The notes beneath the pieces are model-generated. The model was not told the origin of the DNA and made no database searches. It saw nothing but the letters and a program-made list of their open reading frames with translations. Positions 1-64,000 of a DNA stretch of 64,000 bases are shown here, in pieces. Origin of the DNA: Desulfovibrio mangrovi (GTDB lineage Bacteria; Desulfobacterota; Desulfovibrionia; Desulfovibrionales; Desulfovibrionaceae); NCBI RefSeq assembly GCF_026230175.1, contig NZ_CP104208.1, forward strand, positions 1,550,001-1,614,000, read 5' to 3'. Position numbers and translations under genes: made by a program. Numbering within the stretch: the stretch's first letter is position 1; every line of letters begins with the position of its first letter.

Positions 1-1
1 C

Positions 2-592
2 AAAACGGCCATGCTCTTCGTGGGCGGCTCCCGTGCGCACCACTACAACGAGCTGTTCATGGAAATGGGCATGAAAACCATTTCCGCAGGCTACGAGTTC
101 GGTCACCGCGACGACTACGAAGGCCGTCAGGTCATTCCGGACATCAAGGTGGATGCCGACTCCCGTAACATCGAGGAGCTGGAAGTAACGCCGGATGAAC
201 ATCTCTACCGCCCGCGCAAGAGCTCCGATGAACTCGCCGCGCTGGAAGCGGCAGGATACAAATTCAAGCATTACGACGGCATGAATGCCGACATGGACAA
301 GGGCACCATCGTCATCGACGACCTCAACCAGTACGAAGCCGAAAAGCTGGTGGAAATCATGAAGCCGGATCTCTTCTGCGCCGGCATCAAGGAGAAATTC
401 TCCATCCAGAAACTCGGCATCCCCATGAAGCAGCTGCACAGCTACGATTCCGGCGGCCCCTATGCAGGGTTCAAGGGTGCGATCAACTTCTACAAGGAAA
501 TTGACCGCCTCGTGAACAGCAAGGTGTGGGGCTACATGAAGGCCCCGTGGCAGACGAATCCGGAACTCGCAGCGACCTTCGTCTGGGAATAA
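2..592 (+). CDS. nifD: Nitrogenase MoFe protein alpha chain, 3' end (partial)
   Basis: C-terminal ~196 residues of NifD; the reading frame is open from base 2, so the 5' part lies outside the window. NifD with NifK forms the MoFe dinitrogenase that reduces N2 at FeMo-co. The FeMo-co histidine region is visible (LHSYDSGGPYAGF, His codon 437-439), the counterpart of alpha-His442 in Azotobacter. Before it lies a stretch (EGRQVIPDIKVDADSRN and following) of the kind seen as an insertion in NifD of anaerobes such as clostridia and sulfate reducers. nifK follows after 78 bp. Identity is firm from the motif and from the neighbouring nifK. Confidence 0.95.
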   Translation, partial: KTAMLFVGGSRAHHYNELFMEMGMKTISAGYEFGHRDDYEGRQVIPDIKVDADSRNIEELEVTPDEHLYRPRKSSDELAALEAAGYKFKHYDGMNADMDKGTIVIDDLNQYEAEKLVEIMKPDLFCAGIKEKFSIQKLGIPMKQLHSYDSGGPYAGFKGAINFYKEIDRLVNSKVWGYMKAPWQTNPELAATFVWE

Positions 593-593
593 A

Positions 594-628
594 GGAGCGC
601 GGGAAAAGCCCGGCACCTGCCCCGCTCC
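594..628 (+). other. Imperfect intercistronic hairpin, nifD-nifK
   Basis: Just after the nifD stop, ggagcgcggg can pair with ccccgctcc across about 16 bases, with one bulge. No U-run follows, so it is more likely an mRNA processing or stability structure than a terminator. Weak evidence. Confidence 0.3.
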
Positions 629-670
629 CCCGACCGGCTTCAACTGATTGCAAGCGATAAGGAAGAGAAC

Positions 671-2044
671 ATGCTACTCAGACATACCCCCAAAGACGTC
701 GTTAAACGCAGCGCCCTGACGATCAACCCGGCCAAGACCTGCCAGCCCATCGGCGCGATGTACGCCGCGCTCGGCGTACACGGATGCCTCCCGCACAGCC
801 ACGGCTCGCAGGGGTGCTGCTCATACCACCGTTCCACTCTGACCAGGCACTACAAGGAACCCGTTCCCGCCGCCACCAGCTCCTTTACCGAAGGTGCCTC
901 CGTTTTCGGCGGGCAGGCCAACCTGCTGCAGGCCATAGACAACATCTTCACGGTGTATGAGCCGGACGTGATTGCCGTGCACACCACCTGCCTTTCCGAG
1001 ACCATCGGCGACGACCTGAAGCAGATCGCCGACAAGGCCATGAAGGAAGGCAAGATCCCCGAAGGCAAGACCGTCATCGGGGCCCCCACGCCGAGCTACG
1101 TGGGCTCCCACGTCACCGGTTTCTCCAACATGGTCAAGGCCATGGCGGAGCTGGCAGTGCCCTCCGGCAAGAAGAACGGCAAGGTCAACATCATTCCCGG
1201 CTGGGTGGAACCCGCCGACATGGTGGAAATCAAGCGCCTCGCAGCCATGATCGGCGTGGACATCACCATGTTCCCCGACACTTCCGGCATTCTGGATGCG
1301 CCCCTCACCGGTGAATACACCATGTTCCCCGAAGGCGGCGTGACCATTCCCGAACTCAAGGCTGCAGGCGATGCCGCGGGCACCCTGGCTCTTGGTGAAT
1401 GGTGTTCCGCAGATGCTGCCCGCTGGCTGGACGCTAAGTGCAAGGTACCCTGCACGGTGCTTGACATGCCCTTCGGCCTTGCCTCCACCGACCGCTTCAT
1501 CAACGTGCTGCGCACGGTGGGTGGCACCACCGTACCGGAATCCATCATGCACGAACGCGGCCAGCTCGTGGACATGATTTCCGACATGCACCAGTACTTC
1601 TACGGCAAACGCGTAGCCATCTGGGGTGATCCGGACCAGCTCATTTCCATGTGCGAGTTCCTCGTCTCCCTCGACATGCAGCCCGCATACGTGGTGACCG
1701 GCACCCCCGGTTCCCGTTTCGAGACCCGCATCAAGGAAATCTGCGCCGGCCAGCCGTATGAAGTGAAAGTGAAGGCCCGCGGCGACATGTTCGAGATGCA
1801 CCAGTGGATCAAGAACGAACCCGTGGATCTGCTCATCGGCAACACTTACGGCAAGTACATTGCCCGTGACGAAGACATTCCGTTCATGCGCTGGGGTTTC
1901 CCCATTCTTGACCGTCAGGGCCACCAGTACTTCCCGACAGTCGGTTACAAGGGCGGACTCAGGCTTCTGGAGAAGATGCTCAACCTCATTCTGGACCGCA
2001 AGGACCGCGATTCTCCCGAACAGAGCTTCGAGCTCGTCCTGTAG
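671..2044 (+). CDS. nifK: Nitrogenase MoFe protein beta chain
   Basis: 457 residues, shorter at the N terminus than the ~520-residue Azotobacter protein. NifK pairs with NifD and shares the P-cluster. The three P-cluster cysteine contexts are present: TCQPIGA (Cys24), HGSQGCCSY (Cys49/50) and HTTCLSETIGDD (Cys107). The late part holds the usual WGFPILDR and GYKGGLRLLEKMLN segments. The ATG is preceded by aaggaagagaac, a good ribosome binding site. It lies between nifD and a NifB-like gene; a tandem hairpin repeat block follows the stop. Confidence 0.97.
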   Translation: MLLRHTPKDVVKRSALTINPAKTCQPIGAMYAALGVHGCLPHSHGSQGCCSYHRSTLTRHYKEPVPAATSSFTEGASVFGGQANLLQAIDNIFTVYEPDVIAVHTTCLSETIGDDLKQIADKAMKEGKIPEGKTVIGAPTPSYVGSHVTGFSNMVKAMAELAVPSGKKNGKVNIIPGWVEPADMVEIKRLAAMIGVDITMFPDTSGILDAPLTGEYTMFPEGGVTIPELKAAGDAAGTLALGEWCSADAARWLDAKCKVPCTVLDMPFGLASTDRFINVLRTVGGTTVPESIMHERGQLVDMISDMHQYFYGKRVAIWGDPDQLISMCEFLVSLDMQPAYVVTGTPGSRFETRIKEICAGQPYEVKVKARGDMFEMHQWIKNEPVDLLIGNTYGKYIARDEDIPFMRWGFPILDRQGHQYFPTVGYKGGLRLLEKMLNLILDRKDRDSPEQSFELVL

Positions 2045-2056
2045 CACTCTATACCC

Positions 2057-2199
2057 TGCGGCGGAGGCTTCCCCCTCCGCCGCAGAATGAGTCACCAGGC
2101 GCGGAGGCTTCCCCCTCCGCCGCAGCAAGAATCACCGGATGCGGAGGCTTCTCCCTCCGCAGCAGCAATAATTACCGGACTCGGAGCTCCGCTCCGCCA
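2057..2199. repeat. 40-bp tandem repeat of GC-rich hairpins after nifK
   Basis: Units begin at 2061, 2101, 2141 and, degenerate, 2181, giving an exact 40-bp period. Each unit carries the palindrome gcggagg-N6-cctccgc; in the first unit it extends to an 11-bp perfect stem (2057-2084). The segment between stems (caagaatcaccggat type) is also conserved between units. The fourth unit (cggagctccgctccg) keeps only a short self-complementary core. The array lies in the nifK to nifB-like gap inside an apparently co-directional nif operon. It could stabilise the nifDK message or slow downstream transcription; no gene is encoded here. Confidence 0.85.
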
Positions 2200-2259
2200 G
2201 ACCACATTCCCGGGCAAGGGCAGCCGCGCCACAGCATACCGGCTCAAGAGGATACAGAC

Positions 2260-3417
2260 ATGACCGCATGCGCCGACTCCGCAAATACCACATCTCGCAT
2301 AGCCCTGCTGCCCGTCTCGCCACGCGCCAACACCTGCATCCGTTTCGCAGGCCCCACCCGCAAGGAAACGGCCATTGCCCCTGAACAGGCCGTAGAAGCC
2401 CTTGGCCGGATGCTCGCAGAAGGCGCACCGCTATCCGGCGTCGAAATCACCGGCCCCGGAGACCCGCTCGCCACTCCCGAGATCACCCTGCACGCACTGG
2501 GTCTGATCCGTAGCGCCTTCCCCGACACCCCTCTCTCACTGACGACCAACGGCATGGGCGCAGCCGCACTGGCAGGCCCCCTGTCCGAAGCCGGACTGAA
2601 GCAGGCCTGCCTGCTCGTGAACGCGGTTGATCCCGAAATCGCGGAGCACATCTACGCATGGATCCGCCCGGGAACCAGAACCCTGCCCCTGCCTGAAGCC
2701 GCACGCATGCTGGTGAAAGAACAGGCTGCCGCCGTTACCGCCCTCACCGCCGCAGGCATCAGGGTCAGCATCCGTACCACCATTTTTCCGGAAACCAACG
2801 ACAGCCACGTGAACGGCATCGCCGCCACCATGGCAGCTCTTGGTGCCGAAGATATGCTGCTCATTCCCTACACTCACGACGAAACGGACAGTCCGGCCAT
2901 GTCGTCACCCACAAATGAGCTCATGGATATCATCCGTTCGAACGCGTCGCGCCACCTCCCGGTTCTTCTCGGCACCGAGGATGGCACGAACAACGGCAGC
3001 GCCGTTTCCGCTCCGGCTGCAGGATTTGTTGCCCCGACCCTGCCGAAACCCGTTGCCGGAAAACCCAATGTGGCGTTGGTCAGCTCCAATGGCATGGACG
3101 TGGACATGCACCTCGGACAGGCAACAAACATCATGATCTATGGCCCGCGGGAAGACGGCCTGCCTTGCCTGCTCTGCGTCCGCAAAGCTCCTGCAACAGG
3201 AGGCGGCGATACCCGCTGGATACAGCTGGCGGAGCTGCTGGAAGACTGCTTTGTACTGCTCGCGGCAAGCGCAGGAGAGAAACCCAAGGATATTTTACGC
3301 CGCCACAATCTTCCCGTCCTGCTCACGGAAGGCGAGATCGGAGGAACCGTGAACGTGCTCTACGGCGGCGGCAAAAAGGGTAAGAAAGCGCAAGCAATGC
3401 CGGTAAGGCGGCCCTGA
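2260..3417 (+). CDS. NifB/NifX-like fusion lacking radical-SAM cysteines
   Basis: 385 residues, colinear with the NifB encoded at 7120-8394. The N-terminal part keeps the NifB frame: LPVSPRANTC matches LPVAPKCNIQC, GPGDP (65-69) is retained, as are TTNGMG and VDPEIAEHIYAW. The three CX3CX2C cysteines are replaced (Ala23, Ile27, Ala30), and the later NifB cysteine motif CKRC is missing too, so a SAM-cleaving [4Fe-4S] cluster and the other NifB cluster ligands cannot form as in NifB. Residues ~268-370 form a NifX/NafY-like cofactor-binding domain with MHLGQA (283-288). Inference: a non-catalytic NifB-derived carrier or scaffold for NifB-co or FeMo-co. Placed between nifK and the ferredoxin/nifEN genes. 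The family assignment is good; the role is unproven. Confidence 0.8.
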   Translation: MTACADSANTTSRIALLPVSPRANTCIRFAGPTRKETAIAPEQAVEALGRMLAEGAPLSGVEITGPGDPLATPEITLHALGLIRSAFPDTPLSLTTNGMGAAALAGPLSEAGLKQACLLVNAVDPEIAEHIYAWIRPGTRTLPLPEAARMLVKEQAAAVTALTAAGIRVSIRTTIFPETNDSHVNGIAATMAALGAEDMLLIPYTHDETDSPAMSSPTNELMDIIRSNASRHLPVLLGTEDGTNNGSAVSAPAAGFVAPTLPKPVAGKPNVALVSSNGMDVDMHLGQATNIMIYGPREDGLPCLLCVRKAPATGGGDTRWIQLAELLEDCFVLLAASAGEKPKDILRRHNLPVLLTEGEIGGTVNVLYGGGKKGKKAQAMPVRRP

Positions 3418-3454
3418 AACAACACAGAAAACAAGCAACACAAGGAGAGAGACA

Positions 3455-3757
3455 ATGGCAACTCCCGAAAGAATGATCATCTGCTGTCAGAGTTTCCGTG
3501 CCGCCGGAGACCCCAAGGGCATCTGCCACAAGCAGACGGAAGGGTTCCTGCAATACATTGAGGAAGAGGTTCTGGATCGCGGGCTGGACGCACTCGTGGT
3601 GGCCACCACCTGCCTGAAGCAGTGTGAATCCGGCCCGATCATGGTGATTCAGCCCGACAACTGGTGGTTCAAAGGAGTGGATTCCGAGGCCGCCATCGAT
3701 GCCATTCTGGATGCTTTGGAAGAGGGTGAACCCTGCGCTGAGTATCTGGCCGCCTGA
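3455..3757 (+). CDS. Thioredoxin-like [2Fe-2S] ferredoxin
   Basis: 100 residues. Cysteines Cys11, Cys24, Cys53 and Cys57 give the C-X12-C...C-X3-C pattern of thioredoxin-fold [2Fe-2S] ferredoxins (Clostridium pasteurianum type), followed by PIMVIQPDNWWF, a typical segment. Such ferredoxins recur in nif clusters and have been linked to nitrogenase electron transfer; the actual partner here is inferred. A strong aaggagagagac precedes the ATG. It lies between the NifB-like gene and the acetyltransferase. Confidence 0.9.
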   Translation: MATPERMIICCQSFRAAGDPKGICHKQTEGFLQYIEEEVLDRGLDALVVATTCLKQCESGPIMVIQPDNWWFKGVDSEAAIDAILDALEEGEPCAEYLAA

Positions 3758-3790
3758 TACGCAGTTGCAGAAAAGGCAATGCGCAAAGCC

Positions 3791-3862
3791 GGAACAGGGG
3801 CGCGGGGGAAACGCACCCCATAAGTCACCTCATGCAATGATACGAACCTGCGCCCCGCTTCC
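3791..3862 (+). other. Long imperfect hairpin in the ferredoxin-GNAT gap
   Basis: ggaacaggggcgc near 3791 can pair with gcgccccgcttcc ending at 3862, with two mismatches and a ~46-base loop. No U-run follows. It may separate expression of the abundant ferredoxin from later genes. Confidence 0.3.
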
Positions 3863-3886
3863 GAACAAGGCTCACAGGAGACAACC

Positions 3887-4345
3887 ATGGCAGACACCAT
3901 AACCATCCGCACCGCATGCAGTGAAGATCTGCACGCCCTTGCATCCCTGCTGGAGGAGCTCTTCTACATCGAGGAAGACTTCAACATAGACAGGGAGAGA
4001 CAGCTAACAGGGCTGAACCTGATGCTGCACAACACGCAAGGGCGCGTTCTGGTGGCCGTAGCCGACGGGACTGTCGTCGGCATGTGCACAGGCCAGTTGC
4101 TGATCTCCACGGCAGAAGGCGGACCTGCGGTGATGGTGGAAGATGTGGTTGTCCGGCGCGGTTGGCGCAACAAGGGGCTCGGTTCCCGGCTCATGGCGGC
4201 CATCGCCGCATGGGCACAGGAACACGGCGCAACACGCCTGCAGTTGCTCGCCGACCGCAACAACACTCCAGCCTTTGCATTCTACGCAAGGCTGGGCTGG
4301 AAGCAGACAAGACTCGTCTGCATGAGATCCATGCTGGAACAGTAA
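3887..4345 (+). CDS. GNAT-family N-acetyltransferase
   Basis: 152 residues with the full GNAT core: ITIRTACSEDLHALASLLEE at the start, the acetyl-CoA binding loop VVRRGWRNKGLGSRLM (R-x-x-G-x-G type) and the C-terminal NNTPAFAFYARLGW element typical of amino-acid or small-molecule acetyltransferases. aggaga precedes the ATG. The gene is embedded in the nif run, 19 bp before the chosen nifE start and in the same direction, so it is probably co-transcribed. The substrate cannot be read from the sequence; a role in nitrogenase control or in a nitrogen-linked metabolite is only inferred from position. Confidence 0.85.
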   Translation: MADTITIRTACSEDLHALASLLEELFYIEEDFNIDRERQLTGLNLMLHNTQGRVLVAVADGTVVGMCTGQLLISTAEGGPAVMVEDVVVRRGWRNKGLGSRLMAAIAAWAQEHGATRLQLLADRNNTPAFAFYARLGWKQTRLVCMRSMLEQ

Positions 4346-4364
4346 CGATACCATGGGGGAAGAC

Positions 4365-5759
4365 ATGAGTACTGCCATTCTGGACGAAAGAAAAAGCCAG
4401 ATACACAGAATCGGCGAAGGCGAAATAGACATCGCCTGCAACCGCGAATCACTTGCCGGCGCTGTCAGCCAGCGGGCCTGTGTATTCTGTGGCTCCCGCG
4501 TGGTGCTCTACCCCATAGCGGATGCACTGCACCTTGTGCACGGCCCGATCGGATGCGCCGTGTACACGTGGGATATCAGGGGCGCGCTGAGCAGCGGCCC
4601 CGAGTTGCACAGGCTGTCCTTCTCCACCGACCTGCAGGAGATGGACGTGATCTTCGGCGGCGAGCGCAAGCTCGAAGCCGCGCTGGATGAACTGATCGAC
4701 CGCCACAAGCCCAAGGCCGCGTTTGTCTATTCGACCTGCATTGTAGGGCTCATCGGTGATGACATTGAAGCCGTGTGCCGCAAGATGACCGCATTCAAAG
4801 GCATCCCCGTACTACCGGTCATGTCCGAAGGCTTCAAGGGCAACAAGCGGGAAGGCTACCTTGCCGCCTGCAATGCCATGTTCAAGCTCATCGGCACGGG
4901 CGACACAAGCGACATCGGCCCTGTTTCGATCAACATTCTGGGCGACTTCAACCTCGCCGGGGAAATCTGGATCATCCGCGAATATTTTGAACGCATGGGC
5001 GTGGAAGTGGTGGCCAACATCACTGGGGACGGTCGGGTTGACGACATCCGCCGCTGCCATGGCGCCTCCCTCAACCTCGTGCAATGCTCCGGAGCGACTC
5101 TGGCGCTCGCCAAGATGATGCAGGAGAAATACGGCACTCCCTTCCTGCGGGTTTCCTACCTCGGCATCGAGGACATGGCGGACTCGCTGTATCAGGTGGC
5201 CGACTTCTTCCAGGACAAGTCTCCCGGCATCATGGAGCGCACACAGGACCTCGTGCGTAGCGAGCTGGAAAGCCTCATGCCCGAACTTGCCCGCTACCGC
5301 AAAGATCTGGAAGACAAGCGCGTCGCCATGTACGTGGGCGGCTCCTTCAAGGCATTTTCCCTGCTCAAGGCCTTCCGGCACCTCGGCATGAAGGTGGTGA
5401 TGGTCGGTTCGCAAACCGGCACCAAGGAAGACTATGCGGAATTGGCCCAGATTGCCGACCCCGGAACCATCATCGTGGACGACGCAACCCCGCTGGAGCT
5501 TTCGCAGTTCATCAAGGAAAAGGACGTGGACCTGTTTGTGGGCGGTGTAAAGGAACGCCCCATTGCCTACAAGCTGGGAGTGGGATTCTGCGACCATAAC
5601 CACGAACGCAAGGAGGCGCTTGAAGGCTTTGTGGGCATGCTCAACTTTGCCCGCGAGGTGCATTCCTCCGTCATGAGTCCCGTCTGGAAATTCGTTCCAC
5701 GTCGTGCCCACCATGCATCCGCCGTAACGGACGCCCCCAAGGGAGACCACCATGACTAA
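4365..5759 (+). CDS. nifE: FeMo-cofactor scaffold protein NifE
   Basis: 464 residues from this start. NifE with NifN forms the scaffold on which NifB-co is matured to FeMo-co. Diagnostic segments: QRACVFCGSRVVLYPI (cysteines 39 and 42), HGPIGCAVYTWDIRG, YSTCIVGLIGDD and the ending FVGMLNFAREVH. An ATG also exists at 4353, but ggggga lies 4-5 bases before the ATG at 4365, which I prefer. The 3' end overlaps nifN by 8 bp, implying coupled translation. Confidence 0.95.
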   Translation: MSTAILDERKSQIHRIGEGEIDIACNRESLAGAVSQRACVFCGSRVVLYPIADALHLVHGPIGCAVYTWDIRGALSSGPELHRLSFSTDLQEMDVIFGGERKLEAALDELIDRHKPKAAFVYSTCIVGLIGDDIEAVCRKMTAFKGIPVLPVMSEGFKGNKREGYLAACNAMFKLIGTGDTSDIGPVSINILGDFNLAGEIWIIREYFERMGVEVVANITGDGRVDDIRRCHGASLNLVQCSGATLALAKMMQEKYGTPFLRVSYLGIEDMADSLYQVADFFQDKSPGIMERTQDLVRSELESLMPELARYRKDLEDKRVAMYVGGSFKAFSLLKAFRHLGMKVVMVGSQTGTKEDYAELAQIADPGTIIVDDATPLELSQFIKEKDVDLFVGGVKERPIAYKLGVGFCDHNHERKEALEGFVGMLNFAREVHSSVMSPVWKFVPRRAHHASAVTDAPKGDHHD

Positions 5760-7104
5760 GCCCAACTACATTTCCACCACCAATGCCTGCAAACTCTGCA
5801 CACCGCTTGGAGCCGCCATGGCCTTTCGCGGAGTGGAAGGCGCAATCCCCTTCCTGCACGGTTCGCAGGGCTGCGCAACATACATGCGCCGCTATGTCAT
5901 AAGCCACTTCCGAGAACCTGTGGATATCGCCTCATCCTCGCTTGGCGAGAAGCAGGCCGTCTACGGCGGCGGCCCCAACCTGAAGAAGGGCATGCTCAAC
6001 GTCATGAAGAAGTATGAGCCAAAGCTCATAGGCGTGGCCACCACCTGCCTTACGGAAACCATAGGCGATGACGTACCCAGAATTATCAAGGAATTCCATG
6101 ACGAGTTCGGCGATCTGCCGTTGCCGGAAATCGTGGAGGTTTCCACCCCCAGCTACAATGGAACCCATACAGACGGCTGGCACGGGGCCGTGCGCTCTCT
6201 GGTCGGGCAGCTCTGCACGCAGGAGAGGCCGAAAAATGACAGCATCAACATCCTGCCGAATATGGTCTCCTGCGAAGATATACGGCACCTGAAAGACATC
6301 TGCGAAGACTTCGGGGTGGCCGCCACCATCCTGCCGGACATCTCTGAAACGCTGGATGCGCCCACGCTTGAAGACTATGTGCGCATTCCTACCGGCGGCA
6401 CCACCCTCTCGGCCATTCGCAGCATGTCCGGGGCCAGCGCGACCATCGAGTTCGGTCGCTGCCTGCCGCAGGAAACCGGAGCCACCGTGCTGGAAAAACA
6501 GTTCGGCGTACCTGCCAAACGCATAGGCCTGCCCATAGGACTGCGCGAATCCGACCGGTTCTTCGGCATGCTTGAAGAAATCTCAGGAAAGACCATGCCC
6601 CTGCGCTACGGGCTGGAACGCGGACGCCTTGTGGACGCCTATGTGGACGGCCACAAATACGTGTTCGGCAAACGGGCCATCGTCTATGGCGAAGAAGATC
6701 TGGTCGCGGGCATCTGCGCGTTTCTGGCTGAGATAGGCGTCAATGTCGTGCTGGCTGGCACCGGCTCCCGGAACAAGGGGCTGGCAAAGGCCATCAGCGA
6801 AGTATCGTCCGGACTGACCAAGGAAATGCCCATTGTCCGTGAAGCCGTGGACTTTCACGACATCGCGGAAGAAGGCGCCACCCTCAACCCCGACCTGCTC
6901 ATCGGTCATTCCAAGGGCTACCAGTATGCCAACGCGTGGAAGATTCCGCTGATTCGCGTGGGCTTCCCCATCCATGACCGCTTCGGTGGCCAACGGATGC
7001 TGCATCTGGGTTACAAGGGCGCCCTGAATCTTTTTGATGGCATTGTTAACGCCATGATCGCGAAAAAACAGTCCGATAGCCAGATCGGTTACGGTTACCT
7101 GTAA
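5752..7104 (+). CDS. nifN: FeMo-cofactor scaffold protein NifN
   Basis: 450 residues, NifK-like. It contains TNACKLCTPLGAAMAFRGVE, HGSQGCATYMRRYV, TTCLTETIGDD and a C-terminal GYKGALNLFDGIVNAM segment. It is separate from nifK, which has the P-cluster set and sits next to nifD; position directly after nifE and the NACKLC start identify NifN. Partner of NifE in the NifEN complex. The start overlaps nifE; nifB follows after 15 bp. Confidence 0.94.
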   Translation: MTKPNYISTTNACKLCTPLGAAMAFRGVEGAIPFLHGSQGCATYMRRYVISHFREPVDIASSSLGEKQAVYGGGPNLKKGMLNVMKKYEPKLIGVATTCLTETIGDDVPRIIKEFHDEFGDLPLPEIVEVSTPSYNGTHTDGWHGAVRSLVGQLCTQERPKNDSINILPNMVSCEDIRHLKDICEDFGVAATILPDISETLDAPTLEDYVRIPTGGTTLSAIRSMSGASATIEFGRCLPQETGATVLEKQFGVPAKRIGLPIGLRESDRFFGMLEEISGKTMPLRYGLERGRLVDAYVDGHKYVFGKRAIVYGEEDLVAGICAFLAEIGVNVVLAGTGSRNKGLAKAISEVSSGLTKEMPIVREAVDFHDIAEEGATLNPDLLIGHSKGYQYANAWKIPLIRVGFPIHDRFGGQRMLHLGYKGALNLFDGIVNAMIAKKQSDSQIGYGYL

Positions 7105-7119
7105 TACGGGAGCAACACC

Positions 7120-8394
7120 ATGACTACCAAGGATACCAGCAAACACCCCTGCTTCAACAAGGAAACGGCCGGAAGCTGCGGCCGCGTGCATCTGCCCGTA
7201 GCTCCCAAGTGCAACATCCAGTGCAACTACTGCAACCGCAAGTACGACTGTGTGAACGAGTCCCGCCCCGGCGTGACCAGTGGCGTGCTGCAGCCGTATC
7301 AGGCTGCGGAATACATGGACAAGGTGCTGGAAAAGGAACCGCGCATCACTGTGGCAGGCATTGCCGGTCCCGGCGACCCCTTTGCCAATCCTGCCGAGGT
7401 GCTGGAGACCATGCGGCTCATCAACAAAAAGCACCCTCACCTGCTCTTCTGCCTTTCCAGCAACGGCATGGGAATCCTGCCGTATCTGGATGATATCGCC
7501 GAACTGGGCGTATCGCACGTGACCATCACCATGTCTGCGGTTGATCCGGCCATTGGCGCCAAGATCTACTCATGGGTCAAGGACGGCAATGTGGTCTATC
7601 GTGGCGAAAAGGGCGCAGCCATACTGCTCGACCGTCAGCTCGCCGCCATCAAGGGACTCAAGGACCGTGGCATCATCGTCAAGGTGAACTCCATTGTCAT
7701 CCCCGGCGTCAATGATGACCACATCGTGGAAGTCGCCAAGGTTGCGGCTTCGTGGGGTGCGGACATACAGAACATCATTCCACTGAAACCCACTGCGGAC
7801 ACGCCCTTTGCGGAAATTGCAGAACCCACCGGCGAACTCATTGTTCCGCTACGCAAGGAAGCAAAGTGTTTCATAGACCAGATGACTCACTGCAAGCGTT
7901 GCCGAGCCGATGCTGTCGGCCTTCTGGGTGACGACCAGTCCATCGCCCTGTGCGGAACGCTGCAGGCATGCTCCAAGCTCAAGCCCCTTGAGGCTTTAAA
8001 CGCCCGCCCGTACGTAGCCATCGCCACCCGTGAAGGGATGCTCATCAACCAGCACCTTGGAGAAGCCCGCAGCTTCCAGATATGGGGTCCGCGCGACAGC
8101 GGCGGCTATCGTCTTGTGGACACCCGCACCGCTCCGGCTGCAGGTTGCGGTCCCCAGCGCTGGACACAACTTGCCGCATTGTTCAAGGACTGCCGTGCGG
8201 TGCTGGCCGCCGCCATGGGCGAAACACCCCGTATGCTGCTGGAAGAACACGAGATCAAATGCCATGTGGTCAGCGGCTTCATTGAAGATGCCCTGAAGGC
8301 CGTGTACGAGTCCGGCGACATGCGCCAACTTGGCGGACGCCGCGGCGGCATTGCAGGAGCCTGCTGCACCGGCACGGGTTCCAAGTGCGGCTAG
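7120..8394 (+). CDS. nifB: NifB, radical-SAM NifB-co synthase with NifX domain
   Basis: 424 residues. The radical-SAM motif CNIQCNYC (Cys31, Cys35, Cys38) is intact, with Cys11, Cys20 and Cys44 nearby, GPGDP for SAM binding, and CKRCRADAVGLLG for auxiliary cluster ligation. NifB builds the 8Fe carbide core NifB-co from two [4Fe-4S] clusters and SAM. After ~residue 300 comes a NifX-like domain (NQHLGEARSFQIWG), and the protein ends in a short cysteine-bearing tail (GACCTGTGSKCG). Last gene of the + strand nif run; a strong terminator follows. Confidence 0.96.
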   Translation: MTTKDTSKHPCFNKETAGSCGRVHLPVAPKCNIQCNYCNRKYDCVNESRPGVTSGVLQPYQAAEYMDKVLEKEPRITVAGIAGPGDPFANPAEVLETMRLINKKHPHLLFCLSSNGMGILPYLDDIAELGVSHVTITMSAVDPAIGAKIYSWVKDGNVVYRGEKGAAILLDRQLAAIKGLKDRGIIVKVNSIVIPGVNDDHIVEVAKVAASWGADIQNIIPLKPTADTPFAEIAEPTGELIVPLRKEAKCFIDQMTHCKRCRADAVGLLGDDQSIALCGTLQACSKLKPLEALNARPYVAIATREGMLINQHLGEARSFQIWGPRDSGGYRLVDTRTAPAAGCGPQRWTQLAALFKDCRAVLAAAMGETPRMLLEEHEIKCHVVSGFIEDALKAVYESGDMRQLGGRRGGIAGACCTGTGSKCG

Positions 8395-8420
8395 CCAGAG
8401 GTTTACTGCTGCGAATAGTA

Positions 8421-8453
8421 ATAAAGGGGCAACGCAGTGCGTTGCCCCTTTAT
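8421..8453 (+). terminator. Rho-independent terminator after nifB
   Basis: Nearly perfect 16-bp inverted repeat (ataaaggggcaacgca and its complement) around a single central base, so in practice a short loop, ending in ccctttat. It closes the nif operon. The convergent gene nifA has its own hairpin at 8590-8616; between the two (8454-8589) I see nothing recognisable. Confidence 0.85.
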
Positions 8454-8582
8454 CGTTAAAGAAATTCTCATCATTTTGTTGCCCCCAACGGGCAGGGACT
8501 AAACGGTTGTTGCCGCTGCCCCCGCAACAGCGAGAGTTCTCTATTGTTTCTGGTTCGCGGCCTAGTGCGAGGGCTTAGCATC

Positions 8583-8616
8583 ATAAAAATAAGGGCAACG
8601 CATTGCATTGCCCTTA
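8583..8616 (-). terminator. Terminator after nifA (minus strand)
   Basis: taagggcaa pairs with ttgccctta (8590-8598 / 8608-8616), with two further pairs inside. On the minus strand the stem is followed by a T-rich run (tattttta). It resembles the nifB terminator stem in sequence (gggcaacgca core), possibly a duplicated element. Confidence 0.75.
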
Positions 8617-8698
8617 CATAGTATCAATACACACACCTAGCGGGCTTCCTCACCAAATGAAGTCCCCCTATTTCTCTCCCCGGTGCTCTGCGCTCACA

Positions 8699-10276
8699 TC
8701 AAGACCGCTGTCTGCGCAGTTGTGCACGCCCTTCGGCGATCAGGCTTTCCAGACCATACTTACGCACACGATAGCCCATCTGCCTTTCAGACAAACCAAG
8801 GCTCTCCGCAGCACGATACTGCAGCCAATCGTTGCGTTCAAGCGCACCAATGAGTTCCTTGCGCTCCACATCCTTCAACGTGGCACACGGCTTCTGACTT
8901 TCTGCGAAAGAGACAACCGCTTCCGGCACCCTTTCCGTTTTCTGTAACGCCATATGCGACATGAGAAAGTCGAACCCGATGCGTTCCGAATCGGCCATGA
9001 TCACCACGCGCTCAATAAGGTTCTGCATCTCCCGCACGTTTCCCGGCCAGTCGTACTGAATCAGAGCGTCCAGCGCAGTGGGGGTAAAGTGCATCTTGCG
9101 CCCGTAGTCCCGCTCCATCTTTTGCAGGAAATGATTCAGCAGACCGGGGATGTCTTCACGACGCTCCCGGAGTGCAGGCACACGAATGGGAAACACATTC
9201 AGCCTGTAGTAGAGGTCGAGCCTGAACTGCCCCAGCTCCACAAGGCTTGCCAGATTCCTGTTGGTGGCGGTCAGAACGCGCACGTTGATGGTACGGGTAC
9301 GGTTGCTGCCGATGCGCTCCAGTTCCTTGTCCTGCAGCACCCTCAACAGCTTGGCCTGCAACCCTATCGGCAACTCACCAATCTCGTCCAGAAAGATGGT
9401 GCCGCTGTCCGCTTCTTCGAACCTCCCAAGGCGGGTATTGTTCGCCCCCGTAAAGGCTCCTTTTTCATGCCCGAACAATTCGGATTCCAGCAGATTTTCG
9501 GGAATCGACGCACAGTTGACCTTGATGAAAGGATGTCCCTTGCGCTCGGAAAGTTCATGGATAATCTGCGCAATGAGCGTTTTGCCCACACCGGATTCGC
9601 CAAGCAACAGCACCGTGGCGGGTGTGGGCGAAACCTTTTCCATCTGCCGCTGCACTTCCAGCATGGCAGAGCTTTGCCCGATGATGTATGGCCCCTTGTT
9701 CTTCTTGGCGATCTGATACTTAAGCGAAGTATTCTCCCGCTTAAGCACAGCCTCGCGCTCCATGACCTTCTTGTTCAGGCTGATAAACTGGCCGATAAGC
9801 GTGGCTACTACTTTGAGAAAATCAACATCTTCCTCAAAACCGATGTCGTCTTCAAAAAGCCTGTCCACGTTCAGCACGCCGATAGGCTCTCCGTGCAGAA
9901 TGATGGGCACGCCGATGAAGGATATCATGCCGCGCTGAATGCTGCGTGAACCCGTCTTGTTCAGAAACAGGGGTTCCTTGTTGATATCCGGCACGTAATA
10001 GGCTTCACCGGTTCTGAAGATACGCCCGGTGACGCCCTCGTCCAGACGATAGACCCCCCGCTGCTTTTCTTCCGTAGTCAGGCCATAGGAGGCGTTGATA
10101 GACAACTGTCCGGTTCCGGGGTCGTAGAGGGTGACCGTCGCGCGCTGCATGCTCAGCTGGTCGGACATGATGCGTAGAACACCGTCCAACGCAGACTCAA
10201 GATCCAACGCGATATCGATGGTCTGACAGATGGCAAGTAATGCCGAGAGTTTGAGTCCGTGTACTGAGGTGTGCAT
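8699..10276 (-). CDS. nifA: Sigma-54 dependent activator NifA
   Basis: 525 residues from the ATG at 10276; a GTG two codons upstream is also in frame. Domains: GAF (about 15-165), AAA+ with Walker A GESGVGKT (~227-234), GAFTGA sigma-54 contact loop (~273-278), Walker B GTIFLDE, then a Fis-type helix-turn-helix at the C terminus ([20 protein letters not shown]). It should activate sigma-54 RNA polymerase at nif promoters. The cysteine cluster of oxygen-sensing rhizobial NifA between AAA+ and HTH is absent (one Cys only), as in NifL- or otherwise regulated types. Convergent with the nif operon. The start sits unusually close to a sigma-54 promoter. Confidence 0.92.
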
Positions 10277-10286
10277 AGGCACTTAC

Positions 10287-10302
10287 TGCAAGGGAGGTGC
10301 CA
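10287..10302 (-). promoter_or_regulatory. Sigma-54 promoter at the nifA start
   Basis: On the minus strand TGGCAC-CTCCC-TTGCA matches the -24/-12 consensus with the right spacing. With C of the -12 GC at 10288, transcription would begin at about 10276, the A of the nifA ATG, so the mRNA would be essentially leaderless. The match is clear; use in vivo is inferred. Confidence 0.6.
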
Positions 10303-10346
10303 CAGCTCAGACACAAAATTATTCAATAATTTTAGCATGATAAAAC

Positions 10347-10363
10347 ATCAATAACAGTGCCAG
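10347..10363 (-). promoter_or_regulatory. Second sigma-54-like site upstream of nifA
   Basis: CTGGCAC-TGTTA-TTGAT on the minus strand, with A in place of the near-invariant C at -12. It would give a leader of about 60 bases. Weaker than the site at 10287-10302. No clear TGT-N10-ACA NifA upstream site was found nearby. Confidence 0.3.
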
Positions 10364-10511
10364 TTTTTACAATTATGTCACTTAATAATGGCAAAGTATG
10401 TAATTTTAAGGAATTGCATGAGTTATGAGAAAATATAAATTTTACATATTTGTAAAGGACATCTCCAAGCCAGAACGATCAGGCCATGAGCTGTACTCCC
10501 CATCCCCTCTC

Positions 10512-10590
10512 GGTATGTCGTCTGTTCGACTCTGCCTACTGGGTCCAGAGAAATGAAAAGCGCTCAGGACATTGTCCTGAGCGCTTTTTT
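10512..10590. repeat. tRNA-3'-end-like cassette plus hairpin, copy 1
   Basis: A segment gtcgtctgttcgactctgcc followed by tactgggtcca resembles a tRNA T-arm, acceptor strand and CCA. It is followed by a 12-bp hairpin (gcgctcaggac / gtcctgagcgc) and a T-run. The same cassette recurs at 12854-12930 and 14054-14126. No matching tRNA 5' half precedes it. The hairpin also serves as terminator of panF on the minus strand. The rest of 10303-10727 has no gene. Confidence 0.8.
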
Positions 10591-10727
10591 GTGGAGCGGT
10601 ATATGGGGAGGGGGATCTGGAAATGTGAGACGCGCGATACCTACCAGATATCCACCGCAAAAAACCGAATCATCAACAATCACTGACATTCAGTGACATT
10701 CAGTGAACAGTTGCAACCCGGTCGGAC

Positions 10728-12218
10728 TCATCTCGTCCTCTCTCCCCAAAAGAGCGCAATAACGCCAGAGCTCACCGGACGGCCGACAAAGGAACCAGCC
10801 ACAAAAGCAGCCAAAGCAGCCAGCGTGGTGGGCACGATAGCATGAACGCCCCCCATGTCGGGTTTTACGATGGTAAGGCCGACAAACACCACCACACCTG
10901 TCACGATGGATGCCACGGCACCGCTGGCGTTGGCTTTACGCCAGTACAGCCCCAAGACTATGGGCCACAGGAAAACGGCCTCCAGCCCACCGAAGGCAAA
11001 TAGATTGATCCAGACCAACAGGTCCGGCGGCTCCAGAGCGGCGACAAAGACAACCGTGCCGATAACCGCCGTACAGGCAAGGCTCATCCTCTTCACCGTT
11101 ACAGGCTGCAGTTGCGAAGCATCGCCCCGCAGCCTGTAGTGGACGTAGAGATCCTTGACGATGGCGGCGGAGGCCAGCAACAGCATGGAGTCCACTGTGG
11201 ACATGATGGCGGCGAGCGGACCGGCGATGAACACTCCCGCCCAGAAAGGTGAGAGCAGCTCCACAATCAGGGAAGGCATGGCGAGGTCACCTGCGGCGAG
11301 ATTGGGCAGCACAGCCCGCCCCAACGCACCGGCAAGATGGGCGCACAGGATCATAAACCCAATGAGAAGCGTACCGATGACCATGGCGTCGTGCATGGCG
11401 CGGGAATCCTTGTAGGCCATGCACCGCTGCGTGGTTTGGGGAAGTCCCAGCACGCCAAGACCTACCAGTATCCAAAAGGACAGGATAAAGGGTTGGGGTA
11501 CCGCATCATTCGGCCCCGTAGGCGTGATCAGGCCGGGGTCAATCGCTTTCAGCGAGGCGACGCACTGCTCCATGCCGCCGCCCGCGTTGATGACGGCCAG
11601 CAGCACCACGACCACCGCCACCACCATGACGATCCCTTGAAAGGCGTCGGTAACCACGACGGCGCGGAACCCGCCCACAGCCGTGTAGAGCACCACGGTG
11701 ATGCCGAACAGAACTAGCCCGACGATGTAAGGGTAACCGGTGACCGCCTGAAACAACCGCGCGCCGCCAATGAACTGGGCAAGCATGGCTGCCATGAAGA
11801 AGACAAGCAGCGCAGCGGAGCAAAGGAGGACCACGGCGTCGCTCCTGTAACGGGCGCGCAGGTAGTCCGTCAGGGTCACCGCCCCCGTTTTGCGAGCTAC
11901 GATGGCAAAACGCTTGCCCAACACGCCCAAGGTCAGAAAGGTGGTTGGCACCTGAATCATGGCCAGAAGAACCCAGCTCAACCCCAGACGGTAGGCAATG
12001 CCGGGGCCGCCCACAAAACTGCCTGCGCTTGTGTAGCTGGCGATGATGGTCATGGCGAGCACAAAGCCCCCCATGGAGCGACCGCCTATGTAATAGTCCT
12101 CAAGCACCCCCTTCGAGGTGGCCCGGGAAGCCGTCCTGTTCCGCGCCCACAGTGCCACGGCGAAGGAAAACGCCAGATACAGCACCACGGGAATAATCGT
12201 CATGAGGGAGGTATTCAT
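10728..12218 (-). CDS. panF: Sodium/pantothenate symporter
   Basis: 496 residues, multi-pass (about 12-13 hydrophobic segments) sodium:solute symporter. It follows E. coli PanF closely by eye: EYYLGSRSMGG-like DYYIGGRSMGGFVLAMT, SFVGGPGIAYRLGLSWVLLAMIQ, QFIGGARL, GGFRA and FGGLEAVFLWP. It should import pantothenate with Na+ across the inner membrane. Its 5' end overlaps yhdT by 4 bp, the same pair as in E. coli. Copy 1 of the repeat cassette follows it. Confidence 0.9.
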   Translation of the reverse strand: MNTSLMTIIPVVLYLAFSFAVALWARNRTASRATSKGVLEDYYIGGRSMGGFVLAMTIIASYTSAGSFVGGPGIAYRLGLSWVLLAMIQVPTTFLTLGVLGKRFAIVARKTGAVTLTDYLRARYRSDAVVLLCSAALLVFFMAAMLAQFIGGARLFQAVTGYPYIVGLVLFGITVVLYTAVGGFRAVVVTDAFQGIVMVVAVVVVLLAVINAGGGMEQCVASLKAIDPGLITPTGPNDAVPQPFILSFWILVGLGVLGLPQTTQRCMAYKDSRAMHDAMVIGTLLIGFMILCAHLAGALGRAVLPNLAAGDLAMPSLIVELLSPFWAGVFIAGPLAAIMSTVDSMLLLASAAIVKDLYVHYRLRGDASQLQPVTVKRMSLACTAVIGTVVFVAALEPPDLLVWINLFAFGGLEAVFLWPIVLGLYWRKANASGAVASIVTGVVVFVGLTIVKPDMGGVHAIVPTTLAALAAFVAGSFVGRPVSSGVIALFWGERTR

Positions 12219-12556
12219 TCGCGCCCCTCCCGAGATTCACCCCCCGCATGGGGTTCGCGGTCGGGAGCCCCCTCGGGTTCGAGCGTAGACTCAATCGGGT
12301 CGTCATCCAGCGGCATATCCTTGAACAGGAAGCGCACCATGACCCAGAGCATCACCGTAACGAGCGGATACCCCACGATACAGCTGTAGAAAAACCACTC
12401 CGGCAGCCCCCATACGTACGAGTAGTTTTCGGGAGAGCCGTCGCCCATGCCGTAGGCACAGGCATACCACCAGAGAAAATACAGGGCATACGCCCCCAGC
12501 GCGAACGCGGCCTCTTTGTCGGCCCGTACAAATCGCCAATCCTGATTCTTATTCAT
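12215..12556 (-). CDS. yhdT: YhdT-family small membrane protein
   Basis: 113 residues from the ATG at 12556 (MNKNQDWRFVRADKEAAF). Two hydrophobic segments, with KEAxxALG near the start and MVRFLFKDMPLDDD after the second, as in E. coli YhdT (DUF997), whose gene also precedes panF. An acidic, Pro/Gly-rich tail extends beyond the usual ~80 residues. Function is unknown in the family; the conserved pairing suggests an accessory of PanF. ATGA overlap with panF. Confidence 0.85.
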   Translation of the reverse strand: MNKNQDWRFVRADKEAAFALGAYALYFLWWYACAYGMGDGSPENYSYVWGLPEWFFYSCIVGYPLVTVMLWVMVRFLFKDMPLDDDPIESTLEPEGAPDREPHAGGESREGRE

Positions 12557-12634
12557 GCCGTAACCTTGTGCGGTTGATAGTATCCGGTTTTCATCGGCAG
12601 GCTTCCTATGACGTTTTAGCACGAAGAGCCACTT

Positions 12635-12671
12635 AAAAAAATGCCGGCAACGATGAAGTCGTTGCCGGCAT
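12635..12671 (-). terminator. Strong minus-strand terminator with no clear gene before it
   Basis: atgccggcaacga / tcgttgccggcat, 13-bp stem with a 5-base loop, followed on the minus strand by TTTTTT. It ends a transcript arriving from the right, yet no convincing gene lies between it and 13180. Confidence 0.8.
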
Positions 12672-12853
12672 CAGTCAACAAGGGCGCATGGTGAACATGA
12701 AATCGTCGCGCAACTGCCTGTGATTGCATTGATGCGCTCATATGGACCTCGCTCCATTCCAAGGCCAGTGATATACCTGTCGGTGCAGCGCTATTCCCTC
12801 ATGCGGAATATCTTCGCCGGGATTTACGCGAAAATCTCATGCTTAAGAAGCTT
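12672..12853. other. Intergenic, possible orphan transcript
   Basis: No convincing protein gene. A 41-codon minus-strand frame (12616-12741) runs through the terminator stem and is probably not real. On the plus strand 12764-12770 (gccagtg) can pair with 12880-12886 of repeat copy 2 (tactggc), giving a partial tRNA-like outline that is too long (127 nt) to be a normal tRNA. Confidence 0.4.
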
Positions 12854-12930
12854 CAGTAGGTCGTCAGTTCGATTCTGCCTACTGGCTCCATTGAAATAAA
12901 GCGCTCAGGACAATGTCCTGAGCGCTTTTT
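12854..12930. repeat. tRNA-3'-end-like cassette plus hairpin, copy 2
   Basis: gtcagttcgattctgcc, then tactggctcca (acceptor strand plus CCA-like end), then a hairpin gcgctcaggac-aat-gtcctgagcgc with T-run. The most tRNA-like of the copies. Similarity to copy 3 continues past the hairpin (ctgatatac). It lies downstream of the minus-strand exported-protein gene; 12931-13179 holds nothing else that I recognise. Confidence 0.8.
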
Positions 12931-13179
12931 CGTTCCTGATATACACTCTGGAATACAGAGGACTCAGCCCCTACCTGCCTTCCCATCTAGGTCTCGTGGA
13001 ACAGCCCTGGCGCAAGACACCTGAGCCAATTCGCCCCAAATCATTTCCACATCGAGTGACACTAACTTGGGGAAATCTACAACGATTACTCAAGCTGTAT
13101 GGGGTTAAGCAATAAAAGAGATGTGTTAAACAACTCCATATAAATACCAAAAAATCAACCAATCCCCCCAGTACAGTTA

Positions 13180-13815
13180 CTACCGCTTGAGCAGACTTAT
13201 GCTCTTCATACGCGTAAGAGTTTCCTGCAAAACAGCTTCATTGGTAGGCCAGAACTCGGACGCAGCCTCCTCTTGGGTCCCGCGCCAAACTAATTGCACC
13301 TTGACCATGGTATGATTCACCTTCCCTACATACAAAAAATTGCTCTCCACGTTTCTTCCATTCCGCACCATCGCATCCGAAAGCTGGGAGCACTGCGCAC
13401 TTATCAATCGCGTATTCTCCGTTTCGTCATAAGGAACAATCTTCCAAGGCTCCTTACAGGCCTTCTGCATATTGCCAAGCGTCTCGTCCATAAATCTGGC
13501 AACGGTCCAGTCTTCAGAGAAATTCATCCCAAACACGCCATAAAACCTCGTCCAACTATCCAACTCCTCCCCTTTCGGAGTAAACAAAAGCCCATAAAAG
13601 CCATCCTTCTTCTTCTCCATTACCTGTAGGTCTTTCATAGACTGATTCGCTTTCATCCACGCCGGGAGAGGAAATTTGAGCACCCCCTCGTACAACGGCA
13701 CGGTCATAACAAACTTCGCAGGCGCTTCGTCCGCGCACCTCCCTGAGGGAGCGACCAGAAGTAAACACAAAACCACCATAAACATAACAACGCTCATTTC
13801 TTTCTTTATTTGCAT
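13180..13815 (-). CDS. Exported protein of unknown function
   Basis: 211 residues from the ATG at 13815, which has AGGAG six bases upstream; an in-frame ATG at 13860 with its own aggggaa is an alternative. N terminus MQIKKEMSVVMFMVVLCLLL, a hydrophobic core and SGRCADEAPA indicate a signal peptide (cleavage near RCA-DE). The mature part (VPLYEGVLKFPLPAWM, FYGVFGMNFSEDWTVARFMD) is soluble-looking with two conserved-type cysteines (KACKEPW, SAQCSQL). I do not recognise the family. It stands alone between repeat copies 2 and 3. Confidence 0.75.
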   Translation of the reverse strand: MQIKKEMSVVMFMVVLCLLLVAPSGRCADEAPAKFVMTVPLYEGVLKFPLPAWMKANQSMKDLQVMEKKKDGFYGLLFTPKGEELDSWTRFYGVFGMNFSEDWTVARFMDETLGNMQKACKEPWKIVPYDETENTRLISAQCSQLSDAMVRNGRNVESNFLYVGKVNHTMVKVQLVWRGTQEEAASEFWPTNEAVLQETLTRMKSISLLKR

Positions 13816-14053
13816 GCTTTCTCCTGAAGCCACACCTGTGCGGCATTCTTTGTTTTTCATCAGTTCCCCTCCCCCAAAGGGACTGATATAGGCCTTACCC
13901 CCCAGCCAAATCAGCCCCCAATTACTCGCCATTCTATTCCATGTAAAGCCACACAGCATTTGCCACCCTACGTAAACTCCCCCTAACGGCACACAGACAA
14001 ACAAAAAGTATCAATATTTACAACATATTAAGAAAGATGATTTTTCGTAATAA

Positions 14054-14126
14054 GCAGGTCGTCATTTCGATTCTAACTACTGGCTCCATAGAAATTAAGC
14101 GCTCAGAACTAAGTCCTGAGCGCTTT
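14054..14126. repeat. tRNA-3'-end-like cassette plus hairpin, copy 3
   Basis: caggtcgtcatttcgattct, then actactggctcca, then gcgctcagaactaagtcctgagcgc. The hairpin loop is altered relative to copies 1 and 2. The copy lies 36 bp beyond the stop of the minus-strand histidine kinase. The sequence between 13816 and this cassette is AT-rich leader for the exported protein and has no other gene. Confidence 0.75.
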
Positions 14127-14162
14127 CGTTGGCTGATATACGGGTTGATATACGGTAAGTCG

Positions 14163-16697
14163 TCATGCCTTGATGGGTAGGCGGAAAATGAAGGTTGTTC
14201 CCTCTCCAACCTTGGACTCGACGGAAAAAGCACCACCATGGTTCTGAGTGATGATGAAGTATGAAACAGACAAACCCAACCCGGTTCCGATCCCTTTCGG
14301 CTTGGTGGTGAAGAACGGTTCAAATACCCTCTTACGAACGTCCTCAGGCATGCCCGGCCCATTGTCTGCGACTTCCGTGACCACAAATCCGCCCTCCTGC
14401 CTGAGCCTGATCGTGATGCGCGAAGGCTCTTCCCTTTCTCCCATGGCACTCATGGCTTGCGCGGCATTGCCGAAAAGGTTGAGCAGTACCTGCTCAATTT
14501 CGGTCGGTGCACAAACGACATAGGGAAGATTGTCTTCATAATCCCTGACGAGTTCAATCTGACGAAAATCGTATTTCTTCTTCAGATCATAGTCCTGCGA
14601 GGCCAGATCGACCGCCTTGTCGACAAGCTCGTTCAACAGGGACGAGGTTTGGTGAGCTTCGCTCTTGCGGCTGAAGTCAAGCATATTGGCGATGATTTGG
14701 GCGGCACGCTCCGCTGATTCCCGAATGCCGCTCACCATCTTGAGTATCTTGCGGTCTTCCATGTAGCGGCGCATGGCGTCGAAGGGCAGGCCGCATTCTT
14801 CAGCGGCTGTGATGTTGCCCGGCAAATCTGGCGAAAGCCGGCGCTCAATGTTCTGTGCCCCCTGCAGGATACCGCCGAGAGGATTGTTGATTTCGTGCGC
14901 CATGCCAGCAGCCAGTCCGCCTACTGACATCATTTTTTCAGTCTGGATCATCATTTCTTCGATGCGCACCCGCGTCGTCACATCGTCCAAACGGATGACC
15001 GCCCCTTCCAGTCCGTTTTCCATAAGCGGATAAACCGTGATGTTCTCGTAGCGTGTTTCGCCCTCTACAACACGGGGAACGCGGGCCCGTTCGTCGGTTT
15101 GTCCGTTTTGTATGACAGTACGAGCGCGATCCATTTCACGTGCCAGTACAGGAAAAACATCGGCTAGAGGGCGCCCCTGAACCTCTTCAAAGGTAAATCC
15201 GATGGCGTGTTGGGCTCCCGCATTCCACTGCGTTACCAAGCCTTCCTTGTCGACCCCGACGAGAATTGAGGGCATGGAGTCGATAATGTTTTTGAGATGA
15301 TTGCGCAGCCTAGTGAGTTCTTCCTTGGCCAGCCTGTGCTCCGCGATTTCCGTCTCAAGTCGTTCGTTTGAGGCAACCAACTCCCTGTTACCTTCTGCCA
15401 GTTCGCTGACGAGTTGCTCCTTCTCCTTCATGCTCCGGGTGATGGATTCCAGCATTTGATTGATGACTATGCCTAGTTCCCTTGTTTCAGAAGGACCGCT
15501 TACGGGAATGTCTACGGCATAGACCCCGCGCTCCCGAATGGCTTTCGCGGCAGCGGTAAGCCGTAGCAGGGGAGACACTATCCGACCGGAACATGCGGCT
15601 GCAGTCAAAAGAGCGAATACGAGAATAGTGCCGGAAAGCAATATAATCTTGTTACGCAACTCCAGTCCCGGCTTTTCCAATTCATCTGTATACACAGCCG
15701 CGCATATGTACCAATCCAGCGGCGTGAAGTACTTTACATACCCGCGTTTCCGAAATCGAAATTCACCCACATGATCTGGGGGTTTATCCCAAAGATATTC
15801 ATATGTTCCGTCGCCTTGACTGGCCTCAACCAGTTCCTCCAGCAACGGACGACCTGTAAGATGGTTTAAGAGCTGTCTTCCTTCGACGTTCGTATAGAGC
15901 GGATGGATGATAAAATTCCGTTCGCCTGTGAAAATATACATATACCCGCTTTCTGCAATTGTGATCTTTGAGAATGTGTCTTGAAGTTCTTGCAGAATGG
16001 CATTGCGCCGTTTCGTTACATCTGTCTCGATGTCATCGATATATACACCTGTTCCGATGATCCATTCCCACTCTTTGAATATTCTGACGTATGAAAGTTT
16101 GGGTTGATCAGATGAAAGGCCTCCAGGAGTCGGTTTAGGCCACAAATAATTTACGTAACCGCTTCCGCCATTTTCCACGGTTTTACGAAAAGCAACAAAC
16201 AGATTTTTATCCGGCCCCATGGCAACGTTGAATTTTGGATCATCATTTGGTTTGCCCACAAGTTCAGGGAGCGTTGGGTGCATAATAAGTTTTGGGATTG
16301 GGCTTTCAGTATTGTTAAGCCATATATATCCAACCCCTTCGTCATATCGAAATGAACGTAACGCCTCCCTTGCTTCTTCTTTTGCTGCACTTTCAGATAC
16401 AATTCCGGATTTGTATTTAGCATAGCATCTCTGGACAACTGCATATGCAATGTCCATCACGGCCCTTAACTCCTGCTTTCTACGTTCAAGAGCTGTCTGT
16501 TCATAGAATATAAGACTTTGATATTCATTCACCACATTCAGATAGACTGCCTCGACAAGACCTTGGGCATGCTTGAACTCGGTTTGCGAAGCACTACGGG
16601 TGATTTCTCTTTGGGCAAAGAAAGTAACCCCGGTAGCCGTCGTCACAACCAGAACGGCAACAAAGAGAAGTATGATCACTTTCATGGAGTTGAACAT
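14163..16697 (-). CDS. Membrane sensor histidine kinase (dCache-HAMP-PAS-HisKA-HATPase)
   Basis: 844 residues from the ATG at 16697, which has GGAG eight bases upstream. Order: membrane segment ([17 protein letters not shown]), a long periplasmic double cache domain with two related halves (GYIWLNN...[17 protein letters not shown] and [11 protein letters not shown]...[15 protein letters not shown]), a second membrane segment near 345-370, HAMP, PAS ([17 protein letters not shown]), HisKA with [12 protein letters not shown], and HATPase ([25 protein letters not shown]). It should sense an extracellular small molecule and phosphorylate a regulator not found next to it. Orphan kinase; last unit of the repeat-separated region. 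Confidence 0.9.
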
Positions 16698-17144
16698 GTC
16701 GGCACTCTCCATCAAACTTGTCCGCGCAGAATGGTCGAACCGCAATCAATTCATGGCTATTGTGACAAAGGACTCCTTTCAATCATACCCTGCAAGGCAC
16801 AGATGGGTAAAGGCGCTTGGTAAATTAATAACGTAAGCGCAAAGGAATTACCCTACTCCAGTTGGAATACCTGTACGCCAAATAGCTTTCGATCACTGCA
16901 TGGCTTGGGGATCCATCCCGGTTGTTACTGGAACCATACCTGCACAAGACATCCCATTTGCCAGGCTTACCACCTCGAAATTGAGAATATCCGATACCGA
17001 ACTCCCCCCGGAAAGTTGCTCCGGGACACCTCATTCGAGAGCAACGCTCTCAAGATCACCATTTTTTCCGCTCACGAATATTTTGAATATCCGCAGGTTA
17101 TCTTTTCAAACGCACAGCGCCTTGTGAAATAACGTACAATTCTG
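16698..17144. other. Intergenic region without recognisable gene
   Basis: Separates the divergent kinase gene from the ridA operon. Short frames occur on both strands (e.g. minus 16825-17034, plus 16905-17132) but lack a ribosome binding site or recognisable motif. It must hold the kinase promoter; I could not place it. Confidence 0.5.
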
Positions 17145-17173
17145 TTGACACGGAGTTTTATCGCGGATAGGAG
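17145..17173 (+). promoter_or_regulatory. Candidate sigma-70 promoter of the ridA operon
   Basis: TTGACA at 17145-17150 is a perfect -35; the -10 at about 17-bp spacing (taggag, 17168-17173) is poor. The palindromic operator begins 9 bp downstream, consistent with a repressed or activator-helped promoter. Confidence 0.45.
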
Positions 17174-17181
17174 GGAATCAC

Positions 17182-17225
17182 AATGTCCAAATGTCGACAT
17201 TTGGACATTCAACATTTGGACATTG
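17182..17225. promoter_or_regulatory. Operator: 28-bp perfect palindrome plus a third half-site
   Basis: aatgtccaaatgtc / gacatttggacatt forms a perfect 28-bp palindrome centred at 17195/17196. A further copy of acatttggacatt starts at 17212, 15 bp after the previous one at 17197. Located between the promoter and ridA, it is the natural target for the GntR/FCD regulator encoded at 23911 in the same direction. Confidence 0.75.
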
Positions 17226-17257
17226 TGACAAAACACACCAACTGGAGAAAACGCAAG

Positions 17258-17641
17258 ATGACCAAGCAAATCATCGACACTCCCGGCGCTCCGGCAGCCA
17301 TCGGCCCTTACTCGCAGGCCGTTGTTGCCGGCGACTTTCTGTTCACTTCCGGGGCGCTGCCCATTGATCCTGCCACCGGCAAGATGGTGGAGGGCAGCAT
17401 CGAAGATCGCGCGCATCAGGTCTTCAAGAACCTGAGCGCCATTGCCAAAGAAGCGGGCACTTCGCTCGACAATGCCGTCAAGACGACTGTTTACCTTGCC
17501 AACATTGCCGACTTTCAGGCCGTAAACGGCGTTTACGCACAATATTTCAACAAGCCCTTCCCTGCCCGCAGCGCTTTTCAGGTGGCAGCCCTGCCTCTGG
17601 GTGCGGACGTTGAAGTGGAATGCATCATCAACCTTAAGTAA
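17258..17641 (+). CDS. ridA: RidA-family 2-iminoacid/enamine deaminase
   Basis: 127 residues, the usual family length, starting at the ATG at 17258 (MTKQIIDTPGAPAAIGPYSQ) behind ggagaaaacgcaag; a longer frame from 17183 would translate the operator and is rejected. Signature segments: GPYSQAV, FTSGALPIDPATG, VKTTVYLANIADF and the C-terminal PARSAFQVAALPLGADVEVE with the substrate-binding Arg and Glu. RidA hydrolyses 2-aminoacrylate and related enamines to ketoacids plus ammonia. It stands 20 bp before a PLP lyase that should make just such an enamine, which fits a shared pathway. Confidence 0.93.
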   Translation: MTKQIIDTPGAPAAIGPYSQAVVAGDFLFTSGALPIDPATGKMVEGSIEDRAHQVFKNLSAIAKEAGTSLDNAVKTTVYLANIADFQAVNGVYAQYFNKPFPARSAFQVAALPLGADVEVECIINLK

Positions 17642-17661
17642 TCGAGATTAAGGAACTTCCT

Positions 17662-18663
17662 ATGAACCTCGCAAAGTTTCCCCGCCGCGGCTATGTGAAG
17701 ACCCCCACCCCCATCGAGGCTGTTCCGGCTTTCTCCAAGGCCCTGGGCGGCAAGGTGAACCTGTTCATCAAGCGCGACGATCTGCTGCCCGGTTGTGCCG
17801 GCGGTAACAAGACCCGCAAGCTCGACTTCTGCATTGCCGACGCACTGGAAAAAGGCGCCGACACCATCATCACCTGCGGTGCCGTGCAGTCCAACCACTG
17901 CCGCCTGACCCTTTCCTGGGCCGTCAAGGAAGGCATGGACTGCCATCTGGTTCTGGAAGAGCGCGTGAAGGGCAGCTACAAGCCCGAAGCATCCGGCAAC
18001 AACTTCCTGTTTCAGCTCATGGGCGTGAAGTCCGTCACCGTGGTTCCCGGCGGTTCCAACATGATGGGCGAAATGGAAAAGCTGGCCGCAACGCTGGCAG
18101 CTGAAGGCAAGAAGCCCTACATCATCCCCGGCGGCGCTTCCAACACCATCGGCGCCACCGGTTACGTTTCCTGTGCTGAAGAAGTGCTGCAGCAGCTCTT
18201 CGAGATGGGCCTGAAGATCGACCACATGGTTGTTCCCAGCGGTTCCGCCGGCACCCACGCCGGTATCGTGGTCGGCATGGTTGGCTGCAATGCCAACATT
18301 CCGGTCAGCGGCGTCAACGTCAGCCGCCCCAAGGACGTTCAGGAAGGCATCGTCCACAAGCTGGCTCAGAAAACCGCAGAACTCGTAGGCGTCAAGGGCA
18401 GCATCCCCGCTGAAGCTGTGGAATGCTTTGATTCCTACGTCGGCCCCGGCTACTCCCTGCCCACCGAAGGTATGGTTGAAGCCGTCAAGCTGCTGGCCTC
18501 CACCGAAGGCATCCTGCTCGACCCTGTGTACTCCGGAAAAGCCATGGCAGGGCTGATCGATCTGGTACGCAAGGGCCACTTCCCCGAAGGCTCCAATGTG
18601 CTCTTCCTGCACACCGGCGGCTCTCCGGCCCTGTACGCATATCTGGATACCTTCCGCGACTAA
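17662..18663 (+). CDS. dcyD: D-cysteine desulfhydrase family PLP lyase
   Basis: 333 residues. PLP lysine in GGNKTRKLDF (Lys50), substrate/PLP region GAVQSNHCR, phosphate-binding SGSAGTHAG and the family C terminus GILLDPVYSGKAMAGLIDL...FLHTGG. This family includes D-cysteine desulfhydrase (to pyruvate, sulfide and ammonia), ACC deaminase and L-cysteate sulfo-lyase CuyA. The E. coli DcyD-like end favours D-cysteine, but cysteate cannot be excluded by eye. The first product would be 2-aminoacrylate, matching the upstream ridA. A hairpin and a TRAP transporter follow. Confidence 0.82.
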   Translation: MNLAKFPRRGYVKTPTPIEAVPAFSKALGGKVNLFIKRDDLLPGCAGGNKTRKLDFCIADALEKGADTIITCGAVQSNHCRLTLSWAVKEGMDCHLVLEERVKGSYKPEASGNNFLFQLMGVKSVTVVPGGSNMMGEMEKLAATLAAEGKKPYIIPGGASNTIGATGYVSCAEEVLQQLFEMGLKIDHMVVPSGSAGTHAGIVVGMVGCNANIPVSGVNVSRPKDVQEGIVHKLAQKTAELVGVKGSIPAEAVECFDSYVGPGYSLPTEGMVEAVKLLASTEGILLDPVYSGKAMAGLIDLVRKGHFPEGSNVLFLHTGGSPALYAYLDTFRD

Positions 18664-18673
18664 TTGTAGAATG

Positions 18674-18700
18674 GGCCTGTGTTTATTGCGAACGCAGGCC
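18674..18700 (+). terminator. Hairpin between dcyD and dctP (partial terminator?)
   Basis: ggcctgtgtt pairs with aacgcaggcc (one G-U) around a 7-base loop; then tattaataat. A weak terminator or attenuator that could set a different level for the transporter genes. Confidence 0.5.
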
Positions 18701-18787
18701 TATTAATAATGGGTTAAGGCACCAAGGTATTGTTTTGTAATGTGAAGCAGCGATTCAGGAAGACTGCTTCGGAAAAGGAGAAAGAAG

Positions 18788-19780
18788 ATGTCTCGCATTT
18801 ACACCCTGCTGATCGCATTTGTGGCCGTCATAGTCATGACCACCGCCGCAGTCGCCGGTACCACCGTCATCAAGCTGGCCCACCCTAACGTTCCCCAGCA
18901 CCCCATGGGGCAGGCTTTTGAAAAATTCAAGGAACTGGTTGAAACCCGTACCAACGGCAAGTTCCGCGTTGATATTTACGACAGCTCCAAGTTCGGTAAC
19001 TTCGACGCCGTTGTGCAGGGCCTGCAGTACAACATGCTGCAGATGGGCTCCGCCTCCACCCCCAACCTGGCCCCCTTCTCTGATGACTTCCTGCTCTTCG
19101 ATCTGCCCTTCCTCTTCCCCGACTACGAGTCCACCGACAAGATCACCGACGGCCCCATCGGCATGAACGCCGCCAAGGCTCTGGAAAAGACCGGCATCAT
19201 CGGCCTTGGCTACATTGAAATCGGCTTCCGCAACCTGTGGAACAACCAGCGCACCGTAAAGACGCTGGAAGATGCCAAGGGCCTCAAGATCCGCTCCACT
19301 CCTTCCAAGGCACACATCGCCACCCTGAAGGCTCTGGGCATGAACTCCACCCCCATTTCCTGGGGTGAAGTTTACACCGCTCTGCAGCAGAAGACCGTAG
19401 ACGGCATCGACATTGACCTGAACCTCGCATGGTACAACAACTTCCCTGAAGTAAACAACAACCTGACCATGGTGAACAGCCTTTACAGCCCCCACCTGGT
19501 CATGATTTCCAAGCGCTTCCTCGACTCCCTGTCTGCTGAAGACAAGAAGATCATCCTCGACTCCTTCGAAGAGAGCAAACTCTACGAGCGCAAGCTTATC
19601 CGCGAAGGTGAAAAGGAAATCATGGCCAAGCTCGCGGACAAGGGCGTCACCGTTTACACCCTCACCCCCGAAGAGCGTGCCCGCTGGGCTGAAGCAACTG
19701 CTGGTGTCTACCAGGAGTTCGAACAGCGCATCGGCAAAGATCTGATTGAACGCGCCAAGGCGACTATCGCCGGCGAATAG
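18788..19780 (+). CDS. TRAP transporter periplasmic solute-binding protein (DctP family)
   Basis: 330 residues with an N-terminal signal peptide (cleavage near AAVAG). DctP-family features: VIKLAHPNVPQHPMGQAFEKFKE at the start of the mature chain, FRNLWNNQRTVKTLEDAKGLKIR with the conserved Arg that binds a substrate carboxylate, and WGEVYTALQQKTVDGID. It captures an organic acid or amino acid in the periplasm for the DctQM permease encoded next. Substrate unknown; the neighbouring lyase suggests an amino acid such as cysteine or cysteate (inference). Good aaaggagaaagaag before the ATG. Confidence 0.92.
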   Translation: MSRIYTLLIAFVAVIVMTTAAVAGTTVIKLAHPNVPQHPMGQAFEKFKELVETRTNGKFRVDIYDSSKFGNFDAVVQGLQYNMLQMGSASTPNLAPFSDDFLLFDLPFLFPDYESTDKITDGPIGMNAAKALEKTGIIGLGYIEIGFRNLWNNQRTVKTLEDAKGLKIRSTPSKAHIATLKALGMNSTPISWGEVYTALQQKTVDGIDIDLNLAWYNNFPEVNNNLTMVNSLYSPHLVMISKRFLDSLSAEDKKIILDSFEESKLYERKLIREGEKEIMAKLADKGVTVYTLTPEERARWAEATAGVYQEFEQRIGKDLIERAKATIAGE

Positions 19781-19853
19781 CAAGCCTGCTTTGGCCGCCG
19801 GGCATCCTCTCAATCCCGGCGGCCAATATCAAAGAAGCAACTACGAGAGTGCC

Positions 19854-20345
19854 ATGAGTAAAAACTTGTTAGATAAAGTCGAAGGGATTGTCTCCTCTGC
19901 CTGTCTGGGCGGAATGGCGTTGATTATCGCTGTTCAGGTTTTTCAGCGATATGTTCTGCAAAGCTCGCTGGACTGGTCCGAAGAGTTGGCCCGTTATCTC
20001 TTCATATGGTCGGTCTATGTGGGCTGCAGCTACGCCACGCAGAAGGACAGACATCTTGAAGTGACCATCCTCCGCACTCTGTTTGGTCCGACATTCGCCA
20101 AGTACGTAACCTTGGCCGCTTATGTCTGCACCATCGGATTCTGCGTCTGTACAGCCGTGTGGGGCTTTCAGATGGTCGACTTCCTCGCTGGTACCGGGCA
20201 GAAAACCCCTGCCCTTGAAGTTCAAATGTACTGGGTATTCCTCAGTGTTCCTGTCGGCATGGGCCTCATGGCTCTCAGAACCGCACAGCGTGTTCTTTCC
20301 ATCCTCCGGGGCGAAATCACCTTTGATTCCCCGTCCGGCAATTAA
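19854..20345 (+). CDS. TRAP transporter small membrane subunit (DctQ family)
   Basis: 163 residues from the ATG at 19854 (MSKNLLDKVEG); a longer frame from 19746 overlaps the dctP 3' end and is not preferred. Four hydrophobic segments and the family motif SLDWSEELARYLFIWSVYVG with SYATQKDRHLEV. It pairs with the large subunit encoded 13 bp downstream. Confidence 0.92.
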   Translation: MSKNLLDKVEGIVSSACLGGMALIIAVQVFQRYVLQSSLDWSEELARYLFIWSVYVGCSYATQKDRHLEVTILRTLFGPTFAKYVTLAAYVCTIGFCVCTAVWGFQMVDFLAGTGQKTPALEVQMYWVFLSVPVGMGLMALRTAQRVLSILRGEITFDSPSGN

Positions 20346-20358
20346 AAGGTCTTAACAT

Positions 20359-21639
20359 ATGGATACTGCTATCCTCCTTACATTTCTGGCACTCGCCGCG
20401 TTTCTGTTCCTGAGCGTGCCCATCGGCGTTGCCATCGGTTTGAGCGTTATCGTAGGCGTCTGGGCCGGCGATATGCTCCCCTTTGAGTTCCTGATTCAGA
20501 AAATGGTCAACTCTCTGGACGTTTTCCCGCTCATGGCCGTCCCGTTCTTCATCATGGCGGGCGAGATCATGCAGAAGGGAAGTATGGCCCAGCGCCTGCT
20601 GACCGTTTCCAAGGGCCTTGTGGGCCACATCACCGGCGGCATGGCTCATATCTCGGTCCTGACCAGCATGTTCTACGGCGCCCTGTCCGGCTCTGCTCCG
20701 GCTACGGTTGCCGCAGTGGGCGGCATCATGATCCCGTCCATGAAGAAGGAAGGCTACAGCACCTCCTTCTCCACCGCTGTCAACACTGCTGCGGGCTGTC
20801 TGGGCGTTATGATTCCGCCCAGCGTTCCGCTGATCATCTACGGCACCACCGCAGGTGTTTCCGTGGGTGACCTGTTCATTGCGGGCGTTGTTCCCGGCAT
20901 CTTCGTCGGTCTCTGCCTCATGGCATGCAGCTATGTTCTGTCCAAGAAGTACGGTTACAGAGGCACCGGAGACCGCGCGTCCTTCAAGGAGATCATGATC
21001 GCCTTCAAGGATTCCATTGTCGCCCTCATGGTTCCGCTCATCGTTCTCGGCGGCATCTATGGCGGCCTGACCACCCCCACGGAAGCAGGCGTTATCGCTG
21101 TTCTGTACGCCTTTGTGGCCGAAGGGCTGATTCTGCGTACGCTGAGCTGGAACAAGGTCACCGAGATATTCAAGGGCACCGCCCTGACCACGGCCTCCAT
21201 CTTCCTCGTGGTTGCCACGGCTACCGCACTCGGCCAGATTCTGCTCTTCTACAACGTGCCGGACATGCTGGTGAACTTCCTCGTAAGCATCTCCGACAAC
21301 AAGTATATCCTGATCCCGATTATTCTGGCCTTCCTGCTGATCATGGGTACCTTCATGGACGCACTGGCCAACATTCTGATCCTGACCCCTCTCCTGCTGC
21401 CTGTAGTCAAGGTGCTGGGTATGGACCCGATTCACTTCGGCATCGTCATGATCGTCTGTGCTTCCATGGGCTTCTTGACACCGCCCGTAGGGGTGAACCT
21501 CTTCGTGGGGTGCAGCATAGGTAACATCAGCATCGAAAAGCTGAGCGTGGCCGTGCTTCCCTTCCTGTTCACCATGATTCTGGCGTTGCTTGTCATCGTC
21601 TTCTTCCCGCCTCTGACACTTTGGTTGCCGGGCCTCTAA
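20359..21639 (+). CDS. TRAP transporter large permease (DctM family)
   Basis: 426 residues, about 12 membrane segments. Typical DctM elements: VPFFIMAGEIMQKGSMAQRL, GALSGSAPATVAAVGGIMIPSM, TAAGCLGVMIPPSVPLIIYG, TPTEAGVIAVLYA and MGFLTPPVGVNLFVG. It forms the Na+-driven substrate channel with DctQ. Followed by a strong 13-bp stem hairpin before the next gene. Confidence 0.94.
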   Translation: MDTAILLTFLALAAFLFLSVPIGVAIGLSVIVGVWAGDMLPFEFLIQKMVNSLDVFPLMAVPFFIMAGEIMQKGSMAQRLLTVSKGLVGHITGGMAHISVLTSMFYGALSGSAPATVAAVGGIMIPSMKKEGYSTSFSTAVNTAAGCLGVMIPPSVPLIIYGTTAGVSVGDLFIAGVVPGIFVGLCLMACSYVLSKKYGYRGTGDRASFKEIMIAFKDSIVALMVPLIVLGGIYGGLTTPTEAGVIAVLYAFVAEGLILRTLSWNKVTEIFKGTALTTASIFLVVATATALGQILLFYNVPDMLVNFLVSISDNKYILIPIILAFLLIMGTFMDALANILILTPLLLPVVKVLGMDPIHFGIVMIVCASMGFLTPPVGVNLFVGCSIGNISIEKLSVAVLPFLFTMILALLVIVFFPPLTLWLPGL

Positions 21640-21647
21640 CCGGTAAA

Positions 21648-21685
21648 GGGTCCGTCCGCCGGCACCTCCAGCGGCGGACGGACCC
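21648..21685 (+). terminator. 13-bp stem hairpin between dctM and the unknown gene
   Basis: gggtccgtccgcc pairs perfectly with ggcggacggaccc around a 12-base loop, then ggagattttt. The GGAG directly after the stem is also the ribosome binding site of the next gene, so this may be an attenuator or an RNA stability element rather than a full stop. Confidence 0.55.
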
Positions 21686-21696
21686 GGAGATTTTTC

Positions 21697-22926
21697 ATGC
21701 AGATATACCCCAATCCCAACGGAAACAGCATAATCGGCATCTCCGGCCATGCCGGAGTTGGCCATATTCATAGCCACAACGGATTTGTGCAGGATGATTC
21801 CGCCGGATTCGCCGTGGCCATCGGGATTATCAGGCAGGCATACCCTGCCGACACCACCATTACTGCCGCCTCTGTAGATGCGCGCACCGGCACGGTAACC
21901 GTTACCACCAGAGACGGTGGCACGGGATGCGCAACAGCCCGACGGGGATTCACCCCGCACGAGGCGGCCCGCATGCTCTCGGCCATCGGCCTTGATGCCG
22001 CCTACAGCCAGTCCACCGCCTTCCGCGTGTTCGGACGCATCTACGGTCAGGGCGTGCTTGAAGCACCCGTTGCCCTGCAAGCTGCATGCTGTCTGGCCGT
22101 CATGAACACCTTCGCCGTCAAGTATCCTGATGCCGTCGTTCAAGGCCACGAAGACATGCCTGGTAAAATCGGTGGCTGCATCGGCGCACGGGTACTCATG
22201 AACGACACCCCTGTCTCAGTTTTGGCCATGACCAATGCCAACGAAGGCGGACTCGGTCCGGATGAAGATCTGGAAGGCAACATCGCCCTTGGCGACAAGG
22301 GGCGCGTCATGCGCGAACTCGGACTGGACCGCCTGCCGACCGTCATTCTGGAGAGCAAGGCCTTCGTTCCTTCCCTGTGTCAGGGAGTGGACCATAGCCG
22401 CATGTGGGTCCGCATGAATGCCGAGGCGGACAACCGCTACGTATACGAAGCCCTGCTTGCCGGAGTGAAGACGGCAGACCTGCCTTTTCTCTGCTCGGAC
22501 TCGGCCTATCCTCGCCACAAGGGAGAACTCAGAGTTGCTGAACTGGAGCTCGGCAGACGCATTGTCGAGATAGGCACGGCGTTTTCAAGCGCGAAGACAT
22601 CCGCAGAGAAAGTACAGCTCATGGGTGAACTGGCGATTATCGTCAGTCAGGATGCAGGCGGTGTAACCTTCATGAGTGCCCATATGCACGATCAGGTGGG
22701 GGGAGGCGGCATCATGCCCGGCACCAGCGCGGTGCTGTCCATGCTTGTTGCCGAAGACTACATCCGTGAATGGATCATTCCGGCCTTCACTGCGGACGAC
22801 GCTTCCAGATACATGGCTGTTCTCGGCCATGCCATCCCCTTGCTCGCGGCGGATGCCGCCAAGGCAAAAGCCCAGCTGGAAGAACGCTTCGCCTTTGATG
22901 AAGCCGAACACGCATTCCTCTATTAA
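21697..22926 (+). CDS. Conserved-looking protein of unknown function in the RidA/lyase operon
   Basis: 409 residues; I do not recognise the family. Striking features: a His/Gly-rich N-terminal block (ISGHAGVGHIHSHNGFVQDD, residues ~15-34), a second His/Gly block late (MSAHMHDQVGGGGIMPG), GGCIGARVLM, ANEGGLGPDEDLEGN and several cysteines. No signal peptide or membrane segment, so cytoplasmic. The two histidine-rich glycine loops suggest a metal- or phosphate-binding enzyme active site (inference). It sits 57 bp after dctM and 8 bp before the racemase gene, so is almost certainly in the same operon and may act on the imported substrate. Confidence 0.75.
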   Translation: MQIYPNPNGNSIIGISGHAGVGHIHSHNGFVQDDSAGFAVAIGIIRQAYPADTTITAASVDARTGTVTVTTRDGGTGCATARRGFTPHEAARMLSAIGLDAAYSQSTAFRVFGRIYGQGVLEAPVALQAACCLAVMNTFAVKYPDAVVQGHEDMPGKIGGCIGARVLMNDTPVSVLAMTNANEGGLGPDEDLEGNIALGDKGRVMRELGLDRLPTVILESKAFVPSLCQGVDHSRMWVRMNAEADNRYVYEALLAGVKTADLPFLCSDSAYPRHKGELRVAELELGRRIVEIGTAFSSAKTSAEKVQLMGELAIIVSQDAGGVTFMSAHMHDQVGGGGIMPGTSAVLSMLVAEDYIREWIIPAFTADDASRYMAVLGHAIPLLAADAAKAKAQLEERFAFDEAEHAFLY

Positions 22927-22934
22927 CCAGCCCC

Positions 22935-23834
22935 ATGATGCTTGACGGTTCCATTACCCCGCAGGTTTCCCCGCAGGGAATTCTCTGTGAAATGCTGCCG
23001 GTGCAGCAAGTACGGCTCCCCCGCATCGGCCTGTTCGATTCCGGCGTGGGCGGTCTTTCTGTGCTGAGCCGCCTGCAGGCGGCCATGCCCTGGCTCGACT
23101 ATATTTACTGCGGGGATACAGCCCGCCTGCCCTATGGGAAGCGGAGTCCGGCAACCATCATCGAGTACTCGTTGCAGGCCTCCAGATTCCTGGTCCAATC
23201 CGGTGCGGACTGCATAGTCATCGCCTGCAACACGGCTTCCTCCGTGGCCCTGGGGGCCGTTCAGCAGGCCTTTCCCGACATTGTGGTGCGCGGCGTGGTG
23301 GACGCCGGAGCACGGGCTGCCGCCCAAGCATCCCGCTCCGGCAGAGTTGGTCTGATAGGCACGGAATGCACGGTGGCATCGCGCGCCTATGAAAAGGCCA
23401 TAGCACAGATACTGCCCGCTGCCGAGGTCCGCTCCCGTGCATGCCCTTTTCTGGTTTCGCTGGCCGAAGAGGGGTGGACTCAGGATCACATCGCCGCTAT
23501 GGCAGTTCGCAAGTATATTGAGCCACTTCTGGCCGATTTTGCACCGTACAATCCGGACTGCATCATCTGCGGGTGTACACATTTTTCCCGTTTCAGCACG
23601 GTAATACGCGACATCGTCAGTCCGGATGTGGTTCTTGTGGACCCCGCCGACAGTCTCGCCGAAGAACTGGCTGCCAATTTCTCATTGCAATTCGGCGAAG
23701 AGGAGCACAATAACGGCTCCACAACATTTTACGTTACGGATGCCCTGCAGCGATTTGCCCGTGTAGGTGAGCAATTTCTGGGCGCAAGCATTCCCTTCAA
23801 CTCGGTTCAGCAGATCGAACTCGACAACCAGTAA
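22935..23834 (+). CDS. murI: Glutamate racemase-like amino acid racemase
   Basis: 299 residues from 22935; an in-frame ATG at 22989 after caggga gives 281 residues, closer to the usual length. Both catalytic cysteine motifs are present (IACNTASS and CGCTHF), with FDSGVGGLSVL at the start and YCGDTARLPYGKRS. MurI makes D-glutamate for peptidoglycan by cofactor-free two-base racemisation. Its place in a catabolic operon instead of with cell-wall genes raises the possibility of a different amino-acid substrate or a role feeding the lyase; this is inference. Confidence 0.83.
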   Translation: MMLDGSITPQVSPQGILCEMLPVQQVRLPRIGLFDSGVGGLSVLSRLQAAMPWLDYIYCGDTARLPYGKRSPATIIEYSLQASRFLVQSGADCIVIACNTASSVALGAVQQAFPDIVVRGVVDAGARAAAQASRSGRVGLIGTECTVASRAYEKAIAQILPAAEVRSRACPFLVSLAEEGWTQDHIAAMAVRKYIEPLLADFAPYNPDCIICGCTHFSRFSTVIRDIVSPDVVLVDPADSLAEELAANFSLQFGEEEHNNGSTTFYVTDALQRFARVGEQFLGASIPFNSVQQIELDNQ

Positions 23835-23910
23835 CTTAACAGTATATATGGCACTATTAACCGGCACAATCCTCGCACACATAGAAGGTCCGTTCAGCAC
23901 GGGAGATTCC

Positions 23911-24582
23911 ATGAGTGGCATCAAGAAGCTCACTTATAGCGAACAAGTCGCTGAATACGTCAAGCAGTCCATTCTGAAGGGAGAGCTCTCTCCCGGCGAT
24001 CAGATCAAGGAAGTACTGCTTACGGAACAGCTCGGCATCAGCCGTGCGCCCATCCGGGAAGCCCTGCAGCTTCTGATGCGGGAAGGACTCATTCAGTCTG
24101 AGCCGCAAAAGGCCAAGTATGTGACGGCGCTGACGGCAAAACAGATCGAGGACAGCTACTTCACCGGTGGCGTGCTTGAAGCGGCAGCGGTAACGCAGGC
24201 ACTGCCGCTCTATACGGAAGAAGACATCACCCATCTGGAACAGGTTGTTGAGGGCATGCGCAAGGTCGCCGAATCCGGAGAAAGCCCGGACTCCCTGACC
24301 CAGCTTGACAACACCTTTCACAACATTCTGTTTTCCCGCGTAGACAACGAACTGCTCATTGATCTGTGCCGCCGCTCCTGTCAGGGGATCTCCAAATTCC
24401 TGCTCTACAAGTACTGGATAACCCTGTACACGCCGCAGCAGGTATACGAGCGCCATCTCGAAATCCTGGAAGCGCTGAAGTCCGGCAAGCCTGCCACTCT
24501 GGAAAAAACCATCCGCAAGCACTATACGGATTCCGGCAAACGCATGTCCCAATACGGCGTTGATGTGTACAAGAAAGAATAG
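23911..24582 (+). CDS. GntR-family regulator with FCD domain
   Basis: 223 residues from the ATG at 23911, which has gggag five bases upstream. N-terminal winged helix (SILKGELSPGDQIKEVLLTEQLGISR, then APIREALQLLMREGLIQ), C-terminal all-helical FCD ligand domain (DNTFHNILF, ERHLEILEALKSG). FCD regulators sense carboxylic or amino acids. Last gene of the ridA operon direction; probable ligand: the operon substrate; probable site: the palindrome at 17182-17225. Both are inferred from context. Confidence 0.88.
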   Translation: MSGIKKLTYSEQVAEYVKQSILKGELSPGDQIKEVLLTEQLGISRAPIREALQLLMREGLIQSEPQKAKYVTALTAKQIEDSYFTGGVLEAAAVTQALPLYTEEDITHLEQVVEGMRKVAESGESPDSLTQLDNTFHNILFSRVDNELLIDLCRRSCQGISKFLLYKYWITLYTPQQVYERHLEILEALKSGKPATLEKTIRKHYTDSGKRMSQYGVDVYKKE

Positions 24583-24630
24583 GCGAAACCAGCTGGCGTA
24601 GCCTCTCTTTCCGTAACGAGCACATCACAC

Positions 24631-24668
24631 AAAAAAACGACTGTTGCCATCATGACAGCAACAGTCGC
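24631..24668. terminator. Hairpin between gntR and gap
   Basis: gactgttgc / gcaacagtc (24639-24647 / 24658-24666). The A-run lies on the left side, so it is a better terminator for the minus strand; on the plus strand there is no U-run. Likely marks the operon boundary. Confidence 0.5.
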
Positions 24669-24704
24669 CCTTCATCTGTTCCCTCCGGCCTACGAACCAG
24701 ACCA

Positions 24705-25691
24705 ATGACCACACGCATAGCAATTAATGGATTTGGAAGAATCGGTCGCTATCTTACCCGACTTCTCGCTCAAACCCCCTCCCTTGAGCTAGTGACCGTC
24801 AACGATATCATGCCCCTCGGCGAAGCCGTTCATCTTCTGCAATACGACTCTGTCCACGGCCGTTTTCCGGATGTTGAACAGCAAGGGGATGAGCGTTTTC
24901 TCGTAAACGGCTCACCCGTCCGCTACTCGCAGCTATCCCCCGACAACTGGAATTGGGGAGAGCTTGGCGTTGATATCGTGGTCGAAGCAACCGGCGTCTT
25001 CACGGATAGGCGCCATGCCGAGCGCCATCTACTGTGCGGTGCCAAACGCGTTGTTATTGCAGCCCCTGCCGACGACGCAGATATTACCGTGGTCATGGGG
25101 GTCAATGACGGCAACCTCACGAAAGACCATACCATCATATCCAACGCCTCCTGCACCACCAACTGCCTCGCCCTGCCCATCCAGCATATCGAAAAGCGGT
25201 TCGGCATTGTGCACGGCAACATGACTACGGTGCATCCCTACACCATGCGCCAGCGCATTCTCGACGGCAGCCACCCTGATCAGCGCCGAGCCCGCGCGTG
25301 TGCGATCAACATTGTTCCCACGCCTGTCAGAACACACAAAACCGTGGAAAAAGTCATACCGGAACTACAGGGCAAACTTTCCGGATCGGCCCTCCGCGTT
25401 CCTGTGGCAAACGTGGCACTTATCGATCTCGTATGCGAGTTGGCAACACCGACAACCACAAATGAAGTCCGCACGGTTCTACGCGATGCCGCAGACGACC
25501 ACATGGCCTACAGCACGGCACCTCTCGTCTCATCAGACTTTACCGGGAGCACCTACGGCTCGGTTGTTGACGAAGAAATGACCTATGTAACCGACGGCAC
25601 AATGGTCCGCCTGCTGGCGTGGTACGACAATGAGGCAGGTTTTACCAACCAACTGCTCCGCCTGTTGCTCAAGCTGCACAACGAGTTCTAA
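24705..25691 (+). CDS. gap: Glyceraldehyde-3-phosphate dehydrogenase, atypical
   Basis: 328 residues. NAD-binding INGFGRIGR, the catalytic SNASCTTNCLAL (Cys within SCTTN), HPYTMRQRILDG carrying the catalytic-His region, and NEAGFTNQLLRLL. It oxidises glyceraldehyde-3-phosphate to 1,3-bisphosphoglycerate. The usual phosphate-site segment STGAAKAV is replaced by PVRTHKTV (near 25325-25345), and HAYTxDQ reads HPYTMRQ. This suggests altered phosphate or substrate handling, perhaps a second GAPDH or a related sugar-phosphate enzyme. Single gene, not obviously part of an operon. Confidence 0.87.
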   Translation: MTTRIAINGFGRIGRYLTRLLAQTPSLELVTVNDIMPLGEAVHLLQYDSVHGRFPDVEQQGDERFLVNGSPVRYSQLSPDNWNWGELGVDIVVEATGVFTDRRHAERHLLCGAKRVVIAAPADDADITVVMGVNDGNLTKDHTIISNASCTTNCLALPIQHIEKRFGIVHGNMTTVHPYTMRQRILDGSHPDQRRARACAINIVPTPVRTHKTVEKVIPELQGKLSGSALRVPVANVALIDLVCELATPTTTNEVRTVLRDAADDHMAYSTAPLVSSDFTGSTYGSVVDEEMTYVTDGTMVRLLAWYDNEAGFTNQLLRLLLKLHNEF

Positions 25692-25779
25692 GCCATCCAT
25701 GTCCTCTGTCGGCCGCGCACATGAGGGCAGAACGCATCAGGACAGGCCAAGGCTAACCGACGAATTATGGCAGACAGCC

Positions 25780-25856
25780 GGATGTCGCCATTTCGATTCC
25801 GACTGCTGCTTTGCAAGAAAACAAGGCCTTACGGGTAACTCCGTAAGGCCTTTTCT
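25780..25856 (+). terminator. Terminator after gap, preceded by a degenerate tRNA-end-like segment
   Basis: aaggccttacgg pairs with ccgtaaggcctt (25823-25834 / 25841-25852) around gtaact, then ttttctgttt: a good terminator. The bases before it (gatgtcgccatttcgattcc) resemble the T-arm part of the cassettes at 10.5, 12.9 and 14.1 kb, followed by ctgctgctttgcaag instead of a CCA end. Confidence 0.75.
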
Positions 25857-26101
25857 GTTTTGACACACTTCCAGAGCACACTCACCCCCCCCTTTCTCTC
25901 CCCCTCCTCCCCATACGCCATCCCCGGCCTGAACAATTCACCTCCCTCAGCCCCCCAGCCTTAACACTCCCAAAGATTACATAACGATGCAAAACAATCC
26001 ATTGCATCAATTTGCAATACATAATGCTTTCTTAATGGATGAAACCACATCCCGCATTCGTATCTATTACAAAGCGAACCAAAACAAACAGGAACGCCTT
26101 C
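25857..26101. other. Leader region of the flagellar block
   Basis: Pyrimidine-rich stretch followed by AT-rich sequence with a loose inverted repeat attgcatcaatttgcaat near 25999-26016. It should carry the promoter for the genes at 26102-34187; I found no clear sigma-28 or sigma-54 match. Confidence 0.4.
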
Positions 26102-26335
26102 ATGAAGAATAGAAATTCTCTTTGTGATTCAGGAATTGAAATGTGGGGTGGCTCAATGGACGAGGGATTATCAAGAACCTCCACATTCTGCCCCGGATAC
26201 AATGAAACAGCAGGATACATTGACAAGATGCTCCCTGCAAAACTCAGAAAAAGTTTTGAAAGCCACATGGCCTCATGCAGAGACTGCAGAACAGACATAC
26301 TCGAACTGCGCATCTGCATACGTGAAACATTATAA
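26102..26335 (+). CDS. Small zinc anti-sigma-factor-like protein (zf-HC2 type)
   Basis: 77 residues from the ATG at 26102 (caggaa seven bases upstream); an upstream in-frame ATG at 26039 is less likely. C-terminal half fits the anti-sigma zinc finger: Cys30, YIDKMLPAKLRKSFESHMAS, then the H-x3-C-x2-C motif (His55, Cys59, Cys62). No membrane segment follows, so a soluble, minimal version. It precedes flgD by 29 bp and is likely co-transcribed with the hook genes. A possible partner is the ECF sigma factor at 35405-36043 (inference). Confidence 0.7.
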   Translation: MKNRNSLCDSGIEMWGGSMDEGLSRTSTFCPGYNETAGYIDKMLPAKLRKSFESHMASCRDCRTDILELRICIRETL

Positions 26336-26364
26336 ATCAAACCTTGTAATAGACGAGGTGTGCC

Positions 26365-27066
26365 ATGTCATACATTGACGCAGTCTCATACAACAACGCA
26401 GCTTACGTTGCCTCCACGGACAGTGCATCATCAGATCTGGGAAGAGACGATTTCCTCACCCTGCTCGTGACTCAGCTGGAGAATCAGGACCCCCTGAACC
26501 CGGTGGAAGATGCCGAAATGATCGCGGAACTCGCTCAGTTCTCCAGTTTGGAAGAACTGGAATCGCTGAACGAGAGCATGGAAGGCATTACCAGCACCCT
26601 GAACGTCATGACGGTGAACAGTGCGGTTTCCTATCTCGGTCAGGACGTGGTGGCCGCCGGCTACTCCATCAGCAAGAGCGATGACGGCTGTACGGATGTC
26701 TACTTCACCCCCGCTGAAGACTGCGAGTCCGTCACGGCCCACATCTACAACGAAGACGGCGACATTGTGGCCAGCGTGGACCTCGGCTCCATTACGGAGG
26801 GAGAACACACCTTCACGTGGGACGGCATCAAGACCAACGGCAGCGAAGCCGGAGACGGCACCTACTACGTCGGGTTTGAAGCCTACGATGCAGACGGCAA
26901 CGACGTTTCCGTTTCTTCCGAGGTCTCCGGAACGGTCACCGGCATATCCAGTTCCAACGGTTCCACCGTGCTTGAACTGAGCGACGGCCGGACTGTGGAA
27001 CTGCTCTACGTCAGCAAGATCATCAGCAACACGTCCGGCAGCACGTCCGACACCACCACCCAGTAA
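26365..27066 (+). CDS. flgD: Flagellar hook capping protein FlgD
   Basis: 233 residues. The conserved N-terminal FlgD signature DDFLTLLVTQLENQDPLNPVED and the AQFSSLEELESLNESM segment are clear; a FlgD Ig-like central region (GEHTFTWDGIKTNGSEAGDGTYYV) follows. It caps the growing hook and directs FlgE assembly. First structural gene of the block, 26 bp before flgE. Confidence 0.95.
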   Translation: MSYIDAVSYNNAAYVASTDSASSDLGRDDFLTLLVTQLENQDPLNPVEDAEMIAELAQFSSLEELESLNESMEGITSTLNVMTVNSAVSYLGQDVVAAGYSISKSDDGCTDVYFTPAEDCESVTAHIYNEDGDIVASVDLGSITEGEHTFTWDGIKTNGSEAGDGTYYVGFEAYDADGNDVSVSSEVSGTVTGISSSNGSTVLELSDGRTVELLYVSKIISNTSGSTSDTTTQ

Positions 27067-27092
27067 CCCGTCATCCTCCGGGAGGCATTATC

Positions 27093-28679
27093 ATGAGTAT
27101 CAGCGGTTCCATGTATGCGGGCATTTCCGGCCTGACGGTACACAGCCAGGCCATGTCGGTCATCGGCAACAACCTCGCAAACTCAAGCACCATCGGCTAC
27201 AAGTCCGCGACCACACAATTCGAAGACGTGTTCTATTCCACGGTTTCCACGGCGAACGGCCTGAATCAGGTTGGTCACGGCGCAACCGTAGCCACCATCT
27301 ATCAGGATTTCTCGCAGGGTTCATACGAAGCATCCACCAGCGACACAGCCGTAGCCATCGGCGGCAACGGCTTCTTCATGGTGAACAATCCCACCACCGG
27401 CGACCGTTACTACACCCGTGCGGGCAACTTCGAGTTCGACCAGTACGGCTATCTGGTGGATGCACACGGCTATCAGGTGCAGGGATGGAAGGCGGCGTCC
27501 ACCACCTCGTCCAACGGCGTAGTGCAGACACAGGGCGCACTCACCTCGCTGCAGCTCACCTCGTACCAGTCACCGCCCTCCGCGACCTCGTCGGTCTATC
27601 TTTCCGTGAACCTCGACAAGTCTGATGACGATAACAACAATGATGCCGCAGACCCGTTCTTCTCCGTCTTCAATGATTGGAACGGACTGGACGAAACGCC
27701 CATAGGCGATACGCAGTATGCCTACCAGACCACCATGACCGTCTATGACGAAGCAGGCTCCGCGCACGAACTGACCGTCTATTTCGACAAGGTGGAAGAC
27801 GATGCCGTGACCAGTCAGGCGGGCGGCTATCAGGTATGGGAGTACGTGGTTACCTGCGATCCTTCCGACGACGGACGCATCATTGACGGCCAGAACCTGA
27901 ACACCACATCCGCCGCGGGTCTGCTCATGACAGGCACGCTCACCTTCAACTCCTCCGGCATCCTGCAGGGCATGACGGCCTTCACGCTGGCCTCCACGGC
28001 AACGGGCGACCTGCACGACCTGACCAACTGGACGCCCTCGGAATTCTCGGAAGATGGCTACCCCGTCTTCACGGCCAATTTCTCAGGCTCGCCAAACGCC
28101 AGCACCACCAGTGCGGCCAGTGCCCTGAACATTGAGCTCAATCTGGGCATCAAGAACGAGGGAACCGGCTGGGCAACAGGTGTGGCCTCCAATGCCGCCG
28201 CCATCGGCAACACCTTCTCCTCGCTAACCACCTTTGATCAGGTAGACCTGCAGGCAGGCGCAAGCACGGCCTACGATTCCGCCTCCTCCACCTATGACCA
28301 GAGTCAGGACGGCTACGCCACCGGCTATCTGCAAAGCATTGAAGTTGACCGCGACGGCGTGGTGAGCGGCCAGTATTCCAACGGCCAGATCCTGGACCTG
28401 TTCGTGCTGGCGCTTGCGGACTTCAACAACCCGCAGGGACTGATTCTGGAAGGCGGCAATCTCTACTCGGAAGGAACGGAGTCCGGGTCGGCCCGCGTGG
28501 GCAGAGCCAACACATCCAGCTTCGGATCCATTGCGGCAAACACTCTGGAGCAATCCAACGTGGACATGTCCACAGAGATGGTGCGCCTCATCACCACGCA
28601 GCGCGGGTATTCAGCCAACGCCAAGGTCATTACCACCGCCGACGCCATGCTGCAGGAAGCCATCAACCTCAAACGGTAA
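27093..28679 (+). CDS. flgE: Flagellar hook protein FlgE
   Basis: 528 residues. N-terminal rod-type motif SMYAGISGLTVHSQAMSVIG followed by NNLANSSTIGYKSATTQFEDV, hook-specific GNGFFMVNNPTTGDRYYTRAGNF-type region, and the C-terminal coiled end (SNVDMSTEMVRLITTQRGYS, DAMLQEAINLKR). Longer than the ~400 residues of E. coli FlgE, the excess being in the surface-exposed middle. It builds the hook. Confidence 0.96.
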   Translation: MSISGSMYAGISGLTVHSQAMSVIGNNLANSSTIGYKSATTQFEDVFYSTVSTANGLNQVGHGATVATIYQDFSQGSYEASTSDTAVAIGGNGFFMVNNPTTGDRYYTRAGNFEFDQYGYLVDAHGYQVQGWKAASTTSSNGVVQTQGALTSLQLTSYQSPPSATSSVYLSVNLDKSDDDNNNDAADPFFSVFNDWNGLDETPIGDTQYAYQTTMTVYDEAGSAHELTVYFDKVEDDAVTSQAGGYQVWEYVVTCDPSDDGRIIDGQNLNTTSAAGLLMTGTLTFNSSGILQGMTAFTLASTATGDLHDLTNWTPSEFSEDGYPVFTANFSGSPNASTTSAASALNIELNLGIKNEGTGWATGVASNAAAIGNTFSSLTTFDQVDLQAGASTAYDSASSTYDQSQDGYATGYLQSIEVDRDGVVSGQYSNGQILDLFVLALADFNNPQGLILEGGNLYSEGTESGSARVGRANTSSFGSIAANTLEQSNVDMSTEMVRLITTQRGYSANAKVITTADAMLQEAINLKR

Positions 28680-28797
28680 ACGCCGGGCGGAAATAAAGGC
28701 CGCGCACCATAACGCCACATGCCGCGTGCATGGCGCGGCTCTCCCCTTCGTTATCCATAACGTCCCCTGAAGCGTGCCGCCCGGTTTCCCCCGTGCC

Positions 28798-28816
28798 GGA
28801 CTCTCCCGGAGAGTCC
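28798..28816 (+). other. Hairpin between flgE and flgK
   Basis: ggactctc-ccg-gagagtcc, 8-bp perfect stem, in the 196-bp gap; no U-run. Probably an mRNA boundary separating the abundant hook message from the junction-protein genes. Confidence 0.45.
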
Positions 28817-28875
28817 AAGGGCGGCGCGCTTATCACAGCTTCGCCCGCGCAGCCGCGCAAGAACGAGGTGCTTTC

Positions 28876-30972
28876 ATGACCATCAATGGAATCTACAGCT
28901 TAGCCACGCAGGCCCTGATGAATGCACAGGTGGGCATAAGCGTAACCGGCGACAACATAGCCAACGCGGACGTGCAGGGCTACAGCCGCAAGACGGTCAC
29001 CTATGAGACGGCAGACAGCATCCGCTATCGCTCTCTCTACCTTGGCACCGGCGCGGACGTGCAGGAAATCGCAAGACACTACAACTACTATGTGGAAAAG
29101 CAGTATCTCGCCTCCAACAGTGAAACCAGCTACTGGGGCCAGCAGGCGGAGTCGCTCTCCAGCGTGGAAGAGCTGTTCAACGAAAGCGACGACTACGGCA
29201 TTTCCACCGCACTGGACCAATTTTTCACCAGCCTGAGCGCACTTGCGCAGGACGCCTCCAGCGACGCCTACCGTACTGAGCTGACGGAATACGCCACAAC
29301 GCTTGCCGACCAGCTGCGTTCATTGAACTCCTCTCTGGATGCGGCCCGCGAGGCTGCCGACGCAGAGATTGCCGATCAGGTGGATGAAGCCAACGACCTT
29401 CTCTCGGCCATTGCAGCTTACAACGCCACCATCGTAGGCAACCGCAACGACGCAACACTACAGGACGCCATGGATGTGGCGGTACGCGAGCTCTCCAGCC
29501 TGCTGGACGTCAACGTCATCTATCAGGAGAACGGCCAGTACACAGTGCTCACGGCGGAAGGCCAGACGCTGGTGGATGGCTCCCACGCATACACGCTGGC
29601 CTACGAAGGCCCGCAATCCACCAAGGAACTGACTTCCGGCTCGACCTACGACGGAGAGGTCTACTTTGACGGTACCGGAGCCAACGAACTGACCATAGAC
29701 TTTGTCACCTCCGGCCCCACAGACGGGTCTGCCGGTGCGGCCACCTTCAGAGTATCCGTGGACGGCGGCAGGACGTGGCTCACCGACGACAACGGCAACG
29801 AACTCACCTACACCGCAGGCGACTACGACAATCGCGTCACAATTGAAGGCGTCTCCGTATGGTTCGGCACGGCGGGTGACGCCAACGCCACGGCCACCAC
29901 CAACGTTTCCGCAGGCGACGAGTTCACCATCGTGCCCAAGTCCGGCGTGTACTGGTACAAGACCACCTCCGACAAGGTGAACATCACTCCCTATGCAGAC
30001 TCGTCCTCCGACAGCGGCAACAGACTCAGCGGCGGCAGCATTGCAGGGCTGTTGCAGGTTCGCGACCAGTCCATCACCGCCTACATGGAAGAGATGGACG
30101 CCTTTGCCAGCGAGCTGATCTGGCAGATGAACTACCAGCACAGTCAGGGCGCGGGAACGGAGCACTATACCAACGTGCAGTCCGTAAATGCCGTGAACGA
30201 TGCTTCCATCCCGCTTGCAAACACCCAGCTCGCCTATGCGGACAAGCTCACAACAGGCGGCCTTTCCATAGCCCTGTACGATGAAGACACAGGCAACACG
30301 CTCGGCGTAACAGCACTTGATTTCAGCTCCATCGTTCCGCCCGGGCTGGACAGCTTTGACCCCACCCAGCATTCGCTGAACGACGTGGCAGCGGCCATCA
30401 ACGCCACCTTCTCCGGCCAGCTCACCGCCTCCGTCACGGACGGCCGCATGTCCATTCAGGCCGCGGACGGTGTGGAGTTCGAGTTTGCCGGCGACACCAC
30501 GGGCATTCTAGCCGCAACGGGCATAAACACCTTTTTCTCCGGTGACGGCATTACCGACATTCAGGTGGACTCCCGACTCCTTGCCGACTCGGGCCGCATC
30601 AATGCCAGCGTCGTGGACGGCACAGGACTGGTTGCCTCCGGCGACAACACCAATGCGCTGGCCATGGCCGGTCTGGCCGAGGCGGATGTGGAGCTGGATA
30701 CCATCCATTCCTCCTCATCCCAGACACTCAGCGAACACCTGCACTCCCTCGTCTCCAAGGTGGGCACGGATATGGACACAGCCTCGCGCAGCTACACCTA
30801 TTCCAGCGCCGTGGCCACCCAGCTGGACACCCTACAGCAGGAAGTCTCCGGCGTGAACCTTGACGAAGAATACGCCAACCTCACCCGCTATCAACAGTCC
30901 TATCAGGCTGCAGCCCAGCTCATTCAGACGGCGAACGAGATGTTCGATGTCATTCTTTCGCTGAAGTCATAG
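28876..30972 (+). CDS. flgK: Flagellar hook-filament junction protein FlgK
   Basis: 698 residues from the ATG at 28876 (MTINGIYSLATQALMNAQVG); the frame extends upstream without a plausible start. N-terminal GDNIANADVQGYSRKTV and C-terminal EYANLTRYQQSYQAAAQLIQ with TANEMFDVILSL are the FlgK ends. Joins hook to filament (HAP1). Followed by flgL after 13 bp. Confidence 0.95.
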   Translation: MTINGIYSLATQALMNAQVGISVTGDNIANADVQGYSRKTVTYETADSIRYRSLYLGTGADVQEIARHYNYYVEKQYLASNSETSYWGQQAESLSSVEELFNESDDYGISTALDQFFTSLSALAQDASSDAYRTELTEYATTLADQLRSLNSSLDAAREAADAEIADQVDEANDLLSAIAAYNATIVGNRNDATLQDAMDVAVRELSSLLDVNVIYQENGQYTVLTAEGQTLVDGSHAYTLAYEGPQSTKELTSGSTYDGEVYFDGTGANELTIDFVTSGPTDGSAGAATFRVSVDGGRTWLTDDNGNELTYTAGDYDNRVTIEGVSVWFGTAGDANATATTNVSAGDEFTIVPKSGVYWYKTTSDKVNITPYADSSSDSGNRLSGGSIAGLLQVRDQSITAYMEEMDAFASELIWQMNYQHSQGAGTEHYTNVQSVNAVNDASIPLANTQLAYADKLTTGGLSIALYDEDTGNTLGVTALDFSSIVPPGLDSFDPTQHSLNDVAAAINATFSGQLTASVTDGRMSIQAADGVEFEFAGDTTGILAATGINTFFSGDGITDIQVDSRLLADSGRINASVVDGTGLVASGDNTNALAMAGLAEADVELDTIHSSSSQTLSEHLHSLVSKVGTDMDTASRSYTYSSAVATQLDTLQQEVSGVNLDEEYANLTRYQQSYQAAAQLIQTANEMFDVILSLKS

Positions 30973-30985
30973 AGGAGAACACCCT

Positions 30986-32470
30986 ATGCGCATCGCCAGA
31001 AGCATGTTGTTCGATTCCTCGGTACGGTACATGAACAACTCTCTTTCAGAGATCATCCGCCTGAACGAGCAGAACGCTTCGCAGAAGACCATAAACCGTC
31101 CCTCAGACGATCCCGGCGGCATGTCGCGTTCGCTAGACCTGAAAACATACCTGACGCGCCTAGATCAGTACGACGAGAACATGAATACCGCTCTGGGCTG
31201 GCTGCAACTGGCAGATGATGAACTCAATCAGGCCAGCGATGTGCTGACCAGACTGGAAGAACTGGCGGAACAGGCCGCCACGGGTACACTTACGGACAGC
31301 CAGCGCAGCATGATCGCGGAAGAAGCCCGCGAACTCATGGGGCAGATGCTGGCCATTGCCAACACCGAATACGCGGGGGATTCCATCTTCGCCGGCTCCA
31401 TGACGGACACCAATGCCTATGAAATAGGACTCGGCGCGACAGTGCGCGACGAGACACTGTCGGACGCCTCGTTCGTGGCCTTTTCCGGCTCTACCTCTTC
31501 AACCATCTATGTGGAATTTGCGGAGTCCGGCACGGTGGGCGTGGATGAGATCGATTACCGCTACACCACGGACGGAGGCAGCACATGGCAGACGGCCACC
31601 CTCGCAGCGGGCGACACCGAACTTGATTTTGGCACCGCCAAGGCAGAAATGCTGTCCGGCTCCGTGGTCACCGCCACGGAGACACCCGGAGAGGGCGACG
31701 GCACTGCCGTGTGGATACGGCCCGCAGCCTATTACACCGGCGACACGGAAGGGGATGAAACGGTCTACCACTACGGCAGCTCAACCGTCACCGCCACGGC
31801 AGACGGCGTGTTCGACTCCTCCGTCGCCATCCGCATCGCCTCAAACGCCAGTCTTCCCGGCCCGATAAGCTACTCCTACAGTCTGGATCGCGGGGCCACG
31901 TGGGTGGACGGCAACGTCACCTCCAACGCCACCTTCGCCGTACCGGGGGGATTTCTGGAGCTGGCGTCCAATGGAGGGTCAGCGGTAGTGGCGGGAGACC
32001 AGTTCATCGTGGAACCCCACTCCGCAGCGCTCTATCTGGATATCGGCAATTCCAGCAGCGTGCAGATAAACAGCATAGGGGCGGACATCTTCGGCGGGCG
32101 CGTGGACGACAACGACACCAGCACCATTCTGGACACACCGGCAAATCTCTTCGAATCCATCGGAAAATTCATAGGTTTTCTGGAAACGAACGATCAGGAA
32201 GGCATAGCGGACATGATCGACGCCCTGAGTGCCGCGCACGAAACCCTTTCCACTGCGCAGGGCACCATAGGCGGCAGAGAGGTCCGCGTGGAGTTCGCAC
32301 AGGAAGCCGTGGCCATGAGCAAGGAATCCACCAACGCCAATATCTCCTCCATTGAGGATGCAGATCTGACGCAGCTCACCACAGACCTCGCACGGGCGCA
32401 GTATATTTACGAATCCGTGCTGTCCACATCATCCAAGCTCATGCAGATGAGCCTGATGGACTATCTCTAG
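30986..32470 (+). CDS. flgL: Flagellar hook-filament junction protein FlgL
   Basis: 494 residues. Flagellin-like N terminus (SLSEIIRLNEQNASQKTINR, PSDDPGG) and C terminus (DADLTQLTTDLARAQYIYES, SSKLMQMSLMDYL) mark HAP3. The middle is enlarged relative to the ~320-residue enteric protein. It is immediately followed by fliD; the csrA/fliW genes that often follow flgL in other bacteria are not here. Confidence 0.93.
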   Translation: MRIARSMLFDSSVRYMNNSLSEIIRLNEQNASQKTINRPSDDPGGMSRSLDLKTYLTRLDQYDENMNTALGWLQLADDELNQASDVLTRLEELAEQAATGTLTDSQRSMIAEEARELMGQMLAIANTEYAGDSIFAGSMTDTNAYEIGLGATVRDETLSDASFVAFSGSTSSTIYVEFAESGTVGVDEIDYRYTTDGGSTWQTATLAAGDTELDFGTAKAEMLSGSVVTATETPGEGDGTAVWIRPAAYYTGDTEGDETVYHYGSSTVTATADGVFDSSVAIRIASNASLPGPISYSYSLDRGATWVDGNVTSNATFAVPGGFLELASNGGSAVVAGDQFIVEPHSAALYLDIGNSSSVQINSIGADIFGGRVDDNDTSTILDTPANLFESIGKFIGFLETNDQEGIADMIDALSAAHETLSTAQGTIGGREVRVEFAQEAVAMSKESTNANISSIEDADLTQLTTDLARAQYIYESVLSTSSKLMQMSLMDYL

Positions 32471-32489
32471 CGTTACGGAGGATACGGCC

Positions 32490-34187
32490 ATGACGGAATA
32501 CTGGTCCGGTTCCATAACCTTCACGGGGCTCGGCAGCGGCACTGACTTCGACTCCATTATCGAGGCCACCGTGAACCTTGAAAGCCACCGCCTCAACCGG
32601 ATGGAGGCGTGGGTTGAGCAATGGACTGAAAAACAGGCTCTGGTGCAGGACATCAACACCAAGCTGCTGGAATATCAGACCGCGCTGGAAGACCTGGATT
32701 CCATGGGCAAGTTTCTCACCAAATCCGCCACCAGCACGGATTCATCCGTCCTCGGCGTAACTGCGGACGCGGACGCCATTGAGGGAACGCATTCCGTGGT
32801 CGTAAATCAGCTTGCCCAGAACGACATCTGGTCAGGCTCCTACGGTTGGTCCTCCTCTTCTGATGTCATAACCACAACAGACTCCACGTTCAGCCTGACT
32901 TACGCAGGCACGAGCTATTCCATTGATGTGCCTGCAGGCACCACCCTGCAAACCTTCGTCAACCTCATCAACGCGGACGAAGGCCTCAACGACGGCGTTC
33001 GGGCCAGCCTCGTCAACGACGGGAGCGAATACCACCTGCAACTCAGGGGCATGGATCTCGGCGCGGACAACACCATCAACGTCACCGGTTCCACCATGAC
33101 GGGCCTTACCTCATCCGACTTCGTGCAGACGCAGACCGCGCAGAACGCCCAACTGAAGGTGGACGGCTATCCCCCTGATGCTTCCGCATGGATCGAACGG
33201 GAAACCAACGTCATCGATGACGTGGTGGACGGGCTTACCCTCACGCTCTACGACGTCACGGACAGCGAGGGCGAAAAGATAAGCGTGGTGACGGACACGG
33301 AAGCCATCATAGGAAACATCGAACAATTCATATCGCTGACCAACGAGATCCGCTCCGCCATCGCCGCGCTGGATGAAACCAGCGAAGACGAAGAATACGA
33401 CGACGAAAAAACCAGTTTCTACGCAGTGCGCGGCAACTACGGCATGGATATAGTGGAGCAGAACCTGCAGGACATTCTCGCCAGCGTCGGCCTGGGGTTC
33501 AAGCGCTACGACTCCACCAGCAACGAAGGCGATCTGTTCAGCAGCCTGTCACAGGTCGGTATATCCACGGAGACGGACCAGAACTCCACCGACTTCGGCC
33601 TGCTGGTTCTGGACTACGACGAACTGGAAGCCGCGCTGGATAAAGACCCGGACGCCGTAGCCCGCCTCTTCTCCGCAGAGTCCGACGGCGTAAGCTATTC
33701 CGGCAATCTGACCTATGAGTCATCCATTACGGACCTGACGGCCCCCGGCATGTACGATGTGCAGTATGAAATCTCCGGCGGCGTTCTGACCAGTGCCACC
33801 ATCAACGGCAACGCCGCCAAGGTTGATCCCGACACGTGGACCATTACCGGTCTTTCCGGCAATGCCGAGCAAGGTCTCATTCTTGGCGTTGCCAACCGCA
33901 CGGATGGCACGCATCAGGGCGATGTGGCCATCCGGCAGGGCAAGATCAATGAAACATTGGAGGAACTGGATCGCCTTACAGACATCGAATCCGGCACACT
34001 CACCATCATTGATAACAACTACCAGACCATCATCGATAACACCGAAGACGATATCGGCGATGAAGAGGACAGAATCGAACGGTTGCAGCAGCGCCTCATT
34101 GAGCAGTATGCCCGCCTGGAAGCCTCGCTGGGCAATTACGAGAACATCAACTCCTCGCTGTCATCGCTGCTCGGGCAGCTTGAGTAG
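32490..34187 (+). CDS. fliD: Flagellar filament cap protein FliD
   Basis: 565 residues. N-terminal SITFTGLGSGTDFDSIIEAT, central DGLTLTLYDVTDSEGEKISV, and a C-terminal coiled coil (EEDRIERLQQRLIEQYARLE, ENINSSLSSLLGQLE) define FliD/HAP2, which caps the filament and guides flagellin insertion. Last + strand gene of the block; a bidirectional terminator separates it from the convergent flagellin. Confidence 0.95.
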   Translation: MTEYWSGSITFTGLGSGTDFDSIIEATVNLESHRLNRMEAWVEQWTEKQALVQDINTKLLEYQTALEDLDSMGKFLTKSATSTDSSVLGVTADADAIEGTHSVVVNQLAQNDIWSGSYGWSSSSDVITTTDSTFSLTYAGTSYSIDVPAGTTLQTFVNLINADEGLNDGVRASLVNDGSEYHLQLRGMDLGADNTINVTGSTMTGLTSSDFVQTQTAQNAQLKVDGYPPDASAWIERETNVIDDVVDGLTLTLYDVTDSEGEKISVVTDTEAIIGNIEQFISLTNEIRSAIAALDETSEDEEYDDEKTSFYAVRGNYGMDIVEQNLQDILASVGLGFKRYDSTSNEGDLFSSLSQVGISTETDQNSTDFGLLVLDYDELEAALDKDPDAVARLFSAESDGVSYSGNLTYESSITDLTAPGMYDVQYEISGGVLTSATINGNAAKVDPDTWTITGLSGNAEQGLILGVANRTDGTHQGDVAIRQGKINETLEELDRLTDIESGTLTIIDNNYQTIIDNTEDDIGDEEDRIERLQQRLIEQYARLEASLGNYENINSSLSSLLGQLE

Positions 34188-34236
34188 GAAGCACCCCGTA
34201 CTCCCTGTCATCTCCTCACCAGCCCTCTGCAATCAA

Positions 34237-34266
34237 AAGGCCCGACACCTTCCGGTGTCGGGCCTT
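34237..34266. terminator. Bidirectional terminator between fliD and flagellin
   Basis: aaggcccgacacc-ttcc-ggtgtcgggcctt, 13-bp perfect stem with A/T edges on both sides, between convergent genes. Confidence 0.85.
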
Positions 34267-34319
34267 GCCGTCCGGGTATCAATCCCATCCGGCGCTCCCA
34301 CGTTCCCCATCACCGGCTG

Positions 34320-35210
34320 TTAGCCGATAAGCTGCAAAGCCATTTGCGGCAGGGAGTTGGCCTGCGAGAGCATGGCCACGGCGGACTGGGTAAGAATCTG
34401 CTGGCGGGTGAATTCCGTCATTTCAGTAGAAACATCCACGTCAGAAATGCGGGATTCCGCGGCCTGCAGGTTTTCGGCCTGAATCTGCAGGTTGGAGATG
34501 GTGTTCTCCAGACGGTTCTGCATGGCACCGAGGTTGGCTCTGATCTTGTCCTTGGAAATGATGGCCTGATCAATGGCGTCCAGCGCATCCTGCGCGGCCT
34601 GCTGGGTGGAAATGGTGTAGCCCGCGGAGCCTGCCACGGCCTGATTTCCCAAACCCAAAGCGGATGCAGTGCTGGTGCCCACCTGAATGTAGTAATAATC
34701 CTCGGCCGAGTCGTTGGAGGTACCAAAGTGCACCTTCAGCATGCCCGTAGCGTTCAGGCTGCTACCATCGTGAGTGGAACTGGAAAGGTTGCCGTTAAGC
34801 AGGTGAATGCCGTTGAAGTCGGTAGAATTGGCGATTCGGGTTATTTCCGAAGCCATGGCCTGATATTCGGAATCGATGATCAGACGCTGGTCCGAAGTAT
34901 AGGTACCCGTGGCAGCCTGTTCCGCCAGTTCCTTCATACGGATAAGCTTTTCGTCGATAACGGAAAGCGCCCCGTCCGCAGTCTGGATAAGGGAAATGGC
35001 GTCGTTGGCGTTTCGTACCCCCTGATTCAATGCGGAAACATCGGAACGCATGAGCTCGCGAATGGCAAGGCCCGCCGCATCGTCCGCCGCACTGTTGATC
35101 CGGAGACCGGAAGAAAGACGCTGCGTGGACGTTTCAAGCTTGCCGTACGAAGTGCTCAAGTTGCGAGCAACATTTGCCGCCATCATGTTATGATTGATTA
35201 CCAATGACAT
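34320..35210 (-). CDS. fliC: Flagellin
   Basis: 296 residues. Conserved D0/D1 ends: MSLVINHNMMAANVARNL, TSTQRLSSGLRINSAADDAA and GLAIRELMRSDVSALNQGVR at the N terminus; AESRISDVDVSTEMTEFTRQ, ILTQSAVAMLSQANSLPQ and MALQLIG at the C terminus, with a short variable middle (~residues 145-215). It forms the filament, exported by the flagellar type III system. GGAGGAAG five bases before the ATG gives strong translation; an upstream hairpin may control it. Confidence 0.97.
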   Translation of the reverse strand: MSLVINHNMMAANVARNLSTSYGKLETSTQRLSSGLRINSAADDAAGLAIRELMRSDVSALNQGVRNANDAISLIQTADGALSVIDEKLIRMKELAEQAATGTYTSDQRLIIDSEYQAMASEITRIANSTDFNGIHLLNGNLSSSTHDGSSLNATGMLKVHFGTSNDSAEDYYYIQVGTSTASALGLGNQAVAGSAGYTISTQQAAQDALDAIDQAIISKDKIRANLGAMQNRLENTISNLQIQAENLQAAESRISDVDVSTEMTEFTRQQILTQSAVAMLSQANSLPQMALQLIG

Positions 35211-35265
35211 ATTACTTCCTCCATGAAGATGTTGTCATGTTCCGAGCATCATTCCATTGATGCTC
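35211..35265 (-). promoter_or_regulatory. Flagellin leader hairpin with GGA in the loop (CsrA-like site)
   Basis: On the minus strand GAGCATCA-ATGGAA-TGATGCTC (35244-35265) forms an 8-bp stem with GGA in its loop, and a second GGA pair lies in the Shine-Dalgarno (CATGGAGGAAG). This is the arrangement of CsrA targets in other flagellin leaders. No csrA gene lies in this window. Confidence 0.5.
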
Positions 35266-35404
35266 TGCCGAAGATGTTTTCTACTTTCTCTTCGTCTCTT
35301 CATGGAAAATGTATTAAGTTTTGCACCTCCAAATAACTCCAACAAACACTATGATTTTATTGAATATTTGAATTCTTAATATTGCCTTTTCATTTCTTTG
35401 CATA

Positions 35405-36043
35405 TCAGCACATAGAAACTGACTCTGACTCACATTCTTCATAATAGTGTCGCAATTTTTGCAAGGCACTATGTCGAATGCTACGAACCGTTTGTGGATG
35501 AATATCGAGAAATGCGGCAATTTCTTCCGCAGTCATTTCCTTTTCGAATATGAGATGCAGAATTGATTGCTGACGAGGTGAGAGAACACCTTTAGGAAGA
35601 TGTAATTCTCCTGAGGGAAGAACGCTGTCCTGAATATCTTCAGGACATTCATCGAGCGGCACCTGCAAAGCCCGCTGCGTAGCGCCGCTACGCTTGTCGC
35701 GCAGGTAGTCAAGCGTGGCGCTGCGTGCCACAACCGTGAGCCATGTAGGGAACGTGCCCCGATCCGGGTTCCACGTCTCCAGCAGACGGTAGTTGCCACG
35801 CACAAGGCGCACAAACACTTCCTGCACAACGTCTTCCGTGTCCGCAGCCAGCGAGTCACGCATGCCGCTGCGAGAAAGAGTCCATGCCACGGTTCTGGTT
35901 ATGCGCGGCTTATAGATACCCACGAACTCCTGCCACGCGCGGGCATCGCCCAACAGGCAGGACGACACCAGCGATTTGCAGGTGTCGTATATATACGGAA
36001 CATGCTGCTCAACATCATGCCCTGAAAGGGAATACGAGTGCAT
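35405..36043 (-). CDS. ECF-type RNA polymerase sigma factor
   Basis: 212 residues from the ATG at 36043 (GGAGG five bases upstream). Region 2: ACLLGDARAW-like start, DVVQEVFVRLVRGNYRLLE, PTWLTVVARSATLDYLRDKR. Region 4: LSPRQQSILHLIFEKEMTAE, EIAAFLDIHPQTVRSIRHSA. No regions 1 or 3, so ECF group. No anti-sigma gene is adjacent; the zinc anti-sigma-like protein at 26102 lies at the other end of the flagellar block. The gap upstream of flagellin to this gene (35266-35404) is AT-rich. Confidence 0.88.
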   Translation of the reverse strand: MHSYSLSGHDVEQHVPYIYDTCKSLVSSCLLGDARAWQEFVGIYKPRITRTVAWTLSRSGMRDSLAADTEDVVQEVFVRLVRGNYRLLETWNPDRGTFPTWLTVVARSATLDYLRDKRSGATQRALQVPLDECPEDIQDSVLPSGELHLPKGVLSPRQQSILHLIFEKEMTAEEIAAFLDIHPQTVRSIRHSALQKLRHYYEECESESVSMC

Positions 36044-36337
36044 TTCAGCCTCCAATACTGACGATTTTCGTGAGCGATTAGGGAAAATGCGCCACTATTG
36101 GAGTTTTCTGTAAGGACATGGTGCCATTGGTGTAACCACGCCCGTTTGTTTCCCGTATTGAATGTATAAGCACATTTGACTGCACGGTCTCTTAAGCAAC
36201 GCATAAGAATGCGTTCAGCAATGCAAAATACTGCTTAAGAATTCTTGATATTGAAGACGGGAAGGCTGGTGCCGATTTTGCACGCCTTTTTATCGAGCGG
36301 TCATAGGGAAAAATGTGCCACACTACAGGGGAACGGC

Positions 36338-37096
36338 ATGCACTCTATTCTTGTTATTGATGATGATCCGGAACTGGCAGCCATGCTTGGCGACTACCTT
36401 ACTCCGGAGGGTTTTTCATTACGTATTACGGGATCGGGACTGGAAGGACTTTCCATGCTCGGCTCCGGCTCTTTTGCCCTTGTCCTGCTGGACGTGGGAC
36501 TACCGGACACCAACGGATTTGACGTACTGGCGGAAATCCGTTCCCGCTCCCAGATGCCTGTCATCATGCTGACCGGAAGAGCGGAAGACGTTGACCGCAT
36601 TGTCGGGCTTGAAATGGGGGCGGACGATTACCTTCCCAAACCCTTTGTACCGAGGGAACTCCTCGCAAGAATCCGCTCAGTACTGCGCCGGAGCAGACTG
36701 ACCAAAACAGCCGCAGCCCCCCATTCGGGCAGACAGATCACAATTGACGACCTGCTCATGGACAGAAGCGCACGGTCCGTTCACTGCAACGGAGAGCCGG
36801 TTGTGCTCACCTTTGCGGAATACACCATTCTCGAGATGCTGCTCGATGCAGGCGGCAGCACGGTCTCGCGTGAAGACATCTCCCTCCGGGCACTGGGCCG
36901 CGAGCTGGCCCCTTATGACCGGAGCATAGATGTGCACATGAGCAACATCCGGCGCAAACTCGGCCCGACTTCCGGCGGTGGCGAGCGTATAATCACCGTA
37001 CGCGGGGCTGGCTACTTTTATCACTTCACAGACTCCCCCGCCCCTGAGGCCACAGGAGCAGGCGCGTTTATCCGGTTGCCGGGAGGACTGCAATGA
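36338..37096 (+). CDS. OmpR-family response regulator (CpxR-like)
   Basis: 252 residues from the ATG at 36338 (agggga upstream). Receiver: acidic DDD near the start, phosphorylation Asp in LVLLDVGLPDTNG, TGRAEDVDR, and the LPKPF lysine. C-terminal winged helix with YDRSIDVHMSNIRRKLG and a GAGYFYHF end. It overlaps the kinase gene by 4 bp (ATGA), so the two form one pair. The CpxR-like label rests on general resemblance only. The gap 36044-36337 shows no gene. Confidence 0.92.
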   Translation: MHSILVIDDDPELAAMLGDYLTPEGFSLRITGSGLEGLSMLGSGSFALVLLDVGLPDTNGFDVLAEIRSRSQMPVIMLTGRAEDVDRIVGLEMGADDYLPKPFVPRELLARIRSVLRRSRLTKTAAAPHSGRQITIDDLLMDRSARSVHCNGEPVVLTFAEYTILEMLLDAGGSTVSREDISLRALGRELAPYDRSIDVHMSNIRRKLGPTSGGGERIITVRGAGYFYHFTDSPAPEATGAGAFIRLPGGLQ

Positions 37097-38520
37097 GAGG
37101 TTGGCTGATCAAGGTGGTGGCGGGACTACTCATTGCCATCGGCATTGTCAGCCTCGCCATGTTCTTCTGCACACGCGTCCTGGAGCGAGGCCCGATGGCA
37201 CAGCGCATACGAGGCGTGGTCGTGCGGGAACTTTCCCTTGCCGGCGAGCTGCTCCTGAAGCACGTCAATCTCCCGCAGGAAGGGCGCCCGCCTCTGCCCG
37301 CTCATGTGGCAGAGGGAGCGGTCTACATGCTTTTTGACCACCAGATGCACCTGCTCATCGCAACAGGCAATGCACCCAAACTCCCGCTTCTGGCGAAAGA
37401 AGCCCGCCGCACAGGGGAGCTTGTGGGCGGCACCCCCATGCTCTTCAAAAACATCGGTGACAAAGAACTCCGCACCGCCAGAGCCATGCCCTTCGTCGCC
37501 CAGAACGGCGAAACCTATTACATCGCAGAACGCCTGACACAAACCGGCGACATGAATGAGGAGCAGGCGGCATGGACAGGCCTGCGCCTTGCAGCCATTG
37601 TGCTGGCCATAGGCGTACTCTACCTGCTGCTAAGGCTTCCGGCGCATCCTGCACGGGAAATGCGCAAGGCGCTGCGCCGCCTTGCCCGAGGAGAGTATGA
37701 CGCAAGGGTGCCAATGGACATAAGCTTCAAAGGAGATGAACTGGCTAAACTGGCCTGCGAGTTCAACGCCATGGCCGAACATATGGGCAGGCTGCATGCG
37801 GAACAACAGCGCCTGTTCGGGGAAATATCCCACGAAATGCGCTCCCCCCTGTCGCGTATGTCACTCGCAGTGGAACTGGCAGGACGCTCCGTTCCGCCGG
37901 AAACCGCAAGGCTCATCAACCGCATCCGGCGTGATGCCGACAGGCTGGGCACCCTCTCCAACGAAATGCTGGAACTGGCAAAATGCCAACGCCCCGTGAA
38001 TCCAGAAGAAACCGTCAACCTTACCGCCTTGATCAGACAGGTGGTTGACGACTCCCGTTTCGAAGCCGAGGCTGGATGTAAAAGAGTTGCCTGCGGCATT
38101 CTGCCGGAAGGGCTTGAACTCTCCGGCAACCGCGAGACACTGTACCGCATGCTTGAGAATGTCGTCCGAAACGGCCTCCGGCACACCCCGCAGGGCACAG
38201 CGGTTTCCGTCACCCTTTCCGTTTCCGAGCACGCAGCACGCAACGAAGCCGTCATACGCATTGCAGATCAGGGAACCGGCGTTGCCCCAGAAGAGTTGCA
38301 GAACATTTTCAAGCCATTTGTTCGCGGCTCATCGTCTCATGGATTGGAAGGAAAAGGCCTTGGCCTTGCGATAACCCGCCATGTGGCCATGCGGCATGGT
38401 GGCTCCGTTTTCGGCGAAAACAGTCCGGATGGCGGCTTTCTCGTCACCATCAGACTGCCTGTCACCGTTAACTCGCCCCCCAAAACAGCCATACGCCGCC
38501 TTGCCATTCAGTTCTCGTAA
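37093..38520 (+). CDS. Membrane sensor histidine kinase (CpxA-like)
   Basis: 475 residues. Two membrane segments (VVAGLLIAIGIVSLAMFF near 8-25 and LAAIVLAIGVLYLLLRL near 170-187) flank a ~140-residue periplasmic domain; then HAMP, HisKA with FGEISHEMRSPLSRMSLAVE, and HATPase (NVVRNGLRHTPQG, DQGTGV, GKGLGLAITRHV). The CpxA-type H-box HEMRSPLSRM supports an envelope-stress kind of sensor; the signal is unknown. Partner of the regulator encoded just upstream. Confidence 0.92.
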   Translation: MRGWLIKVVAGLLIAIGIVSLAMFFCTRVLERGPMAQRIRGVVVRELSLAGELLLKHVNLPQEGRPPLPAHVAEGAVYMLFDHQMHLLIATGNAPKLPLLAKEARRTGELVGGTPMLFKNIGDKELRTARAMPFVAQNGETYYIAERLTQTGDMNEEQAAWTGLRLAAIVLAIGVLYLLLRLPAHPAREMRKALRRLARGEYDARVPMDISFKGDELAKLACEFNAMAEHMGRLHAEQQRLFGEISHEMRSPLSRMSLAVELAGRSVPPETARLINRIRRDADRLGTLSNEMLELAKCQRPVNPEETVNLTALIRQVVDDSRFEAEAGCKRVACGILPEGLELSGNRETLYRMLENVVRNGLRHTPQGTAVSVTLSVSEHAARNEAVIRIADQGTGVAPEELQNIFKPFVRGSSSHGLEGKGLGLAITRHVAMRHGGSVFGENSPDGGFLVTIRLPVTVNSPPKTAIRRLAIQFS

Positions 38521-38543
38521 TGGACGGACACCATACAGATTCG

Positions 38544-38586
38544 GGCCGCATTGCAGACATGTACTCTTTGCGGCCTTTGTCTTTTT
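38544..38586 (+). terminator. Terminator after the CpxA-like kinase
   Basis: ggccgca (38544-38550) pairs with tgcggcc (38569-38575) with an 18-base loop, followed by tttgtcttttt. Confidence 0.65.
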
Positions 38587-39380
38587 ACAGCTCCCCCCTG
38601 CCCAAAGCAAACCTCAGATACACATAATTACGCGCGCCACAACCTCTCCTGCCGTGCTGATCTGAGATGATACGAACGTTGCTTTCGTTCGCAGCAACCA
38701 TGCCCGCTCCATGCCCCCCCTTCTGCGTTCCCCCCTCTACCGCACAGACCGATCCGCTTCGGATCCAGAAGACGAAAGAACAACACCTGACACTGTCCCC
38801 TAACCCGACAAACCGCCCTTGATCGCCCCGCATTCCTCCTTCCCGGCAACAGCCCCCGCCATTCATCCGTCATTCATGAGTTTTTTTTCAATTGTACGCA
38901 TTATAAAACCCAGCGACCTTTCGATGTTATAATTGATCTAACCAACAACAATGCTCATCGTACATACAAGGGGAAAATTCTTTTTTCCTGTCACAACAAT
39001 ACAGAACCAAACAAACCAAATTCAACAGCAACCAGCTAAAATCTAATGACAAACAAACCACACAACAAACACAAACACTATAACCATGCAAAATATTAAG
39101 AACTTATCAACAAGACAACATTCAAACATTACATAATTTGTGCAGCACAACCACATCAAAACAATACACTGATCGCTTGCAACACAAACACATACAACAA
39201 AAACAAACAATAATAACAGAATATTAAAACCCAAAAAGCAAAACTAGCGACATAAACATGAACATTGCCACAAACAAACTGAAGCGCAAGCACAGTATTG
39301 TTTTCAAGATACAAATATGAGGATGCAAGAGACCTATTGCATCTTATTCCACTAACGGGACGAATTCTTGGGAGTTGAGT
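38587..39380. other. Long AT-rich regulatory gap before the Tad locus
   Basis: Nearly 800 bp without a convincing gene. From about 38880 to 39320 the sequence becomes strongly AT-rich (runs of acaaacaaacc, aacaaaaacaaac type), unlike the coding sequence on either side. A 7-bp hairpin gatgcaa / ttgcatc (39322-39328 / 39337-39343) lies in the pilin leader, and gggag precedes the pilin ATG. It probably holds the Flp promoter and may be bound by a nucleoid protein. Confidence 0.6.
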
Positions 39381-39545
39381 ATGAACAAGACCTTCAAGAC
39401 GTTTCTCACTAGCGAAACAGGGGCATCCGCTGTTGAGTATGGCCTTCTCGTAGCCTTGATTGCAGCGGTTATCGTCGGCACCGTCAAGATCCTGGGCGGC
39501 AAGGTCAACACTGGATTCAACACAGTGAACAGCAACCTGCCGTAA
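39381..39545 (+). CDS. flp: Flp-type IVb pilin
   Basis: 54 residues: MNKTFKTFLTSETG then ASAVEYGLLVALIAAVIVG. This is the Flp prepilin: short leader, cleavage after Gly14, mature Glu5-Tyr6, and one hydrophobic segment. It would be the major subunit of the Tad pilus, processed by the peptidase encoded next. Ribosome binding site gggag at 39370-39374. A GC-rich hairpin follows, as expected for an abundant subunit. Confidence 0.9.
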   Translation: MNKTFKTFLTSETGASAVEYGLLVALIAAVIVGTVKILGGKVNTGFNTVNSNLP

Positions 39546-39560
39546 ACATCTACAGTTGAT

Positions 39561-39583
39561 GCAGGCGGCCCCTGGCCGCCTGC
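39561..39583 (+). terminator. Hairpin between Flp pilin and cpaA
   Basis: gcaggcggcc-cct-ggccgcctgc, 10-bp perfect stem, then aacgcttt. Probably a partial terminator that leaves excess pilin transcript over the assembly genes. Confidence 0.6.
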
Positions 39584-39597
39584 AACGCTTTACAGCA

Positions 39598-40149
39598 ATG
39601 GAATACATTCTCATCAGTTGCCTGCTGCTCAGTTCTGCATTCGACATACGCAAGCAGAAAATTCCGAATGCGATAACCTTTCCTTCAATCATCGCATTCA
39701 TCTTGATTCATGGATATTACGACGGATTCTCAGGAATCTTGTTTTCAATATCAGGCATGGCAATCGCATTCGGCACAATGTTTATCCCATATGCAATAGG
39801 GGTAATGGGAGCCGGAGATGTAAAACTGATGATGTCTGTGGGCGCCTGCCTGGGGCCAAACGGCGCTTTGGCTGCCTTTCTGTTCACCAGCATAGCAGGC
39901 GGAATATATGCGCTCATTGTCATGATGCTTCACAAGAATGCCCTGAGATCATTTTTTAAACGATTCATCGCATGGTACGCGGTGGCCTTGGGAAGCAGAC
40001 GATTGGAAACATTTCCTGAGAACAACAAAGCGGACATGCCCATGCTTTGCTACGGGCTCGCAATAACGGCAGGCACCCTGACAACCATGGCACTGTATCA
40101 ATATCACCCAGACTTGTTGATACTCAACCTCTTGGGGAGAATGTCATGA
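39598..40149 (+). CDS. cpaA: Prepilin peptidase CpaA/TadV
   Basis: 183 residues from the ATG at 39598. A24 aspartyl prepilin peptidase: first Asp in SSAFDIRKQKIPNAITF, second in GAGDVKLMMSVGA (the GxGD motif), in a multi-membrane-segment protein without the N-methylase domain. It cleaves Flp and TadE-like prepilins. The 3' end overlaps cpaB by 4 bp (ATGTCATGA). Confidence 0.92.
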   Translation: MEYILISCLLLSSAFDIRKQKIPNAITFPSIIAFILIHGYYDGFSGILFSISGMAIAFGTMFIPYAIGVMGAGDVKLMMSVGACLGPNGALAAFLFTSIAGGIYALIVMMLHKNALRSFFKRFIAWYAVALGSRRLETFPENNKADMPMLCYGLAITAGTLTTMALYQYHPDLLILNLLGRMS

Positions 40150-40973
40150 ATATCAAAAGAATCCTTCTGCAACTCGGCATTGCAGCACTGCTTGCGGTGA
40201 TCACGGGATACGTGACCCTAGATTGGCTACAGTCGCGTCCACGGGAAGTGATAACCGAAATTTCCGAATCGCAGACGGTCCCCGTGGTGGTGGCTTCAGT
40301 AGACATTGCGCCGGGAACCAGAATCGACAAGCAGATGCTAAATACGGTCAGATACCTTGCCTCCTCACGTCCCAAGACGACGTATTCCGAACTGAAAGAG
40401 GTGGAAGGGCGAGTCGCCGTGCAACCCATAGGAGCAAGCGAGCCGATCTCTTCCCTGCGCCTCGCCTCAGATGATGTGAAGCAAAGCGGCGTCGGCGCGC
40501 TTATCACCCCCGGCAAGCGAGCTGTTGCCGTAAAGGGCAACAAGGTGCTCGGCCTTTCAGGTTTCATCCGCCCTGGTGATATCGTGGATGTGCTGGCAAC
40601 CATGCACGTCAATGACAAGCTGATAACAAAGGTTGTTCTGCAAAACCTGAAGGTACTTGCAACCGGTGAAGAGTTGTCCGCCAACCGTGACGGGCAGAAG
40701 CCCTTCTCCGTTGACGTGTATACGCTCGAGGTAACGCCTGAAGAAAGCGAAACCCTGGCACTGGCGGCCAGCAGCGGCTCCCTGCATTTTGCGCTTCGCC
40801 ACAACGCAGACGCGACCACTGTTCTGACGGAGGGTGCGGATCAGGCAAAGGCCCTCTCCGCCTACAGAGGGAAGGAGCCAAGCACGGTAAAGGCTATCCC
40901 GCGCAAGGAGCGCGAAGGCTACCGCGTCGAGGTCCTCAAGGGAAACGAAAAACAGACCGTTCATCTGAAGTAG
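40146..40973 (+). CDS. cpaB: Tad pilus assembly protein CpaB/RcpC
   Basis: 275 residues from the ATG at 40146 (MNIKRILLQLGIAALLA). One N-terminal membrane segment, an SAF domain (VPVVVASVDIAPGTRIDKQM and following, residues ~55-115), then GKRAVAVKGNKVLGLSGFIR, PGDIVDVLATMHV, the CpaB core. A periplasmic/outer-membrane-associated component that works with the secretin. Confidence 0.92.
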   Translation: MNIKRILLQLGIAALLAVITGYVTLDWLQSRPREVITEISESQTVPVVVASVDIAPGTRIDKQMLNTVRYLASSRPKTTYSELKEVEGRVAVQPIGASEPISSLRLASDDVKQSGVGALITPGKRAVAVKGNKVLGLSGFIRPGDIVDVLATMHVNDKLITKVVLQNLKVLATGEELSANRDGQKPFSVDVYTLEVTPEESETLALAASSGSLHFALRHNADATTVLTEGADQAKALSAYRGKEPSTVKAIPRKEREGYRVEVLKGNEKQTVHLK

Positions 40974-40995
40974 GCGCAGGCCAAAGGAGTCTCCC

Positions 40996-42456
40996 GTGAG
41001 AAGGTATCCAATACTTCGAAAGATCGTTGTTCTGGTGTCGCTGTGCTGTCTGGCAGCCATGGTACCCGTTTGCGTCCATGCTCAATCCGACAAACTGCTT
41101 TCCCTTGAGAATATCAAGCAGATAGAAGTTCAGACCGGTAAATCCCTCGTGCTTGAAAGCAAAAGGAACATCTACCGCATAAGCGTGGCAAACCCGGAAA
41201 TCGCCGACGTCACCCTGCTGAGCAGGAAACAGGTATACCTGAACGGCAAAGCCATGGGATCAACCACGCTCTCGCTATGGGGCGCAAACGACAACCTGCT
41301 CCATGTTTTTGACGTGCTTGTCACCCGCGACGTGACCCGGCTGAAGGAAATGATGCGCAAACTGCTTCCGGAAGAAACCGACATCCGTATCGATTCGGCC
41401 AACGAGTCCGTGACGCTTTCCGGTATCGTGAACAATCCCATGAGCGTTTCCATAGCGGTTTCCCTCGCCGAGGCCTTTGCTCCGCAAAAGGTCATCAACC
41501 TGCTCTCCGTGGGAGGAGTACAGCAGGTAATGCTTGAAGTCCGCGTGGCGGAAGTATCCAAAAACGTCCTCAAGCGTCTGGGCTTCAACTTTGCGTACCT
41601 CAATGCCGGGCAGTTGCTGAACGGGGAAGTCTTCTATTCGTTCCTCAACTCCCTCACAGGCTTTGACGATGAGGGCTACTTCCGACTGTCCAACAAGGTG
41701 GGCTCGGCCTTCACCTTCAGAAATTCCGGAGCCAGCTGGAGCGTATTCATTGACGCGCTGAAGCAGAACGGCCTCATCAAGGTACTGGCTGAACCCAACG
41801 TGGTATGCCAGAGCGGTCAGAGCGGCAGCTTCCTCGCTGGCGGCGAAATCCCCATCCCCATCCCTCAGGGCTTGGGAACGGTTGCCATAGAATATCGCCC
41901 CTTCGGCGTGGGCTTGGAATTCAAGCCCACCGTGCTCGGGAATGGCCGTATCAACATCTCCGTTCGCCCTGAAGTTTCCGAACTGGACGCCACCAACGCC
42001 ATAACCCTTAACGGCGCGACCATTCCGGCCATCACCACCCGCAGGGTGGAAACCAACGTGGAACTGGGTGCCGGACAAAGCTTCGCCATAGCAGGGCTCA
42101 TCAAGGACTCTCTGCGGGAAAGCATAGCCAAGTTCCCCGGGCTCGGCGACGTTCCCGTTTTGGGCGCGTTGTTCAGCAGTTCCGAATTCCAGAAGAACCT
42201 CTCCGAACTCGTCGTAATCGTAACGCCTCATCTGGTTGAACCCGTGGACGGCAACAAACTCTCACTGCCCACGGAGAAGGTGATCGAACCCAACGACATA
42301 GAGTTCTATCTCTTCGGGCAAATGCAGGGAGACCCTGCTCCCCCCGCCTCTAACGGTACGAGTAACTCGAATGCACAGGCGGATACCCAGATTTCCGGCA
42401 TCACCAGCCTCAAAGGATTTGATGGCGAAGTCGGGCACACCATGTCTGCAGAGTAG
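40996..42456 (+). CDS. cpaC: Tad secretin CpaC/RcpA
   Basis: 486 residues, GTG start behind aaaggagtctccc. Signal peptide ending near CVHAQ. N-terminal BON-like domain (GKSLVLESKRNIYRISVANP), then the type II/III secretin core (VMLEVRVAEVSKNVLKRLGF, LAEPNVVCQSGQSGSFLAGG, GVGLEFKPTVLGNGRINISV, VPVLGALFSS, LVVIVTPHLVEP). Outer-membrane channel of the Tad pilus. Confidence 0.94.
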   Translation: MRRYPILRKIVVLVSLCCLAAMVPVCVHAQSDKLLSLENIKQIEVQTGKSLVLESKRNIYRISVANPEIADVTLLSRKQVYLNGKAMGSTTLSLWGANDNLLHVFDVLVTRDVTRLKEMMRKLLPEETDIRIDSANESVTLSGIVNNPMSVSIAVSLAEAFAPQKVINLLSVGGVQQVMLEVRVAEVSKNVLKRLGFNFAYLNAGQLLNGEVFYSFLNSLTGFDDEGYFRLSNKVGSAFTFRNSGASWSVFIDALKQNGLIKVLAEPNVVCQSGQSGSFLAGGEIPIPIPQGLGTVAIEYRPFGVGLEFKPTVLGNGRINISVRPEVSELDATNAITLNGATIPAITTRRVETNVELGAGQSFAIAGLIKDSLRESIAKFPGLGDVPVLGALFSSSEFQKNLSELVVIVTPHLVEPVDGNKLSLPTEKVIEPNDIEFYLFGQMQGDPAPPASNGTSNSNAQADTQISGITSLKGFDGEVGHTMSAE

Positions 42457-42471
42457 AAAGAGGAGATTATC

Positions 42472-42765
42472 ATGAAAATTACAACCATTACACTCTGCAT
42501 CGTTTCGTGTGCAGTGCTCCTGCTTGGCGGATGCAGACAGACTGAAATGCGCGACCGGCATGTGATGGACCCCATGGGGGACTCCGTAAGGAATGCCGCT
42601 CAATTGCAGCGAGAGGCAGCTCCCCCGGTAACGGTGGGCCCGCCCTTGATGGACGGCCAGAAACAGGAGGAGATCATCAAGAATTACCGGAAGGACAATG
42701 CTGAAACCCTGCCCGGACCACAAGGCAATGCAGGAATCCTGAGCCTTACACCCTCCTCACAGTAA
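42472..42765 (+). CDS. Small lipoprotein in the Tad locus
   Basis: 97 residues. Lipobox LLLGGC (Cys21) after a hydrophobic signal; the rest is hydrophilic, Pro/Gln-rich and probably unstructured. Position right after the secretin fits a CpaD-like or pilotin role, but there is no recognisable domain. Gaggagattatc before the ATG. Confidence 0.8.
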   Translation: MKITTITLCIVSCAVLLLGGCRQTEMRDRHVMDPMGDSVRNAAQLQREAAPPVTVGPPLMDGQKQEEIIKNYRKDNAETLPGPQGNAGILSLTPSSQ

Positions 42766-42778
42766 CCAGGGAGGCCCT

Positions 42779-43177
42779 ATGAGAATCCGTTCGCTATTCA
42801 GAGGGCAGCATGGGGCCACCGCAGTGGAAACGGCCCTTATGCTTCCCCTGATGGTGCTCCTGCTGTTCGGCATCATTGACATTGGGCGCTTCTACTGGGC
42901 CGAGCATGCAGTAACGCATGCGGCCAACGAAGCCGCCCGATTGGCCGTGCTGGAAGGAGTAACCACGCAGGAGGTGAACGATGTCATCAACTTCCATCTG
43001 CACAACTGGCCTTTGGCCGGAGAACCGCAGATTGTAGAGAACACCGCCACCATTCCTGCGACCACAACGGTTTCTGTCACGATTACGTTCAACTTCCTGT
43101 TTCTTCCGAACTTTATAGCAGATGCATTCAACATGGAGTCCATCAGCTATTCCGTAACAATGCGTTCTGAACGATGA
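42779..43177 (+). CDS. tadE: TadE-like pseudopilin
   Basis: 132 residues. N-terminal GQHGATAVETALMLPLMVLL: cleavable Gly, then a Glu at position +5 of the mature part and a hydrophobic segment, with GIIDIGRFYWAEHAVTHAAN following, the TadE signature. A minor pilin processed by the peptidase; required for Flp pilus assembly in other systems. Followed by a second TadE-like gene after 36 bp. Confidence 0.9.
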   Translation: MRIRSLFRGQHGATAVETALMLPLMVLLLFGIIDIGRFYWAEHAVTHAANEAARLAVLEGVTTQEVNDVINFHLHNWPLAGEPQIVENTATIPATTTVSVTITFNFLFLPNFIADAFNMESISYSVTMRSER

Positions 43178-43213
43178 CGGGGACACCCGCGAACGGAAGG
43201 AGGGGAAATACAC

Positions 43214-43597
43214 ATGCGAATGGTTTCAGACAGCAAAGGCAGCGTCTCAGTGGAATTCGCTCTGGTGCTGGCGTTCATTCTCATTCCCCTGCTTGCGGGA
43301 CTGGTGGATGTGGGCAGGCTTGTGCATACACATGTAGTGCTTGAAAGAGCCGCCCGTGAGGGGGCCGTAAGCATCATGCGCGGCGAAGCCTACACCCCCC
43401 CTGTGGCCCGCGTGCTGCAGGATGCCGGACTCGACACCAACGCACTGACGGTTTCGATATCTACAACCTCAGACGAAGCCGGCGAAACAAAGACGTTGCA
43501 GCTTACGTATGTAATTCCGAACTTCCCGATATTCAAACTACCCGGCCTGCCCCTTTCAGACCACGTGACGGCAAGGGCCGTATATTCACAACCATGA
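43214..43597 (+). CDS. Second TadE/TadF-like pseudopilin
   Basis: 127 residues. SKGSVSVEFALVLAFILIPL, then GLVDVGRLVHTHVVLERAAR, again a TadE-type start with Gly, mature Glu5 and a membrane segment. Probably the TadF counterpart. The 3' end overlaps or abuts the TadG-like gene. Confidence 0.87.
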   Translation: MRMVSDSKGSVSVEFALVLAFILIPLLAGLVDVGRLVHTHVVLERAAREGAVSIMRGEAYTPPVARVLQDAGLDTNALTVSISTTSDEAGETKTLQLTYVIPNFPIFKLPGLPLSDHVTARAVYSQP

Positions 43598-43605
43598 GGC
43601 TCGTC

Positions 43606-44757
43606 ATGAAACAACGCATGAGAGACTTTATCCATCAGGAACGCGGAGCCATTGGCGCCATCATGGCTATCACGCTGGTTGTGGTCATAGGCTTCGTGGC
43701 ATTGGGCATTGATGTCGGTTACCGGCATGTCAAGAAAGGGGCCCTGCAAAAAGCGGCAGACATCGCCGCGCTTGTTGGCGGAAAAGGCCTCATAGAATAC
43801 GGCTCGGATCTGGAGCAGATACAGACCGAAGTACTTGCCTACGGCCACAACAATCTGGTGGCGGATGATGCCCCGAACACGGCGCTGCAGCCCTCCGACG
43901 TCACGTTCTACCTTGACGGCACTCCCAATACGGACACCCCAAATCAGGTGGATGTGAACATAAGCAGAATAGACGCCCGGAACAACGCCCTTCCCACCGT
44001 ATTCGGACGCGTGCTGAACGTGGACACCCTCAACGTAACCGCCTCCTCCCGGGTTGAGGTCGCGCCGGTGTGCTCCACAAAATGCATCAAGCCGTTCACG
44101 GTTCCAGACAAATTCACCTTCACGGACCATGACGGTGACGGGGAGTTAACCCCGAGCAACCCGCTGGAGATGGCCTCCGTTGTAGTGGATGGCTATTCCG
44201 ACTCCGATTTCGGCACGCAGATCACATTAAAAATCGGGAACCCCGGTTCGAACATAGTCCCCGGGCAATTCAACGCCATTGACCTGCCGCCGCTCAACAA
44301 GGCGACCCCCGTTCCGGGGGCAGCATCCTACAGGGAGAACATCGCAAGCTGTACCGGCAGCAATGCCGCGGTTGCAGTAGGCATAGGCGACGAAATGCAA
44401 CTAGAACCCGGCAACATGACCGGCCCCACAGCCCAAGGGATTCGGGATCTTATCGCACTTGATCCGGGAGCATACTGGGATAGCGCCAACAACAATGTCA
44501 GCGGCAGCGACTATGGCAGCGCCCTGGCCAGCCCGAGAGTGGCCCTCATCGCGTTCTACGATCCAGCCAATCCTCCGCAATCGGGGCGAAACACCGTATT
44601 TGTGAACTATATCGGAGCCGTGTTCATAGAGGGAATGTCCGGTAACGACGTGATGGGAAGATTCATCCGCGCTCTGGCGGTTGATCCGGGGTCCGGTGGC
44701 GGAGACGACTGTCTTGTATACATCCTGAAGTTCGTTCGAGACTCAAGCAGACTATAG
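43606..44757 (+). CDS. tadG: TadG-like pilus assembly protein
   Basis: 383 residues from the ATG at 43606, which has gagg six bases upstream; an ATG at 43594 overlapping the previous stop is an alternative. N-terminal QERGAIGAIMAITLVVVIGF, then VALGIDVGYRHVKKGALQKA, ADIAALVGGKGL, the TadG/Tad_N pattern; the rest is periplasmic with a possible metal-binding DHDGDGELTPSNP segment like a calcium loop. No von Willebrand domain was evident. Confidence 0.82.
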   Translation: MKQRMRDFIHQERGAIGAIMAITLVVVIGFVALGIDVGYRHVKKGALQKAADIAALVGGKGLIEYGSDLEQIQTEVLAYGHNNLVADDAPNTALQPSDVTFYLDGTPNTDTPNQVDVNISRIDARNNALPTVFGRVLNVDTLNVTASSRVEVAPVCSTKCIKPFTVPDKFTFTDHDGDGELTPSNPLEMASVVVDGYSDSDFGTQITLKIGNPGSNIVPGQFNAIDLPPLNKATPVPGAASYRENIASCTGSNAAVAVGIGDEMQLEPGNMTGPTAQGIRDLIALDPGAYWDSANNNVSGSDYGSALASPRVALIAFYDPANPPQSGRNTVFVNYIGAVFIEGMSGNDVMGRFIRALAVDPGSGGGDDCLVYILKFVRDSSRL

Positions 44758-44771
44758 CGAAGGGGGACTCC

Positions 44772-45905
44772 ATGCAAACAAACGACAACAACATCGGCGT
44801 ATCCATTATCATGCAGGATTTGGAAAAGGCTCAGGAATTGCGCAAGGCCGTAGTGTCCACCCCCGGTTTTCAACTGCTGGAAGATCCGGGAGAAAAGCGG
44901 GATTCCGTCGTCCTTGTCGAAGTGAACGGCAGAGCCGAACACATGCTGAAAGAGGCCTTTGAACTCAAACGTAGAGGACTTGTGGGCGGTGTGATAATGA
45001 CCGCGCGCAACTATCAGCAGGACCTGCTGCTCCGCTGCATTCAGATGGGTGTGGATGAATTTCTTCCTTCGCCACTTTCCCCGGACGACTTCCTTGCTGC
45101 ACTGCGACGCTATCGTATCAAGCATCTGACGGAACAAGGCGGCGATTCCAACGGCAAGAGTATTGCCGTGCTGGGAGCCCGAAGCGGCGTGGGCACAACA
45201 ACCATAGCTGTGGGCCTTGCATATTGGTTTCTGGAGCAAAAAAAGAAGGTCGCCATCATTGACCTTGCGCGTCCGCACGGCGACCTGAGCCTGTTCATGG
45301 ATGTGGAACACGAATACAGCTGGAAGGATGCCTTCGTTAATCTGCGGCGCATGGACGGCACTTTTCTCAAGAGCCTGATGTTCGAACACAAGAAAGATCT
45401 GTTTGTCCTGCCCGCTCCCACCTCGTTGCAGGAACGGTCAACCATTAACGCCGACGGAGTACAGGAACTCATATTCGGGACGTTGGAGCAATTTGACATC
45501 GTCATCATTGATGCCGGATCCATGTTGGACAATACCACTCTCATGACGTTGGAAAGGGTGGACTTGCCAATAGTGGTTTCGCTGATGAGCCTGCCCATTC
45601 TGGCCAGCACCAAGTATACATTAGACCTTTGCCGGCAGATTTCGCCTCCTCTCGGAGAGAGGATGAAGCTTGTCATCAACCGCTTCTCAAGCAAGTCGGT
45701 TCTCGAAAAGGAAGAGGTTACCAGCATCACCGGCAAGGAGATCTTTGCTGAAATACAGGAAGATCCCGACAAGGTTCTGGCCGCTATCAACAGGGGCATT
45801 CCGCTTTTCGAAGCGTACCCCGGATCGATCGCCACCAAGGGCATTCGCACCCTCGGCGGCAAGTTGATTCAGGGGCCCCGCACCAGCTTGTTCGGAGGGC
45901 TATAG
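44772..45905 (+). CDS. cpaE: Tad pilus localisation ATPase CpaE/TadZ
   Basis: 377 residues. N-terminal receiver-like domain without the usual phosphorylation pocket, then a MinD/ParA-type ATPase with the deviant P-loop GARSGVGTTTIAVGLA (no Walker lysine pair) and IIDLARPHGDLSLFMD. TadZ proteins place the pilus machine at the pole. Followed by cpaF after 80 bp. Confidence 0.9.
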   Translation: MQTNDNNIGVSIIMQDLEKAQELRKAVVSTPGFQLLEDPGEKRDSVVLVEVNGRAEHMLKEAFELKRRGLVGGVIMTARNYQQDLLLRCIQMGVDEFLPSPLSPDDFLAALRRYRIKHLTEQGGDSNGKSIAVLGARSGVGTTTIAVGLAYWFLEQKKKVAIIDLARPHGDLSLFMDVEHEYSWKDAFVNLRRMDGTFLKSLMFEHKKDLFVLPAPTSLQERSTINADGVQELIFGTLEQFDIVIIDAGSMLDNTTLMTLERVDLPIVVSLMSLPILASTKYTLDLCRQISPPLGERMKLVINRFSSKSVLEKEEVTSITGKEIFAEIQEDPDKVLAAINRGIPLFEAYPGSIATKGIRTLGGKLIQGPRTSLFGGL

Positions 45906-45985
45906 ACATAGCGTCGCCCCTTTCGTGATTCCCGGACCATCGAACGAACAACGTTTCCCCCAGCAGCAGAAACAGAGAGGGTACT

Positions 45986-47377
45986 ATGGGCATAGGCAAC
46001 AGGCTCGCAAAGTTCATCGGCAACAAGAATGAAATGACCCCTCAGACAACGGAAGTGCCCACCTATGATTTGGGCCTCTCTGATCAGGACGGCTACCACG
46101 CCATAAAACTGCAGCTGCATGACGCCCTGATCGGCGTGTTCGACCTCGACGCGCTTGAAAAGATCCCCAAGGACATGCTGGCTTCCCAGCTTTCCGGACA
46201 AATAGAACGGATTCTTGAAACAGACTTTTCCCACGCTCCGCTCAACGCGCTTGAGCGCAAGATGCTTATTAACGAGGTGCAGGACGAAATCCTCGGACTT
46301 GGTCCTATTGAACCGTTTCTCAAGGACCCCCAGATCAACGATGTGCTGGTAAACTCCTTCCGGCAGATCTTCGTGGAACGGAACGGACTGCTGGAGCTCA
46401 CCCCAAGCAGATTCAAGGATGAAGAACACCTGCGCAAGATCATAGACCGCATCGTGGCCCAAGTGGGCCGACGCATTGACGAAGCAACCCCCATGGTCGA
46501 CGCACGACTTCTGGACGGCAGCCGCGTCAATGCAGTCATCCCCCCACTTGCTATGGACGGCAGCGCGCTCTCCATCCGTAAGTTCTCCGCCGACCCGCTC
46601 GAACTGCAGGACCTGATCAAGTTCGGCTCTCTTCCCGATGTCGGCATAAGTGAAATCCTCAAAGGCATCGTCAAAGCCCGCCTCAACGTGCTCATTTCCG
46701 GGGGAACAGGCAGCGGCAAAACGACCCTGCTCAACGTGCTGTCGCGCTTCATCCCCGAGCGCGAGCGTATCCTGACCATAGAAGATGCTGCGGAACTGCA
46801 GCTGAAGCAGATACATCTGGTACGAATGGAAACCCGCCCCGCCAACATTGAAGGCAAGGGGGCAGTAACGCCCCGGGATCTGGTAAGAAACGCCCTGCGT
46901 ATGCGTCCGGACCGCATCATAGTCGGCGAAGTACGCGGCGGGGAGGCGCTGGACATGCTGCAAGCCATGAATACAGGCCATGACGGTTCGCTCTCCACCA
47001 TCCACGCGAACAGCCCCCGCGACGCCCTCATGCGACTTGAAACCATGGTATCCATGTCCGGCGTAAGCATGGACACATTATCCATTCGCCGCTTCATGGG
47101 TTCAGCTATCAACGTGGTTCTGCAGACGGCCCGCCTCGCCGACGGCAGCCGCAAGGTGACAAGCTTGCAGGAAGTTACAGGCATGGAAGGAGAAATCGTC
47201 ACCATGCAGGAAATCTTCCAGTTCAAGCAGGTGGGAGTAGGACAGGACGGCAAGGTGAAGGGGCATTTCAGAATGATGGGAATCCGGCCCAAGTTCATGG
47301 AAAAACTGCAGGCACAGGGTGTGGAAATTGATTCCTCATTCTTCTCCGCCTCCAACTCTCTGGGAGGTGAACAATGA
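45986..47377 (+). CDS. cpaF: Tad pilus assembly ATPase CpaF/TadA
   Basis: 463 residues. Secretion ATPase of the VirB11/GspE class: Walker A SGGTGSGKTTLLN, ERILTIEDAAELQL, the His-box (MNTGHDGSLSTIHANSPRDA) and Arg-rich NALRMRPDRIIVGEVRGGE. Powers Flp pilus assembly. The 3' end overlaps tadB by 4 bp. Confidence 0.96.
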   Translation: MGIGNRLAKFIGNKNEMTPQTTEVPTYDLGLSDQDGYHAIKLQLHDALIGVFDLDALEKIPKDMLASQLSGQIERILETDFSHAPLNALERKMLINEVQDEILGLGPIEPFLKDPQINDVLVNSFRQIFVERNGLLELTPSRFKDEEHLRKIIDRIVAQVGRRIDEATPMVDARLLDGSRVNAVIPPLAMDGSALSIRKFSADPLELQDLIKFGSLPDVGISEILKGIVKARLNVLISGGTGSGKTTLLNVLSRFIPERERILTIEDAAELQLKQIHLVRMETRPANIEGKGAVTPRDLVRNALRMRPDRIIVGEVRGGEALDMLQAMNTGHDGSLSTIHANSPRDALMRLETMVSMSGVSMDTLSIRRFMGSAINVVLQTARLADGSRKVTSLQEVTGMEGEIVTMQEIFQFKQVGVGQDGKVKGHFRMMGIRPKFMEKLQAQGVEIDSSFFSASNSLGGEQ

Positions 47378-48348
47378 TCTCGGATTTACCCCCTGTCGTA
47401 ATCGCGGCCAGCATGACCATGTTCATGTTCTTTCTGGTTCTGGCGACAATCGGCCTTATCAGCCTTGCCCACAGACACTCCACCGGCATCACCGGTCGGG
47501 TGAAGCGACTCAAGTCGCAGAACGAATACGGGACCAACGGCCTGCTGAAGCAGGACCGGCTTGCGCCCATTTCATGGGTTGACGCGCTGCTGAAGCAGCT
47601 TCCACCCGCCCGTGCCATTCATTTGTTACTGCTGCAGGCGGACTCGCCCATCAGTACCTGGCTATTCCTCTTGCTGAGCACACTGCTGTCGATTGTCGCT
47701 TTCGTGCTGGCAGTACTATTCGTCTCAATACCGTTCGCTCCCCTGGCAATCGCCGTGGCGACCGCCATATTCCCATGGCTGCTTGTACGACGTGCGAAGG
47801 AAATCCGGATGACCAAGTTCCTTGAGCAGCTCCCCAACGCACTGGATACGCTGGCACGCGCACTGCGGGCCGGCCATGCGCTTCCTTCCGGCCTGACACT
47901 GATCGCGGAGGAATATGATGCTCCCCTTGGAGACGAGTTCGAAAAGACCCTGCAGGAAATCAACTTCGGCGTCAGTCTGGAAAAGGCCATGACCAACCTC
48001 ATGAACAGAGTGGACCTGCCATCCCTGCGCTTCTTCGCGGTTTCCATCATCATTCAGCGGGAAGTCGGCGGCAACCTTGCGGAAATAGTGGATACCATCG
48101 CCCACCTGATCCGAGAACACCACAAACTGATGGGGAGAGTGCGTGTTCTCTCCGCAGAGGCGCGCATTTCCGCCATTATTCTCATCCTCATTCCCATTGC
48201 CATCGGCGGCATCATACAGATGCTGAACCCTGAGTATCTGAACCTGCTCTTTGAGCATCCGCGCGGGCTGTTCATGTTGAAGGGAGGCATTGCCCTCATG
48301 ATAGTGGGCGTTCTGACCATACGACAAATGATCAGGATCAAGGTGTAG
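47374..48348 (+). CDS. tadB: Tad inner-membrane platform protein TadB
   Basis: 324 residues. Membrane segments near the N terminus and at ~95-140, a cytoplasmic GspF domain (LPNALDTLARALRAGHALPS, EYDAPLGDEFEKTLQEINFG, REVGGNLAEIVDTIAHLIRE), and C-terminal membrane segments. Partner of TadC and CpaF. Confidence 0.94.
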   Translation: MISDLPPVVIAASMTMFMFFLVLATIGLISLAHRHSTGITGRVKRLKSQNEYGTNGLLKQDRLAPISWVDALLKQLPPARAIHLLLLQADSPISTWLFLLLSTLLSIVAFVLAVLFVSIPFAPLAIAVATAIFPWLLVRRAKEIRMTKFLEQLPNALDTLARALRAGHALPSGLTLIAEEYDAPLGDEFEKTLQEINFGVSLEKAMTNLMNRVDLPSLRFFAVSIIIQREVGGNLAEIVDTIAHLIREHHKLMGRVRVLSAEARISAIILILIPIAIGGIIQMLNPEYLNLLFEHPRGLFMLKGGIALMIVGVLTIRQMIRIKV

Positions 48349-48350
48349 CC

Positions 48351-49241
48351 ATGAAACCGGAACAATTCCTACCCTATCTTGTCGGCATGACCATCATGGT
48401 CGCAGCCCTGTTCATCATGAACCTGTTCACGAACCGAGGGGTAAAAAGCGAGGTTCATGACCGTCTGCAACGTTTCAAGCAACCCGGCACACAAGCCGCA
48501 AAGCAGGAAACCGCCCAGAACATCCTGTTGATCAGCGACTACGGTTCCCTGAGCAAGCTGCGGTTGCGCCTGTTCTGGGCCGGTTGGACATCGCCCATCG
48601 CCCCGGCAGTATACTGGCTGCTCCGCTTCGCCTTCGCCACGGCCGGAGCGGTTATGTTGTTCTACATAGGCGTGCATAATCAGGATGTCCTGAGCCTGGA
48701 TGAAATACGGCTCGGGCAAGTGCTGTTCGCGGTAGGCGGCTTCATGCTGCCCTCGTCCCTGCTCAACCTGCGCATTGAAGGCCGTAAAAAGGCCATCCTG
48801 TGGGAACTACCGGAAATCCTCGACCTCATGGTCGTCTGCGTTGAGGCCGGTATGGGACTGGAACAGGCCATTTCGCGCGTGACTCAGGAAATATCCACCA
48901 GCTGCCCCAACATGTACAAGGAGTTACGTCGGATGTCGCTCGAAATACTGGCCGGCAAGGGACGGGCAGAAGCCTTGCGCAGAATGGCGACACGTGTAGG
49001 GGTTGATGAATTGGAAGGGCTGACCAGCCTGATCATTCAGGCCGACACATTCGGAACAAGCATCGCCCAGACCTTGCGCGTCTTTTCAGACACCCTGCGG
49101 ACAAAGCGCTTCCAGCAGGCGGAGGAACTCGCAGGAAAGCTGCCTGTCAAACTCCTGCTCCCTGTCGTGCTGTTCATTTTCCCCATGCTTCTGGTGATCA
49201 TCCTCGGACCGGCCTCAATCCGTATTTCGGAAATGTTCTAA
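48351..49241 (+). CDS. tadC: Tad inner-membrane platform protein TadC
   Basis: 296 residues. GspF-type domain: LPEILDLMVVCVEAGMGLEQ, AISRVTQEIS, RMATRVGVDELEGLTSLIIQ, ADTFGTSIAQTLRVFSDTLR, and a C-terminal membrane hairpin (VKLLLPVVLFIFPMLLVIIL). Starts 2 bp after the tadB stop. Confidence 0.94.
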   Translation: MKPEQFLPYLVGMTIMVAALFIMNLFTNRGVKSEVHDRLQRFKQPGTQAAKQETAQNILLISDYGSLSKLRLRLFWAGWTSPIAPAVYWLLRFAFATAGAVMLFYIGVHNQDVLSLDEIRLGQVLFAVGGFMLPSSLLNLRIEGRKKAILWELPEILDLMVVCVEAGMGLEQAISRVTQEISTSCPNMYKELRRMSLEILAGKGRAEALRRMATRVGVDELEGLTSLIIQADTFGTSIAQTLRVFSDTLRTKRFQQAEELAGKLPVKLLLPVVLFIFPMLLVIILGPASIRISEMF

Positions 49242-49267
49242 TTCCAGACATCCAAGGAGAGGTAGCT

Positions 49268-50227
49268 GTGCGCAATTCCATACTTTGCATCCTGTTGCTG
49301 TTAGGCGCAATCGCTTTGCTTGCCGGTTGCAAGTCCCCCAAGGAATCCAGCGCGGACATGGGAGAATGGCTGGCGCAGCACGACAAGGAACAGCCCCTGA
49401 CATGGGAAGGCTACATGAGCCAGGGGGACGCCAATGTCAGACAGGGAAATCTTGAAGAAGCCTATCTTGACTATAGCAAGGCGCTCAAGCTCCAGCCGGA
49501 CAATCTGGACCTGCGAATGAAGAGGGGCGATCTGCTCTTCCGTAAACAACTCATGGAAAAAGCGCTCAATGAGTACATGGCAGTACTGGAAAAATCTCCA
49601 GACCGCTCTGATGCCCATTTGGGAGTGGGCAAGGTATACTTCGCCGTAGGGAGAAACAAAGAAGCCGCCCAACACCTGCACAAGGCAAAACGCGACAAGT
49701 GCGAAACCTGGGAGGCATATGCCCTGCTCGGTATCATGCACGACTGGGAGATGGAAACCAGACAGGGAGAATTGTATCTGCAACGCGCCTACAAGTGCGT
49801 CCCCACGAATGGCGACGTGCTCAACAACCAAGGGCTGAACTACATGTTGCAGGGAAAGCTGGACAAGGCCATCCCCAAATTCCTTGCCGCCATCAAGGCC
49901 GGAAACACCGAACCCAAGGTCTACAACAACCTCGGCGTGGCACTGGCGAAAAAGGAACAATACGAAGATGCCCTTGAAGCCTTCAAACTGGCAGGCGACG
50001 AAGCACGTGCCTTCAACAATATCGGTTACGTGCTGTATCAGAAGGGAGAATACCGAAAGGCCATAACCTGCTTTGAAAAAGCTCTTTCGCTCCATTCCGC
50101 CTACTATCAGGAAGCTGGTGAAAACCTGAACCGGGCCAAGGCTGCGCTCTTCACCAAACAAACCGTCAAGGTATCCTCACCTGAATGGGATAATCGCTTC
50201 CAGTTTCTGCTGAAAACCATCGACTGA
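49268..50227 (+). CDS. tadD: TPR lipoprotein TadD-like
   Basis: 319 residues, GTG start behind aaggagaggtagct. Lipobox LLAGC near residue 22. Then at least five TPR units (e.g. GNLEEAYLDYSKALKLQPDN, EKALNEYMAVLEKSPDRSD, GKLDKAIPKFLAAIKAGN, KVYNNLGVALAKKEQYEDAL, EYRKAITCFEKALSLHS). In tad loci such a lipoprotein is needed for secretin assembly. Last gene of the locus. Confidence 0.88.
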   Translation: MRNSILCILLLLGAIALLAGCKSPKESSADMGEWLAQHDKEQPLTWEGYMSQGDANVRQGNLEEAYLDYSKALKLQPDNLDLRMKRGDLLFRKQLMEKALNEYMAVLEKSPDRSDAHLGVGKVYFAVGRNKEAAQHLHKAKRDKCETWEAYALLGIMHDWEMETRQGELYLQRAYKCVPTNGDVLNNQGLNYMLQGKLDKAIPKFLAAIKAGNTEPKVYNNLGVALAKKEQYEDALEAFKLAGDEARAFNNIGYVLYQKGEYRKAITCFEKALSLHSAYYQEAGENLNRAKAALFTKQTVKVSSPEWDNRFQFLLKTID

Positions 50228-50314
50228 CAAATTGTTGGAACGAAGGCCATGCAGGTGGTGACGGTATACCCGTACGGCACTGCCTTAGGTCTCATGGTCT
50301 AGCTCCATTCTCAT

Positions 50315-50339
50315 GGCCCGGGAGTATATTTCCCGGGCC
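50315..50339 (+). terminator. Hairpin after the Tad locus
   Basis: ggcccggga-gtatatt-tcccgggcc, 9-bp stem, followed by tactgttgcc; the U-run is poor. The rest of 50228-50524 has no gene. Confidence 0.55.
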
Positions 50340-50524
50340 TACTGTTGCCCAGCACTCAGAATACGGAGGGGAACAGGCCCCTGATCTTCAGCCGCCGCCA
50401 TCAGGGACTGGTTTTCACAAGAACACAGCCTGCACAGCCATCCCATCGCCCATGGAACAGATTATAATCACACCTGCCGCCCAAACACGGTATACAACAA
50501 GCTGATTAATCACGGAGTGTTCTC

Positions 50525-51676
50525 ATGGATGAATGCAAAGATCCCTTCTCCACCTCATTTGTTCAGGCCGTGTTTGAACGTCTGCCTGTGGGTATCATGG
50601 TCATTGATCCCGCCGGGGTCATTATTGCCATCAATCAGGCGCTTTGCTCCATGATCGGGTTGAGCCAGAATCATGCGCGGGGCAAAGTCTGGGTGGACGT
50701 ATTCGACATCGGCCACAGGAATCTCGCATTTCATCAATTGCTCACAGACGTCATCCATGGCGAATTGCCGTCCCTGAACCGATACGTCTCGTTTGAAAGA
50801 GAGGATGGGGCATTCGTCGACCTTGGCATTCTCTCCTCCTTCATCAAGCATAACGACATGATGCTCGGCATAGCCGTTATCATGCAGGATATGACCGCCA
50901 TCAACAGCAAACATGAGGATGAGCGGGACGCCTTGGAGCGTATCGCATCGATTGTAAACGAACGGGAAGTGGCGCTCCTCAACCTTGCCGAAGCGGTTGC
51001 GCATCAGGTTCGCAATCCTGTGACAGTCATCGGGGGGCAGGTGAACCTGCTGATGCGAGAACAAATGACACTGACAAAGCCGGAACGACTGAACGTCATT
51101 CGTGAGGAATCGATAAAGCTCGAAGGGATAGTGAAGGAACTTAACGGATTCGTATCCATCCACGCCCGTCAGCCGGATTGGGTTTCCATTCTGGAGGTAT
51201 TTGCCAGCTGGCTGGATGCCTTTTGCAAAAACAATCCTCAATATGTCTGCACGATCAACGACATGACCTGCGAGCCCCCGGACGCGGATCAAGACAGCGA
51301 TCTCCTATGGGCCGACCCCTTCCTGCTGCGCCTGATCCTGTCTGAACTCGTGGCAAACACCCTTGATTTTGCCTCCCATAACCTGCATCCGATTGCGACC
51401 ATCTCCACCCACAAGAACGCCAAGACCCTCAGGGTGACATACGAAGACAACAGCTGCGGCATAGCCGAGCACATTCTCCCCTACATTTTCGACCCGTTCT
51501 TCACCACCAAGTCCTCGGGGGTGGGCATGGGGCTTTGCAAGGTTCGGCGTGCCATGATGGTCATGGGGGGCACGGCACGCGTCTGGCCTTCGGTGTGTCC
51601 CACCAAGGGCGGAGTATGTGTGCATCTGGATTTCCCTGTATCGCAGCCTCCAAACCCGCGCATGAAGCCGGCATGA
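50525..51676 (+). CDS. Soluble PAS-domain histidine kinase
   Basis: 383 residues, no membrane segments. PAS (ERLPVGIMVIDPAGVIIAIN, residues ~17-125), HisKA with the unusual H-box LAEAVAHQVRNPVTVIGG (Gln in place of Glu/Asp next to His), and HATPase (LSELVANTLDFASHN, EDNSCGIAEH, SSGVGMGLCKVRRAM). Its regulator is not adjacent. Position behind the tad genes, same direction, hints at control of pilus genes, but a hairpin and ~300 bp separate them. Confidence 0.88.
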   Translation: MDECKDPFSTSFVQAVFERLPVGIMVIDPAGVIIAINQALCSMIGLSQNHARGKVWVDVFDIGHRNLAFHQLLTDVIHGELPSLNRYVSFEREDGAFVDLGILSSFIKHNDMMLGIAVIMQDMTAINSKHEDERDALERIASIVNEREVALLNLAEAVAHQVRNPVTVIGGQVNLLMREQMTLTKPERLNVIREESIKLEGIVKELNGFVSIHARQPDWVSILEVFASWLDAFCKNNPQYVCTINDMTCEPPDADQDSDLLWADPFLLRLILSELVANTLDFASHNLHPIATISTHKNAKTLRVTYEDNSCGIAEHILPYIFDPFFTTKSSGVGMGLCKVRRAMMVMGGTARVWPSVCPTKGGVCVHLDFPVSQPPNPRMKPA

Positions 51677-51788
51677 CAGGCTTATTCCGAAAACGGGAGA
51701 CCAATGCGACACCCGTGACAGACAAAATCACATGTTCCAATCCGTTACCGGAACCGACTTAGCTTACTCTAACAACGACTATACAAAA

Positions 51789-51824
51789 GAATCCCTCCAT
51801 CAAGCGATGGAGGGATTCTTTCTT
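51789..51824 (+). terminator. Terminator between the PAS kinase and the N-ATPase operon
   Basis: gaatccctccatc-aagc-gatggagggattc, 13-bp perfect stem followed by tttctt; AT-rich also on the left, so probably bidirectional between the converging units. Confidence 0.85.
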
Positions 51825-51920
51825 GCCTGCAGAAAACAGCCTCTGCTTACCGTTTCGGCCAGCCAATTTACACAGTTATGCCTTATGCTCAGATCACATC
51901 ACCTGCCGCCCAGTTCCGCT

Positions 51921-52802
51921 TCAACTCCCCATAAGGGCCTCAAACCCTGCGGTGATATCAAGCAATTCACCGGTAATTGCGGACTGGCGGGCATCGCGGA
52001 ATGCCGCGTGCAATTCGTCCAGCATCTCCATGATGTTCTTTTCGGCCGCCTGCATGGAAGAGAGCCGTGCGGCGTTTTCCGCTGCCAGTGACCGGGCAAC
52101 GGCTCCGTACAAGGATACGAAAAGATGCTGCTCGAACAGTCCCGCGAACAGCACGGGGGCAGACGCTCCACGTTGCGGCAGGCATCGTCCGGGCCATTTG
52201 CGGTCAAGCACACGCTGTCCCCATTCCCTGTCCAGAGGCAGGACGCGTTCATGACACACGGCATATCCCTGCCCGCCTGCAGGGGCATTGAACACCACGT
52301 GCAGCCTATGCGCGCTACTCTCGGGCACATGCTCGGCCATATGCTGCACTATGCCCCCGACCACGGCATTCACTCCGGACAAGGTGCCGGGCAGGGGAAA
52401 TGTCTGAGCGGGGGGAAAACCTGCATCCTCCAGCCCCAACCGGATCCGCTCCCCCACTCCCCACAGGACGACGGAAAGCCCCGAATCACGCAACAGCCTG
52501 CCCTCTTCCAATGTCCTTTCCAGCACAACCTCATTGAACTGCCCGCACATGCCCTGATCAGACCCCACGGCCAGCACCACGGCAGTGCCGGACACCGGAA
52601 AACGCTGAGAAGCCCCCTGCCCACGCAAAAACACATGCCAGCCCATCTCCACCACCGCAGCGTATTCTTCCAACGATCGCGCAGCCTGCTCGAAATGACG
52701 TATATTCACAGCCGCCAGACTCTTCATGGTCTTCACCACTCCGAGCAGTTCCGTCGCCGTATGAATGCGCTTGGAGAGAGCTTGCAATCCCTGCATGGTC
52801 AC
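51921..52802 (-). CDS. atpG: N-ATPase gamma subunit
   Basis: 293 residues. N-terminal helix [20 protein letters not shown] with [20 protein letters not shown] and C-terminal [20 protein letters not shown] (long coiled coil) match the F-type gamma stalk. Central rotor subunit linking the catalytic head to the c-ring. Last gene of the minus-strand operon, overlapping atpA by 4 bp, as in N-ATPase operons that end in atpG. Confidence 0.9.
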
Positions 52803-54319
52803 TTCTCCATGGCCGCCAGAGCCGCTGCAAACGCCCCAATTGCCTGTTGCCAGACTGGGTCCTGCTTGCCCTGCGCCCGTGCCAGACGCTCCACATCGCC
52901 AAACGTATCCGCTGCGGCCTTGATGACCACGGCCTGCGCATCGCCCATCCTTTCCACAGGCAAGGCGTCGAACAATCCTTCCGCAACGGCCAGTAGCACG
53001 GCAACCTGTTCACCCGGCGTCAGCGGCGAGAACCTGTCCTGCTTGAGAATCTCACGCACCCTGCGCCCGTGCTCCAGCTTAGTTCTGGTGTCCTCATCCA
53101 GTCGGGTACCGAAACGTGCAAAGGCTTCCAGTTCCTGAAACTGCGAATAGGTAAGACGCAATTCCCCGGCGACCTTGGCATATCCCGGCAATTGCGCCCG
53201 TCCGCCCACGCGGGAAACGGACTTGCCCACATCCACGGCCGGAAGAATGGCCTTATGGAACAAATCTGGATTGAGATATATCTGGCCGTCCGTAATGGAA
53301 ATAAGGTTAGTTGGAATATAGGCCGAGAGGTTCTGAGCCTCAGTCTCGATAATGGGCAGCGCGGTGAGCGTGCCGCCTCCGTGCTCCGCCTTGAGGCGCG
53401 TGGAACGTTCAAGCAGCCGCGAATGGATGTAGAAAATATCGCCGGGAAACGCCTCGCGCCCGGGGGGACGGCGCAACAGCAACGACAATTGGCGGTATGC
53501 CTGCGCATGACGGGTAAGATCGTCATAGACCACGAGCACATCCCGCCCCTGCCGCATGAAATATTCCCCCATGGCTGTTGCCGAATAAGGGGCTATATAC
53601 TGCATTCCAGGTGAATCGCCGCCTTCCACCACCACGGCAAACGAATAGGCCATGGCCCCGCGACGCTCCATTTCCGCAAGAGTGCGGGCCACACTGGAAC
53701 TGCGCTGGCTGATGGCGCAGTAGATGCACACCACGTCTCCCTGTGGCTGATTGCATATCAAATCCAGCGCAATGGCCGTTTTGCCGGTCTGACGGTCGCC
53801 CAGGATCAGCTCGCGCTGCCCCCGCCCGATGGGAATGAGCGTATCAAGCACCTTCAAACCGGTCTGCAAAGGGGCATTCACGGGCGCACGATGCAGAATC
53901 GGCGGTGCTTCGCGTTCCACGGGCAGGCGCTCGGTGCAGGAAACAGGGCCCCGGCCATCCAGCGGCCTGCCGAGCGGGTCCACCACTCTCCCGATGAGCG
54001 CTTCTCCCACCGGAATATCGAGAACGCTCCCCGTACGCTCCACTTCATCACCAGCCATCAGGGTGTCCCCGGTGCCGAGCAACGCGATGCCCACCTTGTC
54101 CGGCAGAATATCCAGCACCAGACCGGGAACACCGGAACCGAGCATGAGAAGCTCTTCTGACCGGACGGAACCAAGTCCTTCGGCCTGAACAACGCCCTGA
54201 ACCACGGAAATGATGCGGCCCACTTCCTGCGGCCCGAGCTCGGGGCTGTAACCGGCAATCCCCTCGGCTACCGCATCAAGCGCCTCGTTGATGGTCTTTT
54301 CAAGAAACTCACCGCTCAT
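52799..54319 (-). CDS. atpA: N-ATPase alpha subunit
   Basis: 506 residues from the ATG at 54319 (GGAG seven bases upstream); the frame extends to 54361 inside atpF. Walker [50 protein letters not shown] and the Arg-finger region [20 protein letters not shown]. Non-catalytic nucleotide-binding subunit of F1. Downstream of the long b subunit gene and before gamma, in N-ATPase order. Confidence 0.96.
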
Positions 54320-54338
54320 CACAGAGTCTCCATTCTGG

Positions 54339-55256
54339 CTACCGCCCAGTGTCCGCGCCACTCAGCACCGACAGTATCTCGTCTTCAACACCTTCAAGAT
54401 AGGCCTTCAGAGACCATTCCCACTTCCGGTCATGAACCAGCAACGCCAGACCAAAGCCCAATTCCGGTTCGAGACGAATCTCTGGTTCGCCGCAATCGGG
54501 AAAACGCCTGACCACGGCATCACAAAGCTCAGCCTGCGCCGAATCGCTCAAGGAAAAGCCGAGGCGTATCACAGGAGAATACACGGCAGCCATGTCCTGC
54601 TCCGCGCCATCATCCGAGCCGCTGTCCCCTTCGGGCATGTCCGCTTCCGGCATCCCCACCTCAGCACCTGAAACCGGGGCCTCAATGTATCCGGAGCCTT
54701 CCGCACCGGCGGGCGGCTCGTTCAAGAAATCCCCCTCCGGGCTGCCAGAGGATGGCGGAGGACATACATCCCCTTCATAGACCTCCAACCTTCGCACAAA
54801 GCTTGCGATCAGCCGTTCCTCCAGCCCTTCGTCCGCAAGATCGCGAAGCACCTTTCCGGAAAGTGAGACAACCTCCTCCGCGATGCCCTGACGCACGCGT
54901 CCGGCCATGGTCCGACGCTCACGCTCCACAGCCTGCAGCCATGTCGCGCGCTCCCCCGCTACAGCATTCCGGGCCTCTTCCAACGCGCCCTCCAGCCATG
55001 CGTCAGCCTTATCCCGCGCCTCGGCCATAATAGCCTCACCGGCCTGCTCAAGCTCATCCCGTTGCTGACGCATGGCTCCCGCGTGCTCCTGCGCTTCCTG
55101 CCGTGCATCATGCGCTTTGCGCACTTCGTCAGCGACCCGCTTCTGCCGCTCGTCCATGGCCTGCATGATCGGGCCATACAGAAAGCGTTTCAGCAGAAAA
55201 ACGAGGATCAGGAAGTTAACGGCCTGAACCGCCACGGTGAACCAATCCACCAGCAT
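54339..55256 (-). CDS. atpF: N-ATPase b subunit with a delta-like C-terminal extension
   Basis: 305 residues from the ATG at 55256 (GGAGG upstream), about twice the E. coli b subunit. N-terminal membrane helix ([20 protein letters not shown], residues 6-25), a long charged coil (~30-165), a Pro/Gly/acidic linker (~168-225), and a C-terminal domain where [20 protein letters not shown] and the following [20 protein letters not shown] resemble the end of the F1 delta subunit (LigG-type segment, then short helix). No separate atpH is present. Inference: one chain forms both the b stalk and the delta-like contact. Confidence 0.85.
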
Positions 55257-55387
55257 TCGCGTTCCTCCGACCAAGACTTCTTTTGCGTCCGCAACCATTG
55301 AGACCGTTGCGACGCGACAGGAAACGTGCAGAGCACACATACGGAACATGACGCTCAACGCAGGTTGCCGACAAGTCCGGAACCAAC

Positions 55388-55470
55388 GGCCCTGTTACGC
55401 CGCTTGGCATCATCAAGGGACACATACAGTCAGCAACACGCCAATCAATCAGGCATCAACCAACAGGGCC
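55388..55470 (-). other. Intercistronic long-range hairpin, atpE to atpF
   Basis: ggccctgtt (55388-55396) pairs with aacagggcc (55462-55470), a 9-bp perfect stem with a ~65-base loop, in the 229-bp gap that interrupts an otherwise tightly packed operon. It lies right after the c-subunit gene, where transcript levels need to differ. Confidence 0.5.
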
Positions 55471-55485
55471 GACGTTCTTTCCTTC

Positions 55486-55770
55486 CTAGCCGCCCGCCTT
55501 TTCCAGAAAGTATGCCCAAAACGGGTTGGCGAAGAGCAGAATCATGGACAGGACCAAACAATAGATGCCCGTCGATTCCACCATGGCCATGCCCACGAAC
55601 AAGAACTTGATGATGGTGTTGGTTTCATCCGGCTGCTGAGCGATGGAACTCAACGCCCGCGACAACGCAATGCCCTCGCCGATGGCAGATCCGATGGCGC
55701 CCAGCCCCATACAGATGCCCGCTGCGAGAACCGATCCCACAGCAATCCAGCCCATTGTGTCCATGGTCAC
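55486..55770 (-). CDS. atpE: N-ATPase c subunit, sodium-type
   Basis: 94 residues, two membrane helices. Helix 1 ends in GAIGSAIGEGIALSRAL with a Glu at 32; helix 2 has MAMVESTGIYCLVLSM with Glu65, Ser66 and Thr67. The V-E-S-T arrangement and the helix-1 Glu are the sodium-binding signature of c-rings (Ilyobacter ligands Gln32, Val63, Glu65, Ser66) and of N-ATPases. Forms the rotor ring. The start overlaps atpB by 4 bp. Confidence 0.95.
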   Translation of the reverse strand: MTMDTMGWIAVGSVLAAGICMGLGAIGSAIGEGIALSRALSSIAQQPDETNTIIKFLFVGMAMVESTGIYCLVLSMILLFANPFWAYFLEKAGG

Positions 55771-56462
55771 TCCTTCTGTTTCCGTTTGGCGGTTTCAGTA
55801 TGCGCCTCCATACCGGAAGCGATGAACACAGCCGCAAGCATTGTAAAAATATAGGCCTGCACCACACCGATAAGCAGCCCTACCAGCTGCATGACAACCG
55901 GCACGAACAAGGGCGCGAGCAGCAGGAGAATGGCCCCCATCATGCTGCCGCTCATGATGTTGCCGAAGAGGCGCAGGGCAAGCGCCACAGTGCGGGACAA
56001 CTCCCCGAAAATATTGAAAGGCAGCAGGAAGGGAGTCGGCTGGAGATACCCCGCCAGATAATTCTTCAGCCCATGTTCCCGAATACCGTAATACGGCACG
56101 GCAAAGAATACGCACAACGCAAGGGCCGTGGTGGTGGACAAAGACCCCGTGGGGGGCTTGAATCCCGGCACAAACGTAAGGATGTTGCTTACGAGAATAA
56201 AGATGAACAGGGTTCCCAGAAATGGGAGAAAACGTGCGGGGTTCTGCCTTGTAGCATCTTCTATCTGGTTCAGCAGGTTGCCCACCAGCACTTCAAGCAG
56301 GTTCTGACAAAAGTCGAAATCCGTCGAACTGGTCAACCGCCTGACCACCGACCATGAGAAAAGCACGATGAGGAGCATCACCCCCCACGTATAAAGAATG
56401 GTGGCGTTAAGAACAGCCAAGCCCCATCTGGTGTATTCGATACTGTCAGGGCTGATCTCCAT
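55767..56462 (-). CDS. atpB: N-ATPase a subunit
   Basis: 231 residues, about five membrane segments. Essential stator Arg in GELSRTVALALRLFGNIMSG; FVPGFKPPTGSLSTTTALAL and the C-terminal VGLLIGVVQAYIFTMLAAVF helix are typical. Forms the ion half-channels next to the c-ring. Overlaps atpE by 4 bp; 15 bp after atpR. Confidence 0.95.
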   Translation of the reverse strand: MEISPDSIEYTRWGLAVLNATILYTWGVMLLIVLFSWSVVRRLTSSTDFDFCQNLLEVLVGNLLNQIEDATRQNPARFLPFLGTLFIFILVSNILTFVPGFKPPTGSLSTTTALALCVFFAVPYYGIREHGLKNYLAGYLQPTPFLLPFNIFGELSRTVALALRLFGNIMSGSMMGAILLLLAPLFVPVVMQLVGLLIGVVQAYIFTMLAAVFIASGMEAHTETAKRKQKE

Positions 56463-56477
56463 ATACTCCCCGCTTCG

Positions 56478-56777
56478 TCAGGAATTGATGCCGCACAGCC
56501 TGGGCAGCATGACCATCCTGATGCCGTAGAAGCCGATACAGGCTGCAGCAATGGCAGGTCCGCTGCCAATAAGCGACGACATGCCGCCAAGCGTCACGAA
56601 ATACCGCACCAGAAAACACAACCAGAACCACAAACGCGGACGCGAAATGCGCGGCACATACCGCAGCGAAACCCAAAGCGCTCCGAAATGACAAACGGCA
56701 AGCGCGCTCCCCACAACAAGCCCCATGAGGAAGGCGCTACTCCAGTGTCCGCCAAGAGCTGCCGCTGTTTCAACCAT
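56478..56777 (-). CDS. atpR: N-ATPase AtpR subunit
   Basis: 99 residues, three hydrophobic segments. It occupies the atpR position (between atpQ and atpB) and carries ALWVSLRYVPRISRPRLWFW and FLVRYFVTLGGM, a membrane helix with an Arg as in AtpR, a subunit specific to N-ATPases proposed to help c-ring assembly. Overlaps atpQ by 8 bp. Confidence 0.88.
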   Translation of the reverse strand: MVETAAALGGHWSSAFLMGLVVGSALAVCHFGALWVSLRYVPRISRPRLWFWLCFLVRYFVTLGGMSSLIGSGPAIAAACIGFYGIRMVMLPRLCGINS

Positions 56778-57137
56778 CGTCGTTCTCCCGTTCCCTGAGA
56801 ACCTTCTGGCGTTGCTGGTTCAACCAGACTCCTGCCCCGAGGCAGCCCGCCCCCAGACCGAGCACCATGAGCATGAGTGTCCACGAATACGGCCCCGGCC
56901 ACTTCAGATCGATCCACACTCCTGTGAAGATGCCTATTAACGTGGGCACGACAACGAACCATCCGACAGCCCCGAACATCCCCAACCCGTACCAGGCTCC
57001 CAGCGGTTTCGTCCTGCCCGCCTTGAGCTTTCTGCGTTCCCTTGCCGCAACGTGCGAGGGAAAATCCTTTGCCTTGCCGGAATGCCGCTTAAGCTTGGCC
57101 GACTTGCCGTTAGTTTCCGGCATGTTCCTGTTCTCGC

Positions 57138-57141
<4 letters not shown>
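56770..57141 (-). CDS. atpQ: N-ATPase AtpQ (AtpI-like) subunit
   Basis: 123 residues. A basic N-terminal tail (KLKRHSGKAKDFPSHVAARE) is followed by two membrane segments with FVVVPTLIGIFTGVWIDLKW and MVLGLGAGCLGAGVWLN, the AtpI/AtpQ double-helix pattern. It stands in the atpQ slot between atpC and atpR. The basic tail is longer than usual. Overlaps atpC by 4 bp. Confidence 0.88.
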
Positions 57142-58900
<1,759 letters not shown>

Positions 58901-59782
58901 TCAGTAGCAGACCCAGAGAACCGATCCTGTCAGATCGCTGAACAGAGTTCTGGCCACGGACCCGACGAACATCTTCTTGAAAAACCCATGCCCTGCCCCT
59001 GCACTGCCGACCGCCACAACAGCATAGCCGCCTTCCTGCACCTCCTGCAGAATGCTTTTGGCAACAGGACCGCTTCCCTTCACCACACGCCTGATCCTGC
59101 CCTCGTCAAGTCCGGCGCCGGTGACAGCCGCAACCGTACGCTCCATGACCTCGTCTTCGGTGAACCTGCGTTCTTTTGATGCATCCTTGATATGAAGTAT
59201 GGTGACATCATGTGCCGGTTCAGCTGCGAGCATGAAGCCGACATGATCCGCGATCCGCAAGGAAGGTTCCGAACCGTCTGCACACAACAGGACGTTTTTC
59301 CGGTGATGGTGAAGCCTGCGGCAAACCCAGAAGGGAAAGCCGATGCGTTCCGCGAGAGATTCGAACAGTTCCCCGCAAACGCTCCCTTCAAACAGACATT
59401 CAAGCGAGACCAAAGCCCTGTGCCCCAGCACCACAGCATCGTAGAGGCCCTTGCTGCCCTCACGGACAATAACCTGCGCCTTTGCTTCGGACGTTGGCAG
59501 TACCTTTCTGGAAATGTGTTCAGGCAAAAAGCCTTCGCGTTCAAGTCGGGCATGAATCTCATGCAGACATTCCCGCCCTTTTCGCTCGGCAGACAGGTCC
59601 AGCGAACCGAGATTGCCCCCTCTGCCATATCCGCGATCCCATGTTTCGGGCGAACAATGGACAATATTCATCAAGCTCAGACGGACCTCTCGCTTATCCG
59701 AAAAAAAGCTTGAGATGAAATCCACGCCTGACATGGCAACAGACTCACACCGCAAAGGCAACAAGAGATGCCGTTTTGCCAT
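58901..59782 (-). CDS. Tandem universal stress protein (UspA family)
   Basis: 293 residues made of two Usp-like halves. The second half is clearest: KNVLLCADGSEPSLRIADHV, VTILHIKD, and the ATP-binding GSAGAGHGFFKKMFVGSVAR-type G-2X-G-9X-G-S/T loop. The first half is degenerate (LLLPLRCESVAMSG, AVVLGHRALVSLECLFEGSV). aaggaagg precedes the ATG. It stands 12 bp before atpD and is probably the first gene of the N-ATPase operon, perhaps coupling it to energy or nucleotide state. Confidence 0.88.
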   Translation of the reverse strand: MAKRHLLLPLRCESVAMSGVDFISSFFSDKREVRLSLMNIVHCSPETWDRGYGRGGNLGSLDLSAERKGRECLHEIHARLEREGFLPEHISRKVLPTSEAKAQVIVREGSKGLYDAVVLGHRALVSLECLFEGSVCGELFESLAERIGFPFWVCRRLHHHRKNVLLCADGSEPSLRIADHVGFMLAAEPAHDVTILHIKDASKERRFTEDEVMERTVAAVTGAGLDEGRIRRVVKGSGPVAKSILQEVQEGGYAVVAVGSAGAGHGFFKKMFVGSVARTLFSDLTGSVLWVCY

Positions 59783-60266
59783 GACAACACCTTCCTTAAC
59801 GACATGTTCCAGTCAAAGAGCCAGAGTCTCAACCTCCCGGAAGGCGTAATGCCTGTTCATCAACGTTTAGTCCTGCCATCGGAAGTCAGCTCGACTTGCA
59901 CATTCCAAGGCATAATTTCCAAGGGAAGTTACCATCATTCTACCTGAAAAACGATTCCCGTACACCCTGAATAGTGCAACCCAGCCATTTCTCCCCCAAA
60001 ACCAGCCAACATGAATCGGAGGGAGTATATGAAGCTGCACGGCATGAGCTTTCCCCCAACTCAGCAGGAATCGGTTTGATTTTGTGTGAGAGCCCGAAAA
60101 AAGAAAGACCTGACAAGGCGTTCATCCTCATCAGGCTCTTGCTTTTGCAACAAGGCAACGAGCATACCAGTCTGCTCCCAAACAGCCGCATCCCCATGAC
60201 CAACGATGCACTGCTCCGTTATGGAAAGAGTAGCCTCACAAGGAGCAGCCTCACCGACAGCAACGA
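59783..60266. other. Promoter region of the usp-N-ATPase operon
   Basis: No convincing gene. Short frames (e.g. minus 60061-60354, plus 59974-60573) lack motifs and the plus one runs into rbsR antisense. On the minus strand TTGACT near 59813-59808 could be a -35. I see no clear sigma-54 site. Confidence 0.45.
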
Positions 60267-60313
60267 CACGGGGCACCAGAGCCGCTACAGTTGCATGGCT
60301 CCGGTGCCCCGTG
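60267..60313 (-). terminator. 17-bp stem hairpin downstream of rbsR
   Basis: cacggggcaccagagcc (60267-60283) pairs with ggctccggtgccccgtg (60297-60313), one A/C position aside, with a 13-base loop. It lies ~125 bp past the rbsR stop. No U-run on either side, so it may be a stability or transcript-end structure. Confidence 0.5.
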
Positions 60314-60437
60314 GATTGATCAGAATATGGGCAAACGGGCAGATAGTTGCCCATGTTGTCTCAGGACAAGAGATCAACGCAGGCTGCGTACAGCCACTTC
60401 TCTCAACAACGGAACGGTGCTTGAGACTTCGACAAGG

Positions 60438-61442
60438 CTATGGCTTTCGGCAAACGGACGCCCGTTCAACAAGGCAGGGCTCAATCAGGATAACCTCTCC
60501 CCTGACGCGCTTGCTGTCCAGACGGTCAATGAGCGTATCCACGGCCATGGCGGCAATCTCTCCCTTGGGCTGATGGATCGTCGTCAGGGGAGGCGTCATG
60601 TAGCGGGCGATGTGAATGTCGTCATATCCGATGACGGAAAGCTCTTCCGGCACGCGAATGCCGAGGGTCGCCGCTTCAGACAGCACGCCCATGGCCATCA
60701 TGTCGTTGCAGACAAAGAGGGCTTCCGGTCGTTCGGGCAAGGCATGAAGAGCGCGCATGGCGGCAACCCCGCCTTCGCAGCCGTAATCGCCTCCGACAAT
60801 CCATTCGGAGCGGACAGACAGACCGGCTTCAGCCATGGCCTTGTGGAATCCCTCCGTACGCTCTCTGGCGGAGCGCCTGCCCATGGGGCCGGTAATGCAC
60901 CCAATGCGGGTATGCCCCATGTCGATCAGATGACGGGTGGCGAGATAGCCCCCGTACAGGGAATTGTCATAGATGCGGTCCACGATATCGGAGTTCGGCC
61001 CCCAGTCAAAAATCACAACAGGGGTGCGACGTTCCACCTCCAGCAGGTGAAGAATCTCGTTGGAAGCTTCACTGCACAACAACAGAAGCCCATCCACCCT
61101 CTTCTCCTCAAGGGCATCAAGACTCGCTTGCATACGCACCACATCACCGTCGGTATTGCAGAGGAAAAGGGTATAGCCACGCTCATAGCAACGCCGCTCG
61201 ACGTTATGAACCACCTCGGCAAAAAAGGGATTGGTGCTGGTGGAGACCAGCATACCGAGCGTATTGGTACGCTTCACCTTCAAACTGCGGGCTATGGAAG
61301 ACGGACGATAGCTCAACTCGAGAACGGCCTGCCGGACCCGAATAGCGACCTCGTCGCTGACAAACCGCGTGCCGTTCAGCACATGTGATACTGTCGAGGT
61401 GGAAACTCCGGCGAGCTTTGCTACATCCTTGATTGTTGCCAT
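60438..61442 (-). CDS. rbsR: LacI-family ribose operon repressor
   Basis: 334 residues. N-terminal LacI helix-turn-helix (MATIKDVAKLAGVSTSTVSH, VLNGTRFVSDEVAIRVRQAV), then a periplasmic-binding-like sensor domain (RTNTLGMLVSTSTNPFFAEV, GCITGPMGRRSARERTEGF, ELSVIGYDDIHIARYMTPPL). The start is 6 bp from the rbsK stop, so it is the last gene of rbsC-B-K-R and should repress the operon until ribose is present. Close in form to E. coli RbsR. Confidence 0.93.
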   Translation of the reverse strand: MATIKDVAKLAGVSTSTVSHVLNGTRFVSDEVAIRVRQAVLELSYRPSSIARSLKVKRTNTLGMLVSTSTNPFFAEVVHNVERRCYERGYTLFLCNTDGDVVRMQASLDALEEKRVDGLLLLCSEASNEILHLLEVERRTPVVIFDWGPNSDIVDRIYDNSLYGGYLATRHLIDMGHTRIGCITGPMGRRSARERTEGFHKAMAEAGLSVRSEWIVGGDYGCEGGVAAMRALHALPERPEALFVCNDMMAMGVLSEAATLGIRVPEELSVIGYDDIHIARYMTPPLTTIHQPKGEIAAMAVDTLIDRLDSKRVRGEVILIEPCLVERASVCRKP

Positions 61443-61448
61443 GCGGGC

Positions 61449-62375
61449 CTAGCTATGTGCGGTTAAAAATTCATCAATCTCGGTGCGGTACGGAACAGAG
61501 GTCTGCGCCCCCAGTCGTGTAACGGAAATAGCCGCGGCAGCATGGGCCATTCGAATGGCTTCGTCAATGCCCAACCCTTCCTGCAATGCGCCGGCAAGGG
61601 CTCCATTGAAGGTATCGCCCGCTGCGGTGGTATCAGTTGCCTGCACCCGGAAGCCGGGAATAAGGCGGTCACCATCGGCCCCGCTGTAGAAGGCCCCCTG
61701 CGCGCCAAGGGTGATGATCACCGATTCCACCCCCTTGCCCCTGAGAATCGCAGCAGCCTTGCGGGCATCTGCCTCGCTTTTGACCTCAACGCCGGTCAGT
61801 ACGGCGGCTTCCGTCTCGTTCGGGGTTATCATGGTCAGGGACGCCAGCAACTCGTCGGGAAGCGGACGGGCCGGAGCGGGGTTGAGAATCACGGTCACAC
61901 CGGCTTTACGCGCTTCATCCGCGGCCAGCATGATGGTCTCCATGGGGCTTTCAAGCTGCATGAGCAGCGTCTCCGCCTGCCGCACGTAAGCCAGATGAGG
62001 TTCGATCGCCTTGGGCGTGAGGCAAGCATTGGCCTCAGCAGAGATGACGATGGAGTTCTCTCCGCTGGCCGCTATCTGGATGAACGCGATGCCGGTAGGC
62101 TTGTCCGGCACCTGCATGACGGCTCTGGTATCCATGCCGTCTTTCTGAAATTCACTGATCATGCGGGAGCCGAAATCATCCGCTCCAACACAGGCGATAA
62201 AGCCGATATCCGCACCGAAACGGGCAGCCGCCACGGCCTGATTGGCTCCTTTGCCACCGGGAATGACCTGATAATCATGCCCTACAAGAGTCTCTCCGGG
62301 ACGGGGGAACTGCTCCACGCGCAGAACGTGGTCGGCATTGACGCTGCCAAGAACGATGAGCCTTTTTGCGGCCAT
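61449..62375 (-). CDS. rbsK: Ribokinase
   Basis: 308 residues from the ATG at 62375 (GAGGAG eight bases upstream), the same length as E. coli RbsK. PfkB motifs: VLGSVNADHVLRVEQFPRPG, GGKGANQAVAAARFGADIGF near the N terminus and DTTAAGDTFNGALAGALQEG with the catalytic Asp. Phosphorylates ribose to ribose-5-phosphate. Follows rbsB after an intercistronic hairpin. Confidence 0.95.
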   Translation of the reverse strand: MAAKRLIVLGSVNADHVLRVEQFPRPGETLVGHDYQVIPGGKGANQAVAAARFGADIGFIACVGADDFGSRMISEFQKDGMDTRAVMQVPDKPTGIAFIQIAASGENSIVISAEANACLTPKAIEPHLAYVRQAETLLMQLESPMETIMLAADEARKAGVTVILNPAPARPLPDELLASLTMITPNETEAAVLTGVEVKSEADARKAAAILRGKGVESVIITLGAQGAFYSGADGDRLIPGFRVQATDTTAAGDTFNGALAGALQEGLGIDEAIRMAHAAAAISVTRLGAQTSVPYRTEIDEFLTAHS

Positions 62376-62401
62376 GCGGATACTCCTCGCCTGAAATGAC
62401 A

Positions 62402-62430
62402 AAGGTGCGCCGGAATACCCGGCGCACCTT
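62402..62430 (-). other. Intercistronic hairpin, rbsB-rbsK
   Basis: aaggtgcgccgg-aatac-ccggcgcacctt, 12-bp perfect stem, 13 bp past the rbsB stop. Such hairpins commonly protect the 3' end of abundant binding-protein mRNA and lower expression of the next gene. Confidence 0.75.
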
Positions 62431-62443
62431 GTACACGGAATAG

Positions 62444-63319
62444 TTACTTTACAACCATGAGGGGAACGGGAATGGACTTCTCTACAGCCTGTCCCTTGAG
62501 GAGCTTGTCTGCGGCTTCCACGCCCAGAGAACCGATCAGCGCGGGCTGCTGGGCAACGGTACCGGTCATGGTGCCGCTCTTCACGGCAGCAACACCGTCA
62601 TCGGTGCCGTCAAAGCCGACAACCACAACCTTCTTGCCTGCAGCCTGCAGAGCGCGCAAAGCCCCCAGAGCCATTTCATCGTTCTGTGCAAATACGCCCT
62701 GAACATCTCCATGGTTGGCGAGCAGGTTTTCCATGACGTTCAGGCCCTTGGTGCGGTCAAAGTCTGCAGGCTGGCTTGCCAGCAGGTTGAAACCGTTGGC
62801 CTTTACGGCAGCGGCAAAGCCTTCGCCGCGATCACGGGCAGCGGAAGTTCCGGGCAGACCTTCAAGCTGGATAACCTTGGCACCCTTGCCCAGCTTCTCA
62901 GCCATGAAGTCACCGGCCATCTTGCCACCGGCAACGTTGTCGGAAGCGATGTGACATGCCACCTCACCGTGAGCAGCACCGCGGTCAAGGGTCAGCACGG
63001 GAATGCCAGCCTTGTTGATGAGACGGATGGCGTTGGAAACAGCATCGGAATCGGTGGGGTTGATGAGGATGGCCTTTACGCCGCGCACGGTAAGGTCTTC
63101 AACGTTGGCCAGTTCTTTGGCCGGATCGTTCTGGGAATCCAGCACGATGATCTCGTAGCCCATTTCCCCGGCTCTCTTCACGGCACCATCCTTCAGGGTA
63201 ACAAAGAAGGGGTTGTTGAGAGTGGAAACAACCAGCGCAATGGAATCCTTGGCCTGCGCCGATACGGTAAGCCCCAGAATCAGCGCCAGGGCAACAAGGG
63301 AAGTCAGAAGTCTTTTCAT
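62444..63319 (-). CDS. rbsB: Ribose ABC transporter periplasmic binding protein
   Basis: 291 residues with a signal peptide ([20 protein letters not shown], cleavage after AQA). [69 protein letters not shown] and [20 protein letters not shown] closely follow E. coli RbsB. Captures ribose for RbsC and the ATPase RbsA (outside the window). Confidence 0.95.
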
Positions 63320-63342
63320 GCAACACGCTCCTTATTGTTGTT

Positions 63343-63999
63343 CTACTTGCTTTTCGTATCAACCAGTACTGCCAGCAGAATGACCAGAGCCTTGGCAATC
63401 ATCTGGTAGTAGGACGATACATCAAGCAAATTCAATGCGTTGTTGAGAAAACCGATAATCAGAGCCCCGAGCAGGGTTCCCATAATGGTCCCCTTGCCCC
63501 CCATAAGGCTGGTCCCGCCGAGAACAACCGCCGCAATGGCGTCCAGTTCATATCCCGCTCCGGCCGTGGGCTGCGCCGAGGATAGACGGGAGGTGACGAT
63601 GAGACCCGACAGGGCGGAAAGGAAACCGGCAATGGCGTACACCGTGATCTTGATGCTATCCACGTTGATGCCGGAAAGACGCGTGGCGGCTTCGTTTCCG
63701 CCAAGGGCGTAAACATAGCGGCCAAGTCTGGTGTGATTGAGGAGATACCAGGCTGCACCGTACACCACAGCCATGATCCAGATGGGAACCGGAATGCCCA
63801 GCATATAGCCGGTACCGATGGCCGAAAAAGCATCCGCCGTTTCCGTGAACCCTGTCGAGATGGGCCTGCCGTCGGTGTAGACAAGGGTAAAACCGCGTAC
63901 CATGGTCATGCTGACCAGCGTTGCAATGAAGGCCTGCACCTTACCCTTGGCGATGATTACCCCACTGGCTGCGCCGATAAACGCGCCGACGCACAACGT
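63343..63999 (-). CDS. rbsC: Ribose ABC transporter permease, C-terminal part (partial)
   Basis: About 218 residues reach the window edge; the 5' part is missing. Membrane segments and AFIATLVSMTMVRGFTLVYT, GGNEAATRLSGINVDSIKIT, LSSAQPTAGAGYELDAIAAV, VLGGTSLMGGKGTIMGTLLG are the RbsC/AraH permease core. The stop is 23 bp before rbsB. Confidence 0.94.
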   Translation of the reverse strand, partial: TLCVGAFIGAASGVIIAKGKVQAFIATLVSMTMVRGFTLVYTDGRPISTGFTETADAFSAIGTGYMLGIPVPIWIMAVVYGAAWYLLNHTRLGRYVYALGGNEAATRLSGINVDSIKITVYAIAGFLSALSGLIVTSRLSSAQPTAGAGYELDAIAAVVLGGTSLMGGKGTIMGTLLGALIIGFLNNALNLLDVSSYYQMIAKALVILLAVLVDTKSK

Positions 64000-64000
64000 T

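What the first reader, a model, noticed from the sequence alone, without database searches (positions are those of the whole stretch)
17145..24582. Operon coupling a PLP lyase, RidA, a TRAP importer, an unknown enzyme-like protein, a racemase and a regulator
Seen: seven same-strand genes from a palindrome-bearing promoter through gntR: ridA, D-cysteine desulfhydrase family lyase, dctP, dctQ, dctM, the 409-residue unknown, MurI-like racemase, gntR-FCD. Known: such lyases release 2-aminoacrylate, which RidA hydrolyses; FCD regulators sense acids. Inference: a self-contained import and catabolism system for D-cysteine, cysteate or a related amino acid, giving pyruvate, ammonia and sulfide or sulfite, the last being usable by a sulfate reducer. 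The combination with a racemase is one I do not recognise.
Basis: partly seen in the sequence, partly recalled or inferred. Interest (0 to 1): 0.72.

Follow-up and report, generated by a model that had tools for sequence, protein, structure and literature searches.

The report
Cysteate-eating operon with unknown enzyme
This is a gene set with which a sulfite-respiring bacterium probably imports the sulfur-containing amino acid cysteate and splits it into pyruvate, ammonia and sulfite, and it carries an enzyme-like protein, found in several bacterial phyla, that matches no described family and whose job is unknown.

Summary
Eight same-strand genes (17258-24582) follow a real palindrome: ridA, PLP lyase, dctP, dctQ, dctM, a 409-residue protein (here X409), a MurI-like racemase and gntR-FCD. 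The lyase passes NCBI's model for D-cysteate sulfo-lyase CuyA (534 bits, cut-off 450) and fails the D-cysteine desulfhydrase models; the genome has dsrA. Cysteate to pyruvate, ammonia and sulfite is therefore likelier than D-cysteine to sulfide. CuyA plus a cysteate racemase is already described, but this racemase is MurI-like, not CuyB. The core TGTCGACA lies before 16 of 18 cuyA operons carrying this GntR and 0 of 11 without it (two more have the site but no such GntR in the stretch fetched). X409 is the real unknown: 40 aligned members match no Pfam, NCBIfam or PDB sequence family, and two confident AlphaFold models have no close PDB fold. It sits beside importers in 36 of 42 loci, often with asparaginase; of 24 X409-bearing Desulfobacterota genomes 22 have CuyA over cut-off and 2 in fragments. 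One relative has X409 and a CuyB-like racemase in one run, so X409 is probably a separate step. Its reaction is not established. Strong stem-loops in three gaps leave a single transcript unproven.

The parts
17145..17173 (+). possible promoter: TTGACA, 17 bases, TAGGAG (weak second hexamer)
   Evidence: read; not reported by the consensus scan; TTGACA also stands before the operator in several relatives
17182..17228 (.). operator: palindrome with two 14-base arms (core AATGTCGACATT at 17190-17201) plus an extra half-site
   Evidence: inverted repeats I1, I3; only exact core in the genome; footprint in relatives
17258..17641 (+). ridA, enamine/imine deaminase
   Evidence: PF01042 132 bits; TIGR00004 170 bits, cut-off 106
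17662..18663 (+). cuyA, PLP-dependent D-cysteate sulfo-lyase
   Evidence: NF052482 534 bits, cut-off 450; only gene over the cut-off in the genome
18670..18704 (+). stem-loop in the cuyA-dctP gap
   Evidence: -24.8 kcal/mol, z -5.7; no T-run after it
18788..19780 (+). dctP, TRAP solute-binding protein
   Evidence: PF03480 268 bits; TIGR00787 over cut-off; second-best PDB sequence match is the isethionate-binding protein 8t9t, E 2e-58
19854..20345 (+). dctQ, TRAP small permease
   Evidence: PF04290 124 bits
20359..21639 (+). dctM, TRAP large permease
   Evidence: PF06808 378 bits; TIGR00786 421 bits, cut-off 268
21648..21685 (+). 14-pair stem-loop in the dctM-X409 gap, with five T shortly after it
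   Evidence: -33.4 kcal/mol, z -4.9; stems also predicted in this gap in L017, L026, L027 and L055
21697..22926 (+). X409, enzyme-like protein of an undescribed family
   Evidence: no Pfam/NCBIfam/PDB sequence match; 42 related loci; AlphaFold pLDDT 95.4, pTM 0.94
22935..23834 (+). MurI-like amino-acid racemase, probably recruited as cysteate racemase
   Evidence: TIGR00067 197 bits, cut-off 147; CuyB model 54 bits, cut-off 190; motifs ACNTA and CGCTH present
23911..24582 (+). gntR, GntR-FCD regulator of the operon
   Evidence: PF00392 and PF07729 over cut-off; presence tracks the operator across operons

Best explanation
A self-regulated gene set for cysteate dissimilation in a sulfite-respiring Desulfobacterota bacterium. 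Steps: (1) the TRAP system dctPQM imports cysteate or a close relative (inferred); (2) the MurI-like racemase turns L- into D-cysteate, doing the job that CuyB does elsewhere (inferred); (3) CuyA eliminates sulfite from D-cysteate, giving 2-aminoacrylate, which RidA helps hydrolyse to pyruvate and ammonia (family assignment shown; reaction from the literature and recalled RidA chemistry); (4) sulfite is reduced by DsrAB (dsrA shown); (5) the GntR-FCD protein binds the AATGTCGACATT palindrome and responds to the substrate or a product (binding inferred from footprinting, effector unknown). X409 is an enzyme that works on the imported acidic amino acid or a derivative of it, most likely in a step other than racemisation. 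My single best guess, weakly held (about 0.35), is a hydrolase that frees the acidic amino acid from an amide or N-acyl form; racemase/epimerase about 0.2; anything else about 0.45.
For: CuyA over its curated cut-off. Same gene order ridA-cuyA-dctPQM-X409-gntR in L017, L019, L022, L025, L026, L027, L029, L055, L058 (four families by the labels) and L168, L169. Operator core near the first gene in 16 of 18 cuyA operons with this GntR and 0 of 11 without (two further operons, L142 and L167, have the core but no such GntR in the fetched stretch). CuyB stands beside cuyA in 7 of 12 X409-less loci of the phylum sample, and a CuyB-like gene stands with X409 and cuyA in L172, so a racemase is a recurring partner of CuyA. 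Of 24 X409-bearing Desulfobacterota genomes 22 have CuyA over cut-off and 2 have it in pieces, against 11 of 295 sampled genomes of the phylum without X409. dsrA 644 bits. DctP keeps R156, R177, S95, N98, W200 and H244 of the isethionate-binding protein. For X409: an importer gene beside it in 36 of 42 loci, asparaginase in 10, Amidohydro_3 in 6.
Against: No expression or biochemical data. [quoted passage not shown] so CuyA alone does not prove cysteate respiration. The same passages, and the title of the 2006 paper they cite, call CuyA an L-cysteate lyase, so its stereopreference rests on PMC11382572 and the NCBIfam name. DctP differs from the isethionate-binding protein at D77, Y153 and N217. 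Of the nine named X409-cuyA-gntR operons none has CuyB or an intact MurI-like gene nearby, and only L017 shows a remnant (L029 not), so either D-cysteate is imported, a distant racemase serves, or X409 is the racemase. Outside Desulfobacterota only 3 of 25 X409 genomes have CuyA over cut-off, so X409 is not a dedicated cysteate enzyme. The MurI-like protein could be a second glutamate racemase. Foldseek TM-scores for X409 are 0.2-0.4, too low to name a fold.
Confidence: 0.72

Rival explanations
1. D-cysteine (or L-cysteine after racemisation) degradation: the lyase is a D-cysteine desulfhydrase and the operon yields sulfide.
For: The broad subfamily model TIGR01275 'D-cysteine desulfhydrase family' is over cut-off (307 vs 289); the closest PDB sequence is called D-cysteine desulfhydrase (7ysk); [quoted passage not shown]
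Against: Three D-cysteine desulfhydrase equivalog models are missed (308 vs 429, 283 vs 469, 283 vs 610) while the CuyA equivalog is passed by 84 bits. DctP is close to a sulfonate-binding protein. CuyA genes of the same family stand beside CuyB in other genomes.
Confidence: 0.12
2. X409 is itself the cysteate (acidic amino acid) racemase of operons that lack CuyB, and the MurI-like gene of the window is a redundant or different racemase.
For: When first counted, 0 of 10 X409-cuyA operons against 7 of 12 others had CuyB beside cuyA (Fisher 0.005; related genomes, so not independent). In L017 only a 3' remnant of the MurI-like gene is left between X409 and gntR (alignment score 86, best of 500 shuffles 46), so the operon tolerates its loss. 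Three of 40 members touch the DapF epimerase model, best E 0.008.
Against: L172 has X409 and a CuyB-like gene (252 bits by phmmer to a CuyB over cut-off; the NCBIfam model itself was not run on it) in one run, making it 1 of 14 with L167, L168 and L169; the p-value was not recomputed. CuyB over cut-off lies near X409 in L032 and L045, and a similar gene by phmmer in L047 and L051. No invariant or nearly invariant cysteine in 40 sequences, so the usual two-thiol mechanism is unlikely.
Confidence: 0.2
3. The MurI-like gene is a spare glutamate racemase for cell-wall synthesis that was caught in the operon by chance.
For: It passes TIGR00067 and fails CuyB. No match above 51% identity in the 78 other genomes.
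Against: The genome has a better-scoring murI elsewhere (216 bits), 44% identical to this one. The remnant in L017 shows that the gene was in the operon of a related lineage too. A racemase recurs beside CuyA.
Confidence: 0.2
4. The genes are not one transcript: internal termination or processing splits the set, for example after cuyA, dctP or dctM.
For: Strong stem-loops in the gaps after cuyA (z -5.7), after dctP and after dctM (z -4.9, five T soon after); the dctM-X409 gap also folds strongly in L017, L026, L027 and L055. Two Desulfoluna genomes keep ridA-cuyA-gntR and dctPQM-X409 at separate places. These folds were found on rechecking and raised this rival from 0.15 to 0.25.
Against: The scan found no + strand terminator-like site inside a gap, though its rule (loop of 3-8, T-run within two bases) would miss these stems. 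Such stems can also just protect or attenuate parts of one message (recalled). Gene order is kept in 11 relatives.
Confidence: 0.25

Closest known systems
CuyA/CuyB cysteate degradation (NCBIfam NF052482, NF052483; described in passages of PMC11382572, which cites Liu et al. 2024, J. Biol. Chem. 300:107371, not held here)
   Same: CuyA over cut-off; a racemase in the same gene set; importer and regulator alongside
   Different: racemase is MurI-like and fails the CuyB model; X409 has no counterpart in the passages read; own TRAP importer
Isethionate TRAP binding protein IseP of Oleidesulfovibrio alaskensis (PMC11668362, passages read)
   Same: TRAP importer of a sulfonate in a sulfate reducer; both anion-binding arginines and several sulfonate contacts kept
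   Different: positions D77, Y153 and N217 are changed; partner enzymes differ
Glutamate racemase MurI
   Same: family model over cut-off; DSGVGG, ACNTA and CGCTH motifs
   Different: second copy, 44% identical to the genome's own murI, sits in a catabolic gene set
SDF symporter - X409 - type I asparaginase clusters of other phyla (found here)
   Same: an importer of the dicarboxylate/acidic amino acid class next to X409
   Different: asparaginase instead of CuyA; no operator core in the two such loci scanned, L032 and L035

Membership tests
CuyA, D-cysteate sulfo-lyase (NF052482) | score over the curated equivalog cut-off (450 bits) | tested here: met
   534 bits
CuyA, D-cysteate sulfo-lyase (NF052482) | sulfite release from D-cysteate | not testable with these tools
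   needs the purified enzyme
D-cysteine desulfhydrase (NF003030, NF003032, NF003029) | score over an equivalog cut-off | tested here: not met
   308/429, 283/469, 283/610 bits
ACC deaminase (TIGR01274, NF010646) | score over an equivalog cut-off | tested here: not met
   263/392 and 241/550 bits
CuyB, cysteate racemase (NF052483) | score over the curated cut-off (190 bits) | tested here: not met
   54 bits for the window racemase; no gene of the genome over cut-off, best 118 bits
MurI, glutamate racemase (TIGR00067) | score over cut-off and the two cysteine motifs | tested here: met
   197/147 bits; ACNTA and CGCTH found (that these hold the catalytic cysteines is recalled)
RidA (TIGR00004) | score over cut-off | tested here: met
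   170/106 bits
TRAP transporter (DctP, DctQ, DctM) | all three subunits over Pfam cut-offs | tested here: met
Isethionate-binding protein IseP | ligand-contacting residues | tested here: inconclusive
   R156, R177, S95, N98, W200, H244 kept; D77, Y153, N217 changed
GntR-FCD regulator | GntR DNA-binding domain and FCD domain | tested here: met
   61/27 and 63/24 bits
any described family, for X409 | Pfam, NCBIfam or PDB sequence match | tested here: not met
   stray hits only, best E 0.008, over 40 members
nucleoside phosphorylase or Zn-aminopeptidase fold, for X409 | TM-score above 0.5 to a solved structure | tested here: not met
   window model: uridine phosphorylases, best E 8e-6, probability 1.00, but TM 0.21-0.38 and rmsd 10-12; second member: best E 0.0033, TM 0.24-0.37 in the first five

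The most novel reading that the evidence does not exclude
X409 founds a new enzyme family, with its own or a far-diverged fold, that performs an undescribed step in the use of aspartate-like amino acids (aspartate, asparagine, cysteate and derivatives) in Bacillota, Synergistota, Sutterellaceae and Desulfobacterota; in sulfite respirers it feeds CuyA from a sulfonate that the known CuyB route does not cover.
Probability: 0.45. Interest if true: 0.65.

Novelty: new variant of a known kind. Interest (0 to 1): 0.48.

Why it matters
Cysteate is one of the organic sulfonates that can feed sulfite respiration and so hydrogen sulfide formation (PMC6278857, passages). The gene set links its lyase to an importer, regulator and operator that can be recognised in other genomes, and it points at a protein family without annotation that travels with acidic amino acid importers in several phyla. 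Naming its reaction would annotate dozens of genomes at once and could reveal a substrate that is now overlooked.

Tried and rejected
X409 as simple replacement of CuyB: looked good at first (0 of 10 against 7 of 12) but lost weight when L172 turned up with both. A horizontal-transfer story from base composition: operon GC 0.572 against 0.563 outside, so composition shows nothing. Fold naming of X409: Foldseek against PDB with two models and against viral models with one gave no usable match. The single-sequence scan of genome contigs found no relative of X409; the two-sequence alignment found 42 loci. One plasmid of 72,556 records holds a relative. The longer ridA ORF from 17183 was rejected because it spans the operator. 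The CuyB paper (Liu et al. 2024) and Denger et al. 2006 are not held, so CuyA and CuyB biochemistry rests on passages of PMC11382572, PMC10507020 and PMC6278857.

Rows left out: L049 (masked run of N), L050 and L056 (fragments) are not in alignment A2, so 39 of 42 loci plus the window. One search counts 29 cuyA operons; left out of it are L142 and L167 (core present, no such GntR in the stretch), the first cuyA copies of L026, L168 and L169 (a core lies before each), the copies L170 and L171, the cut locus L037, and L051 and L053. The first-gene starts of L025, L027, L029, L055 and L108 were rounded by eye; the search took 400 bases upstream and 60 downstream. The Fisher value was not recomputed.
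Full report
WHAT IS THERE. The window lies at 1550001-1614000 of a single-contig 3.95 Mb genome. Eight + strand genes run from 17258 to 24582: ridA, a PLP lyase, dctP, dctQ, dctM, a 409-residue protein called X409 here, a MurI-like racemase and a GntR-FCD regulator. Every one except X409 passes a curated Pfam or NCBIfam cut-off of its family.

THE LYASE. NCBIfam places it as CuyA, D-cysteate sulfo-lyase (534 bits, cut-off 450); it misses the cut-offs of three D-cysteine desulfhydrase models and two ACC deaminase models. It is the only gene of the genome over the CuyA cut-off. CuyA over cut-off is uncommon in the phylum: 13 of 297 sampled genomes, two of them with X409. PMC11382572 (passages) says that D-cysteate is CuyA's preferred substrate, that CuyB is the racemase, and that the products are pyruvate, ammonia and sulfite. 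PMC6278857 (passages) lists cysteate among organic sulfite donors of anaerobic respiration. The genome has dsrA (644 bits). [quoted passage not shown]

THE IMPORTER. The second-best PDB sequence for DctP is the isethionate-binding TRAP protein of a sulfate reducer (8t9t, E 2e-58). Of the contacts given in PMC11668362 (passages), R156, R177, S95, N98, W200 and H244 are kept, while D77, Y153 and N217 are changed to F, I and I, with acidic residues on both sides of the last. A small anionic amino acid would fit; this is inference.

THE REGULATOR AND ITS SITE. The palindrome is exact over two 14-base arms and its core AATGTCGACATT occurs once in the genome, with 8 further places at one mismatch, against 4 places for the pattern read backwards. 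In 29 cuyA operons the core TGTCGACA stands before 16 of 18 that carry a GntR of this kind and before 0 of 11 that do not; the two exceptions with the GntR, L104 and L106, have the variants AATGTCAACATT and AATGTTAACATT. Two operons left out of that count, L142 and L167, have the core without such a GntR in the fetched stretch; the genome of L142 has the GntR elsewhere (L143), that of L167 was not checked. Operons with GntR and site but no X409 exist (L108, L139, L141, L143), so the site belongs to the regulator and not to X409. No paper of the library holds the words cysteate, GntR and operator together.

TRANSCRIPTION. Strong stem-loops lie after cuyA (18670-18704, z -5.7), after dctP (about 19791-19827) and after dctM (21648-21685, z -4.9); the scan would not list them by its rule. 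Stems are also predicted in the dctM-X409 gap of L017, L026, L027 and L055, less so in L019, L022 and L058. They may set levels within one message or split it.

X409. Alone it matched nothing over a cut-off in Pfam and nothing in NCBIfam or PDB sequences, and 40 aligned members gave only stray hits. An alignment with one relative led to 42 loci in named genomes. In 15 of the 42 the TRAP permease dctM stands directly upstream; 14 loci fall in a cluster of Na+:dicarboxylate symporters and L035 has a symporter piece; 6 have an Amidohydro_3 protein, 5 of these with an amino acid permease; L043 has M20, AbgT and an unknown protein; so 36 of 42 have an importer gene. Ten have a type I asparaginase cluster member. 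Clusters were made by BLAST; Pfam or NCBIfam was run on two symporters, two asparaginases, one amidohydrolase and one permease of them. Two further asparaginases, in L173 and L175 from relatives of the window, were confirmed. Invariant residues are mostly glycines and polar or charged residues (H18, H23, Q32, D34, N180, E190, D191, E193, N195, K201, E219, K221, R239, D245), and no cysteine. Models of the window protein and of a distant member are confident (pLDDT 95.4 and 94.9). Best solved folds are nucleoside phosphorylases (window model E 8e-6, probability 1.00; second member none at E 0.001 or better) and, weaker, aminopeptidases, at TM-scores of 0.2 to 0.4, too weak to name the fold.

X409 AND CUYA. 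Of 24 Desulfobacterota genomes with X409, 22 have CuyA over cut-off and two (G311, G312) have pieces (17 genomes, 7). Among sampled genomes of the phylum without X409 it is 11 of 295. Many of the 24 are close kin, so they are not independent. Two Desulfoluna genomes hold dctPQM-X409 (L018, L021) and, elsewhere, site-ridA-cuyA-gntR (L139, L141); one also holds a second TRAP-ridA-cuyA-CuyB set (L140). Outside the phylum only 3 of 25 X409 genomes have CuyA over cut-off. X409 thus goes with importers of acidic amino acids in general, and in sulfite respirers with cysteate.

RACEMASES. In 12 X409-less cuyA loci of the phylum, 7 have CuyB beside cuyA, one of them cut by a contig end. X409-cuyA operons lacked it in 10 of 10 at first count (Fisher 0.005), which suggested that X409 replaces CuyB. 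L172 then showed dctPQM-X409-ridA-cuyA and a CuyB-like gene (phmmer 252 bits) in one run, while L167, L168 and L169 showed none, so the count is 1 of 14. CuyB over cut-off also lies near X409 in L032 and L045, similar genes in L047 and L051. X409 and a racemase are therefore more likely two separate functions. The window's racemase is MurI-like, 44% identical to the genome's own murI, and has no match above 51% in the 78 other genomes. In L017, the nearest operon, a 3' remnant of this gene lies between X409 and gntR (score 86, best shuffle 46; seven other operons 25 to 39). In the CuyA tree the X409 operons are clustered but not one clade (5 changes, shuffled mean 9.7).

VERDICT. A new variant of a known kind: CuyA-based cysteate use, with a MurI-like racemase probably in CuyB's place, its own TRAP importer and a recognisable GntR site. 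The interesting residue is X409, a family without a name. Its reaction is unknown; an amide or N-acyl hydrolase is my weakly held guess because other amidohydrolases keep it company (asparaginase, Amidohydro_3, M20). On rechecking I lowered the main confidence from 0.75 to 0.72 and raised the D-cysteine rival from 0.10 to 0.12 for the growth failure of T. muris and the conflicting stereochemistry, and raised the several-transcripts rival from 0.15 to 0.25 for the stem-loops.

Noticed in passing
L017:11226-11520: A 3' remnant of the MurI-like racemase gene lies between X409 and gntR in the nearest related operon; the rest of the gene is gone.
   Followed up: yes
The window has GC 0.56, the loci L026, L027, L168 and L169 about 0.45.
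   Followed up: partly
L168:691-4507, L169:448-4236, L026:3627-5985: Two close cuyA copies in a row, each with its own operator site; in L168 and L169 the first is followed by an NhaC-like transporter gene.
   Followed up: partly
L176:2072-9152 (plasmid CP102408.1, Fusobacteria bacterium ZRK30): An X409 relative annotated 'hypothetical protein' lies near a glycyl radical enzyme, its activase and a TauE-type sulfite exporter, which looks like sulfonate degradation; those are on the other strand, so the link may be chance.
   Followed up: no
L145:8811-12549: A dctPQM-CuyB unit without cuyA in the fetched stretch, a parallel to the dctPQM-X409 units of Desulfoluna.
   Followed up: no
window 14163-16745, - strand: A divergent 860-residue ORF that reads like a membrane-bound sensor histidine kinase (judged by eye; no family search run).
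   Followed up: no
L054:5342-7254 (Mailhella MAG): dctPQM-X409 is followed by a pyrroline-5-carboxylate-reductase-like gene and a 364-residue protein without any family hit; a site AAATGTCGACAA lies before dctP.
   Followed up: partly
window 24705-25691: A glyceraldehyde-3-phosphate dehydrogenase-like gene (named by reading) follows gntR here; a 76% identical one follows gntR in L017.
   Followed up: partly
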